This document shows, in pieces, positions 1 to 64,000 of a stretch of DNA of 64,000 bases. The notes below the pieces were generated by a model. The model was not told the origin of the DNA and made no database searches. It was given only the letters and a program-made list of their open reading frames with translations. The translations under genes and the position numbers were made by a program. How positions within the stretch are numbered: the stretch's first letter is position 1; the number at the start of each line of letters is the position of its first letter. Source of the DNA: Tubiluchus corallicola (lineage: Eukaryota > Priapulida > Priapulimorpha > Priapulimorphida > Tubiluchidae); NCBI GenBank assembly GCA_030141605.1, contig JAQGDQ010000034.1:124001-188000 (forward strand), written 5' to 3'.

Positions 1-860
1 CTTTACCTGAATTTTACCTTCTCCCCCAAGGACAGATAGAGGTTGGATATAGGATAATGAAAAATAGCGACAAAATTCGAGTCTCGTTCAATGCCAGTAA
101 TCAGGGTGAAATGATACCTATTAACAACACCCACCCATAGTATAATGTACTAAAAATGTAGCGCTTGTGAGGTTACCATTTGGTATCGTCGCCCAAGCCT
201 TCAAGCCAGAAAATTGATGCCCCAATTAATGCCAGAAAAGAAATGACACAGATTCCCAGCTCAATGTTTGTTGGCAGGAGAATAATAATCTCTCTTATAT
301 AGTTTGTAACTTGTAATACAATCTTCATATAATTTGTAATAACTGTGGGCTTGTGTTATAAAGGGTAAGGGTGGTCAGAGAATAACATCTGTAAAGTCCA
401 GTGGAGAGTACACAATTACATATTGATTTGTTTGAGATTGCCAGTGGATTATCTGTAAGAAATTATACATACTCAGATTTTCGGACTGACATGGACGAGG
501 TATATGCGATAAGATTACTTTGATTTTACTTACAGCATGACCATGGGCCCAGAAATGTTGAGCAATTTGCCGTATCAGGAAATGCATTGCCGCCAATTAC
601 ATGAGCAATAGCCAGGGCAACGTAAGTGTTATTGCCATTACTGTTGTTGTGGTTCGTGTTGTTATGATACTTCTCATGCTGCTCTAGTGCATTTTGTTTT
701 TGTTGCAAATTTAACACAACACAATTTTTTATTACTGATGCCGGACAAGAAGTGGAAAATGAAGAATTTCGAGTAGTCAATCCGATTTTGGACAAGTCGG
801 GTTCTAATCTAAGTTATGTTACTATTAATATTCAAGCTGTATTATAGACCCCATGTTTTT
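1..860. other. Unique sequence upstream of the tandem array
   Basis: No convincing gene. The only gene-like signal is at 536-621, where good splice sites (a pyrimidine-rich acceptor ending TTACAG and a donor GTAAGT) bracket 86 bases that are stopped in all three frames. Its last third resembles the end of the variable exon of the downstream array. The tandem unit begins abruptly at 861. Confidence 0.5.
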
Positions 861-3008
861 CAGAAATGCAAAAAATACAATAATAATAAATTTTGTTTTT
901 CTGTTACTAAATTTGACAGGGAGAATGATAGAAAAAGGAGGGCGACCCGAAATAAATTGTTACAAAAAATTTCTTAGTTCGATTGAGTTATAACTTACGT
1001 GCTTTTAAGTAACTAATATCAAAAATTATACAAAATCAACCTAAGCCATTTGTCCCAAATACATGAAATTCACAATAGCTGCTAAATACGGAAGAGACTC
1101 TGAGGAAGAAGGCAGAAACTGCCGTGGTCCAAATAGTCGAGGGCAGCTTTTAGATCCACATGGGCTACCACTAACCGGGTCAGGATCCCGAGGTCCAGAG
1201 TACACAAAGTAGTGGAGTATTAAACGTTAAAGCCAGCTTGTTAGGGACAGCACCTGGAGAAGAGGAGAGATTTTCTAATGACGTGAGTAAAAGTTTTGGG
1301 CAGCATAGACAGGAGGTTGATGGTGCAACAAGTGCAATTGTGTGTGCAGTTACCTTTGCTTTGCGAAAGAAGGTGCTGTGGTTGTCTTTCAAGTCAGAAG
1401 CCACAGTGTCAAAATATTGACAACAGGTTCGAGACAGTTCCAGAAGACGTCTTGAACATGTTTACAGTAATTGGCAACTTGAAAACTACATCTTCCAGTG
1501 CGTGCAGATATGTATCAGGATTTCCGAAAAACATGATTGAAACACTGAAAAAATGAATTATTGCACGTATTACTAACTAATTTACGCTACTTTTTGAAAC
1601 AAAGGATGCACTAGATGTTAAGGAACATCTATTATGTATCCAAATCTTTACCTTCGCTATTCCGTGTTCGGAATGAGTTGAAAACTGATGATAGTGTTTT
1701 GAATTGTTCTGTCACTGGAATCAAAATGGCCGACTTCCACCTTGGTCAGTGATGGAATATCCCCTGTATTATGACGTCATAAAGTAGTTCCCACGGATGG
1801 TTATGCTAAAAATAGCATTGGAACAATTTACCCCTGTGACTTTTAGCCCCACCCTCCCCTATTTATATTTTGTATTTTTATTTTTATCTTGTTTTTAGTT
1901 TTTGCCAGGCATCCAGATCTGTAAAGTTTCGCTATGTTAAATCATACTTCGTTATAGTGTTTACTGTTTAGAAAAGCATGCTTTTGTTTTGTGGTTTTTG
2001 CCAGCCTATTGGAAAAGAAAAATACCTGTGTGTTAGAGGTCTAGTAACCTTTATCATAAGCTATAGTGACAATAAGCTGAGCAACTGTTTAAGTTTTTTA
2101 CCAGAGCCAACAGCCATAACATTTTTGCCTCTTCGATTATGCAGTTTTGATTTACGGATTGGTTGGTTGGCTAGGGGCTGTCTGTCTGGCCGACTGACTG
2201 CCTGACTGATTTAACAAACAAATGAATGACTATCTGACTGACAAATTGGTTGTTTTCCTGTGTGATTTGACGCAAGCTCAGGAGTGTAAATGTTGCTGCT
2301 TTCCTAATTTCCCAAGCACCCCAAACCAATTTCCAGTGTTGAAGAGGGAAGGAAGTTTGAAATTTTCAGAGAAAACAGACTTGTGCAAGTGCGACTATGT
2401 ACTTTAATGATTTTGTTGCTATACAAGCGAAGCTATTTAATATTATTACGTCAGTGATAATTACTAAGTGTTTTATTTGTATTGACAGTCCGATAGAAAC
2501 ACCAAAAGGAGAAAGAACAGCTGTGCCACCCTTAGAGACTGCGAGAAGAAGGAGCTCAGTGACCCCTCCCTGGGAAAACACCTTACGGATCGGCACCCTG
2601 CCGCCATTACATCTGCGCGGCAGGCGGGCCTGGTATGTATACAAAATTACTTCTTTTCTCAGTATATTATTTTTTTGTGTTAATTTTTATAAAAAATTGT
2701 CGCTTAGTTTTAAAAAACAGTAAACTAGTTGATTATTGCTTCGGACAGCACCACAGAGACCGAAGATTTTGCTATCTTCCTCTGCTGAGATGTTCCTAAC
2801 TCAAGTCGAAGGTAAGAGGACTGGTACTCTTTGCCCACCCAAGACTGCATTGACATAGACGTAGAACATTTATTTTCTCCAATTAGTTTAACATCAAAAG
2901 TTTTTTTTAAATATTAAGTAATTATAATCATGGAGCAGGGCAGGGAAGGTCCATAGAGTCCTCCTGCCCTTTCTTATAAATAGATTAGTCATATTAAAAA
3001 TTAATATG
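861..3008 (+). repeat. Tandem unit, copy 1 (~2.15 kb)
   Basis: First of three head-to-tail copies. The marker CAGAAATGCAAAAAATAC occurs at 861 and 3009 and, with a one-base change, at 5160, so the period is 2148-2151 bp. Copies are near-identical over most of their length. Copy 1 lacks a ~40 bp stretch that copies 2 and 3 carry near 4060 and 6210. The unit contains the small spliced gene described separately; nothing else in it looks like a known transposon protein. Confidence 0.95.
1278..2788 (+). CDS. Small spliced gene with variable exon 2, array copy 1
   Basis: Unrecognised family. Model: exon 1 ends ATG-AC at 1282 before a strong GTGAGT donor; intron 1 is 1283-2488; exon 2 is 2489-2632 (144 nt, acceptor TTGTATTGACAG, donor GTATGT); intron 2 is 2633-2748; exon 3 starts at 2749 and stops at 2786-2788. 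Phases join (2 then 2) and give 62 residues: MTPIETP at the N-terminus, a proline/arginine-rich core with RRSSVTPPWENT and GTLPPL, and CTTETEDFAIFLC at the C-terminus. No signal peptide or membrane segment is visible. RRRSSV resembles a basophilic kinase site. Exon 3 is followed at 2812 by a further good donor (GTAAGA), so a 3'UTR intron or alternative ending is possible. Exon 2 is also open in a second frame here. The chosen frame is preferred because substitutions between copies are often silent in it and copy 3 is open only in it. Transcription is unproven. Confidence 0.5.
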
Positions 3009-5159
3009 CAGAAATGCAAAAAATACAATAATAATAAATTTTGTTTTTCTGTTACTAAACTTGACAGGGAGAATGATACAAAAAGGAGGGTGACCCGAAA
3101 TAAATTGTTACAAAAAATTTCTTGGTTCGATTGAGTTGTAACTTACGCGCTTTCAGGTAACTAATATCAAAAATTATACAAAATCAACCTAAGCCATTTG
3201 TTCCAAATACATGTAATTCACAATAGCTGCTAAATACGGAAGAGACTCTGGGGAAGAAGGCAGAAACTGCCGTGGTCTTTGACATGGGTTACCACTAACC
3301 GGGTCAGGATCCCGAGGTCCAGAGTACACAAAGTAGTGGAGTATTAAACGTTAAAGCCAGCTTGTTAGGGACAGCACCTGGAGAAGAGGAGAGATTTTCT
3401 AATGACGTGAGTAAAAGTTTTGGGCAGCATAGACAGGAGGTTGATGGTGCAACAAGCACAATTGTGTGTGCAGTTACCTTTGCTTTGTGAAAGAAGGTGC
3501 TGTGGTTGTCTTTCAAGTCAGAAGCCACAGTGTCAAAATATTGACAACAGGTTCGAGACAGTTCCAGAAGACGTCTTGAACATGTTTACAGTAATTGGCA
3601 ACTTGAAAACTACATCTTCCAGTGCGTGCAGATATGTATCAGGATTTCCGAAAAACATGATTGAAACACTGAAAAAATGAATTATTGCACGTATTACTAA
3701 CTAATTTACGCTACTTTTTGAAACAAAGGATGCACTAGATGTTAAGGAACATCTATTATGTATCCAAATCTTTACCTTCGCTATTCCGTGTTCGGAATGA
3801 GTTGAAAACTGATGATAGTGTTTTGAATTGTTCTGTCACTGGAATCAAAATGGCCGATTTCCACCTTGGTCAGTGATGGAATATCCCCTGTATTATGACG
3901 TCATCAAGTAGTTCCCGCCGATGGCTATGCTAAAAATAGCGTTGTGACAATTTACCCCTGTGACTTTCAGCCCCACCCTCCCCTATTTATATTTTGTATT
4001 TTTATTTATCTTGTTTTTAGTTTTTGCCAGGAATCCAGATCTATAAAGTTTTGCTATGTTAAATTTACTCTTGGTATAGAAAGTGTGAATTGAAGTCGAG
4101 TCAAACTTCGTTATGGTGTTTACTGTTTAGAAAAAGATGCTTTTGTTTTGTGGTTTTTGCCAGCCTGTTGGAAAAGAAAAATACCTGTGTGTTAGAGGTC
4201 TAGTAACCTCTATCATAAGCTACAGTGACAATAAGCTGAGCAACTGTTTAAGTTTTTTACCAGAGCCAACAGCCATAACATTTTTGCCTCTTCGACTATG
4301 CAGTTTTGATTTACGGATTGGTTGGTTGGCTGGGGGCTGTCTGTCTGGCCGACTGACTGCCTGTCTGATTTAACAAACAAATGAATGACTATCTGACTGA
4401 CAAATTGGTTGTTTTCCTGTATGATTTGACACAAGCTCAGGAGTGTAAATGTTGCTGCTTTCCTAATTTCCCAAGCACCCCTAACCAATTTCCAGTGTTG
4501 AAGAGGGAAGGAAGTTTGAAATTTTCAAAGAAAACAGACTTGTGCAAGTGCGACTATGTACTTTAATGATTTTGTTGCTATACAAGCGAAGCTATTTAAT
4601 ATTATTACGTCAGTGATAATTACTAAGTGTTTTATTTGTATTGACAGTCCGATAGAAACACCCGAACGAGTAGAACTACCAAGACTGGAACAAGCGAGAA
4701 GAAGGAGCTCAGTGACCCCTCCGTGGGAAAATACATTATGGAGGGGCACCCTGCCGCCATTAAATCTGCGCAGCAGGCGGGCCTGGTATGTATACAAAAT
4801 TACTTCTTTTCTCAGTATATTATTTTTTTGTGGTAATTTTTATAAAAAATTGTCGCTTAGTTTTAAAAAACAGTAAACTAGTTGATTATTGCTTCGGACA
4901 GCACCACAGAGACCGAAGATTTTGCTATCTTCCTCTGCTGAGATGTTGCTAACTCAAGTCGAAGGTAAGAGGACTGGTACTCTTTGCCCACCCAAGACTG
5001 CATTGACATAGACGTAGAACACTTATTTTCTCCAATTAGTTAAACATCAAAAGTTTTTTTTAAATGTTAAGTAATTATAATCATGGAGCAGGGCAGGGAA
5101 GGTCCATAGTCCTCCTGCCCTTTCTTATAAATAGATTAGTCATATTAAATATTAATATG
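3009..5159 (+). repeat. Tandem unit, copy 2 (~2.15 kb)
   Basis: Second complete copy of the unit, joined directly to copies 1 and 3. It is nearly identical to copy 1 in introns and flanks, with the main divergence confined to the second exon of the embedded small gene. Confidence 0.95.
3402..4941 (+). CDS. Small spliced gene with variable exon 2, array copy 2
   Basis: Same structure as copy 1: exon 1 ends ATG-AC at 3406; exon 2 is 4648-4785 (138 nt); exon 3 starts at 4902 and stops at 4939-4941. The predicted product is 60 residues. Against copy 1 it lacks two residues in the variable stretch, which reads TPERVELPRLEQAR. It keeps RRRSSVTPPWENT, GTLPPL and the C-terminal CTTETEDFAIFLC. The 92 bases before exon 2 are identical to copy 1, and the 116-base intron after it shows one difference, whereas the exon differs at roughly a fifth or more of its positions. 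Function unknown. Confidence 0.5.
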
Positions 5160-7019
5160 CAGAAATGCAAAAAGACAATAATAATAAATTTTGTTTTTCT
5201 GTTACTAAATTTGACAGGGAGAATGATACAAAAAGGAGCGTGACCCGAAATAAATTGTTACAAAAAATTTCTTAGTTCGATTGAGTTGTAACTTACGCGC
5301 TTTCAGGTAACTAATATTAAAAATTATACAAAGTCAACCTAAGCCATTTGTTCCAAATACATGTAATTCATAATAGCTGCTAAATACGGAAGAGACTCTG
5401 AGGAAAAGGCAGAAACTGCCGTGGTCTTTGACATGGGTTACCACTAACCGGGTCAGGATCCCGAGGTCCAGAGTACACAAAGTAGTGGAGTATTAAACGT
5501 TAAAGCCAGCTTGTTAGGGACAGCACCTGGAGAAGAGGAGAGATTTTCTAATGACGTGAGTAAAAGTTTTGGGCAGCATACACAGGAGGTTGATGGTGCA
5601 ACAAGTGCAATTGTGTGTGCAGTTACCTTTGCTTTGTGAAAGAAGGTGCTGTGGTTGTCTTTCAAGTCAGAAGCCACAGTGTCAAAATATTGACAACAGG
5701 TTCGAGACAGTTCCAGAAGACGTCTTGAACATGTTTACAATAATTGGCAACTTGAAAACTACATCTTCCAGTGCGTGCAGATATGTATCAGGATTTCCGA
5801 AAAACATGATTGAAACACTGAAAAAATGAATTATTGCACGTATTACTAACTAATTTACGCTACTTTTTGAAACAAAGGATGCACTAGATGTTAAGGAACA
5901 TCTATTATGTATCCAAATCTTTACCTTCGCTATTCCGTGTTCGGAATGAGTTGAAAACTGACGATAGTGTTTTGAATTGTTCTGTCACTGGAATCGAAAT
6001 GGCCGACTTCCACCTTGGTCAGTGATGGAATATCCCCTGTATTATGACGTCATAAAGTAGTTCCCACGGATGGTTATGCTAAAAATAGCATTGGAACAAT
6101 TTACCCCTGTGACTTTTAGCCCCACCCTCCCCTATTTATATTTTGTATTTTTATTTTTATCTTGTTTTTAGTTTTTGCCAGGCATCCAGATCTGTAAAGT
6201 TTCGCTATGTTAAATTTACTCTTGGTATAGAAAGTGTGAATTGAAGTCAAGTCATACTTCGTTATAGTGTTTACTGTTTAGAAAAACATGCTTTTGTTTT
6301 GTGGTTTTTGCCAGCCTATTGGAAAAGAAAAATACCTGTGTGTTAGAGGTCTAGTAACCTTTATCATAAGCTATAGTGACAATAAGCTGAGCAACTGTTT
6401 AAGTTTTTTACCAGAGCCAACAGCCATAACATTTTTGCCTCTTCGATTATGCAGTTTTGATTTACGGATTGGTTGGTTGGCTAGGGGCTGTCTGTCTGGC
6501 CGACTGACTGCCTGACTGATTTAACAAACAAATGAATGACTATCTGACTGACTGACTCTGACTGACAAATAGGTTGTTTTCCTGCGTGATTTGACACAAG
6601 CTCAGGAGTGTAAATGTTGCTGCTTTCCTAATTTCCCAAGCACTCCTCACCAATTTCCAGTGTCGAAGATCTAAAGAAGTTTGAAATTTTCAGAGAAAAC
6701 ATACTTGTGCAAGTGCAACTATGTACTTTAATGATTTTGCTGCTATACAAGCTAAGCTATTTAATATTATTACGTCAGTGATAATTATTAAGTGTTTTAT
6801 TTGTATTGACAGTCCCATATTAGCACCACTGCCCGGGCAACGCAACCCTAATCGTCCCCCTCAAAGTTCGACAAGAAGGAGCAGTTTGACCCCTCCGTGG
6901 GAACACACAATACGGAGGGGTACCCTGCCGCCGTTACAACTGTGTGACAGGCAGCCCTGGTACTTTTCTCAGTAGATTATTCTTTTTGTGTTAATTTTTA
7001 TAAAAAATTGTCGTTCAGT
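5160..7019 (+). repeat. Tandem unit, copy 3, truncated
   Basis: Third copy, about 1.86 kb. It follows copies 1 and 2 until roughly 7019, where the sequence switches to a hAT transposase remnant. An internal GACT stretch is expanded near 6540-6565, and ~18 bp are deleted just after exon 2, removing the GTATGT donor. Confidence 0.9.
5551..6975 (+). CDS. Small gene of the variable array, copy 3, lacking the last exon
   Basis: Exon 1 ends ATG-AC at 5555; exon 2 begins at 6813 after the same acceptor. The variable exon is the most divergent of the three: its start reads PILAPLPGQR and its conserved part RRSSLTPPWEHT then GTLPPL. The usual donor is lost by a small deletion, and copy 3 ends before exon 3. 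Reading runs through to TAG at 6973-6975, giving about 55 residues ending WYFSQ. The alternative frame open in copies 1 and 2 has two stops here. It may be a pseudogene, or a functional truncated form if transcribed. A weak donor GTACTT at 6960 would preserve a 147 nt exon. Confidence 0.4.
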
Positions 7020-8214
7020 TTTGAAAAGTGTTCTTTCGGATGTAGTATCAGTTGTGAACTATATACGTGGCCGTGCTTTAAACCATAGGCTTTTCAAAGC
7101 ATTGTGTGCAGAAATGGGAAGCGAACATGAAGTCCTACTGTACCACACCGAGCTGAGGTGGCTATCTCGTGGTTGTGTTATAAATCGCATAATTGAGTTA
7201 CAGAAAGAAATAGAACTATTTCTGGAGGAGAAAAGGCATGATCTCTACCAAAAAATCAAGAACTCTGCTTTTATTCGTTCGGTTGTCGGACATATTCTCG
7301 TTACTGAACGAACTTAACACCTCGATTCAGGGAAATAGTGTGACCATAATTGACGCAAATGAGAAGCTTGTTGCTTTCAAGCAAAAGCTCGACCTCTGGA
7401 AACGTCAAGTGTCTCACAACAACTTCGCAAACTTCCCTTGCCTTGACAGTGTTCTAACAGAGAATGAAGAGTATCCATATCTAAGGAAAGTTATCACCGA
7501 TCACCTTTGTAGTCTGTCAACCTCGTGTGATGGTTATTTCAATGTTGTAAATCTGCATGATGCCAAGGCATGGATTGCAGACCTCTTCAGGTACAATCTG
7601 GATGATATGGACGATGATGACATGCTAAAAGACGATCTACTGGAATTGCATGAAAGCAGCCACCTGAAATATCTTTTCGCTACAACATCCGTAGCTAAAT
7701 TCTGGTGCAATTATGAAGTACGAAAAGCATATGCAGGTTTATCTTCATCAGCTGTTGCAGTGATTGTTCCTTTCATTACGACTTACACGTGAGAATCCGG
7801 ATTTTCCGCCATGGTATCATTAAAAACTAAAGACAGGAATCGATTAGATCTCCGACATGACTTACGCATCGCCCTATCGTCTACAACCCCCCGAATAGAT
7901 CAACTAGTGGTGGATAAACAACAACAAGTGGCACAATAACTGTCTAGCCATCCTTTCCCAAAACAATGTTCAATTTAAATGGCTAACCAGTTACTGATCT
8001 TTGTTTTTCTTTTATGTCAGTTTCCTGTAATCATGTTCATATTCAGCATCAGGTGTATTGGTGCCTTACTTAATAAAGTTGTGTTTCAAATTGAAATTTG
8101 CATTATTTCAGTCATTTTCCTTCCAGGGGTAGAGATGGGGGTTAATGGAGGCACTGAGTGGTCGACTTGGGGTTAACGCTCTAAAAAGGTTGAGAACCGT
8201 TGGTCCAACGCCTG
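7020..8214 (+). mobile_element. hAT transposon remnant (ZBED5/FAM200-type transposase)
   Basis: Three overlapping reading frames encode the C-terminal half of a hAT-family transposase similar to domesticated ZBED5/FAM200 proteins. Landmarks are VNYIRGRALNHRLF near 7050, HTELRWLSRG near 7150, LLNELNTSIQG near 7310, and PFITTYTCESGFS spanning a frameshift near 7790. The frame ends with TAA at 7937-7939. Frameshifts lie at about 7240-7280 and 7790, so it is dead. A polyA signal AATAAA is near 8071. The element probably ends at the GAGAACCGTTGGTCC-type terminal sequence at 8190-8214. The 5' half is missing where it meets the tandem array. Confidence 0.85.
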
Positions 8215-10230
8215 TAAGTTTGAAGAAAAAAGGCAAAGAACTTACAATAGCAAAATTAGAACTAATGGGAGTTCTCATAGGTATTCGGGCAATGACGTTT
8301 GTGGAAAATCAACTCAAACTCCCTGTGAGTGGTAATACACTATACTGAGATTCACAAGTTGTCCTACAGTGGATTGGTTCAAAAGGCAACTGGAACCTTT
8401 TGTACAAAATAGGGTTCAGGAAATTCAAAAGGCTGAAGCTGTGACATTCAAATATGTCCCCACCAAGCAAAATCTAGCAGATATACTGAGCAGAGGAACA
8501 CATGCACAGAATTTGAGGTCAAATGATGTCTGGTGGACTGGACCACCCTGGCTATTTGAGCCTGTAGAAAAATGGCCAGATTTTGTAGTGCCGACTGAAA
8601 ACCCAGAGCATGACAGAAAACCCGAATCTACAATGATGTTAACCAGTGACAATGTAAAACTACTGAACTGGGAAACGTTACCACTTGAAATGTGTGACGC
8701 TCGATTTTCATCATTTCAGAAAGTACTTCGCGTGACTGTAGTTTGTCTGAAGTTTGTTAAAAGGATTCTCAATATTCGAACAGATGGAGGATTTACAGAT
8801 GAAAACACTGGAGACAGTGTAAGAATGATTTCCGCTCATTCAGAAATAAATGGAGAAGAAACTCGCAGATTATGCAGAAAATTTGTGGTTAAAAAGATTG
8901 CAGGCACAGTATTACAAAGAAGAAAAATGTGCAATTCTTGAGGGAAGAAAAACCACTCTTCAACAACAACTAGGTCTTTTTATGGATTCACCTGGATTAA
9001 TTCGATGTGGTGGCCGATTTTACCAGTCACAAACTGAAGAGAGAGCATATCCAGTGTTGCTTCCCAGAAAACATTGGATTATTAGCTTGATTATAAAGGA
9101 TGTAGCAGTATTACATGGACATACAAACCATATGCTCTCTGAACTCAGACGTAGATATTGGATACCCAAAGCACGTGTTGAAATTAACCAAATATTAAAG
9201 GACTGCATGATTTGCAAAAAACATTCTGGCAGACCATTCTCTCATCCAGCGTTTCCCCCTTTTCAAGAAGAAAAGCTGGCCAGAGCTTTGCCATTTAGCA
9301 TAATTGGAGTGGACTATTTTGGACCAGTTTTCTTGAAGATTGACGCAAATAAGAAGGCATGGTGTGTACTAATAACATGCTAGCTCTGTCGAGCAGGTCA
9401 TCTTGAACTAGTTTTAGATATGACAACTGTGTCTTTTCTAGATGCTTTTCGGCGATTTGTTTCCTGGCAAATCCTGCCCAAGAAAATATTTTCGGACAAT
9501 GCAAAACAATTTCATACTGCTGAAAATTATCTGAAATTTCCATGGAAAATCTGCCTGATGACAAAGAAGTAAATCAGTAATTGAGCTTGCATAGAATAGA
9601 ATGGATATTTGTGCCCAAACTCAGTCCATGGCAAGCAGGGTTTTATGAAAGAATGGTAGCCACAGTCAAATCTGCCTTAAAGAAATCCCTTCGACAAAAA
9701 TCACTAATGGCACAACAAATGGAAACCACAGTTTGCGAAATAGAAGTCTTGGTAAATACCAGACTACTAATTATGTGTCAAATGATCCTGCAGATTGGCA
9801 GCCACTTAGACCAGTAGATTCCTTAAATCCTGGATTTTCAGGAATTTTGCCTGATCCACCATTAATGCCAAAAGATGATCCAGATGTTATCTTAGAAAGA
9901 TTATCAACGAGTGAAAATTTGTCCAAAATCAGAGAAAAGGAAAATCAAATTTTGACGGATTACTGGAATTGATGGTCACATGAAAATCGAGTGAAAATTT
10001 GTCCAAAATCAGAGAAAAGGAAAATCAAATTTTGACGGATTACTGGAATCGATGGTCACATGAATACCTACAGTTGTTGTGAGAACGTTTCAGTATTCAT
10101 CACAAATCAGGAAAAGGTGATATTAAACGGCAGCCAGCAGTTGGAGAAGTTGTCTTCATCGAAGAAGAAAACATCCCACGTGGAAACTGGAAACTCAGAA
10201 GAGTAATTCGCTGACATACAGCCGAGATGG
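8215..10230 (+). pseudogene. BEL/Pao retrotransposon pol remnant (RNase H and integrase)
   Basis: Reads in broken frames through the 3' half of a BEL/Pao polyprotein. First is RNase H (TIAKLELMGVLIG near 8250, DSQVVLQWIGSKGN near 8350, KQNLADILSRG near 8470, WWTGPPWL near 8530). Then come the zinc-binding region of integrase (HGHTNHMLSELRRRYWIP near 9115, CMICKKHSG near 9205) and the integrase core (IGVDYFGP near 9305, FSDNAKQF near 9490, LSPWQAGFYERMV near 9620). The C-terminal VGEVVFIEEENIPRGNWKL is near 10140. Several stops and frameshifts are visible (for example 8346, 8939 and 9380). The 5' half is absent, cut by the hAT junction. No LTR could be identified. Confidence 0.88.
9908..10067 (+). 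repeat. 80 bp tandem duplication inside the Pao remnant
   Basis: The stretch beginning CGAGTGAAAATTTGTCC at 9908 is repeated from 9988 with very few differences, a direct duplication of 80 bp within the integrase C-terminal region. Confidence 0.85.
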
Positions 10231-11008
10231 GAAAGTGAGATCAGTTAAAGTACAGTTACCATCAAAGAAGTAAACTGACCTGTCAATCTACTGATTCCTC
10301 TGGAAATTTACAGCGAGGAAACCAAAAGCTCATCAGTCGAATCAGAAACCATGGACCAAAGGAAAAGTCAGCAAAGTATCCGAACTAGTTTGCCAAGAAC
10401 ATCCAAGAAGGAAGCTGATAGACAAATCCAGAAACTTGTTAAAGAATATCTGCTGCTTAACATTGTATCTTACAAGTAACATTTTTGTGGTGATCTGATT
10501 TAATTTCAATTTGATTTAATGTGAAGCTTTGCCACATCAGTAACAGATTTGCATATTTAGAGTAATGTGTAGTATAAAAGTAATTTTTCCAGCTCGAATC
10601 TCTCATGTTTTAAAATTTAAAGGAAAAGACAATACATTGTTGTAGTTTGTCAATTCTATTGCTATTTAACGGTAACTCATAACATATTTTAAATGATGTA
10701 ATGGAGATCCTTGTTTTTTTAACATCTTTAACTTCCTCCTCCCCAAGTGTTGTGAAGTTGACCAAGTTCACAAGTCACACATGGTTAGCCATGTGGTCAC
10801 TTTGGTATTGAACATGTTAAACATATGTGCAAATGAAAAAAAGTTAGTGTTGAGTGTGTGTTAAATTAAAGCTGTCTTAGTGTGTTATATAGTAGCCTAA
10901 TTGACGTTAACATTAATTACAAAACATGTTTAACTGAAATCACGTGAAAAAAGAAACTCACAACAGTTTGGAAATGTTAGGTTAGAGGGTATTGCAGGTC
11001 TGTAATAT
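10231..11008. other. Spacer after Pao remnant
   Basis: No gene seen. The first ~200 bases are probably the degraded end of the retrotransposon; the rest is AT-rich with no open frame, splice-bounded exon or repeat that I could recognise. It could hide a degraded LTR. Confidence 0.4.
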
Positions 11009-12240
11009 TTGTATAAGTATAAGCAAAAGTGTGTATGTAATGTTATAATGTTGTTACATTATTGTGGTGATGAATTTGTTCTTTCATTAGGGATGGGATC
11101 GTCAGAGGAGTTGCTAGCTGGGCTGTTGAAGGATCTGAGGTCGAGAGGTGTTTGTGATTCTGGGGGTTCAACGTCAAGGGAAGTTGGTAGAGGTTCATCG
11201 CAGATGGTCAGCAGTGAGTTAGCAGATAAGGAAAATGTGACTGGTAATGTGTTTAATTATTTTAATAAAGTATGTCGTGCAGAGCAGGTTGTGACGCGGA
11301 AGACAGCATCTTTGGCAGTCCAGGAGAGTTTATCAGTTAAAAAACATACTCAAGTTGTTTCTAAATTAAGAGGTTTGCAAAAAAAGAGTACAGCTATGTA
11401 GTAGGTGCTAGTGGTAGCAAACGTTCTTCTCGTGTGTGTTCTTCTTTGTGATTTTCAGGGAAGAAAGTAAGTAGTGAAAAGATTGTGTCTCAATATAAAT
11501 CCAAGACAGGTTCATTAGATTTAAAGCCGAAGAATCCTGCAATATCTTATGATGATCATAATGAAATTGTGTCATGTGATGAGGGTGGTTCAGCTATGTT
11601 GCCAAAAGGGGAGGTTAGTAAGAGGGGGAGAGTAGCTTGCGTAATTCTAAGTTTGTAGATGAGGTTGGTGGTTCGTTAGTGGATAAGGATGTGCAGACTG
11701 AGGCAATATTAGAGTATGACTCAAAGATAGATTCGATTTTAAGGATTATGAAGACTTTTTTGAAAGTGGAGGCTGTAGGGGCTAAGACACACGAAGGGGG
11801 GTTAGCGATACCTACTCGCTATAGCGGTCAGAAAATAGATAATTATCTTGTCAAGAGAAGTGCAGATAAGCATGTAGGGCAGACTGAGAGGTCAAAAGAG
11901 ACTTGGCAGGTAGCCTTCGTAGGGAGAGTTTAGCTTTTTTAGATAAGCAGTGTCCTGATTTAAAAGACCATGCATCCGAGTTATTTAGTCTATTTGATTT
12001 GGCAGATAAAGATGACAGATTATTACTAGCTCGTTTTCATGCTATTTTGCATAAGATGGAGACACTGGGTGGCATGCATATGAGGATTTCTTCTTTAAGT
12101 TCTAGCACATTAAAACAAGCATAGGAGTTTGCTCAATTAAGTCGCAGTTATAGTTGTACTTATGATTCATTGTTAGTTGAGATCAGGGGTTTCATTTCTT
12201 CAACAAAAGCAGGGAGGTGTAAGGGGAAGTAGGTTAGGAA
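11009..12240 (+). pseudogene. Broken ORF of unknown origin, probably element-derived
   Basis: A GT-rich block unlike its AT-rich surroundings encodes a hydrophilic protein in at least three frame segments: 11009-11401 (contains SEELLAGLLKDLRSRG), about 11460-11640 (SQYKSKTGSLDLKPKNP), then 11640-11930 (KDVQTEAILEYDSKIDSIL). It continues after a frameshift to 12124 (LFDLADKDDRLLLARFHAIL). The pieces join well if two single-base shifts near 11630 and 11925 are allowed, suggesting one former ORF of about 400 residues. No domain was recognised; the last part looks helical. Possibilities are the structural ORF of a retroelement or large DNA transposon, or a lost host gene. Confidence 0.45.
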
Positions 12241-12759
12241 GTCTATTAAATAAACTAATTAATTAAATAGCTACACTGGATGTATGTAATTTTTGTGGCT
12301 CTTTATATATGTAATGTGCATATAAAGTTTTTAGTAAATTATGTAAAAATGTATTAATAATATAATTGTGTAATTATACGTATGCATGTATGGCCAAGAA
12401 GATGACTGGACCAATCACCTGGCCTGATAAAGCAAGCTTCAAGATTAACCGGCTAGCCTTCATACCAGCCAATCAGACTGCTTCTCGCATTTCTTGCACA
12501 TATGGGCATGTCAATGGTGGCTTGGGTGGTAGCTTGCTCTGTTCTGTGATTGTACAGCATGATAATTTGCTCTGTTCTGTGATTTTGAGCTGCTATTAAA
12601 TGCAGCAGTGTCATGTATGTAATCAATGCTAGCTATACAATCTTAAAGAAGAAAGCAGTGTCATAAATACACTTTACAATGTACTGAGAAGCACAAGCAG
12701 TGCTAACTCTGTAAACAATTGCAAAGTTGTTTTCACACTGTTTAGGCTAATCAAAAATC

Positions 12760-13335
12760 TAGTAAAATTACAGCAAGTGAAAGATCAGTTGACAACATTA
12801 ATTTTATTTGGAAGTTTAAGTGGTCCATACTGTACAATAAAACAAATAATGTCAAAAGGAATGTTAAACCGACATCATCAGTGAATGTACTGTATCCTAA
12901 GTTCGGTTCATTTAAATCATTGATCATAGAGCTTTTTACAGATGCATCATGGGGAAATTTCACACATAGCAATTCAAGTGGATAAGGACAAAGTTTCCAC
13001 TACTTCAGGTACTGAGACATTAGCAGTATGTGGTGGCCTTAATACGGCAACATACATCAGACATTTTGTGTCAGAAATACGAAATGTAATAGCATGCACT
13101 GACGACAAATCTTTGGAGCTAAGTCACACAGCTCTGGCAAACAAGCACTCGAGAAAAGACTCAGAACAGATCTAGTAGAAGTCCAGAGACTTTGCAAAGA
13201 AGAAAATGAAGTGATGAATGGGATACCAACAAAATCACAAATAGCTAATTGTTTGACAAAAAAGGAGCAAGTCCTTGCATGATATTGTCAGCTGTCAAGG
13301 AAGCAAAGCCAGATGGTCAAGCACATGAGCAAAAT
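12760..13335 (+). pseudogene. Copia-like RNase H remnant
   Basis: A degraded retrotransposon RNase H. ELFTDASWGN near 12930 is the first catalytic-aspartate motif, a damaged central part follows, then LRTDLVEVQRLCKEENEV near 13160 and IANCLTKKGAS near 13240. This order and the CLTKKGAS ending are typical of animal Ty1/copia-group RNase H. Frames are broken several times. No flanking LTR found. Confidence 0.7.
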
Positions 13336-13590
13336 AAAAGATGCCTGATAATTACATGATGTATAAAAACATCATAACTCAGTTTATTTTAATTATCTGC
13401 AGATATTTTTATTATTATATGCATGCATTTACTACACGTCTTAAAAGTTATCAAAATTTAGATTTTCAGACTTGTGATTTGAGCCTTGAATCATTGAAAC
13501 TTTTAACTGCAAACTTACAATGTACTTTAGTTTAAAACTGTAAATAGCCCTGTGCATGTGAGAGTTATTAAAGAAACAAGAAGGGGAAAT

Positions 13591-14001
13591 AATAATAATA
13601 AAAACTGGTGCTAAATCAAGAACCACAGAATCTTAAGTATATTCCTGACAAATTACGTAAAATTATGTCGCTGCTTAACAATGTGGGCTAACTTGCTTAA
13701 TTTTCCAATCTGTTCTAATGCTTCATCAGTTCACTACTTCAAACTAAATGTAACAATGTTACGGTATATGTAATAAAATAATAATAATAATATTAATATT
13801 TATAATAATAATAATAAAAACTGGTGGTAAATCAAGAAGATTCTGCTGTGAAACAGAATTATAAATATATTCCTGACAAATTACGTAAAATTATGTTGCT
13901 GCTTAACAATGTGGGCTAACTTGCTTAATTTTCCAATCTAGTCTAATTTTTCATCAGTTCACTACTTCAAACTAAATGTAACAATGTTACGGTTTATGTA
14001 A
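13591..14001 (+). repeat. Direct repeat, two copies of ~200 bp
   Basis: Copy A (13591-13773) and copy B (13802-14001) both start in AATAATAATAAAAACTGGTG and end near CAATGTTACGGT followed by ATGTAA. They are highly similar apart from short indels near the start. Noncoding. Confidence 0.9.
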
Positions 14002-15370
14002 CCTCTACAAATGATTCAATTTATATTGCACTTATATGTTATTTTTTTATAAAAGAGAACAATAGGAATCTGTTATGTATGGGAAAGAGTGCCGGTGTTG
14101 CTAAAAAGCGAGTGAGCACGACTCGTGGCATTCCCGTTGTTTCTCTGTGACTTTGTAATGACCAAACAAAGTTTATGAAGTACACTTAACAGAAAACACA
14201 GACCTAATGTCATCAGTTGATATTTTAGTATCTAACTATACTTATTCAGCGTGTTGTTTGCAAAATACTTTGCTGTTAATTAGAAAAACTCTGGTATGGC
14301 AGGCTTTTTGTAAAATTTAATGAAATGTGTGAACTCTGCAAAGTATTGGAAAGGTATGAAGTTAAAATTGAAAAAAACAACTTGGTGCAAATTGCAGCAA
14401 GAATGGGAAATAGGACATTTCACTGTGATTAGCCTGCGTAGACTGAGATTTATATGCTTCTCAGATGCAATAATTTCTATGATTCGCAGTAGCTGAATTT
14501 TAAGAGAATGCTAATTCTATTTCAAGTTCTAAGTCTTGAAAGTCTTGACCCAACATTATCAGTGTTGCCAGAAGTCATGAAACCATATCTAAAAGTGGGT
14601 GATCATAAAGGAAAATGGATAGAAGCTAAGGTAGATGTCATATACTTATGGACACCCCAGAAAAAATGAGTTAGCAGCGACTAATAGGACTTTAAGTTAG
14701 GAAGCCTAAAACAAAAAAAAATGTTAAAACAGTTGAGGAAAGCAGGTCAAATGAACATGAATGTGATCACGAAAATTATCAAGTTAGTCCAGCAAGTGGA
14801 GAAGATGGAGCAGACGTCACCTCGGAGCAGCCAAACGTGGGAGATTACATTTTGGTAACCTGTCTTCAAATAAGTTAAGGAAGATTTGTTGTTTTGATGT
14901 CGTTGTTGTTCTACTTCTCCTTTTTCTTCTAATGAGCAAGCCATTGTTTTAAGCATACAGTAAATAAAACAGTAGGCGAGGGTGTGAGCATACGGAGGGA
15001 GTATTTATTTGGCAGCAATGTAAATAATTATACTTCTTTTACACAATACTAAAATAAAAAAGTTATGCTAAATATAATACTTTTTGTGGACAAAAACAGT
15101 AACAAAAAGAACTTGTTATTTGTTTTCCACTACCCGCTCCCATCTTCCTGGGCCCCTATAGTAACTTGAATTTTTTGCATGCTTTTGTGACAACTGAATT
15201 AAATTTTAATGTTTAGAAACGCAATTGCTAGTGTCACAGTGACCTTTCGTGTGATGAAAACAGTTGCAATTATGTATTGACAGTATTTAATTTTTTGTGC
15301 ATTTCAAGTTATTATTCATATTTTGACGTATTTAATTTTATGTGTTGAAAACTTGTGAACAATTACCATT
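14002..15370. other. Noncoding spacer with possible faint ORF remnant
   Basis: No supported gene. A weak coding-like trace at 14520-14860 (contains VGDYILVTC in one frame) could be the tail of a transposable-element protein, but stops and lack of a recognisable domain leave it unassigned. Confidence 0.3.
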
Positions 15371-15387
15371 TCTTATATTTAAAAATA

Positions 15388-16347
15388 TGGCAGTGGCAGC
15401 AAATCGACGCCCTGATAGAAATGAGTTTGTGAATCTGACTCTGATTCTTTCTGAATCTGGGCGCAAGATTTCGGGGAAATATTGAGGACACTATAAATTG
15501 GTGCAGGCAATATGGTTTGCTGGCAGTAAACATGATCTGCCCAGCATGTAATGAACCGTGTCAAGAAAGTGTATATTCAAGGGCTGTCGATGGGAGAGCC
15601 TGGTGCTGCCAGCAATGTCGTAAAGTAGTCAACATCAGGAAGGGCAGTTTTTTTGAGAAGTCCCACTTAGCCTTATGGCAAATTTTAGGTTAGACTTATT
15701 TGTGGTGCACCACCTGTGGAAAGGCCAGAGGCCTGTCAGTGCATATACTCATGAAAGAGCTGGAAATAGGGTCTCCCACCAGAATTGTTGATTAGCACCA
15801 GTTTTGCCAAGATGTAGCTGTTGCATATTTCATCAACAATCCTGAACAGCTGGGTGGCCCTTTGAGGACTGTCGAAATCGACGAATCTTTGTTTGCGCGC
15901 TGTAAAAACCAGCAGGGTCGTGTAGTTCAACAGCAATGGGTCTTTGGGGCCCATGAGGTCGAAACGAAAAAGGAGCTTCTCGTGCCTGTGGCAAGTAGGG
16001 ATGCACAAACCCTGCTTCCAATAATTCAGCAATGGATCAGGATAGGAACAACTATCTGGTCTGACATGTGGCGGGCATACAATGCCATACCACTAATGGC
16101 TGGTGGTTATGCTCACCAAACTGTGAATCATAACTTGAATTTTGTTGACCCACAAACTGGTGTCACCACAAACCACGTTGAAGCCATGTGGCAGAGAGCT
16201 AAAGCCAAATTCAAGGCAATGAATGGACCGACAAATCGGCAAATGATTTGTGACTATTTAATCGAATATATGTGGACGCAACGTTTCGGGGAAACCGCGT
16301 TTTTTAATTTTTGGTTCCAAATTGCGGATCAACTCTACGTTGTTTAA
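15388..16347 (+). pseudogene. Merlin/IS1595 (ISXO2-like) DNA transposase, degraded
   Basis: The 3' half is an open frame from 15862 to 16347 with the DDE triad of the ISXO2/Merlin family: TVEIDESLF (first D), TIWSDMWRAY (second D) and NHVEAMWQRAK (E). It ends in YVV. Upstream in the same orientation is the N-terminal zinc finger (MICPACNEPC near 15534, then WCCQQCRK near 15604), but in-frame stops near 15690 and 15790 and a frameshift near 15480 interrupt it. The element is therefore dead. Terminal inverted repeats were not found by eye. Confidence 0.9.
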
Positions 16348-16576
16348 TTCTTCTTTTCAAGTGAATTTATTTCACGAAATGTTGAAGTTACAATTGCGTT
16401 TATTTATTTTCTTTAATTGTATTGTTTTAAGCTGTTGCATTCTTCATTATTGCCAAAATGTCGAGTATCTATCCTGGCTGGCTCAATAGTATGATGTGAC
16501 GTGAAAACTCCTAACGTGAGTACACATTTAATTTCACGTGTGATAAAAATGTATTAATAATATTATTATAAAATTA

Positions 16577-16675
16577 TACGTACGTATATGCATGTACGTA
16601 CGTACGTACGTACGTATGCGCACGCGCGTGTGTCTGTGTGTGTGTGTATGTATGTATGTACGTACGGACGTTGTC
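16577..16675. repeat. Alternating purine-pyrimidine microsatellite
   Basis: Runs of ACGT, then GC/GT dinucleotides and TATG repeats. Almost the whole tract alternates purine and pyrimidine. The segment just upstream (about 16545-16580) shares AAAAATGTATTAATAATAT and ATTATACGTA with 12345-12390, suggesting a common repeat. Confidence 0.8.
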
Positions 16676-17520
16676 ATCATCATTGTCATTACATTCAGCT
16701 TTGTAAATATGCTTCCCACTACATTCCCCCAGTTCTCATAGACCAAAATTGTATAAGCTACTATAAGTTGTACATGCATAACGATGATGGAATCAGAATA
16801 GTGGTAGTGATGACGATAACAATAAAAATAGCACTGCAATAATGGTGGTGATAATGAGTATATAAACCTAAAATGCCATTATAATCCTGTGCCAGTCATT
16901 GTCTTTTTTGTCAGACCCAGTGTACTGCAAATTTGATACACACACAAGGCTAGTTTCTGTTTGCCGTTTATGAAGGATAAGCTTGCTTGCCGCTTGTAAT
17001 TCATAATTCATATGCACTGTATGCTTGCTTAAGTAGTGGCACTATTCAAGCTAAAATGCCCAACAACTGGATTACTGAAAACTTTCCAGAAGACCATCAC
17101 TCCAAGAGACGATAGAAGCATAGAGACTCCCTTCTGAAACTCAAGCACAACAATTTTCGTAAATGTATACAACAGACCGACGGTACGACCACGCTGCCAA
17201 GACAAAACCTTAACATTGACAAATGGCACTCTGCAATAACAGAAACTATTGGAATGAGTTTTTATTCAGTTGCGTTTTAATTGTTATAACCCATTTTGTT
17301 AATTTCAGTTTTCTCACAGCGCCCACTCCACCATATTGCAAGCAATCTGCTATGTAGTGGTATAATAAACCCGCATAAAACTGATTAAAACACACTCTCG
17401 TCTCTTGTTAAATCAAGATACATGTTAGAGATAATGTACCAAAGTTTATCCACTGGCGTATTACCACCAAGCTGGAAAATGGCCAGAGTATCTGCTATCA
17501 ACAAGAAAGGTTTAAGATAC

Positions 17521-18317
17521 CCGTATATACTCGCATATAAGCCTACATCGCATATAAGCCGACCCCCTAAAACTGCTTTAAAATGGCCAGTTTTTGCAAA
17601 AACCCGTATATAAGCCGACCATCAACTTGTCTAATTTTACTCCACACCCAATCAACAAAATTATCACTTTTAGCTTGAAGTCAGCAGTATAGGACATACG
17701 TTTTCTTTTTTCTCCAGGCATGGTGTATTGCACAAATAATTTTACAACTAAAATTATGAAAATTCAGCACACTTTTGGTTTGCTGTTCCTCTATAAGCCA
17801 CGTGACCCTCGTCTCAACACGCGCTGCCTACCAATTGGCTGATGATGTCGGCTTGGTTACGGCTCGCAACTGGTGACACACAGTGGTGTATTGCTAAATA
17901 AAAAGTAGGTGGACGGCTAGTCTCAAGACTTACCATTTTACATTCACAAATTTGAAAGAAATTGACATTATTTAAAACCGTTTTTTGAAAAAATGAAAAC
18001 AAGTAGATTTAATATTAAACCCGTATACATTTTTAATATTTTTTATCTGATGAATACAAAAAGCAGACATTTATTGAAATGTGAATTTTTTCTAAAAAAA
18101 GTGGGTGGACGGCGATCCCCCACGATCCCCCTCCAATACACCACTGGTGACACACAACCAAATAACGAGTCAGATAGCGATGAAAATGTCTGGCTGGAAA
18201 ATTGGCATTAGTGTCTGTCCTTGTGTTCATTTTGTTTCATGCGCATATAAGTCGACCCCCTGATTTCAGTATTGTATTTTATAGTTCTAAATTCGGCTTA
18301 TATGCGAGCATATACGG
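17521..18317. mobile_element. DNA transposon (nonautonomous) nested in the reverse transcriptase
   Basis: Ends are inverted repeats: CCGTATATACTCGCATATAA at the left and, on the opposite strand, CCGTATATGCTCGCATATAA at the right. Subterminal copies of ATAAGCCGACCC also occur. TA lies next to both ends, consistent with a TA target duplication. It interrupts the flanking reverse transcriptase and encodes no protein. A second element is inserted inside it. Confidence 0.8.
17881..18146. mobile_element. hAT-type MITE with 8 bp target duplication
   Basis: A 266 bp element with perfect 13 bp inverted ends (CAGTGGTGTATTG and its complement). It is flanked on both sides by GTGACACA (17873-17880 and 18147-18154). 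The CAGTGG-type end and the 8 bp target duplication are hAT hallmarks. Noncoding; it sits within the larger inverted-repeat element. Confidence 0.93.
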
Positions 18318-19287
18318 TAGTTAGCAAAAAATTATAGACATCAGTTGTTTGTAAATTACTAGAAGGGATAATTAGGGACAAAATCAACTGCTTTATTACT
18401 GAACACAACTTCATTAGTGACAGTTAACATGGTTTCAGAACTGGTAGATTTTGTATTACAAATTATATTAGTTTCACATGAAGAATGGATCGATGGATTT
18501 ACTCAATAATAAAGATAAAGTCAATGTAATCTATTATGATTTTTTAAAAGTACTTGATAGAGTCTCATCTGTGGCTGCTCCAAAAACTTGAGTTATACAG
18601 AGTTTGTGGTCACTTATTAATATGGATTAATAATTTTCATTTTGTGAGAAACCAATGTGTAGTAGTCAATGGGCATGAATCAGAATGGACTAATGTCACG
18701 AGCATACCACAGGAAAGTGCCATTGGGCCTATTTTATTTATTTTAATATTATTTTATTATTAGCAGCCCCCTTGCCCTTTTCCAAGAAAATGTGTGATCA
18801 ATGATTGTCCCAAAGAACATGTTAACAGGCAATAATTCGGCAGCACTTTTTCAAGTCGTGAGCTTGGGGATGAATCTATAATTAGACTGCTGATGGTGAT
18901 TCCTTACTGTAATTCTAAGAAATGTAAAGAAATGCGCCAGAATACTCAGGAAAATTATGTAAAAAAATCAATAGTCTTGGGTATTCAGTTCCGAACAATA
19001 TCTGATTATAATAGGTCTGCGCACGGCCACGCATGTTCAGTTGTTCAGTACATATTGCTACATTTCTCCTTTAGAAGTTATATAGTGCAGAATAACTACA
19101 GTAACTATTCAGTTATGAACTGTAAGAAACTGTAAGAACAATACAGCTATAAACTGTGAGTAACTTTACGGCCATAAACTGTGTGTAACTTAAGTAGCAA
19201 ATGCATATATTTTAAATATGTCCACTTTTAAATATCATCAGTCTTGCACATTCCTTTAGGCTTTTTGGTTTCGGCAAGTCCATATGT

Positions 19288-20330
19288 TTACAAATTCAAC
19301 TTCAACGCTACTTTTGTTACACGATCAGACAACGTTTTCACTAGTTCTTGTACAGTAACGTAGTGGTTTTTCTTGTTGACCGCTGATGAGTTGCTGATAG
19401 ATTGATACATTACATCGCTAGACTTATGTTTGCATGGAGAGCCTTTGGGGGAATTAGGAAGAGTAGTTGTAGGAGAAGGCATAGGGGTAGGTAAGGTTGC
19501 AACAGTTGCTCTGTTTCTACGAAGTGTTGTGCCATCGTCACTCTTCATGATAACTGATCTTGGGTTTGCTGATTTGCCAATCACTGTCCCATAGCACTTC
19601 TCCTCGCGTAGGCAGACATCTTGGCTATTTTTCCACTCCGGGAGCATTCTTGTACGATGTCTCCTGTTGAAACTTTCCCATGATTTGCTGCACATGATTT
19701 CAACCTTGGAGCAATTTCAACCTTACTATCGATTGATATGTCCAGAATACAAATGAAGTCATGGGATTCGCGCTCTTACTGACGTTCCGTTAGGAGTTCG
19801 ATCGGTAAAAGTCCATTCTGCAAAGGAGCAGCTCAATGCTGCAACAAGGCTTAAATGGATTTTTTTCGCTCTGACGTGAAAAAATTGTCATTATCGTGTA
19901 AATATTGTCACATAAATCATTGTACACGCAAATGATTATTAAGGTGCAAGTTGGTTCTAAGCAGGCTTTGATAAAGTTCATAAACGTCTTCTACAACTCC
20001 TAAAAAAGTTCCTCTTCTCCAGAATCGTCAACCCTTTGTATTTCTTCTTGCCACTGTTCTTGCAATGTCGAGCCTATTTGTGAGTAGGCCTACGCAAGCT
20101 TGGCTAGGAGTTGGATGAGCCACATACACTCTTGTAGTGTCAAGTTTTTCTACATCCATTACATATTGCATCCTTTGCTAAACATTTATCTCTCTGAAGA
20201 AATGTTCCAAGACAATTCGGGCATTTTGTAATGGTTATTAACTGGGTGTGGTTTCTTAGTCTTTACAGTCTCCTCTTTCTCTGAATCGGCTCCACGTAAG
20301 ACATCATTGCTTTGCTTTCGGGCTTCGTGT
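19288..20330 (-). pseudogene. Gypsy-like retrotransposon remnant with internal deletion
   Basis: On the minus strand, 20330-20040 carries a damaged zinc-knuckle-like segment (CPNCLGTFLQRDKC then CNGC). Then 19695-19288 reads like the tail of an integrase: CYGTVIGKSANPRSVIMKSD followed by TTLRRNRATV, and a proline/threonine-rich end. The reverse transcriptase and integrase core expected between them are absent. Family assignment rests mainly on the RRNR-type C-terminal motif. Confidence 0.55.
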
Positions 20331-20479
20331 TGTCTTGCAAACATAATTTCCAAAGAGCTTTTGGACCGACTGTCTATAACTACATAACAGAGACAAGTAC
20401 TACCCCACTTTTACCTTAAACACCACTGGTCAGGCAAGGCAACAGCAGGTAGCATTTTTAAAGACTTTAGTATGACCCA

Positions 20480-20541
20480 TTCGCAGTATAGAACTCATGG
20501 CCTCCCAGACAGATGGTGAATGCATTACCACTAGACCAAAT
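20480..20541 (-). repeat. tRNA-derived SINE fragment
   Basis: Read on the minus strand, a polymerase III A-box-like TGGTCTAGTGGTAATGC is followed ~30 bases later by a degenerate B box (CATGAGTTCTATAC). No full tRNA fold, so a SINE or tRNA pseudogene. Confidence 0.45.
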
Positions 20542-20663
20542 TTAACAACCTGTGAACAGCTACCATTTTTATCATCGCCATCTGGCAGTACACCGTCAAC
20601 CTAGACTGTGTCTCATCTCCGAGAGTTTTGACTGAGAATCATCTGAACATTCACACTCACCCA

Positions 20664-20706
20664 AACACACACACACACAGGCACGCACACACGCACACAC
20701 GCGCAA
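20664..20706. repeat. CA-rich microsatellite
   Basis: ACAC repeats with interspersed GCACGC units. Confidence 0.9.
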
Positions 20707-20829
20707 ACCCCTACCGGTTACACTACATGTGTATGCACACTGCATAATATCATATGCACACTGCATAATATGAATTAATATCTCATATACATGGACATAC
20801 AATATATCCATATCATATACAATGAACAT

Positions 20830-22860
20830 AGCGTTGCTATAAATATTTCACTTCCTGGTTCAGCGTGTCCAAAATTAATAAGTAAATTGCGAATAATTAA
20901 GCGAAGGCAAGTTCAAAGTTCAAGCCCTAAATAAACCATGAACAACACCTGCAACTGAAACTCTTAACTTCCTCAGGACCGCACAACTCAAAATATATCT
21001 TATAAGACTTGTGACTTTTTTGTTACTGTGTGAGCACAGGCGTAACTAAATGATTACAAATTAGCAACTTTTCCATTCAGGAGAATCTTGGCTATTCAAT
21101 GATGCTATTTGCTTCAGCATTTATAAGTGGTTAAATTAGATAAAGCTAAGAAAACACGCCCTATTCAGGCACTACAACTTATTGAGTAGCTTGGTCTGGC
21201 TTACATTTGCGCGATCGTCCACACTATTTTATCGGTCGCGTGCTTGAGATCGACAGCCGGATAAAACCATCTGCTGTACAAAATTCCAGAAAAAAAACAA
21301 TCGATCAGCCAAGGACAAATTAAGATCGTATCATCTTTTAACAGGAATTTCTCCTTAAAAATAGAGTAGACTTGATGCCAAAATGTATCAGAGTGTTGCG
21401 TCTGGATGGTTGAAATTTCTGAATTAGCCAGTTTGACCCATATTGTGGTGAAAACACTTCAGTTACTGAAAGCTCTTTACAATTCTTGCGTCAAAAATCG
21501 ATTTTTAAAATCGGACCATTGTTTAGACTTAATCTCATTTTAATTTACTGTCCAAAATATACATTTTCTTGGCTATAAAAGTTAGCAATTTCTTATATTT
21601 GAATAATTAGCTTAGCAGTTAATTAACGGCAACCAAACACAGATATTGCTTACGTCAGAAACTAACTATAGTTTGTGCAATGGCATCTTCCCTTGCGTGT
21701 CAAACACGTTTGCGTAAGTGTTACAGTACTGCTTAAACGCGTGATGTCGCGAAAATGGGCTCTACGTCATATGACGTCAGAAGCTAACACTGCAGTTCAT
21801 GATCATGGTACCGCCTTCTATTTGTCGGCCACGCGCATGTGGCAAAAAGGCGCCGTTGCCAATCTTAGTACATTCACTGAGCCGCGCGTAGCTTTGAAAG
21901 TTTAACGAAATTTGAGTATCTGAGGTAATTATTATTTAATCTAAGCTTTAATTTAAAAAAAGCCGTTGTAGTTTTCAATATTTTAGAGCATTCTTTATTC
22001 TGAACTATTGTTTACACAATCATCCGTTTTTCCTTTAAGCAAATGCATTTCATAATTATATAATTTGGCATGAAAGCAGAAAACCCATTGTGTGAGCAGT
22101 AGAACATACAAAAATTATCAAACATAACGTAATCCTTGCTTCGTGAGAGCAGTTTTTCATGAACCAATGCAAAATGCAGCCTACTCCTGCGGTCTCGAAG
22201 GAGCTAAAGGCTTGATTGTCAGTTAGTATAACCGTTGACTGCAGAAGGGTATATACAACTCCGTGTATCCTACTCTAGCATGCCAAAATTTCTTAATGTT
22301 ACTTTAACAGATGCCTAGAAGTATCTGTCTTATTACTTGGGTGAAAATAATAAAGTGACAGCCTTGTAAATCATGATCACTGCTTCATCACTCATGAGTA
22401 ACAATTACGCAAATATAAGAAGAACTTTATATACACATGTATAAAAGTTATAGTCGTACACAAAAGAGCTTCTTACCGGAAAAATACTTTTTCCTTCGTT
22501 TATAAAATCATGCAAAAGAATTTTTACAGATGAATTAAAAATATGGGAGATTAAGTTGTGTCAATAAAATGGCCGGCTAGTGAAAATGATTGCTCCGCTC
22601 GCGCATCAAATAGTTTAAAGTAAATAGTTTTGTGTTCCACTTTGGTTATGTTTTGTTGCTTTGTTTAATATGGCCTTATAGGACAAAGCTAAAGTTATAA
22701 GTGGCTAAACTAAAGGCAGGTTATGCACACAATGCTCCCAACAAACTAAACTATTTTCAAATTAGGTATAATTTTTCTTTGTAAATAAATTTGTACAAGT
22801 ACTGTGAAAAAATTTTATACTGGGATAATCACGTAAATAAGATAACAATCGACTATGAAC
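20830..22860. other. Spacer; possible CpG-containing promoter patch
   Basis: No gene supported. A locally GC- and CpG-richer stretch at 21660-21910 contains two CRE-like TGACGTCA/TACGTCA motifs. It also has an ATG followed by a short open stretch and a GTAAGT donor at ~21713, so it could be a first exon or promoter, but no downstream partner exon was identified. Confidence 0.3.
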
Positions 22861-22867
22861 GATTCGT

Positions 22868-25800
22868 TTAGCGTTTCTTTGTAATCTTTGATTTTTTGCC
22901 AGTCGTGGTGAGAAAAATGTCACTGTACTGCAATGGCATATAACCGTAAATCTGGATTAGTTCATTAATACATCTCGTTCTATTGTTTCTATGCATGTTT
23001 CCTGGTGCATGTTGTAGACCCTTGTACGTTTGCGCGGTATTATCAATTTTTTTGTACTTTTTTGGCACAATGCACACTCCCGCCACGTCCTTTAGTAGAT
23101 GTGAGATGGCAAAGTTGACTGCAATGTCGTCACAGTTGTTATAGTGGTCAATCATGTTAAATACGCTCTGTGGAAGTTCCTGAAAAACCCGGAAGTAACT
23201 CCTGTGAAGCAACATTGGCCCTAGAGATTAAATAAAAGTGATGCTGAGTAAATTGAAATAAGCTGAGGTGGGAGTTACTAGGGTCGCAGACTTTATGTAA
23301 AGCCCACCTCATACTCTATGTAAAGACCACCTCAGATTCTATATAAAACCCACCTCAGATTCTATATAAAGTCCATCTCAGGCACTATATAAAGTTCACC
23401 TCAGACCCTATGTAAAGCCCACCTCAGACTCTACATAATATAAAGTCCACCTCAGACTCTGTATAAAGCCCACCTCAAACTCTATATGAAACTCACATCA
23501 GACTCTATATGAAACCCACCTCATTATAATCACATACGTCAATATTTCTGTTTTCTCATCTGTTAGCAAGTTAATGATAGCCGGACTATTGCTTAACCGG
23601 AATCGGGTTATATAAAAAAATGTCAGGTGTACATAGGCTAAAGGTCGTAAAAATTCCAATGCCAGTAGTTTCGCCTTTTCTAGCTTGGCCTAGAATATCC
23701 TTATATGACACAGTAAAAACGTATATAGGGACTCAATCTTGGCCCATGCGGGCACGCCATCCTTGCATATAAAAGAAATAATAATGTCCTGTCGTGACGT
23801 CATAGTTATTATTTCTTTAAGTTAACTAAATCTGGAAACTTTACCTCCACCAAGATTCGAACCCAGATTTTCTCTTCGGCAAAATAGGGAAAAACAAAAT
23901 AAAAACAAAAATTGCTCTAATACAGAAATAGATGGCTAACCTGGAAGTATAATCGAATATTTTCCTCTAATATTGTATGTTATGTACTCAAATGATCCAT
24001 CTGGATTTCGCGCATGCGCTCTGCATTCAAATCCAAATATTTTGTTTGGCATCTAAACGAAAAGCACATTCAGTTGGGGCAATTTTATGCACTAGTACAA
24101 CAATTACTTTTTTTGTATAGTAATTAATTTTTCAGGTTAATACAGGTGCGTAATTATAATATTATAATTACACAAGAGCGCTCATCACCACTGATACTTC
24201 AAGTGTGACCTATTTATTTCATGAGATTTAACATAACAAGGGCACATACACTTGCTGAGCAAAGTTATTAAAATTTATGGAACAGTACACTTTAGATGAG
24301 ACGTTTAATTCAGCGCAAAATTTAATTTGCAATGTTAAGAAACGTAAAAATATAACATCCGAACAAAATTCGGCCTGTAGTGTACGATCGTCGAGTCATT
24401 TTTACTGCCACAAAAACTAAAGAATTCGTGTTCTACTTTGCTTCATTTCTGACGTAACGTGAACAAGTAAAGCATTGGGTTTGATTGTGAAAATAAGCTT
24501 ATCGCTGTAAAATCACGATTAAGTCGCTGAAGAGGTTGATTGACCATCATAAACTGATTAAAATTAAGCTATGACAATGGCCGTTTTCGCGTTACCATAT
24601 CTGAAGAAAACATATACCTGTTTCCAAGCGGCATAGGCTCTGAGAATGTCATATTCGCTAATTAATGTGTCATCATCACTAATTAAGACAGCTAAAACAT
24701 GAAAATAAAGACGAGATATAAATGACAAACGAGACAATACGTATAATTAAAAATAACATTAAAATTTTATGGCAATTCGCCATCTTTATTGCCAACGTTA
24801 TCTTGATACACTTTCATCTATATTTTATGTATTATTTAATCAACTTATGTATTTGTACATGTGTGTTCAAAAATGCCAATACACACACTTTGCCACAAAT
24901 GCTTACATTAATTTCAACCTTATGCAATACAATACCATTATATTTGTTATAAACATATAATCTAAAAGCAAGTTCGTTTAATTTTTTCGGGGGAAAACGT
25001 ATAAATTTTAAAATTTCCGAGACGTTTGATGGATGCTCTTGTTTACTTTAGCTCTGTGTTCCTTTTCTCCCTTTCTGTTTTTGTGCTTGCGCCATCTTTG
25101 ACCGTATTCCTGCCTATCTCTACCGCACACGGTGTCTTATTTTGCATTTTCTAGGAGTCTAAATTTGCAAATCTGCTATAAAAGCTGGCATCACTGATAC
25201 AATTTAATACTTTTATTAAACAAACAAAACGTTTATTGGGGTGCTCCCCACATTGTCAATTGTAAACAACTGTGAGTCAAAATCTTCAACAATTGGTATG
25301 ATCATAAACCGAAGTAATAAGGAAAATCTTTGGAATTGATAAAAGTATTTGTTCAATAAATAACGAAGTATAACTAATTTAATTAATAATTTAATATATT
25401 AATAAATGTAACAAAAAATTGTTTAATAGAGGTATAAATTTTCAGTTACTTGAAATGATAGATATTATTTAGCAATCAATATAGTTTTTCCTAGTGTTTA
25501 AAAATCTGCGGAATTTCAGAGCTGGAATTTGCGTCTCTGAAAACTATATCTACACTTGAGTGATACTGTTGTCACTAGAAAGTTAGTTATGCGAATTCTA
25601 AAGTGGCGTTTATGTAACATCCGGAATGCGCTATGCGTTAGACACCTGCAGAATAACTGCGGAATAAAAAACTAATAGGAAATAAATACAGAAAAAATAA
25701 CGCATTACGCAAGTCAGATAAACGGGTGCATAGAAAATAATATAAACCGATTTTATCTATTCCGCACCGCCATAGCGCGTACGCATTCCGGATGCTATAT

Positions 25801-26642
25801 AAACGCCACTTAATGCTACTTTTCTGGACCTGTACATCATGTAACCTCCATATTCGTGAAATGCCTTTGTTTTTGGACAATATATCTAAATAATATCTAT
25901 GACTGGAAATTACCATCTGTTAATAAATCAGGTGAGACTTTCCATCTATTCGCCAAGGTGTTTGTAGACGGAGTTACGACAACCAGCTTCTTGCCTCGAC
26001 CCTCCAATATGTACTGAGGAAAATCTGGTACATTTTCTCCTGAATAAACAAATTAGATGGAAATTAAAGCTACTGAGATTTACGAACTATTTTAGAATAA
26101 ATAAATGAAAGAGTGAATGAATAAATGAACAAACAAATGAATGAATGAATGAATGAATGAATGAATGAATGAATGAATAAACGAGTGAATGAATGAATGA
26201 ACGAACATGCGAATGAAAGGTACAATAAGTCACTCAGTTTTCACTTAACTCATTTCACTCAGTTTTCACTTAACCAGCAATCCATATCACTTAGCCATGC
26301 GTTTGTCCGTTCAAATGTCTTTCAGTCTGTCCAGTCACTCATTCATCTGACCATCAGTCCATTAAATCATGTGAAATCTATCTTACCCAAGTTGTGCCAG
26401 ATCATCACAATCTTGCTAACAGAATCCATGCTAGCGTAGTTCAAAAGCACCCTCATGAGTAAGTCATTACGTTTGTACGTAAGCAGTATCACAGTAAAAT
26501 CAGGAATGATGCCATGAATATTATAAGCATCATCACTCATCGCGTATTCATTTATCTTATCTTCATGAACAATCAAAAGAAGCTGAACGCCGAGAAATGC
26601 AGAGAAACAAATAAAGCACACCCATCGCAGCCATGTCTTCAT
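22868..26642 (-). CDS. EXTL2: EXTL2-like alpha-N-acetylhexosaminyltransferase (GT64)
   Basis: Five coding exons on the minus strand: 26642-26387, 26039-25914, 24691-24618, 24052-23941 and 23220-22868. Phases join (1,1,0,1) and total 921 nt, so 306 residues, close to the ~330 of animal EXTL2. Order: a short cytoplasmic MKTWLRW, a signal-anchor helix (VCFICFSAFLGVQLLLIV), the first Rossmann motif FTVILLTYKRNDLLMRVLL, MIWHNLG joining GENVPDF, then AVLISDDDTLIS holding the metal/UDP-binding aspartates. Next come KIFGFECRAHAR, KYSIILPG, and the C-terminal catalytic part NCDDIAVNFAISHLL with CINELIQIYGYMPLQYS. In known relatives this Golgi/ER type II enzyme transfers GlcNAc/GalNAc to the glycosaminoglycan linkage region. 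Every intron has GT/AG ends. Introns hold a MITE, a minisatellite and a GAAT repeat. It lies upstream of two sulfotransferases and a xylosyltransferase. Confidence 0.93.
23291..23522. repeat. 23 bp minisatellite, about ten units
   Basis: Tandem units of the type GACTCTATATAAAGCCCACCTCA, moderately diverged, lie in the last intron of the EXTL2-like gene about 70 bp before the acceptor of the final exon (reading on the minus strand). Confidence 0.92.
25601..25811. mobile_element. MITE with ~30 bp inverted ends
   Basis: Starts AAGTGGCGTTTATGTAACAT and ends with the near-perfect complement (ATAAACGCCACTT). The homology of the arms continues through CCGGAATGCG. It is 211 bp, noncoding, and lies in intron 2 of the EXTL2-like gene. 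A clear target duplication was not seen. Confidence 0.85.
26105..26215. repeat. GAAT microsatellite
   Basis: Imperfect then perfect GAAT/AATG repeats in intron 1 of the EXTL2-like gene. Confidence 0.9.
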
Positions 26643-28005
26643 ACCAAGAAAACTACTGCTTAACTAACGCGTCATAGATAAAATTTCTGAAATAAGACCA
26701 ACATTGTATAAGTGCTTGTGACGCAGACTCGGAAATCTAATCACATACTTAGGCACGTTGAAGAAATTCACGTACTTCTATGTCACGGTCAGACAACTTT
26801 TCGTGTAGCCCACGCGCTGCTAATAAGAAAAAGGTGCACGTAAAACCTACATAACAAGGTCATTGCTTTAAAAATGCTACGTTGGGTTTGATTTTAGTAA
26901 GAACAATTCGGTGACTTTTTTGTTTGTTTTTTATTTGCAGTGAAAGAAATACTTGATAATAAGCTACGTTCGACTGCGGTTCAAGAGTTCAAGCCTAGTC
27001 TAATAATAGTTTCACTCCCCTAACCACAACGTAGAATGAATCGCGTTTTTGCAAGTGTGAAATTGGTTAATTTGCGAGCTTGTTGGCTACCTGGCTGGCT
27101 GGCTTGCTGGCTGATTGTCTAAGTGAAAGTGACGGACTAACTGACTGACTGACTGTCTGACTGACTGACTGACTGACTGACTGACTGACTGACTGACTGA
27201 CTGACTGACTGACTGAATAAATGAACGGACGAATTCACTTTATTCTTCAAGTTTGTTCACCTTATTTTATTGTAATTGTTGCTAATAATATGCTAATAAT
27301 CTCTAGCTAATAATCAAAGGGTAAAACTCATTCAAATGACCTGCAAACTTGCTACCTGGCCACCGGTCATTTTACCTTAACTCGATCTGCACAACAAGAG
27401 GTTTTTAACTTAACTTAACCAGGCAGAAAGAGCCGACAAAACACCTGCCTCTGTAAGTACGATGGAATTTCTCGTACAATTTCAGATGAACGCGCATAAT
27501 TACGGCATTTCACCGACCATTGTCTATTGTCAAGAGTTTATCAAGTTATTGTCAAGCGGAAAATCGGGCACTGACCAGTGGTTAGTACATTAACCCGTTC
27601 ATTAAGAGTTTCTAAAACCCCTACCTTTCGTGTGAATACCTCAGAGAAAACAGAAGTTACTAACGCCAGCCTTTAAAGGTAAAATGATTGTAGCAATAGG
27701 TTCTGTCCAAGGAATCAACGAGGTTGTGCGTTTTTTTTTCGTATATTTCTAAATAAATTGATTCAAATTTATTAAATAGCGGGAGCAGATGCGCTCAAGT
27801 TTCTCTTCTTCTGTTCTTTCCTGCTCTACGGGTGAAGATTGAAATTTATTGAATAGTTTTTTAAAGTCAATGTTTGTAGATATTGGTGAGTATTTATAGA
27901 CCACTATAACTGCTTGTGGTATGTTAATTATGCGAGCGCACGTAAGTCATTTTTGAAAAAATAGTATGTTTCCTTTCAATATTTTAAAGAGTAGATTGTT
28001 TTTAC
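26643..28005. other. Spacer with GACT microsatellite
   Basis: No gene seen. It should contain the 5' UTR and promoter of the minus-strand EXTL2-like gene just above 26642. A long GACT tetranucleotide run lies at 27135-27217. Confidence 0.6.
27135..27217. repeat. GACT microsatellite
   Basis: About twenty GACT units with a single interruption. The same tetranucleotide occurs inside the tandem array units near 2225, 4385 and 6540. Confidence 0.95.
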
Positions 28006-28009
28006 CTAC

Positions 28010-28330
28010 AGTTTAAGAATGTGTCCGGTTTGCTTTAACCGGGTGGGTCATGCCCTGAGATTATCAGAGGACAGTCCACTTATTAAAGCTTTCGATGAAT
28101 CAATTCAACCATCAAAGAAGCCAAGGGGTGGTAGATCGCTCACATGGATTTATTCAATTCCAGATTTGCTCAGTGGTCAAATATCCAGTGGTGATCTTGA
28201 ATGCTGTGATGGAAACTCCGGAAAAGCGAATCCGGAAAGCCAGCATTGGACTGGACACTCAATAAAGTATTTTTACAGCATTAACAAAGGCTCTTAAACC
28301 AAGCGGTCAAATATTGGCGCATACGCACCT
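28010..28330 (+). pseudogene. C-terminal fragment of a non-LTR retrotransposon ORF2
   Basis: Reads WVGHALRLSEDSP-like sequence followed by KKPRGGRSLTWI, the arrangement found at the end of many non-LTR pol proteins (GH-LR...P followed by RGRP-x-W). After ~28180 the frame breaks. Only the tail of the element remains. Confidence 0.6.
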
Positions 28331-28780
28331 CAGGCGGATTTGGCAAAGAGAACTAGTTTTGACAGATAATGAATGGGTGTTAAAAGACATCATGAAAGCT
28401 TCGCAAAGTTTGCAGTACTTATGACATCTACGCACAATGATGATTATAACTTCAACAATATTTATTGCCTCTAAAATGATTACTGACCACTCAAACACTC
28501 ACTCCTTGTTATGAGAATTTTAAAATCACAACACAAACGCTATAACTATATAACATCATTTAATGACCGGCAATTTTAAAATAATTACCTGGTACAATAC
28601 TGCATATATTAAACATCTAATTAATTAAAATGAGTACACAAAAACTTGCATTAAAAGTCAATTATTAAGATTAAATTAGACACAAAGTTATATCTTAATT
28701 ATATAATTAATGAAAAGTTAATGTCTTAGATTTTCTTTGGATTGTTATAATGAATGCTAGTGAATGTCTGTACAGTAAAT
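28331..28780. other. Noncoding spacer
   Basis: AT-rich, nothing recognised; the first bases may belong to the 3' end of the preceding retroelement fragment. Confidence 0.4.
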
Positions 28781-29031
28781 TCAACTTTAACACTCAGTAG
28801 CTTATTTGAAAAAAGACTTTGCACTGGTTTGTCACATCTTGTTTAACAATCTACATGTTTTCAGATACAGCCGGACACATCTGATGTTGTGTCCTAATCC
28901 AAGTTTTAACTACTTGATTTCTTGGCTTATTACTCATGTCGCCATCATCATATTCTTCGCCAGAGTTCGCGCACTTGAGATAAAATCCAAAGGCTGTTAA
29001 TCAATTCCAATTAAAAACCATGCCAAAGGGC
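28781..29031 (+). repeat. Dispersed repeat, copy A
   Basis: Shares about 235 bp with 30658-30892 in the same orientation, including GACTTTGCACTGGTTTGTCA and CAGATACAGCCGGACACATC. The copies differ by a few substitutions and a ~17 bp indel near GCGCACT. Noncoding, family unknown. Confidence 0.9.
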
Positions 29032-29534
29032 CATAAAACATTCTTGATGATATCTTGGCTTAACTACCAAATTTGAAACCGATGAAAACCCTAAACACTG
29101 ATAATTGGTTGCACTCGTTTTATCAATGATACGAGTAGGCGTAAGTACATGCTGGGGCTATGGTCACCATCATCATAGTCGTCATTGTCGTCGTCGATGT
29201 CGTCATCGCTATCATCTCGATCTTATAGTTTAGGTGCTATTTTTAACTCAAAGTGGACATTAGCGATATTATCAACGTTTTCGCACTACAGAATTCCGTG
29301 CAGGTGTAAACAGGAAATACTTTTAGGAGACCCTAGCTGTTTAAGGTGAGTGACTCTATAATAGGCGTCTGTTAACGCGGTGCAAATCCCATTTAATCCA
29401 CTATGTTGCGCACATTTTGCACCAAGCGGATAAGTATCAATTATCAATTGAAATTACCCCTCCCATCCGCAGTTTTCGAATTGTTCAGCTTCAAGAACTC
29501 AAGTCTCAAAGGCCATTAAGTCTCTATTTTTTTG
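29032..29534. other. Noncoding spacer
   Basis: Contains a short degenerate GTCATC-rich trinucleotide tract near 29170-29220. No gene seen. Confidence 0.5.
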
Positions 29535-29755
29535 TTTTTCACAGGATCTTTCGCCCTTCACGGACTTCATCAGCTGTAAAGCAGAGATACAATAACAATA
29601 CAGCTAAAAATAAAATGAAGGTACACAATGGCGATTTTGCACATGTATATGTATATCAATACAAAAAAACTTTATAAGTAGTTTTACCTGTAATTTGTAT
29701 CTCTACTTTATAGCTGATGAAGTCCATGAAAGACAAAAGCTCCTGTGAGAAAAAT
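29535..29755. mobile_element. Fold-back (inverted-repeat) element
   Basis: Arms of about 60 bp (29535-29593 and 29695-29755) are near-perfect inverted copies. The strongest part is TTCATCAGCTGTAAAGCAGA, facing its complement in the second arm. The loop of ~100 bp is AT-rich and noncoding. A single related arm (GACTTCATCAGCT...GTAAGCAGA) occurs at about 50004-50040. Confidence 0.85.
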
Positions 29756-30657
29756 TTGAGACTCAATGGGCACTTTGACTTCTTTACGATTATGACAATG
29801 GCAAGTCTCAGAAGAGCACTATCTTATATTCAGCTTCAAATGAATGTGAGAAATGGTGAAGAAATCTATAGCGCCCTGCGAAAAAATTAGAAGCAATGTG
29901 ACGTTGTGGGATAATGTCTCGCATGTTAACGGCGTTTTTTTGCCGTCAAATATTCAAATGGCTATCAGTGTTTTCAAAAATAGGCGTGCATGTTTTGCCT
30001 GCTTATTATGCTTTTCAAAAGAAAACATTTTTCGCATAGCAATTGGACAAGTCTTGTACATGAAACTAAATTACTAGTCTCAAACAGCAGTAATTGTGGT
30101 GTTACTGTAGATTTGTCACGCCTACTCAATTGTAACTGGTCAATAAACTACTTAAATTACGTTACCTGGCTTGACACGGGGTTCATGGAACTTTGATAAC
30201 AGTGACAAAGTCGTTGTATCAGCAGACAAACTGATGACATTTCGCTCAAGCTTGCGAGTAATTTGTTAAGTGAAAGTTCAAAAATCTGATCCTTGAGTTA
30301 GACGAACATTCTAAAATATTCATGACACTGCCTTTTCCCACTAACGACGAATGTGACTGAACTACCTTTAGGCATAGGTACGAGGCGGGGGGTCGGGAGG
30401 GGGCGACTGCTTGCTTTGCTTTTGTTTTGCTTTTGTAGACAGTCAGTCTATATCCTACATAAGTATAAATGTGTACCCGGTTGTTTTATTTGGAAATGAT
30501 ATAGCCTATCGAAAGTTAGAGGATTTTCAGGGCAAATTTCTTCTGCCCCCTTGTGACACTGCCTGCAGAATTTAATCTCAAGTTTTTACAAAGTGAGCCA
30601 CACAAGTAGATAATAAAACAGCTGATTTACATGACTAACATGAGTTACCTATTATAA
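29756..30657. other. Noncoding spacer
   Basis: No gene recognised. Short open stretches at 29853-30196 have no splice or domain support. A G-rich patch lies near 30385-30405. Confidence 0.5.
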
Positions 30658-30892
30658 ATGTAACTTTAACACTCAATAGCTTATTTGAAAAAAGACTTTG
30701 CACTGGTTTGTCACATCTTGTTTAACAATCTACATGTTTTCAGATACAGCCGGACACATCTGATGCTAGCCTAATCCAATGTTTTAAATATTTGATTTCT
30801 TGGCTTATTACTCATGTCGCCATCATTATATTCTTCGCCAGAATTTGCGCACTGTTAATCAATTCCAATTAAAGACCACGCCAAATGGCCAA
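30658..30892 (+). repeat. Dispersed repeat, copy B
   Basis: Second copy of the ~235 bp repeat at 28781-29031, same orientation, 1.9 kb downstream. Confidence 0.9.
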
Positions 30893-31056
30893 AAAACGTA
30901 TTTGTATAAACAAATAGACTGATATACATTGATAAGCGTTTCTGGTACCGCTTCTGTACTTTCCTGGCTTTGTGTATTTCAATTTGAACTATTAACTAAC
31001 CAATTACTCGTATTTTTGAACTAACTACCTGTGTAATTATATTCTCGAACTAACCA

Positions 31057-31095
<39 letters not shown>

Positions 31096-32985
31096 CTCAA
31101 CTAAAATGTTTTCGTTGCACATAGTGGAAATACTTTGATCAGTATATGAAGGGTAGTCGAATAACCTTGAATACGATAATTAATCGTTATGTGAGCGATG
31201 CTTGCTTTAAAGTATTTGCTAGATCATTTTATAAAACAAAATGATGCGTATGTTTCAAAGATATTGAAAACGCAATGCACATAAAAAGTTATATCAATTA
31301 CCATTACTATCTATATATTCGTCTAAAATTTTCCTTTTTTTTCAGTTTTTAAAAATACGCAAAAACACATTTTTTAAATCATTACACAATTTCTGTTCCA
31401 CGGAAACTGCACGAAAGTTTACAAAAATTTTACCAACTTTTTTAGGAAGTTTACAAGTTACAAGTTTTAAATAACTTTCTAATTATAGGCTACGATTACA
31501 GTTGCATAATCATAACTGTTTTAGCAATGTTTTGGATTTTTCATAGATAAATGAAATGAATAACTACGTAATATTACGGTAGTGTGTGTTGCTATTCAAA
31601 TTCTGTTTTTATTGGCTCTCGCTTTGAAATTTTGCAGCCAAAGAATTGTTATATTACGCATTTTTTTATTTTTTTAGTTGTGAAATTTTTACCATGATTG
31701 GTATTGAGTTTTTACTGAAATTATTTGATTTTAGTTTTGTGATCAAAGCTTAAAGTGATTCAACCAGATTCTAGGGAAAAGGAAATGTGACAGATTTCGG
31801 GACAGAATCAATAACTATGTTAAAAACTGAGAATGTCGAAACAAACGATGAAAACAGAAAATAGAATTTAATTTTAACGTGACCTAAAGAACAGCCTCTA
31901 AACCATATTATAACTAACATTATGCTCACGATTGTACCAAGGTTCCATAACAATTCGTGATTGGTTCTAAATAAAAATAAAGACAGAATTAACAACCACG
32001 ATATATGTTATATAATGATGTATACAACAAGTAAAATAAAGCGGGCAAGAAAATAAGCAAGAACAAAAGGTGAAAACTTAAAATTAATTCAAAATGATCA
32101 AAAATTACGTGATAAGAAAGAACTGAGAAATCAAACAATGACAATTCAAACTAATTATCGGATAAATTTGCGTTAATGTGACCCAAATAGCAAATAAGTA
32201 AAACGAGCAAATATTAGTAATAAGCATGCAAACATTCAGATAAGAAATCAATTAAATTGTCAAAATATCAATCATTATAATCATAGTAAGAACGGTCACG
32301 AAATTTTAAAGCAATGCCAAGTCACATAAGAAGCTTGTAGCAAAGAAACAGGTAACCTGCCTTGCTGGTTTGAGTGTAAATTTTATCTCACTTAAATGCG
32401 GTAAATACAAAAGCGTAATATACAGAAGTGTTATAAGGACAAGTTTATTCAGAAGTCACGAAAGTATACATTAAAAATATCAAAACAGTGTGATTTTAAA
32501 CGGAAAAGATGGTAATTATGCTAAGTATGTATGATACCTGAAATTGTAACACTTGTTACACACAAAAAAATTAATATCAAAATAGAAAAAGTTTTAGATG
32601 ATGCGTAATATTTCTAGACGTGACAAATAAATTCAAAATTGATTAACACACACAATGTGCGGTAACTCGCGAATTAATGACGAAGTTTCAATTTTTAAAT
32701 AATTGTTCTGCAACTATAAAATTTGATCAATCAATTCTTTTCGCAATTTATGTATCGAATTTTCATTAGTATTTTTTATCTTTTTAAGAATTAGTCATTG
32801 TTTTAACGTGCGTAAATAAAGAAATGAGCAACAATAAAATAATTAACTAAACAAATATATTAATTTTATGAACAAAAATATATATAACCAGCTTATGAAA
32901 CAGACAAATAAATAAATAAATAAATAGTAAATAAATAAACAAAGTAATAAACAAGTGGATTAATTTATGCTTACTTTACTTATAG
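30893..32985. other. AT-rich spacer upstream of the sulfotransferase genes
   Basis: No gene seen. An AT dinucleotide run lies at about 31060-31093. The first exon (5' UTR) of the sulfotransferase gene must lie here or further left, because coding exon 1 is preceded by an acceptor at 32985. Confidence 0.5.
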
Positions 32986-35391
<2,406 letters not shown>

Positions 35392-35399
35392 CTTCCACA

Positions 35400-36220
35400 T
35401 AACTTAATTCACCCATTACACTATGCCTAAGACAAGTTTGATTGCAAAATTTAATCATACGTCTAATCACTGCTATGCCAAATAATGAATGCACCGTTTC
35501 TTACTAGCGTTTTCTTTCACATTTTTGCGCAAATTCTCTCGCTAGTCATGGCAGACAAGCTCTACGTATTGCGATAACTTGCGAAAGAAAGCTCTCTACT
35601 CAGAATGTTCCGTTAGGCAGTGCTCTTCTCCGGAAGTACGAACCCAGGTTATGACTTATGACACATTATGATCTGTTACATTTGCGATACATAGTTATTG
35701 GTAGTAGCTTAAAGTGCAGGTGACAAAAGTGTGTAAAAAATTAATGTTTCTTAAATGCGCGCGAAAGACAATAAGGCAGTCCGGATTGACCAAATGACCA
35801 TTAGTTATATTCGACAAAACCACGTTAATGCCGCTGAATCCGAGCCCCTTACCTTGAGCAGAGTCATTGACCTTGTTTGGGGCGCTTAGTTTAAACAGAA
35901 GGCGAAATTAGCGTTATATATCATTTGGCACTCTGTACGGAAGTTTAAATTTATGTGAATTGTTAGAATTTGTTGTTTTTAGTTTTAATGTGCAGTTACT
36001 AAAGCAAACTTTAACAAAAACTTGTAAACAGTAAAGAAAGTTAAATTTTAAGTTATAAGCAAATACATGAATGCGATTTTAAAATATTTGCTAATACATC
36101 AAGTTACAGTTTGCTGTGCCGTAGCTAGGTTTCTAGTACTTAATGCTAACAAGGATGCTACAAAGCCACAATAAATTCTATTTTGATACGAAACTTGATA
36201 GACAGGATAAGTGAAATAGT
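35400..36220. other. Spacer between the sulfotransferase copies
   Basis: Holds the 3' UTR of copy 1. No second membrane-anchor exon for copy 2 was found. AATAAA occurs near 36171 and is a candidate distal polyA signal. Confidence 0.45.
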
Positions 36221-36221
36221 T

Positions 36222-36302
36222 AGAATGCAGCCTGGATTTGAACCTGGGGCCTTCTGCTCAGACGTCTCAGATCACTAGGCCATCATTGGTCAAAGCAGTC
36301 TA
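36222..36302 (-). repeat. tRNA-derived SINE fragment
   Basis: On the minus strand, GATGGCCTAGTGATCTGAG (A-box region) is followed by CAGGTTCAAATCCAGGC, a perfect polymerase III B box. There is no complete cloverleaf. Confidence 0.65.
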
Positions 36303-36559
36303 AGTTCATCCCTTATAGATTGCTTACACTTGAGTGATTCTAACTAATTAAATTATTTTTTTTATCTCATTTTTTTATTAATGTTAGTTTTTATTTTGTT
36401 TTGGCTCAAAATTATTCACTGAGCATTAATTTCTTCATTTGATTTTATTTTTGTTTCAAAATTAATAAAAATGTAATCTAATTGGTTAGAATGACTTAAG
36501 TGTGAGCGATCTAACATTGGAAATATTGACTTTACTTAGCCAGGTATAAGTGGCGAAAT

Positions 36560-36790
36560 TTTGGTTGCCTTGACCTTTAGAGAATGCATCATTTACATAA
36601 GCAAAAGGTCCCTCGTTCAATTCCAGGCTTCGTCCAGACGCTTTAGTCTGTTGGCAACGCGTCTACATTCCGTCAAGTAAGTCGATCCTGGGGCCGGGTC
36701 ATACCAAAGACTAAAAATGGTGCCAGCTGTTGCCCTGCCTGGCGCGTAGTATTTAGGATAAAAGTTGGGTGACAAAAAGTTTTGTTATGT
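36560..36790 (+). repeat. tRNA-derived SINE with core-like domain
   Basis: A B-box-like CGTTCAATTCCAGGC at about 36613 is followed by a 3' body containing GGGCCGGGTCATACCAAAGA and GCCTGGCGC. The body resembles conserved central domains of animal tRNA-SINEs; I give no family name. Confidence 0.5.
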
Positions 36791-37115
36791 AGTTGCAATT
36801 TGTTATTTACAGTCTGCGGTAAAAGCCTCATGGCAGGCTTGCTCTTTCTGTTGAACGTAAAAAGCCAACTATAAATAAAGGTTATTTATATTATTAATTA
36901 TTACAACTTTTTCACGGTTCCCGTTTCCCAGATTCGGAATCGAAAATTTAATTAGTCGTGAGTTTGTAAAATCCTTTATAATGATCCTGACATCAGGATT
37001 GTAATAATTAAAAAAGCAATTTGTCAGGAAACTGGTTTGATACGTTTTGTCATATAAAGAGAACATGTAATCAATTAAGTTGACCTGCTGCGCCAATACG
37101 AAAATTATTTGACAG

Positions 37116-38653
37116 ACAGTCAACTACGATTAGAACACTTGACATACCCTGGTGGTCTAAGTAGTACTTATCACAAATCAGAAACTATCACAAATGAATC
37201 TTATGATGAGATACAATTGTCAGATAAATTTTATAGAAGAAAAAGCCAACCTGTAAGAATTAACATGTTTAGTGAGCGTAGACAATCATTGCGACTATTA
37301 CAACTGTTTTCAATACTATAAATGAAGCCAAAAAAGGAATAATTAGTACACTGATGATACTAAAATGTAAACGCGTAACTGGAAGAAATTGCCGAAAAAA
37401 TTACCTGATCTATGAGATTCGGAAAAAACATTATAATACAGTAATCAATTAGTCTAAGTCTACATAATAAAAACAACAGCAGTAAGCATTATAATAAAAA
37501 ACACAATTTCTACAATCTGAATGTCATACCTGAGATTAATTTTTTTGCATTGTAGTGCAATTTCTTCTATTTACGTCTACGTTTATTTTGACAATTTAAA
37601 TTCCAAACTGTTGATTTGTAAAGAAACTTTGTTCCTTTACATTTTAGTATAATCAGTGTACTAATTTATTCCTTTTGTGGCTTGATTTATAGTATTGAAA
37701 ACGGCTGTAATAATTGAAAAGATTGTCTACTCTTCACATAATTCACTAATATGCTTGTTATCCTTGTTCAGGGCTACCAACCTTTAAGTCACAATCACTG
37801 CGATGAACAATGCAAGCGAAAACGTAGAATTGACAAAGTGTGTCAGATGATTCCACAGGATATCATAAAGAAACATGAACGCTTCAAATACTTCATAAAA
37901 GTGGACGATCGTCATAAGCTCGTGTACTGTATGGTGCCTAAAGTTGGATCTAGCAATTGGCTAAGAACTTTAATAGCAGTTAATGTCAATGATTCAAACA
38001 CTTCGCCAGAAAACGTTTCATTCTCGGCTGCTCATCTCGACTTTCGCAAGTACGGCATAAGGCACCTTTCTAGTTACCCGTATAAGAGGCGGCGAGAAAT
38101 TTTAAACACTTACTTCAAATTTGTGTTTGTAAGAAATCCTTACGAGAGAGTACTATCGGCATATCGTTGTATGTTCACAGAAAAATACGTTGATGAAAAG
38201 CAGCAAAAACTTAGAGAAATATTAGCTAAGTGGTACAAACATAAAGACTACGATAAGCCTTCAGACAAAATAAACATAACGTTTCCTGAATTTCTCTTTT
38301 ATTTATCTGATCCAAAAATCAGGATTTATGACCCTCTGACAGTTGAACGCTCATCTCGTCTTGGGAACATGAATCCACACTGGACGCCATTTTTTGAACT
38401 TTGCAATCCATGCCTTGTTAAATATGACTTTATAGGCAAGCATGAAACAATGAACGAAGATGCTGCTGCCGTGTTAGCACAAGTTGGTTTAGAAAATGTC
38501 AAATTTCCAAGAATTAGAGACAATCAATATGGACCCAGCAGTGAGTATCTACGGCAGTACTACACTGATATCAAGCCAATGGTTATGAGGTCGTTGGAAA
38601 TGCTGTATAATATTGACTTTGACATGTTCAAGTATGAAAAAGTGGCAACATAA
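37116..38653 (+). CDS. Carbohydrate sulfotransferase, HNK-1/CHST8-14 family (copy 2)
   Basis: Catalytic exon 37772-38653 has exactly the length of copy 1's (882 nt, phase 0 start) and the same motifs: PKVGSSNWLRTLIAVN, VRNPYERVLSAYR, NPHWTPFFELCNPCLVKYDF and IGKHETMNEDAA. A likely stem exon is 37116-37252 (acceptor TTATTTGACAG, donor GTAAGA), encoding SQLRLEHLTYPGG through FYRRKSQP. It enters in phase 1 and leaves in phase 0, just like exon 2 of copy 1. No ATG/membrane-anchor exon of its own was found. Joining exon 1 of copy 1 (33045-33186, phase 1) to these gives 1161 nt, 386 residues in frame, so an alternatively spliced shared anchor is plausible. Otherwise its first exon was missed. Golgi sulfotransferase; acceptor sugar unknown. 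Confidence 0.88.
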
Positions 38654-38929
38654 GCACTTATAAGATTCGTACTAGTCTTGTGATAGCCTCTTAATTTTTA
38701 CAAACATTTTGCAAGTGCTTAAAAAGAAAATTAGTATTGGTAAAGTTACTGCACTTACTTGGTGCAGTTTAATATTTATCAATATCTCATTTCACTGAAA
38801 CACCATCACACTTTTGTAGGCGTCTACAAGAAATAAGGTTTCATAAAGTTAACAAAATGCGTGCAAAAGGTGTACTACTTTATTTGGTACCAATTAATTT
38901 AAGAAAACGATCAAAATAGTTTCTAATTG

Positions 38930-39115
38930 CTCTAACGCTATTACTTTCCACCAATTCGAGTTCACCTCTGACAACATTGCTGATTAGCTCTCTCCACATA
39001 TGTCTATCTCTCACCTTCACCATACTCCTGCAGTGATCCCACCTCAACTAGATCCATCCTCCGAGTTGTTGGTCTTCCTTGTCTTCTCAAACAAAATGAC
39101 TTCTCACAGTGAACA
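38930..39115 (-). pseudogene. Tail of a non-LTR retrotransposon ORF2
   Basis: Minus strand reads a degraded end of a non-LTR pol: a WI/LRWDH segment, then VKVRDRHMWRELISNVVRGE, resembling the usual DRxxWR ending. In-frame stops are present. It lies downstream of sulfotransferase copy 2 in opposite orientation. Confidence 0.5.
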
Positions 39116-39654
39116 ATCTGCATGAAAAATATGCCCTCCACAGGTTTTTGTGGAGCTTATAGAATCCTGGTAGAATAATAGGAATGACTCGTGTTGGAAT
39201 GCCACATTTCTACAGAACAAATTGGATTGTTTTGCTTCCTCTCCTGCTGATCCTGAGTAGCCTCAAAAACGACAATGCGGTCCCTTTCTGTTTTCTTCAA
39301 GATCAAAGATTTTGACACATAGATGACAATATGAAAGATAGTTTTCTCCATCCAGCGTGACTAGATATCTCCACTGCATGTAGTCATCAGATTTGTGTTA
39401 CCTTGAGGTAGTGACTTGCTTCAGCATTCTTCCGCTTCAGTCCTTCCAGCCCATCTTGTAGACTATCCTTTGAATTTGCCACCAAGGTCGTATCACCCGC
39501 ATATTAAGGATTAAAGATCTTTCGGGCACCAATCACGATTCCATCATTCCAGTCTTCCAATGTCTCACACTTGAAATTGTACAGGACAGGATTGTACATT
39601 TACTAACGATTGGATATGTTAAAAAAATGGGTCAAGGATTGAATTAGGACCTGT

Positions 39655-39770
39655 CGTGATCACCGAGGCAGAATATAGAGTACTGGTCATGGCATTCGTC
39701 TTCCTATCAGCAAAACGTGTCATTTCAAATCCGGCTTTATCGTAATTCCTTTCTTTCGGACAAGTTTGGT
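39655..39770 (+). repeat. tRNA-derived SINE fragment
   Basis: A-box-like TACTGGTCATGGCATTCG at about 39681 and B-box-like CATTTCAAATCCGGC at 39721 with near-normal tRNA spacing. No complete tRNA. Confidence 0.5.
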
Positions 39771-39774
39771 TTCA

Positions 39775-39872
39775 AAATTTAATACTTGTAGTTTCATTTA
39801 TTATCAATAATCTTCTAACTACGTTTATACTTGTGGTTTCATTTATTGTCAATAATCTTGTAACTAAGTTTC
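39775..39872 (+). repeat. ~50 bp tandem duplication
   Basis: Two adjacent copies of a sequence containing ACTTGTAGTTTCATTTATTA or ACTTGTGGTTTCATTTATTG, then TCAATAATCTT and TAACTA. Noncoding. Confidence 0.85.
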
Positions 39873-42800
39873 TTTATAATAATAACAATCATGACTAAGG
39901 TTTTTAATGCGTGTAAAGGGTTATTCAGATTTGTATTGTGTTGTTATGGATACTAGTATCAGTTAGATTATCATACTTGTGTTATCGTTTAATTAATAAT
40001 GAAAATAAATACGTTTATTCATAAATAATTTTAGTGCTTGGTTTTTGCTTTTTTATCATTCCTACCCGAGTATAGCTGTCTCGCTGCGAAAATAAAAAAA
40101 TTCACAGACTCTTTTTGGCAAATCCTTGCGTTTTTTAATAATTGCTTACTGTGTGACAATGTCATGGAACATTCAGAATATGATGATTAGGACATTATCC
40201 ACTTTTAATTTATATTAACTCGCTATGTACACAGAACTCGCGTAGTAGACACTTGAAGTACGGACCTTGAAAGTGGTATGGTGAGCGCTGACCTCTGTTA
40301 AAGGGTGAAGGACATGGACTGGTCAGTAGCCAGTTTTTCGATTGCAGTTCGTTTCCTAATAGTTTTTCACAATTAAACTCGAAATTTTCTTCACAAGTAT
40401 TGAAATGCTGGAGTTTTTTTAAGGGATCCCGAGATAAGAGCCAAAATGTATAACGTTGAATATCTTTAAAACTATAATAACTCGAGTTACAAAATTTGAG
40501 GTATACCTGGACCAGGGGCTGAGACAAAAGTGTAGATACAAATAAAAAATAAAAAACCTCGAACTGTTTACAGATCCGAGAAAGAAACTAAAATATGAAA
40601 ATTAGCGCAAACGGCTTTGTCCGTCAAGTCATAACATAAATAACTCCAAAGCTACAGTACGCAGAGTCACGAAATTTCAAGATAGTCACCGGCATCGTGC
40701 ATGCTGGTTAACCACGCTTGAGCGTAAAAATCCACAAGTATTCACATAAGTTAACCATACTCGACCAGCTACAAATAGGTTCATGGCGTTACGAGCGCCG
40801 ATTTGGGTCTAAATTCGTTCAGTCTTTTTTTTGTAAATTTCAGTAAAAGTACGATCACGCTTATTGGACTGTTTATGGTGAAATACTAGTATGCTTATTA
40901 ACATTTGTTACTGTGTTGCTTCTCAAGGACTGAAGTACTTCTCGTCAATATACAGTAAAGCGCCATTAATTCATTAGACCTTGCCCTGCATTGTTTATTG
41001 AAAGCTTGGAAGCTCAATCTAGCTTTTTTTACACTAAAGATCATTTTGCGCAGTTGTGATTTTATTTAGGAATCAACAATTATCCGCTAAAAGAATAATC
41101 AGAATTGAACCAACGAATAAATGGAATCAGAAAGAGATTATTCATTACATTTGAAAGAGAACTCACTCTGCTTCTCCCACGCATTTAATATGCTTATGAA
41201 CGCGTGTCTGACAACTCCAATCATGATAAATATATGAATTAAGAAATCAATGTAAATGTAAATTATGAGATGAACTCTGTATCAGTTAGGAGAAGTTTGG
41301 TCCACATTGATTTGTACTTCCGAGACAGGTATAATTCTGTAAATAAGTCGAGGATAATTCGAAACTCATTAGTAACGTCCGCCAGCAGTGACGGGGAATG
41401 GTATCTGGTCGGTCGAGTGCCCAGCAGGCGTTACGCTATTGTTCTAAATTGATGAAGATGTTGTCAGAATGTGAATTGGGTGCCTGGTCGCCGGCTGACC
41501 TGGGAATGATTAACGAGGGTCGATAGTCGGACCACGGGTTTTAAGACAGTGACACCCCAGGACTCTGTCCCGGTGACAGAAGAGGGTAAAAAAGCGCTTA
41601 GGAGTCAAGATGCTCATATGGTTAAAGTAACGATGCGTTCAGGAGTCGGGTATAGCAAGGCCACCAGGTGCATTATGACACATGACGGAGAGGTTTCATA
41701 AGGGGGCTGGGGGGTACGACAGAGAGACAGGGCTTTCTGGTCGATGGCAAGCAAGTGACAAGGTGTGGACTCTCTATCGTACATTCTGAAGGTAGGGACT
41801 AAACTTTCTATTGCTATCAGCGTAGATGTCTTCTGAGCAGTTGGATCGAGTTAACCTCTAAGGCACATATAATAGCTCATACTAGATTGGCCAGTCCCAC
41901 AGAAAAATGTTTTTATTTATCATGTTTCCTTGGTAATGCAAATATAAGTGTATTCAATTATTGGCAGATATTCATTGTTGTTAAAGGAACCGTTGTTATG
42001 AAATTGATTGTAATCTTGACGAAACAAATTGTACAACATATTATTAACGCGATTAACGCGATAACATGTTAATCGATTATTATATCATATCGCGAACCGA
42101 GTTAAATTGTAATTGTTACCGATGTTTAGTATTTTCGAAACCCGTTTAATTAATAAACTCCATTTACATTTGTTAATAAAAGTGTCTGCGTTAGTTTACA
42201 ATTAAGAATCATTTAAAGATTGTTGGAGTTCTGTAAATACACTATCTGTTACACGAATCGGGCACGGAACATTCTCACACTGAAACAGCTTATTGCGGAG
42301 CCGTGCTAGAAAACTACATAGGTAAAGATCTACCTCACAGCGCGCGTATCTCGTGGTTTGAGGTCGCTCTGTATTTAGCAATGCCATTCCGACCCAGCAT
42401 AGGCTCTCGTAGTCCCAGATTAATTATTTCATTAATTACGTAATTAGCAGCTAATACTACCATTGTATAACACATTACGAAAATTGCGTGTTTGCTTTAT
42501 TTACAGCCGTGATGAAACATACCAAAGCAAGTTTACTAAAAACAGGACAGAAACGACTCCGACATGTTAAAAGATATGCTCATTTTTAAGAGGATAGTAA
42601 GAAGCTGATTATAGTCTTTCATTAAAGATTTCTATCGACGAATGAATCAAATAAGTAATGGTGCACAGATGTTTAGCTCGACCGGTTTACTGTTGTAGAC
42701 GATGCTTACAAACACGAGGTATACCTTCTATTTAAAATTCGTACTCTTACACAGTGAGCGCAAGCTTTTATAAAAGTGACGAGTAATTGTAAAAAGCAAA

Positions 42801-42955
42801 TTATTATATCAAAAGTATAGCTGAAACAATGGAGAATCTACAAAGCCCTCAAAATTTAGTGCGGACGCAAAACCTGCAATCTTGATGGCAAGAGCAGAGA
42901 CTCGAAGAAGCCAACATCCTCAATGCAAATGTCTCTTTAAAGCACAAGGAAAGCA
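39873..42955. other. Spacer with a GC-richer patch
   Basis: No gene supported. The interval 41380-41870 is clearly richer in G and C than its surroundings, has no long open frame, and ends abruptly in AT-rich sequence; it may be an unrecognised mobile element or old LTR. Confidence 0.4.
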
Positions 42956-43270
42956 TTTCATAAAAAACTTAAAATAGTCATCTGGAAATATTGTGCCACT
43001 TACATGCTGTTCTATTGCATGGAGGGCTTGCGTTAGCAGTAACGCTTTATAAAAGTAGTAAACTTAAATTCCCGCGTTGACCGTTAGGACCAGCCATTTA
43101 GACAGAAAGTCATTTGAAACAATTTAGATAACACTGCGCAAAGTTTGAAAAAAATAATCAGAACATTCGCAGCACACTCTTTGCTAACTAAGCAAAAGTT
43201 TAAATTACTTTATATTGTCAGTAAGACCAACAACGTGTTTTTGGTGATTCATTGGTGCACACTATCAAAG
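42956..43270 (+). repeat. Old dispersed repeat, copy A
   Basis: Similar in order and orientation to 51890-52165: blocks CACTTACATGCTGTTCTATTG/CACTTATATGCTGTCTTATTG type, then CAAAGTTTGAAAAA-like, CGCAGC, and CTAAGCAAAAGT followed by AAATTACTT. Roughly two-thirds to three-quarters identical by eye. Noncoding. Confidence 0.7.
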
Positions 43271-44019
43271 CAGTGCCTTTTTACCAAGTGGCGCGAACAT
43301 TTTATACATTTAAGAATTTTCTATTATAATTTTCAATAATTCTTTCAAAAAGGTAACCGTAGTGGTAAGAAATATAACTTAGCTACATGAGGCTTCCACA
43401 CTAAATTTTGAGGATATAACAGATTCCTTTTTGCTTCAGCAATACTTTGATGTGTAACAAATTGTTCTGTACGAGCAAATTATTCCTTATTTTTATGCCT
43501 TATTCACAGATGGTTTTGCACCTATATAAATTTTGGTGGTAGTGTAAAATTATGGAATAAAAGTAAGAAGAATTAGTGAACAACTCTTCGAAGGTCATTA
43601 TTTAACATGCCATAAGGTGAACCACTTTGTTGTTTTTGAAAGACACACAATCATTTTTAGAGTCCTAGCAAATTATGAAAATTTAGTAACCAAAACGTTC
43701 TCGAGCTCTAATTTTTATTGTTTCAATTTCTGTTTGAGGTGTCTCTAGGTAATAAAGACTTTTAAAAGTTTCAAAAGGACGATAAAATAATGAAAAAGAA
43801 TACAGTGACTTCCCTGTCAAATAACTTCACAGGAGGCTCTGGTAGCTTTTTCGGAAGTTTTCGTTAATTCACGACAAACGCTATGTCAAACTTTAATGTG
43901 TATTTTGATGAATTGGTTATATTTTTTCATGTGACACTGGCAAAATATAAGATACACAGAAAGGCATAAATTTAGTCTTTGTGTTTGTGAATGCATTAAT
44001 TGTGAGTTGTGAATTTTAG

Positions 44020-45628
44020 CTCTTCTGATAAAATTTGTGCTGAGGATACTTTTGTGGACGGCAATGACGATGTGTGTCATCTCGTCTTACAACAATACCG
44101 GTTCTTCCAAACGAAATAAAGAACGAGTGCAGATTTTAATATTTTTCAATAACGCTCAAAATCAGACCATTGTTCAAGAAAACCTTTACCAATGTATGAA
44201 GTCCATGACACGTCATGCTACCGGTGCGATAAAACTGCATTTTCTGGGAGATAAAGAAAGTGTGAACATTGCAGCTGATATCTTGAAAAAAGTGTGGCAC
44301 ACGACACCCCATGCAGCATCTTTGCAGTACGAGGTAATGATACTGTATTGGTCGTAGGTGAAGCATTTTTACTGAACAAGATGAAGTTGTCTATTCACAA
44401 GATAATGGTTTTACAGTGAAGTTTTTACACTGACAATCGGTGATCTATATCTGAGCAAATACTCTTGCTGTGCTGCTCGTAATATTAGTCACACCACTTT
44501 GTACCAATTTTGAGTCAAAAATTCCTGAATCAATTTTGAATCAAAATGTATTCGTTTTTTGGCACATTTGACGATATATATACAATTGCCACACATGTTT
44601 AAAGAACCATATAAGATTAATTTAAATTTAAATTTTTGCAGTTTATTACGTTAATGCTAATGTGTATTCCGGGTATTCATAACATTAATTTGTTAGAGTA
44701 ATCTTTTTTGTGACTTTATTATAAAACACGTAAAATACAAACGCTATCATTTCCAATCATTATTAATAAAAGGAGTAAAATACTAATTAAACGTTGCTAA
44801 TTAATAAAAACTAATATTCTAATAAATGGTTCCACATTTAGTAAATTATATACTTGTATCTGAAGTCATCTCCAGATAGTTCTTACAAGAGTGTTTTGCA
44901 CATTCAAATAAAAACATTTAGATTTTGTTCTTCATTTTCAGACTGAGCTTCACGACGCATGGAAAGTCATATATGACGCCATTGATGACGTCAGATACTT
45001 GCGAGAAATCTTCAAAAGTCGCCTCAGGCACTACAAGCTTTTCGATGATTACTACTACTTTATTCCATTTGTCATTTATAAAATACTGAGTGTAGAAAAG
45101 ATTATAAAGATTGACATTGACACCAAAATACTGGCGGATATTCGATTATTGTGGCAACATTTCTACGCTTTTGACAATCAAATGCTCTTTGGTTTAGTCC
45201 CTGAACAGCAACCCACGTATTTTAAGCAATTTCTTCGATACAGACACTACACTGGAGATGATACTGTGGGTACGCCACTCCCTTATGGTCATCCAGGTTA
45301 CAACGGTGGTCTGTACTTGATGCATGTAGCTCGGATGGCCAGGTCGCGGGTTTACCAACACATCATTGAGGAAAATAACCTCAGATTACTAATGGACAAA
45401 TACATGTTTGAAATGCCACATTTGGGAGATCAGGACATATTTACGTTGCTGAACTTTGAATACCCGGAATTATTCCGTTCTCTGCCTTGTTCTTGGAATA
45501 GGCAGCTGTGCCGTATATATGCAAGGGAGAAATGGGTTACATCAGTTTTGTTCGACATGTACCACACATGCAAAGAACGCATTATGCTGTACCATGGTAA
45601 TTGCTATACAGCACTTCCGCCATCTTGA
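44020..45628 (+). CDS. XXYLT1: XXYLT1-like xyloside xylosyltransferase (GT8)
   Basis: Two coding exons: about 44020-44333 and 44942-45628 (intron 44334-44941, GT/AG, phase 0). The first begins after a likely acceptor (GAATTTTAG) and opens with a hydrophobic segment (LLIKFVLRILLWTAMTMCVI) that fits a signal anchor, so a 5' exon with the true ATG is probably missing. The first internal ATG is 44064 and would give 318 residues. GT8 features: VQILIFFNNAQNQ, IKIDIDTKILADI (DxD manganese site), GLVPEQQPTY, GYNGGLYLM, HLGDQDIFTLLNFEYPELF, and the XXYLT1-like ending LPCSWNRQLC and LYHGNC. Known XXYLT1 is an ER enzyme adding a second xylose to O-glucosylated EGF repeats (Notch). GXYLT is the alternative, less likely given the C-terminal signature. 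Confidence 0.9.
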
Positions 45629-46750
45629 TTCGGGTTACATCAGTTCTGTTCGACATGTGCCAGAGAAGTGATGAACGTATAACTGTTATACAGCGCTTTC
45701 GCCATCATGAAAACTATCTGACTGGGCCCGACCTGCACCCTAGTTTTGGGCTTCTTAAATTATTGGTTGTGTAACAAAATAGTTTCAATACAAGGTCATC
45801 AGCCACGGTAGGCCCCTCACAAACCGTTTTGAGAAGTTCATAAGATGCTTTACTGTGAAATGAATTTGGCCATTAATTTCATTCGCCATAAGGCGTTTCG
45901 AGTCATCGTTAACGCGGTAATTAGCATGTTTGTGCTTCATGTAGTGAGCAAGTCATTTATGTCATAAGAATTCATAACATTTATGAGAATGCTCTCAGAA
46001 ACACTAAAAAGCAATTTTTAAACGCGACATTTCACTAAAATAGCAGTTAGATACATGCATTGCCCAAACGGATTATGGCAAAATGTCTTACAATATTTAC
46101 ACAGAGTAAGGAGCATGTTGCAGATTATTATATACGCCTTATGGAAAATGGAAGACTCCTTGTGGCTTATGAATTATGACTTACGCCTTACGCCTTTCTT
46201 TGTGTGACACGGGCCTCATGTGGTTTTCGAACATATCGCCAACAGTTCCCTCATTCTTTAACAGTTCTTAATAGTAACTTGTGTAGGGCTATGCTAAAAC
46301 ATGAGATAAAAACTAAATATCAAGTACGTCATTAAAATGGAACAAATTTCACAAACGCATTAGTTTACATCATTTATGAGATTGTAATGAGACACTGATT
46401 TCAGCATTTAATTGTAAATGTCTTCGTTGTTTGTTTCTACTTTGTTTCTTTGAATGTCTTCGCATCTTACAAGCACAGGACAAGAAATGCCTCCACCCAT
46501 TACAATAACTGTATTGCAAACCTGCGAACCTGGAAAGACGACACCTTCCCATGGAGAATATTTACACTTACAAATGGGACAAAGTGTCTCGGCGTCAACT
46601 GCATAACCGAAGTCACACTTTAGACTACACTAGACACACAAGGGAGTGTTGACACTGGAGCTTTCTGGAAATATAAGAGAAAATGGAAGGAAGAAAACAA
46701 CAGGGGCAGTACGGTGTGAAAATTGAAAAAAAAATAAAATAGTGACAGAG
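45629..46750. other. Spacer downstream of the xylosyltransferase
   Basis: Contains the 3' UTR. A short passage of the last exon (TTACATCAGTTTTGTTCGACATGT and neighbours) recurs imperfectly at 45635-45700, a local duplication of about 70-80 bp including CTATACAGC and CGCCATC. Nothing else recognised. Confidence 0.5.
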
Positions 46751-46775
46751 CAAGAAAGAATAAAAAAACTGTTAT

Positions 46776-48890
46776 GTGAATTATTATGAACAGTTACGGC
46801 AAAATACTAATGAGAGTGATTTAGAAGAACAAATTAATTCAGTTATGCAAACAATAAAGCTAATAAATACTAGTAGAAAGATTAATGTGAGTAGGAAAGC
46901 TGTTGCAGAAGCACGAGAAGCAATAAGAACTTTGAAAAATAAGAAAGCAATGGATGACCAAGGGTGGTGTAATGAGATGACGAAAGCAGCAGAAAGTGAT
47001 TTGTTACAAAGTATAGTACACATGTTTAATGAGATACTAATAAGTGAAACAATACCAGAAGAACGGTTGGAAATGACAGTGAAATCTATTTATAAAAATA
47101 AAGGAAGCCGTAGTGAGCTAAAGAATAAGAGAGGCATTTTCCTCACCCGAAATATATCTAAATTATTTGAAAGAATACTATTGCAAAATTATTTGCCTGA
47201 GAGTCAGTGTGGAGGAAAAAAGGACGAGGTATAACTGGCAATTTATTTATTTTGTACAGGTATATTGAGTATTTTCATTACTATGGAAAATCAGTGCATG
47301 TAATTTTTACAGATGCAGAAAAATGCTTGACAAGTTGTGGTTACGAGATTGTATAAGTGACTTATGGAGACTTGGTGTAAATGAAAAATACTGTTCTGTT
47401 TGAACTAAATAAATATGCTGAACTGAAAATTAGTACACCGGTAGGACTAACAAAGAAATTCCGAATCGGAGAAACTGCACGACAAAGAACTGTGTGTGTG
47501 AAAGTTATAACTTTATATTTTAGGTGCTGCCATCTATTGATTAGTCACTTTAACATTTACTAGTTCAACTCACCCTTAGTACAATTGTTTGGTCCAGTGA
47601 ATATTCAAACTCACTGTATCTCCCCTATTTCACTGTAATGGGATATGTGAAGCCAAGTTTTTGCACAGTTCTCTACCTATATAAACTGGCTAGATTTCAC
47701 TGCTAGTCACTCTCTGTCTCAGGCAGTGCAGTCGTGCAACTCATGGGACACACTGTCTCTCTGTCACACATTCAGTGCTGTGCAGCAGTTGTGATCTTCA
47801 TTTTACTTGTGCATTTTACTGTGTATTTAGTGCAATAAATGCAATAAAAGTGTTTCAGTTTTGTGCCAACATGTAATCTTGTGTTTAGTTGTTTTCTACA
47901 AGTGTTCAATTTCAACTTCACAAATAACTTTCACAGTGTGGGGACTAGTTATGTGTTGCGCTAGCACAACCAGGTAAATAAAATGGGCAGGAAAAGAACT
48001 CTCGTTAATAAGTAATGATGTTGGATTGGATACCAGAATATATGTGGATGATATTCTTGGCTGTCATGATGAAAATGTAGTAATGAATGTGACAAAAATA
48101 TGTAGATTGATGGATGAAAAAGTTTAATTTTAGTAGTGAAAAATCGCAACAGTTGGTAATCACGCAAACTAGGAAGAGAAAAGAAGCAAGAAAGTGGAAC
48201 ATATGATATACGAAATTATGAATTCGAGTAGTTCTGACGATATACGGTTATTGTACAAGACAACGACGATTCCTAGTTTAATTTTCAATATGGCGGTTTC
48301 AATATAACAGAAACAAACTATGAAGAAATAGAAAGTTGGCAAAAGAAGCCCCAAGATGTATGATGAAGCAAAAAATGTCTACGGGTTATTGGGGCCTAAT
48401 GATGACTTGGGAAGTATGGCCATTGAGACAAATAATACATTAAATCTGAAAGTAAAAGAGATGCTAAAAAGGTGATGTTGAGTATGTGACAAAAACATTT
48501 CCAGAAGCTGGGGGACAGAAATTAGAGAAATTGCAAGTATGTATGATTTAGATATAAATGTTCAAAGAATGGAAAGCTTATTGAAGTCACAATGGAAAAA
48601 AGAAATTAAAAGAGCAGTTAAAAAGTATCTAGAAGTAGAAACTGTGAAAAAGTGTGATGATATGACAAAACTGAGATTTATGGAAGATAAGTGTGGAAAA
48701 TTGGGAATAGGCAATAAATTGTGATGGAGTGTGATGAAAAAACTGCGTGTGAAATTACTGAATGGAAATTAAATATGATCAAATTAAAGATTAATTATAA
48801 AAGAAATAAATGTAAGGATGATTTAATGTGTCCACTGTGTGTGAAAGAGTGTGATATGACTGAACATCTGTTCATGTAGTGAACGAAGAA
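46776..48890 (+). pseudogene. Non-LTR retrotransposon pol remnant, interrupted by a solo LTR
   Basis: Reverse transcriptase pieces in order: AVAEAREAIRTLKNKKA near 46895, FNEILISETIPEERLEMTV near 47020, NISKLFERILLQNYLPESQC near 47150, a FTDAEKC segment near 47310, and LFELNKYAELKISTPVGLTK near 47400. After the solo LTR follows the catalytic YVDDILGCHDENVVMNVTK near 48040. A degraded connector leads to a C-terminal CPLCVKECDMTEHLF zinc-knuckle-like motif near 48828. Many frameshifts and stops. The family resembles non-LTR elements known in several invertebrates; I do not assign a clade. Confidence 0.85.
47497..47935 (+). mobile_element. Solo LTR (439 bp) with 5 bp target duplication
   Basis: Begins TGTGAAAGTTAT and ends ATAACTTTCACA, a perfect 12 bp inverted terminus with TG...CA ends. 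GTGTG flanks both sides (47492-47496 and 47936-47940). Internally it has a TATA box (CCTATATAAA near 47678) and polyA signals (AATAAA near 47834), as expected of an LTR on the plus strand. Removing it and one GTGTG restores the reverse transcriptase reading frame across the junction. No internal retrotransposon sequence remains, so it arose by LTR-LTR recombination. Confidence 0.93.
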
Positions 48891-51300
48891 GATCTATGTT
48901 CAGTAAACACGGGCACACTAGTAAGAATCAATACCTGGATCAGACAAGTGATAAAATTTAGAGATATTATGGGGCACAATCTATAGGTGTAACTCTTTTA
49001 ACTCTTTGGTTCACCTGTGAGATAAAAGTCTATTCTCTTTTGTTAATCGTATGCCCTTGGATGAATTTCCTGGAGTCATTGCATTATTTGACCTGATTAA
49101 TATTTTATGCAAATATCATTTGTCTGAAGGTTGACTTGATTGAACGAAGGATCGTTACCTTACAGCAACACCACCAACAATAACAGCATCAACAATAAAA
49201 ACAGCAATAAAACAACAAAAGTAACAATGGTGACATGATGACAGCAATAGTGATGATGATGACGGTGGTGGTCGTAATCCCAACAAAAGAGCGAGTAAGA
49301 AACAAACAAACTACAACAACGATAAATGAAAGAGGAAGCGAATAAAAAACAAACAAAAACAAAAGTGCCCAACGTGTTCGAGCAGGTTATATATATTATA
49401 TTTTAATAGTACCGAACTTTTCTTGTTTCAAACTTTCTGTATAAGGAATTTCCCTTGTACCAAACTTCTTCCGTACCATTTTTACCTTGTACCATATTTA
49501 CTCGTACCAAAAATGTCCGCAAAAATTCATTAGTACCATATTTCCTCTTTACGAAAATTACGGCGTATCAAAAATTCCTAGTACCAAATTTTCCCGGTAC
49601 CAAAATTTCCTCGTACTAAAATTACCAGCACCAAACTTACTAGTACCAAATTTGCGGCGCGATACACTCAATAAGTCAGTTATTTGCTTATTTTGCACTG
49701 TCACACAAAGCATTATAATAAATAAAAACCAAAATCAGAACTATAAACAACCTTCTCATAACATTACAACACCAGTAAGATGGACAAACAAAAATCATGG
49801 TAAAAAATGTAATTATTATTCTTATTGAAAATATAGTACTGATTCGATCATCGCTACTGTAGTTTACAACTTTTGATAAACATAATGATTTTGTTTAATA
49901 AACATATCAGCAATTTTTTATCTAATTTTCATCCAAATTCAGTAAAATTATTAATCAGTCATGGTTAATAACTAGGACAAGGTTGTGCAAAAGATGCAGT
50001 CCTGAGTGACTTCATCAGCTTTTGCCTGTAAGCAGAAATAAAGTTTTAAACTGAACACTAACTTTTGTCAATATAACAGTGAATAATAGTTTATGGTTTA
50101 ACATAGTTTCATGTGTTTGAAAACATGACAAAAGCGCGTTACAAAACAAAAGCGACGGCTTTGACAGATATGGCAGAAATATATGATTTGATGCGTAATG
50201 TTTGCCATTTTCCAAGGCATTAAAACTATACGAAACAACAGCTATTAAAAATTAAATTAAGTATTACAGGTAATAGCATCATATAACAAAGAATTGTGTT
50301 AATTATCAGCAAAAACAAAAAATGCAAGTTAGCTACCACTGTTTTAATATTGTAAAAGTTCTCCATAATTAGATAACGATAAAATTTCTGTCATATTAGT
50401 TGGCTCCCTATGTACAAGCCTTGAACAACAATTTATATTTCTACAAACTAAGCATGTAGCAACACATTTTACATAAATTATTTTTTCTTGTCACGTGCTA
50501 TATTATAGATGCTGTTCAACATCAAGCATAAATAGTAAATCAACAAGAACACACAGTTTCGACGAAAGGACAATTTGATGTTTGACTCACAAAAAATTAT
50601 GGAAAACCAGTAGTGATTAACTTCCAAACATTATTTACACTTTTTACACTTTAAGCTATAACTTTTAATGCCTAAAATATTCACAACATTCAGCGTTTGC
50701 AAACCAAAAGAGATTAATGAAGATTTCTTTCGCTGATTCAAAAGCAAATGAAGTCATTTTTGCTGCTGCCTGCCTCTAAACTTTACACCATTTTTGTATT
50801 TATTGAGAATAAGATGCCTGGGTGGTTCATTTTTAAATCTTCAACTACACGTTTGCCAAGCACGATAACAAAACGTGACTTGGCTTTCAAACGTTGAGCA
50901 TTTGAATCAAAATGCAAGATATGGATATTGTACCAAATGCAGACAGTGCAGTACAATTAAAAGCAACTTGTGCACGACATTTTACGCTTAAGTTCAAGGT
51001 GATTTGCAAGCACTTGCAAATGGGGAAATGAATGGTGCACTGTCATCTTTTCTTTTCACAAAACAATATTGTCCAGCAAGGAAGATAGTATCATATTTAC
51101 ACGAGTATTTTCAGTCACTACTCTTCAATGCATTTCGTTCACTTGAAACTTGTGGATCATGAAAACGTAGTCAAACATTTTATATATTCATATTTTGTCA
51201 GTACAAACACAAGATCTTATAATGATGTCTGTGACCTCAGTATTAACTTTCAAAGAGATAATCATCATCAGAATAATCACTTCACACAATAACATATCAC
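48891..51300. other. Spacer with degenerate minisatellite
   Basis: No gene seen. 49400-49660 is a degenerate tandem repeat around GTACCAAATTT. The 3' UTR of the minus-strand QPRT gene probably reaches to an AATAAA (minus strand) at about 50797. Confidence 0.5.
49430..49655. repeat. Degenerate minisatellite, consensus near GTACCAAATTTCC
   Basis: About thirteen diverged units of 14-19 bp, each containing GTACCA or a close variant followed by an A/T-rich stretch. Confidence 0.8.
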
Positions 51301-51327
51301 AGCTCATAATTTAAGCATCTTCACTTA

Positions 51328-53006
51328 TCATGTTCTTATGTCCTGTTGCACTTTGAGTGATAAGTCCATACACGGGTAACCTTGCGTCAGTGCTCCGAGT
51401 GATATGACATCAACATTCGGACCCATGTAGTCTTCAATGTTATCTGGCGTAACACCGCCACTAGCTTCTACCAAACAGTTCGGAAACTGAACTTTAAATG
51501 CTTCAGCAGCAGAATGAAGATCCTGTGGAAAGCAATAAAAATAAACACATCATAAAGAGAAAAGTAAGCAGTGGGTGGTGGGTAAAGAAGACATGGTTGA
51601 ATAGAGCAAAAAAATTAATTTGTTAGTCATTTTGGCTAGTGAATGGCCAGTCTGTTTTTCAGTCACAGCTTGCAAGACTAGACAGTTCAAAGTTTAAATT
51701 GACTGACTGTCTGAGCTAGACACCTACTGACTGGTTGGTTGGTCCTATGCAAAAGCAGCAAAAATTTGTTTACTGAAGCAAAATTTTCATTGAAAGCTGC
51801 AGGTTTGCCAGAATATATTTCTCATTTTTTGTCAACGTTGCTTTCTGTATCACATGACCAAGTTTAAAGCACCAGAAAACACTCTTCATAAATAAAGCTT
51901 AAAAATTTGCCTCGAAATTTTGTATCACTTATATGCTGTCTTATTGCATACAGACTTGTGTTACTAGAAATACCATATAAAACTTGTAAATTAAAATCCT
52001 GTGACGGTTGTTTTATGCTCAGTCATTTTAACCATAAGTTGTTTGAAATAAGTTTAATCAATATTGGGTAAAGTTTGAAAAAACACTCAGACCACTCGCA
52101 GCGCCCTCTTCCCTAGCTAAGCAAAAGTACAAATTACTTCATCTCACTAATAAGATCAATAATCCCCACAAATTACAATTATAATTTGAAAGAAACACAC
52201 AACCGTATTTTATCTAAACATAATTATTTAACAACAGCATATAGAATGAAACATCAACATATTGTTTAGCTGAAGTGTCTGCTGTTGCCGTAAATGCTGA
52301 TATTACCGCTCAAAACACATGCAGGCACGCACGTGCACGCGCGCGCATGCACGCACGCACGCACACACACACACACACACACAGCTCCTACTAGACAAAA
52401 TATGAAAAAATTCAGAACAAGTTCACACAATTTCTCATAATAGATGAAAAAAACTAATATGAAACAGTTTTGTATAGGACTGACATAGATGGAAACATAC
52501 AAGTCTTAAACAAAAACAATAGCTACAAATACATAAATAGATTCTTCTATCACAAATGATAGTGACAGAGAAAAAACACGTTATTTAGATTTGTCTGTTG
52601 GATTTTGATATAAACATTTGGTTTTTAATTTATTAACATTATCAGGAAACGTGTTAGATCCATATAGTAACAATTTGTTTGTTCATTTAAGTTAAGAATT
52701 AAAAATTAACACATGGCAATAAGAAAAGGTAAATGTTAGTTAATAAGACTTGTCTGGTATTGTTGTATTTATTACAGTAGCCTAGGGTTGCCAGATTAGA
52801 AACTTAGAAATACCGGACACTCTTAAAATCTCTCAATCAATCAATTCAATTTTATTTTCTCAATAGCAGTTAAAATTCGTCATAATTATTTTTACATTTC
52901 GTTGCAGCTGAGAAGGAGCAGCGAAAGACCTGTTGGTCACTTGGTCAGCTGCCCCTTATTAAAAATACAAGTTTACTTACAGGCTCATGACATTTTTTTA
53001 GGTGTT

Positions 53007-53041
<35 letters not shown>

Positions 53042-56000
53042 TACTATATATATTACTATCTATATTACTCTCTATATATTACTATATAAAATTTGTATAT
53101 GCCTAACACCCAGACCAATAAGTTATGTAAAAGTAGAGACATAAGTTAAAAATGTAAAGCAAATTGCAAACAGGCAGCAAACAGGTCAATTTTCTATAAA
53201 CTTCTAGCAACACCAGTTTCCTCATTATATTTGGGTTATTCACATCAAAAGAATATGAGAAAAGAAAGTATAATTACTTATAAAGTTAGAACTAAGGCCC
53301 ATAAGAAGGTGGGAAAAACATATTTTTATTTCGAAATTTGAAAATGAACTAAATACGGAGCATTTAGATGTCCCAGAAAGGTCAGTAAGGGACAGACGAC
53401 AAAATGATCAAATGTGGGACATGTCCCGTATATAAGGGACGTCTGGCAACCTTACAGTAGCTCTACCTATTTAGTAAAAATAGAACCATCACACATGCCA
53501 AACAAACGTTACTCTACTCACCTTGGGCATCATGTTGTCAAGCATGACAATGTCGCAACCGGCAGCAGCAGCAGCCATGGCTTCTGATAAGTTCTGACAC
53601 TCTACTTCAATTTTTAAGGAGAAGCCGCAAGCTTTCCGCGCCATTTTCACTGCCTGGAAATTAAAAGTTTCCTGACAACTAAATGCACATTATTACATAA
53701 AAATTCAGTTCTTGTTTTTAACCTGTGCAATATGTTAGATTCTACGCAAGATAAAATACTGTAGTCGAGGTAAACATATGAGAAAGAAGACCTGAACTTC
53801 AAACAAATATATATATAAGGTCTTTTTGCTAGAAGTTTATGAGCAAACCCTAAAGTGTTCCAGAAAAAGTATGCCATAATACGTCCACACGAATACGGTT
53901 ACCCTGTATAATTTTAAGATAATGGCCCATTTAAGTTTCAGTGTTAAGAACTTGTTCAGTGTTCACTTTACCCCCTATAAACATATTACAAACAGACAGA
54001 AACATGCCACCAAATAACCAGATTGACATCAAAATGACAGGAACATTGTTAATTTGCATAATTTGAAGAGAAACATTGATAGGATAAGATTGCAAGATAA
54101 GGCGACCCACTTAAATTTCAACATATTAAAACTTTTTTCTTGTGCACTTTAGACTCAGTTTATTCACTTATTCCTAAATACTCTTAAAGCCAGAATTTCT
54201 GGTCAAAGATCATTGCCTCATTTTGTTTCCAAATCTGCAAATAGAATGTGAATAATTTCTACTTCTCCTCTGTACTCCTTAGATACTTGCTCCTTAACAT
54301 TTTGTAATTGATTGTCATCAATGTTTACGTGATAAACACTATTAAATCTGCTTACTTCTTCAATACTTTCTGCTGACCAAATGTGATTATCCTTTAACAT
54401 CACCATGGAAGACAAATCATATCTATGAGTGGAAACGCCACCAACTAACAAAGCGTATTTCTCAACCATTCGAAACCCGGGTGTCGTCTTCCTTGTCCCG
54501 GCTATCTCCCCATGCCAGTTTGCAGTGTGCTTCTTCCCCGCAAGGTGCCTAGCAACTGTTGCTATGCCACACGCTCGAGTGATGCAGTTCAAAGCGACCC
54601 GTTCACCAAGCAGAAGTTTTCTTGCACTTCCAGTAACTGTTGCGACCTGAAAACATAGTAAAAATTATGAACAAAATGACTGCACATCTTTGTATAAAAC
54701 GAACTACAGAAATAATACGTTAATAAAATCAATACGTCAATCTAGGGTTATTGATTTCCTTTGTCAACAAGTAAATTTCCTGTTCCTTTACATTTATATT
54801 TATTGTATGCAATGCCAGAGTGCACAACTTGCCTGTTGGAGCTGACACTAAGCTTACGACTAGCACACTAATCTAGTAATTGTTGTTGGTACCAGCCACA
54901 CACCAGAAATGTCACTAAAAAGCTTCCTGGTTTAGTGAAGCATTGGTTGTTAAAAATACATAATGAAAAAGCTCACAGTAACTTTTGGGCAGTCACTCGG
55001 TAAACTCTCTGACTAGCTCGCACTCAGTCTCCGGCAAGGCAGACTCTTGAACTGCTTTTATGTTTGGCAAACGTGGCTCAATGGAAAAATTTATCTCTCA
55101 TCACATATCTTTTGTCATTGTAATATGTTTGGAACAGTGATGTACGAAAAGTGAGTCAACTTAAAATAAACAGATGTCAAACACCAAACCTGCTGTACAG
55201 TGTTTTTTCTCACCAAAGTAATGTACTAGCAAAGGATCGTCAAAGAGAACAATTACAACAGGAACAATGCAAAATACTAATGAGAATCCTAGTGAAGAAA
55301 GAGAAAATCTTAGTATCTTTAGCATCTTAAATGCAACAATGCAACTAAATGTCACTCCAAACAAACAGCACACCTTTACTGGGAGCTCGGCAAATCCATT
55401 ATCCTGACAGAAATCTGTGCCCTCTGGATAATCCCATTCGACTTCGCAGCCGAGAGTATGAAACACTGCATTAAAAAATGGGCATCCTGCCAGAACACCT
55501 AAAATTGTAAAGCCAAATAATATTACGAGGTTGCAACTTCATTTTAGCAGCTTTTCATGTATTCACAAAGCCAAAATTACTAAACATGTTCTTGGGAGAA
55601 AATCATTGTAAACAAAATATGAATACCATAAATGATAAATGCTCTTGCTTCTACAAAACTGAGTATTATCATGGTCATAATAATTTATTATACATGATCC
55701 TATTTAAAAAAAAATTGCTTATTTATGCAGGGTGTTGTGCAACACACAAATCCACTGAACCTGAAAGACCCAGCAAGATAAAAATGCAATAAAATTAGAA
55801 CATTCTTAAGAATATATCACAAAAACAGGATATTTGATTCATGCACAAAAATAATGATTTTAACCTACTTATGTTCTATCTATAGAAGTCACCTATTCAA
55901 CTGTGCATATATTAGTACAGTTACATTTGGGCTGGCACATTACTAAACTCAATCATGAATCTAGTTGAGTGAGCTTTGGAGGTAATCTTACAAATTCTTG

Positions 56001-58204
56001 CCCATCACACTGAGCATTTTTTATGATTCTTCACTACGAAATGTGCTTTTTAGCTCTCTCTCAATTAGGTCTGGAGCCACAAGAGTTTGCTTCATAGTTC
56101 AGGCAGTTTTAAACGTTTAGGCTAAGAAATTGTTTTTAAATGATGAAAAAGAAAATGTTGTAGTAGCTTTCCACAAAATTTATATTAGGAATAATCCCAT
56201 GCCCTCAGTATAAACAACTTTTAAGTGTACTTTTTGACAAAACCATTTAAAATGCACATTGAAGTTTTTGTCTTGCTTTAATGTTAATTAATTCAACCAT
56301 TTATGAAACTTTTTGCAAATCGATATTGATTATAAATAGAGACAGTAAGAATTTGAAAGCCATTTATTTAACGACATTTCAGAAGAATATTTGGGTAATT
56401 CCCCACTAAGTTTACAATTCTAATATAAGAAATTAGTGTGTGAAGCGGATGAAGGTTAGAGTTAGGATTTTCTCACTTTTCTCTGATCACTTTCTTTAAT
56501 ACGCAATTTAAATTAATATCTTCCATCACAATAATGTTTTTAACCCTTTGTCTCTCTATCTGTCTTTATCTCTTTCCTTGCCTATACCTTCAATGTATTT
56601 TCCCATATTCTTTCTTTCTTTATACCTGGGACACTTTACACAAACATATATGCTTCTCAAGCGTCCTACTTAGATACTAGTTTTTTAAGGTTCTGATTTG
56701 ATTATACACTGTCATTCTAGCTCAAATGTATGTAATTATGTAGACCTAACAAACTTATAATCATCATCATCACCATCACCATCACCACTATCATCATCAT
56801 CATCATCATCATCATCATTATATTTAATTGTAAAGGTAAGAGCCTTTTCATTTTGTTATATTTTGCGGCAGATTTCAGTCCGAATATCATGCTACATAAA
56901 TGGTTTTGGATTACTCTACTAGCAATGTCAGCCTTTATAGCAGAGTTTCAAGTGAGAATTTCAACAGTTTCAAGGAACCACAAACTGTTCTTATCTAACA
57001 ATTTTCCTAAGAAAGGCTTTACCTCGGGATTTTTTGTAGATATCCGACCCCACTGAAAGCTGTTCTTTTGGAGAAATACCTTCTCTGAACCTCTGTTGTA
57101 CATGTCTCACTACCCTACTGCATTATCCTTGTCTCTCCAAAAAGAATTTTATCATCATTATTCATTTCCACATAGCTAGAAGGTCTAATAATTTGAGAAT
57201 ATTGTGTAAGAACTTTACAAGACAGTGGTCATCTTGAAAAATTCATTCACATAAATTTCCAGCTACATTACGACATGCACAACTTCTCTATTTATCACCA
57301 GTACCTAGTTATTTCGTTCTGCTCTTTTTTAAAAATTAACGATCCCATTTGCACAAGTAATCAAAATGTATACATGGACTAAAGTACAACAAATTCCGCA
57401 TTTAATAATGTCAATTGCAAAACTGTAAAACAGCAGCAGTGTAAATGCAGTTACACAACAACTGTGGCATTTCTACTGTAGATGCAAATGTAATTGAGTA
57501 AGATGGAACTATGAGTACAGAAAAATATTTAATTTTAAGCAAAATGAAAATGTAGAACAACTTAAGTATTATCATAGTATCATTCCGATAAATTTTTTAA
57601 CTGACAGTCGTAAGTTGGGATTTTTAAGAAAAATTCCAAATTCCAAATCACTTGTTATACCTAAAATGTTGTATTTTATGAATGACTCAGATGTTTATTT
57701 AAGAATAAGGTATGGTTGCACTTTTTGCAATCAGTATAAAAAGAAAAGTGAGAAAAGCATTTTATGAATGTGTAAGCAACTACATGTAGCATGATGCGAT
57801 GTGTATCATCTTTTGTTTTTTAATTACTAACAAAAATTATCTTTCTATTGTATTAATTATTTATGCTAAAACTGCCTTGCTGTATAACACTTTTGTACGA
57901 TTAAAAGAAAAACAGTAGCAATAGCTGACCAGGTAGAAATTACACGGCCAGGTATCAGCTCATTTAAATATACCTTCTGATTTGCAAAACAGGAAAGCTG
58001 TTTCTTGTTTATCTTTGACCACGTAACCACCATAGTCAAAACTGGATGTGTCCTCATTTAACCAATGCTCTACGCATTCCTTTAACTTAACGGGATGAAG
58101 TAAGGACGAGAAGTCAGGATCGGATGTCGCCTCAGCATCCTCAAAGTCAGTTAATCTGTTTGGAGATTTTTGCGTGTTCTTCTTCTTGGGGATATTCATG
58201 ACGT
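51328..58204 (-). CDS. QPRT: Quinolinate phosphoribosyltransferase
   Basis: Five coding exons on the minus strand: 58204-57974 (ATG at 58199, preceded by an acceptor, so a 5' UTR intron exists), 55498-55374, 54646-54356, 53653-53522 and 51522-51328. Phases join (1,0,0,0); 969 nt, 322 residues, about 25 more than human QPRT, the surplus being a basic N-terminal [15 protein letters not shown] extension. Signatures in order: [70 protein letters not shown] and MLKDNHIW. They continue with [27 protein letters not shown] and [10 protein letters not shown]. These include the conserved Arg/Lys/His/Asp residues that bind quinolinate and PRPP. The enzyme makes nicotinate mononucleotide from quinolinate in de novo NAD synthesis, in the cytosol. 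The largest intron is about 2.5 kb (55499-57973). The gene looks intact. Confidence 0.96.
51890..52165 (+). repeat. Old dispersed repeat, copy B
   Basis: Partner of 42956-43270 in the same orientation, within the last intron of the QPRT gene. Diverged and noncoding. Confidence 0.7.
52315..52384. repeat. CA/GC microsatellite
   Basis: GCACGC then CACACA repeats in the last intron of QPRT; gives a spurious cysteine/valine frame on the minus strand. Confidence 0.93.
53010..53040. repeat. TA microsatellite
   Basis: TATATA run followed by degenerate TATTACTATATA repeats to about 53090, in the last intron of QPRT. Confidence 0.9.
55500..57973 (-). other. First coding intron of QPRT
   Basis: No nested gene seen. 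Contains an ATC trinucleotide tract at 56761-56820 and otherwise AT-rich unique sequence. Confidence 0.6.
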
Positions 58205-60050
58205 CTGAAAAGAAAATGGAATTCCGTGTAAATATCTGCAGATACGAAACAGCATCAACAGCAGATATGAGAATACAATACAACTGTGCTTAATGGAATT
58301 AGTGGCATGATTTAGGCAGAAATCCTGGAAGGTTTGTTTACAATAAACTTGAGGAAGCAAAATTTTGGAGACCATAAATCCCGTAAATCATAACTAGATG
58401 AATCTAGAGTCTGACTCTGAAATTTATGCATGTACTTAGATGCATTGACCTCCTGTAGCCAAAACAAAGCTTTACAGTGTAACCACTTCCAAAGGGTTTA
58501 ATCTTATGTAACCAACACTTTGATTTTTGACTGACTTAGTCTTTTAAAACAGAGTTTTTATTTTTTATTATTGGCAGGTATTGCAAGTAATTTCAACAAG
58601 AGTAACATGCTGAGTAGCTTTAACAAGATTCAAATTAAACTTAACGAAATGTCAAAATTTCTAGACAACTGTTGTTACTTTCAAAAGTTTAAAAATAATG
58701 ACAAAAAACACACATCATGATCAAAATGTAGATTTGATGGCAATACTGCTATGTTTCAAACATGTTCAAAATTACTGTAAAATAACTATATAAATCAGTA
58801 ATAACTAACACGTGATAAAAGAGTGACTTGTCATACTGTGCATTAATATCTTTTATACAAGTATGAATCTGCGAAGAGTGATGAAAGGCCGAGACTTACT
58901 CAAAGCAAACAAATATAGTAGGCCGAGAACCTATCTCATTATAACAGATAGATGGAGATTAACTTAACTTGACTTTGTTTTAAGTATACCTAAATTTACG
59001 AAATTTGCTTTATGTTCGGTGTGGCTTATCGTTGGTTAATAATGTGAATAAACAATTTTAAAAACACATACACAGCAAACAACTTGGCTATTCGCTTCGT
59101 CAGCGAATGTTGCTGACTGTATGTTTTAAGAGTGAATCAATGAAAAAGATCCTTTTCACAACATACTGAAGAAGCGAAAAGATGGACTTAGCTTTTCTTG
59201 ATGACGGTTAGGTGGTTTACTAACGCTTACACGAAGTTGGGCAATAATTATCTATATTATCTATCAACAATTCAGATAGACTGATGTTCAAGAAACTCAA
59301 GTTGTTTACTATTTAAACAATGCACACCCTAATACAAACTAAGATAGTAATATAAATGTAGTCTAAACACAAAGCATTGAAATTTACTTTATGCCAGAGA
59401 AATTAAAACGACTGCAAATCACAAGGGAATGTAGTATATTTCAAAGTTGCAACATACTAAATTTCATACTTGGATTTAATTTCGTAATCGAACTTAAAAT
59501 CTCACTGCAAATTTTTATTTGTGTTATTGCAATACACTTCAACTGCTATTCTTCAGCAAATTAAATCACTACAAAATTTCCCCTTAAAATAGTTGGGAAT
59601 ATCTGATCCAGATAGTTTATGACAAAAATATATTAACAATCAAAAAGCCATTCATTTAACAAATCAGATCTAGTTTCATTACAAGTCTATAAACTTAATG
59701 CAACAGGACAGCCATTACTTTCAGCAGCTTGCTTAGGTACCGTATATTCATCATATTTCTACTAATCGCTCTGTTAACAATGCTAAATTGTTTAAACAGC
59801 CAACACTCTTGAGCTCTGCTCAAAAAAATCAAATTTTATGTGCAGCACATGCGACAAATTGCAAACACAATATTGGTGAAGTGATGCGTGTACGTGGAAA
59901 AAACTCGTTATTCAAGAGGTAAGTGTGCTGGTGCTCAAAGCCATTAATGTAACTATGGCCCATTCATACTGTTATGCTCATTGGACTACGCACAACATTT
60001 AAAAACAGAAATGTAAGACCTTTGAATATATACAATACTGTAACTTTTAA
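58205..60050. other. Interval between QPRT and the THAP gene
   Basis: Holds the QPRT 5' UTR intron, its first exon and promoter (not located), and the end of the THAP gene's 3' UTR. A minus-strand AATAAA at about 60053-60058 is a good candidate polyA signal for the THAP gene. No other gene seen. Confidence 0.5.
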
Positions 60051-60267
60051 TTTTTATTAAAATAAAATTACATGCAACACTGAATGAACAGTACGGGTAA
60101 AAAGTAATTTAAATTACTGAATAGCAAATTAGGTAAGCTCTGATGTGAAAATTCTGCTCCCCAAACAAAGGCAGGACAGATTTTCTTGTAGTCTAGTAAA
60201 GCTTGATCATTTGTAACTTTAATGCCCAAAATTTCGCACATTAGAAGTGTAATATATAATAACCACA

Positions 60268-63200
60268 TTAAACATCAACATGCTGTAGTACAGCCATAAA
60301 AAAGGGTGTTGCATGTTCTGCTGCACGCCATACTGAAGATGGTAGACATTGCGTACCGGAGTCACCTTGTTGCTCCGTAGGTATCGAGTGCGCTGGATGA
60401 ATGAATTTCCTTAATGTATTCATTCCTTCTTTCTGTTTCTTTGTTCTACCACTTTTTTCTGGTGTAGGTGTAGCATTTTCAACATAATACTTGGCAACTG
60501 TGGAAACACGTTCTTCACTTATACCTGCAAAACACACAAAACAATTATCCATAGGTCTTTATATTGGACAAGATGACACATATTCAGTTTACTATATCTA
60601 AAGTCATTCGAAAAACCAGAAAAAACAACATAAAAAATTAAACATTGCTTTAACAAGAAATATTGATTGTAGTATGAGAATGAACAATAAAAATGAATAT
60701 GCCATCAATAAGAATCCAGGATACAAACAGGTAATCTTACCGAAAACGGACATAAATGTGCTTTTGCAAACAGGTATCTTCTCAATCAGCTGCATGTCAT
60801 TCTCTCTGAAAAGGTGGTACTTGATTATAACATGTGGCTTTTTTATTCTATCTTTCACTTGCACTCCATCAATAGAAGAAAATTCTAACAAAACTGAAAG
60901 GGCTTTGTCCTGCTGTGCTTTGCTGGATGATCTATTGAATTCAGAATGGTTCAATTCCAAATCTTTGCTAGTAAGCAAGTTGGCACAGCAGAAATTTTGA
61001 CTGTCTTCTGCGTTATGAGGGCACGCTATTGTTGGAGATTTTGAGACTTCGCTGCATTTGAACATCATTTTTGTCCCTCGCTGCTCCTGACCATTTTCTG
61101 AAAATGTTAAATGCTTCAGTAAAGTCGTAAAAATCTATAATTACGTCCGTAGTTTAACAAAACACTTATTCCACTCATACTGTATGCAGCATTACTGCAA
61201 CAGTGATAGTAGCAGCAAAAGCACCACGGCAATAGACAAGTCCAATTTCACCTGTGCATCATAATATCATAGTCATCATAATCTACCTTGCACACAATTA
61301 TTTATGACATTAAGGAAATCCCCAAAAACTTTTTGCCTCATAGTCATCTATGTTTGTATCCAAATCTAACAACTATAGCCATTTATTTATACTTAAACGG
61401 ACATGTATAAGTTTTTTAAAATTATCTAAATAGAATCATAGATTTTGGAAAGCTGAAAACTATTTTATTATGCAAAGCTTACTATTGTTCTTGATTTTAT
61501 GGATACATTTTATGGTCAAAGTACTCATTCGAGTTTTTCATACAATGTAAGACTGTAAGTTGCGTGCAGGTGATCGACAAGTGTGCAGTACAAGCAACAT
61601 ACAAACTTCATGTAGACAGTCATATCAATATTACCACATGCACGACTTTGTATTCGTGAAAGGTTGCTTCTATCGTAACATTGCAATTTCTAATAAAACT
61701 TTTTACCAAGAAGGGCATGTCATTTAAACCAAATTGTGATTAGACAGAGTGTCACAAAGCGCACCTTAAAAAAGGAAAATATATCCATCTGCAGTAAACG
61801 TGGGTTTACACACGAAATAGAAATAATTCATAGTAACATAAAACACAGTTTTGTAACTAACATAAAACAGAGTTAAGCAAATTAATCACATAATATCAAA
61901 ATATCAATACCACTCAATAGCTGCTAAACATGATGAGAGTAAACTCAATGTCGAGTCATATACATGGCTATACCATCATTACCTCCATTATTGTACTGCC
62001 ATTATGATATGTGTGCTTGCATGCCAAAACCGTCCATAAGTTGGCACAGTTAAAACTACGTTGTGATGCTTCAAAGTAGAATGAACCAAAAATTTTGTCA
62101 AATGTCAATTTTTCGTATTTTGTAAAAACCAATGCTAAATATGTTGGGCCTTTATATTCTAGCATCAAATTATCAAGAAAATGTTCAAAAAACACTAAAA
62201 ATTTAATTTTACAACTCCTTAAAAAACTTGTAACTTCAATGTGTTCTTGCAAGGTCCATAGCAACCAACATTTGTAAGGTTTGCTAAATGTTTTGTAAAA
62301 AGGCGACAAAAAACAATGGCTAACTTTAACAGGGATTGTCTCAATGTTATGTTTTTCGGTGAGTACCCTGCATCTCAACTTCAATGTCGATTAACCCAAC
62401 TTAGAAAGAACATAGAGTGAGGAACTTGGTATCCACACGATCCAAATGACAAGGAGATTCAGGATATGTGAATAACTAGAACAAGTTAACTGCTGACTTA
62501 TGGACGATTTTGCTACGCAAATAGTTCAATATTGTTAACCACTACCTTTGATAATACCAAGATCAGTAATGAGCTCTGCAGAAACTGGAAAGTTTGCGCC
62601 TCCAGAAAATCGATTAAAGTGCTGTTTGCTATTAAAGCCAATTACAGCATCAAGAAGTTTTACATTACATATAAATAAGCTTCCAAATCAACAAACCTTC
62701 CTCAGACAGACACACATCCGCATGAATTTCAAGTACTGATGACGTTTCTGCTAAGTCTTTACCATTTTCAGAGGTTTGATCGCAGCTTTCAGTTGTCTAT
62801 ATAATTACATAACGAATAAAATGAGAAACATATTCAGAAATATATGATTTATGTTTAATTTATATGACTTATTTTACCTGACTGCAACACAAAAAAGTGA
62901 ACAAAAATAAAATGATACAAACAATTTATATTAATATGAAATATGTTTAGTCTTATAGTGATAGCAATGCCAATATGCTGAGACTGAACTGTTTCTATTT
63001 AAAGATGCAATTTAAAGTAATTTCAGACTACTACAGCTTGAGGATTCATATGTACAGAGTTATACTCTCTATCTATAGAGGCAATTTACGAAAAAACATA
63101 CTTACGAGAGAACGTAGTGCATACAAAAGATAATACACAGATAAAACAAGATGTAATTGTCTTGAATAGAAAGGGTCAATACTACTCACAGCACTATAAA

Positions 63201-63588
63201 CAGTTTTTCCATTGATAACTAAAACATTTCTTCTCACCTCTTTTCTTTTTCTTTTTTTGATTTGCTTTCCTGCGTGCATCTGTTGTTTTGGTTGTGGTGC
63301 AGGCGAACGATCAAAAAGCAATGGGACTGCATCCGCTTTCAGTCTCCTTTTTACAGGTGGTGGCGGCAGTCCCATAATTCTATGATACATGCTTTCTTCA
63401 AAGCAATCGTGGGTAAAATGTTTCGAGCAAAGTCTGCTTGCTGGAGTCACTGTAAAATCTGGATGTCCCATGTGATGAAGCCACCTTTTTAGCAGGTCAG
63501 GCTTATTTAGAGGGAAACGATGCCAGGATAACCCAGGATCTTTTGTCCTGTGTGTGTTGCCGCAGTTTGGTGCTTTACAAATGGGCAT
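60268..63588 (-). CDS. THAP-domain DNA-binding protein
   Basis: Minus strand, at least four coding exons: 63588-63238, 62796-62763, 61097-60741 and 60524-60268. Phases join (0,1,1); 999 nt, 332 residues. Residues 1-90 form a THAP zinc finger of the C2CH type: MPICKAPNCG, LSWHRFPLN, then RWLHHMGHPDF and ASRLCSKHFTHDCFE. A proline-rich LPPPPVKRRLK and a basic KKRKRKE segment, a likely nuclear signal, follow. The C-terminal half has KALSVLLEF, then IPVCKSTFMSVFG joined across a splice to ISEERVSTVAKYYVE; this C-K-x-F ... ISE-R-V pattern is also seen in uncharacterised invertebrate nuclear and transposon-related proteins. Exon 2 may use a second in-phase donor at about 62697 (GTTTGT), and a further exon (62560-62680, containing LLDAVIGFNSKQHFNRF) is possible. 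Start 63588 is preferred over 63612 because THAP domains usually begin at MPxC. Target genes unknown. Confidence 0.85.
61100..62540 (-). other. Large intron of the THAP gene
   Basis: Contains a 138-codon minus-strand open stretch (62384-61968) without splice, codon or domain support. Otherwise AT-rich with no repeat recognised. Confidence 0.4.
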
Positions 63589-63612
63589 TGTCCGTATACT
63601 ATGGCTTATCAC

Positions 63613-64000
63613 AGTATTGATAAGGCTATAATAACCAGCAGCTTTTCAACAGACTCCACATTGTACCAGTCTGAAGCCAAGTAATCCCATTAGCCATCGT
63701 GGCTCACGATGCACTGTCTCTTACGCCTAAAGATATGTTAGTCAAATTCTCTTATACCCTATCCACACACGTCAAGATTAATCTATAAAATGTTTGTACG
63801 ATAGTATGAATTTTCAAGCAAAGTACATGAATCAAATGCACAGGAACACTGTTAATTTGCAAAACCGTTATACATTTTGCTCATCTCTTCATAACTTACA
63901 TGTAACTAACTATATATTGTCACAACCCAAATTTGTATTGCTATTTGTTGCAAATGGCTCTGAAAATTTTCATCTACAGCAAGTCCTTGCTTAATGACGT
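63613..64000. other. Region upstream of the THAP gene start
   Basis: Expected to hold the 5' UTR and promoter of the THAP gene on the minus strand. No distinctive motif identified. Confidence 0.4.

Follow-up and report, generated by a model that had tools for sequence, protein, structure and literature searches.

A tandem array in Tubiluchus corallicola in which a predicted coding exon is more diverged than the introns around it

How can a short exon differ strongly between tandem copies when the DNA on either side of it is nearly the same? This question is raised by an array in the priapulid Tubiluchus corallicola. The window, i.e. the whole stretch of 64,000 nucleotides that was analysed, covers positions 124001 to 188000 of contig C1923, and the genome examined comprises 343.5 Mb in 2344 contigs. 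Three tandem units of about 2.15 kb had been described in the initial annotation of this DNA. They start at 861, 3009 and 5160 and have lengths of 2148, 2151 and at least 1866 bp, the third breaking off at about 7027, within intron 2. Judged from the sequence, each unit is somewhat more probably than not one copy of a small gene, with a short exon 1 (ATG-AC), an intron of about 1.2 kb and an exon 2. The features of the array are as follows.

861..3008, + strand: tandem unit 1 (u1), with an A-type exon 2
1278..1282, + strand: coding part of the putative exon 1 of unit 1, ATGAC, followed by a GTGAGT donor
2389..2488, + strand: final 100 nt of intron 1, with 4 variable columns among six copies
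2489..2632, + strand: exon 2 of unit 1, 144 nt
2749..2788, + strand: putative exon 3 of unit 1, ending in ..CTTETEDFAIFLC and a stop; A and B copies diverge after about 25 nt
2848..3004, + strand: dispersed repeat of about 157 bp, within the unit and without relation to the exon
3009..5159, + strand: tandem unit 2 (u2), with an A-type exon 2
3402..3406, + strand: coding part of the putative exon 1 of unit 2
4648..4785, + strand: exon 2 of unit 2, 138 nt
5160..7027, + strand: tandem unit 3 (u3), with a B-type exon 2, ending prematurely in intron 2
5551..5555, + strand: coding part of the putative exon 1 of unit 3
6813..6959, + strand: exon 2 of unit 3, 147 nt; its frame runs on to a stop at 6973-6975

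Downstream of exon 2, 17 bases are missing from unit 3, so that the context of its intron 2 donor is altered and the frame stays open until that stop. An open frame at 1287-1556 (89 aa) is nearly invariant between copies and has no Pfam match. An Rfam search of positions 1-8000 gave a single sub-threshold match (E 0.95), which was dismissed. The units adjoin transposon remains. A protein search with a sulfotransferase encoded nearby gave 21 proteins, the best named one being 38% identical.

Further units, which the initial annotation had proposed to look for, were found by a genome DNA search at two places, 291-298 kb of C1923 and 55-58 kb of C1966. Among the matches listed, at least nine are to unit copies; as just 40 of 524 candidates were scored, other copies may have been missed. 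The comparisons are based on six copies of exon 2, namely u1, u2 and u3 from the window and three others (Ba and Bb from C1923 at 291-295 kb, A10 from C1966), with exon 2 at the following positions of the retrieved stretches.

L009:3250-3393: exon 2 of Ba
L009:6716-6859: exon 2 of Bb
L010:5284-5424: exon 2 of A10

The six exons fall into two types, A (u1, u2, A10) and B (u3, Ba, Bb). The DNA of the putative exon 1, ATGAC with its GTGAGT donor, is conserved across u1, u2, u3 and Bb. In A10 the donor after ATGAC is GC, for Ba no exon 1 was found in the retrieved DNA preceding its exon 2, and unit 3 is incomplete, so that some of the copies may be dead. That C1966 might be the other haplotype of the window was not supported: in a comparison with 169.5 kb of C1923 (C1923:248001-288499 lying outside it), matches longer than 400 bp are confined to the unit regions and two short stretches of repeat.

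Exon 2 has the properties of a coding sequence. Frame 0, which follows from ATG-AC as exon 1, is the sole frame open in all six copies; each of the others is interrupted by a stop in one copy or more. The exon lengths are consistent with this frame; as initially noted, those in the window (144, 138 and 147 nt) differ by whole codons. When the five distinct exons are compared in ten pairs over the conserved half, frame 0 is free of stops, with 54 codon differences that are synonymous and 58 that are non-synonymous. Synonymous differences number 6-27 in the five other frames, two reverse ones of which are likewise stop-free there. Because of stops in some copies and the smaller numbers of synonymous changes, these other frames were rejected as the coding frame. 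Ba was omitted from this count, from the dN/dS calculations and from the split-exon trees, its exon being equal to that of Bb.

The predicted exon 2 peptide is basic and has about 45 residues, with a variable N-terminal segment followed by a conserved core, RRSS[VL]TPPWE[NH]T..RGTLPPL. The motifs RRSS[VL]TPPWE[NH]T and GTLPPL, which had been recognized from the window alone, are common to the A and B types. No hydrophobic leader or signal peptide is visible by eye in the model that begins M-T-P-I, in which exon 1 is putative, and this lends no support to a secreted toxin or immune effector. The core is basic and rich in serine, and the peptide may be an intracellular docking peptide that is phosphorylated. 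No relative of the peptide was found in protein databases (about 5.8 billion proteins), there is no Pfam match, and a protein search with an alignment of five exon rows left none of 3542 candidates at E<=10. A search of the PDB gave a single match with the peptide (E 1.5) and none with a profile, and in the literature no paper was found that contains five motif words of the peptide. The family was thus not found described within the searches made; the pattern of its divergence has precedents.

The contrast between exon and flanks is large. Between u1 and u2, 25 of 138 sites of exon 2 differ (18.1%), and unit 3 differs from them at 43 of 140 and 43 of 138 sites (31%), in agreement with the initial statement that the exon has diverged far beyond the introns and most of all in the third copy. 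The two first units show no difference in the 119 bases that precede exon 2, even more than the 92 initially given, and the single base by which they were said to differ after it is 1 of 153 sites. Identity of the introns does not hold in every case: the 5′ intron differs by 1.0-5.5% in the 15 pairs of the six copies. Among the window units, exon differences are 18-31% and the DNA on either side differs by 0.7-9%. With all six copies, exon differences reach 13-35% in 14 of 15 pairs, the remaining pair, Ba and Bb, having identical exons (0 of 144), and the stretch 3′ of exon 2 differs by 0.7-10.6%. Of 151 columns in the exon 77 are variable, compared to 4 in the 100 bases preceding it. Between Bb and A10, differences number 11 in 1127 intron sites and 44 in 137 exon sites.

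It became evident that synonymous sites share in this divergence with non-synonymous ones, and this alters how it is to be read. For the whole exon, dS is 0.18-0.95 and dN is 0.09-0.45, with dN below dS in all ten pairs. The ratio is lowest, about 0.13, for u2-A10 and close to 1 for u1-u3 and u2-u3. Set against intron divergence, as had been proposed initially, dS is about 4 to 90 times that of the 5′ intron. In the five pairs (of ten) that were compared by Fisher's exact test, synonymous sites were always more diverged than 5′ intron sites, with p ranging from 0.012 for u3-Bb, the weakest case, to 3e-25 for Bb-A10. The exon-intron contrast therefore exceeds chance. In the conserved half, u1-A10 shows 8.5 synonymous and 1.5 non-synonymous changes, and u2-A10 shows 11 and 3. 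As dS is high relative to 5′ intron divergence and dN is below dS in every pair, the exons look old rather than newly accelerated. Exon 2 is either older than the surrounding DNA or has been swapped in; it is not simply faster in amino acids.

The different parts of the units also have different histories. In the tree of the 5′ intron, u1, u2 and u3 are set against Ba, Bb and A10, with Bb joining A10, while in the exon tree u1, u2 and A10 are set against u3, Ba and Bb. When the groupings are swapped they are rejected, marginally for the intron (AU 0.043) and clearly for the exon (AU 0.00055). When the exon was split, trees of its conserved half did not distinguish the alternatives (AU 0.59 and 0.47). 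Of 20 informative sites at 1860-2220, 10 group Bb with A10 against the other four copies, 6 group u1 with u3 and 3 set the window units against the rest. None of these 20 follows the exon type; those that do so number 3 of 7 at 2324-2488, 15 of 37 within exon 2 and 8 of 9 beyond it. The exon has a mixed history of its own, because only these 15 sites sort strictly by type while 6 join u1, and 2 join u2, with the B copies. Over 1747-2225, u1 and u3, which carry different exon types, differ at 1 of 479 sites, with 37 gap positions, the figure for u1 and u2 being 21 of 477 sites, with 39 gaps. Ba and Bb have identical exons on 5′ introns that are 3.8% apart, and the 5′ intron of Bb is only 1.0% from that of A10, a copy with the other exon type. 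We take such mosaic site patterns as signs that copies have undergone conversion or unequal exchange with one another.

A second lineage of the peptide family was found with a whole-genome peptide search using the u1 exon. It gave 14 matches, all of them scored, comprising the six known copies and eight more, of which five had E values under 1e-6 and the other three lay in the range 0.07-0.77. Seven retrieved stretches cover all eight. Seven of the eight matches form clade C (two on C1432, two on C2191 and one each on C1935, C831 and C1711), while the eighth, on C1766, is a degenerate tandem piece. At a blastn threshold of E 1e-3, clade C has only the exon and one 28-bp stretch in common with the unit loci. 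Its copies lie on five contigs and have about 0.2-1.3 kb in common, with differing 5′ ends. Four of them have a stop right after ..WY, in two the frame continues, and C1432b is truncated. As in A and B, the frame apparently requires two bases contributed by an exon before it; in the retrieved upstream stretches no exon 1 was found, except for candidates in C1432b and C1935 that are absent from the other copies.

Two lineages were compared within clade C (C1432a, C2191a/b and C1711 versus C1432b and C1935). Between them, the first 60 nt or so of the exon region differ by 38-43%, the corresponding values being 7-14% for the DNA upstream, 13-19% for the conserved half and 11-13% for the DNA downstream; C831 and C1432b are absent from these figures where their segments are missing. 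In the first segment, synonymous change is saturated in all six between-lineage pairs, with dN at 0.43-0.48 (C2191a and C831 omitted). In the conserved half (C2191a, C1711 and C1432b omitted), dN equals or exceeds dS in two of six pairs (C1432a-C2191b and C2191b-C831) and is about equal to it in a third. This half shows no clear constraint, and the flanks are not very young. Given such ratios in these pairs, a C831 copy that starts only within the exon and a deficit of 18 nt in C1711, several copies of the clade may be decaying.

The best explanation, which we judge to be just on the probable side of even, is that conversion or unequal exchange homogenises the flanks while selection keeps ancient exon types apart. 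The exon types would be ancient, and ectopic gene conversion and unequal crossing-over would repeatedly overwrite the upstream region, the introns and the flanks among copies, which for this reason would seem young. Conversion events in exon 2, and in its variable segment in particular, would be eliminated by selection, since the versions would not be interchangeable, and the ancient differences would thus persist. The variable segment may set specificity while the core may bind a common partner. Splicing, expression and the selective reason are matters that we infer; the frame, the high synonymous divergence, the young flanks, the conflicting trees, the mosaic flanks and the similar contrast in clade C are observations. 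Counting against this explanation, the 100 nt adjoining exon 2 are the least variable of 500 columns examined, where linkage to an old exon predicts the reverse. Constraint from splicing may add to the low variation there. The near-identity of u1 and u3 at 1747-2225 is weakened as support by its 37 gap positions.

A serious rival, possible if rather unlikely, is that the units are young and that exon 2 or its variable segment has been replaced by short-tract conversion from older, diverged paralogues. Donors having only the exon in common with the units would lead to sharp boundaries at the exon edges, and the genome does contain diverged paralogues that have the exon but hardly any resemblance to the units in their flanks. 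The identical exons of Ba and Bb on differing 5′ introns, with that of Bb near A10, point to an exon that moved with its right flank as a block, and the mixed site pattern within the exon fits repeated small exchanges. However, no donor came to light: no retrieved paralogue closely matches the A or B variable segment, as judged by eye on the alignment, and a second genome-wide search with a clade C peptide gave 13 places, all scored and all within the known 14, and hence no additional donor. The A10 exon is also old relative to those of u1 and u2, which argues against a recent move between these copies. As the identical exons of Ba and Bb suggest that an exon can travel together with its right flank, homogenisation with protection and segment replacement may both act. 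More tentatively still, the N-terminal coding segment of this dispersed family could be an exchangeable cassette, ancient types of which are kept and repeatedly re-paired with homogenised backgrounds by short-tract conversion that starts near the splice acceptor, in at least two clades (A/B and C). A diversified cassette had been one of the initial suggestions and survives as a rival. The other, an accelerated exon as in venom or immune gene families, in which recent duplicates diverge rapidly in amino acids under positive selection, we consider improbable. In the variable segment dN exceeds dS in three of ten pairs (u1-u3, u2-u3 and u3-A10; 1.38 versus 0.90 in the strongest case), dS values being rough there because the alignment is uncertain, and it does so in one of ten in the conserved half (u2-Bb, 0.21 versus 0.14). 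Against this, dN is below dS for every whole exon and dS itself is far above intron divergence, while selection on amino acids alone does not raise synonymous divergence.

Only slightly less doubtful than positive selection is that the units are what is left of a repeat or mobile element, with the exon element-borne or a captured fragment rather than part of a host gene. Clade C would suit such an origin with its five contigs, its varying 5′ ends and a copy (C831) starting within the exon, as would the transposon remains next to the units. The excess of synonymous change in frame argues against it, as does the small number of peptide copies, 14 places in total from the A and C queries. Local hypermutation limited to the exon is very improbable. 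It would account for change at synonymous and other sites alike and for the sharp left edge, but in each of two clades this edge coincides with a likely splice acceptor or is close to one, and the motifs of the conserved half are retained. We know of no mutator that halts at splice sites.

Similar patterns have been described in other systems. The sea urchin Sp185/333 (SpTransformer) genes are described as small, clustered, diverse two-exon genes (PMC3091723). The family analysed here resembles them, by description, in its small clustered genes and its diversity, and differs in that Sp185/333 are immune genes with repeats in the second exon. For viperid three-finger toxin genes, an 'accelerated segment switch in exons' has been reported, with highly similar introns and distinct short exon segments (PMC2474615). 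The replacement of exon 2 or its variable segment considered above would work in this manner. Similar introns with differing short exon segments are found here as well; those venom proteins have a signal peptide, while in the present peptide neither a signal peptide, as judged by eye, nor a cysteine framework is seen, the comparison being based on general searches. In the account given for primate L/M opsins, tandem copies have exons that are more diverged than introns, intron and exon trees disagree, and synonymous divergence is raised too and not exceeded by non-synonymous divergence; for gibbons the authors infer gene conversion of introns and purifying selection against exon conversion (PMC3213168). 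Tandem copies, raised synonymous divergence of the exon and conflict between intron and exon trees are also found here, and the explanation preferred above is of the kind put forward for these opsins. The opsins are known receptors encoded by two adjacent genes, in contrast to a short peptide at three places with a large contrast within one genome.

The array is probably a sharp natural case of coding segments held apart amid homogenised DNA, and clade C shows a comparable contrast within the same genome. The array illustrates that exons more diverged than introns need not imply positive selection. Some form of selection may distinguish the variants of this short conserved peptide family, for which the searches made gave no relatives. 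The dispersed repeat of about 157 bp near the end of the unit has at least 36 further matches outside the unit copies in the genome DNA search.

Within intron 1, the intron of about 1.2 kb that separates putative exon 1 (ATGAC) from exon 2, almost no variation is seen across five copies in the stretch at window positions 1349-1700 and its counterparts in units 2 and 3 and in the copies on L009 (C1923) and L010 (C1966). Between 1499 and 1598 there is not a single substitution in the five copies compared, and the L010 copy, A10, carries one gap. The near-invariant stretch includes part of an open frame of 89 aa, for which a Pfam search returned no match. The same intron contains a block of ca. 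470-480 bp in A10 and in one of the two L009 copies (Bb); it is present neither in the other L009 copy (Ba) nor in any of the three window units.

L009:5790-6261, intron 1 block of Bb
L010:4350-4828, intron 1 block of A10

The degenerate exon 2 relative on C1766 (L039, C1766:12200-13800) sits within an imperfect tandem repeat of roughly 260-320 bp. Near it, a stretch of 82 bp is 73% like L009 DNA which, in turn, is similar to the upstream flank of a unit.

Transposon-like remains (7028-9972) adjoin the end of unit 3. They include an interrupted ORF which, from its appearance, we take to be hAT-like and which has no hit in Pfam. Retroelement-like pieces among these remains and several further ORFs were also annotated in the window:

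8850-9383, Integrase_H2C2 match (Pfam) in the retroelement-like pieces
15796-16347, + strand, ORF with ISXO2-like (IS1595) transposase domain (E 8e-19)
34387-35391, + strand, carbohydrate sulfotransferase-like ORF, first of two neighbours (Pfam Sulfotransfer_2, E 8e-45)
37742-38653, + strand, carbohydrate sulfotransferase-like ORF, second of two neighbours (Pfam Sulfotransfer_2, E 5e-45)
54218-54664, - strand, quinolinate phosphoribosyltransferase-like ORF (E 2e-23)
63073-63645, - strand, THAP-domain ORF (E 5e-15)

The first sulfotransferase-like ORF shares 38% identity with its best named relative and 82% with an unnamed one.
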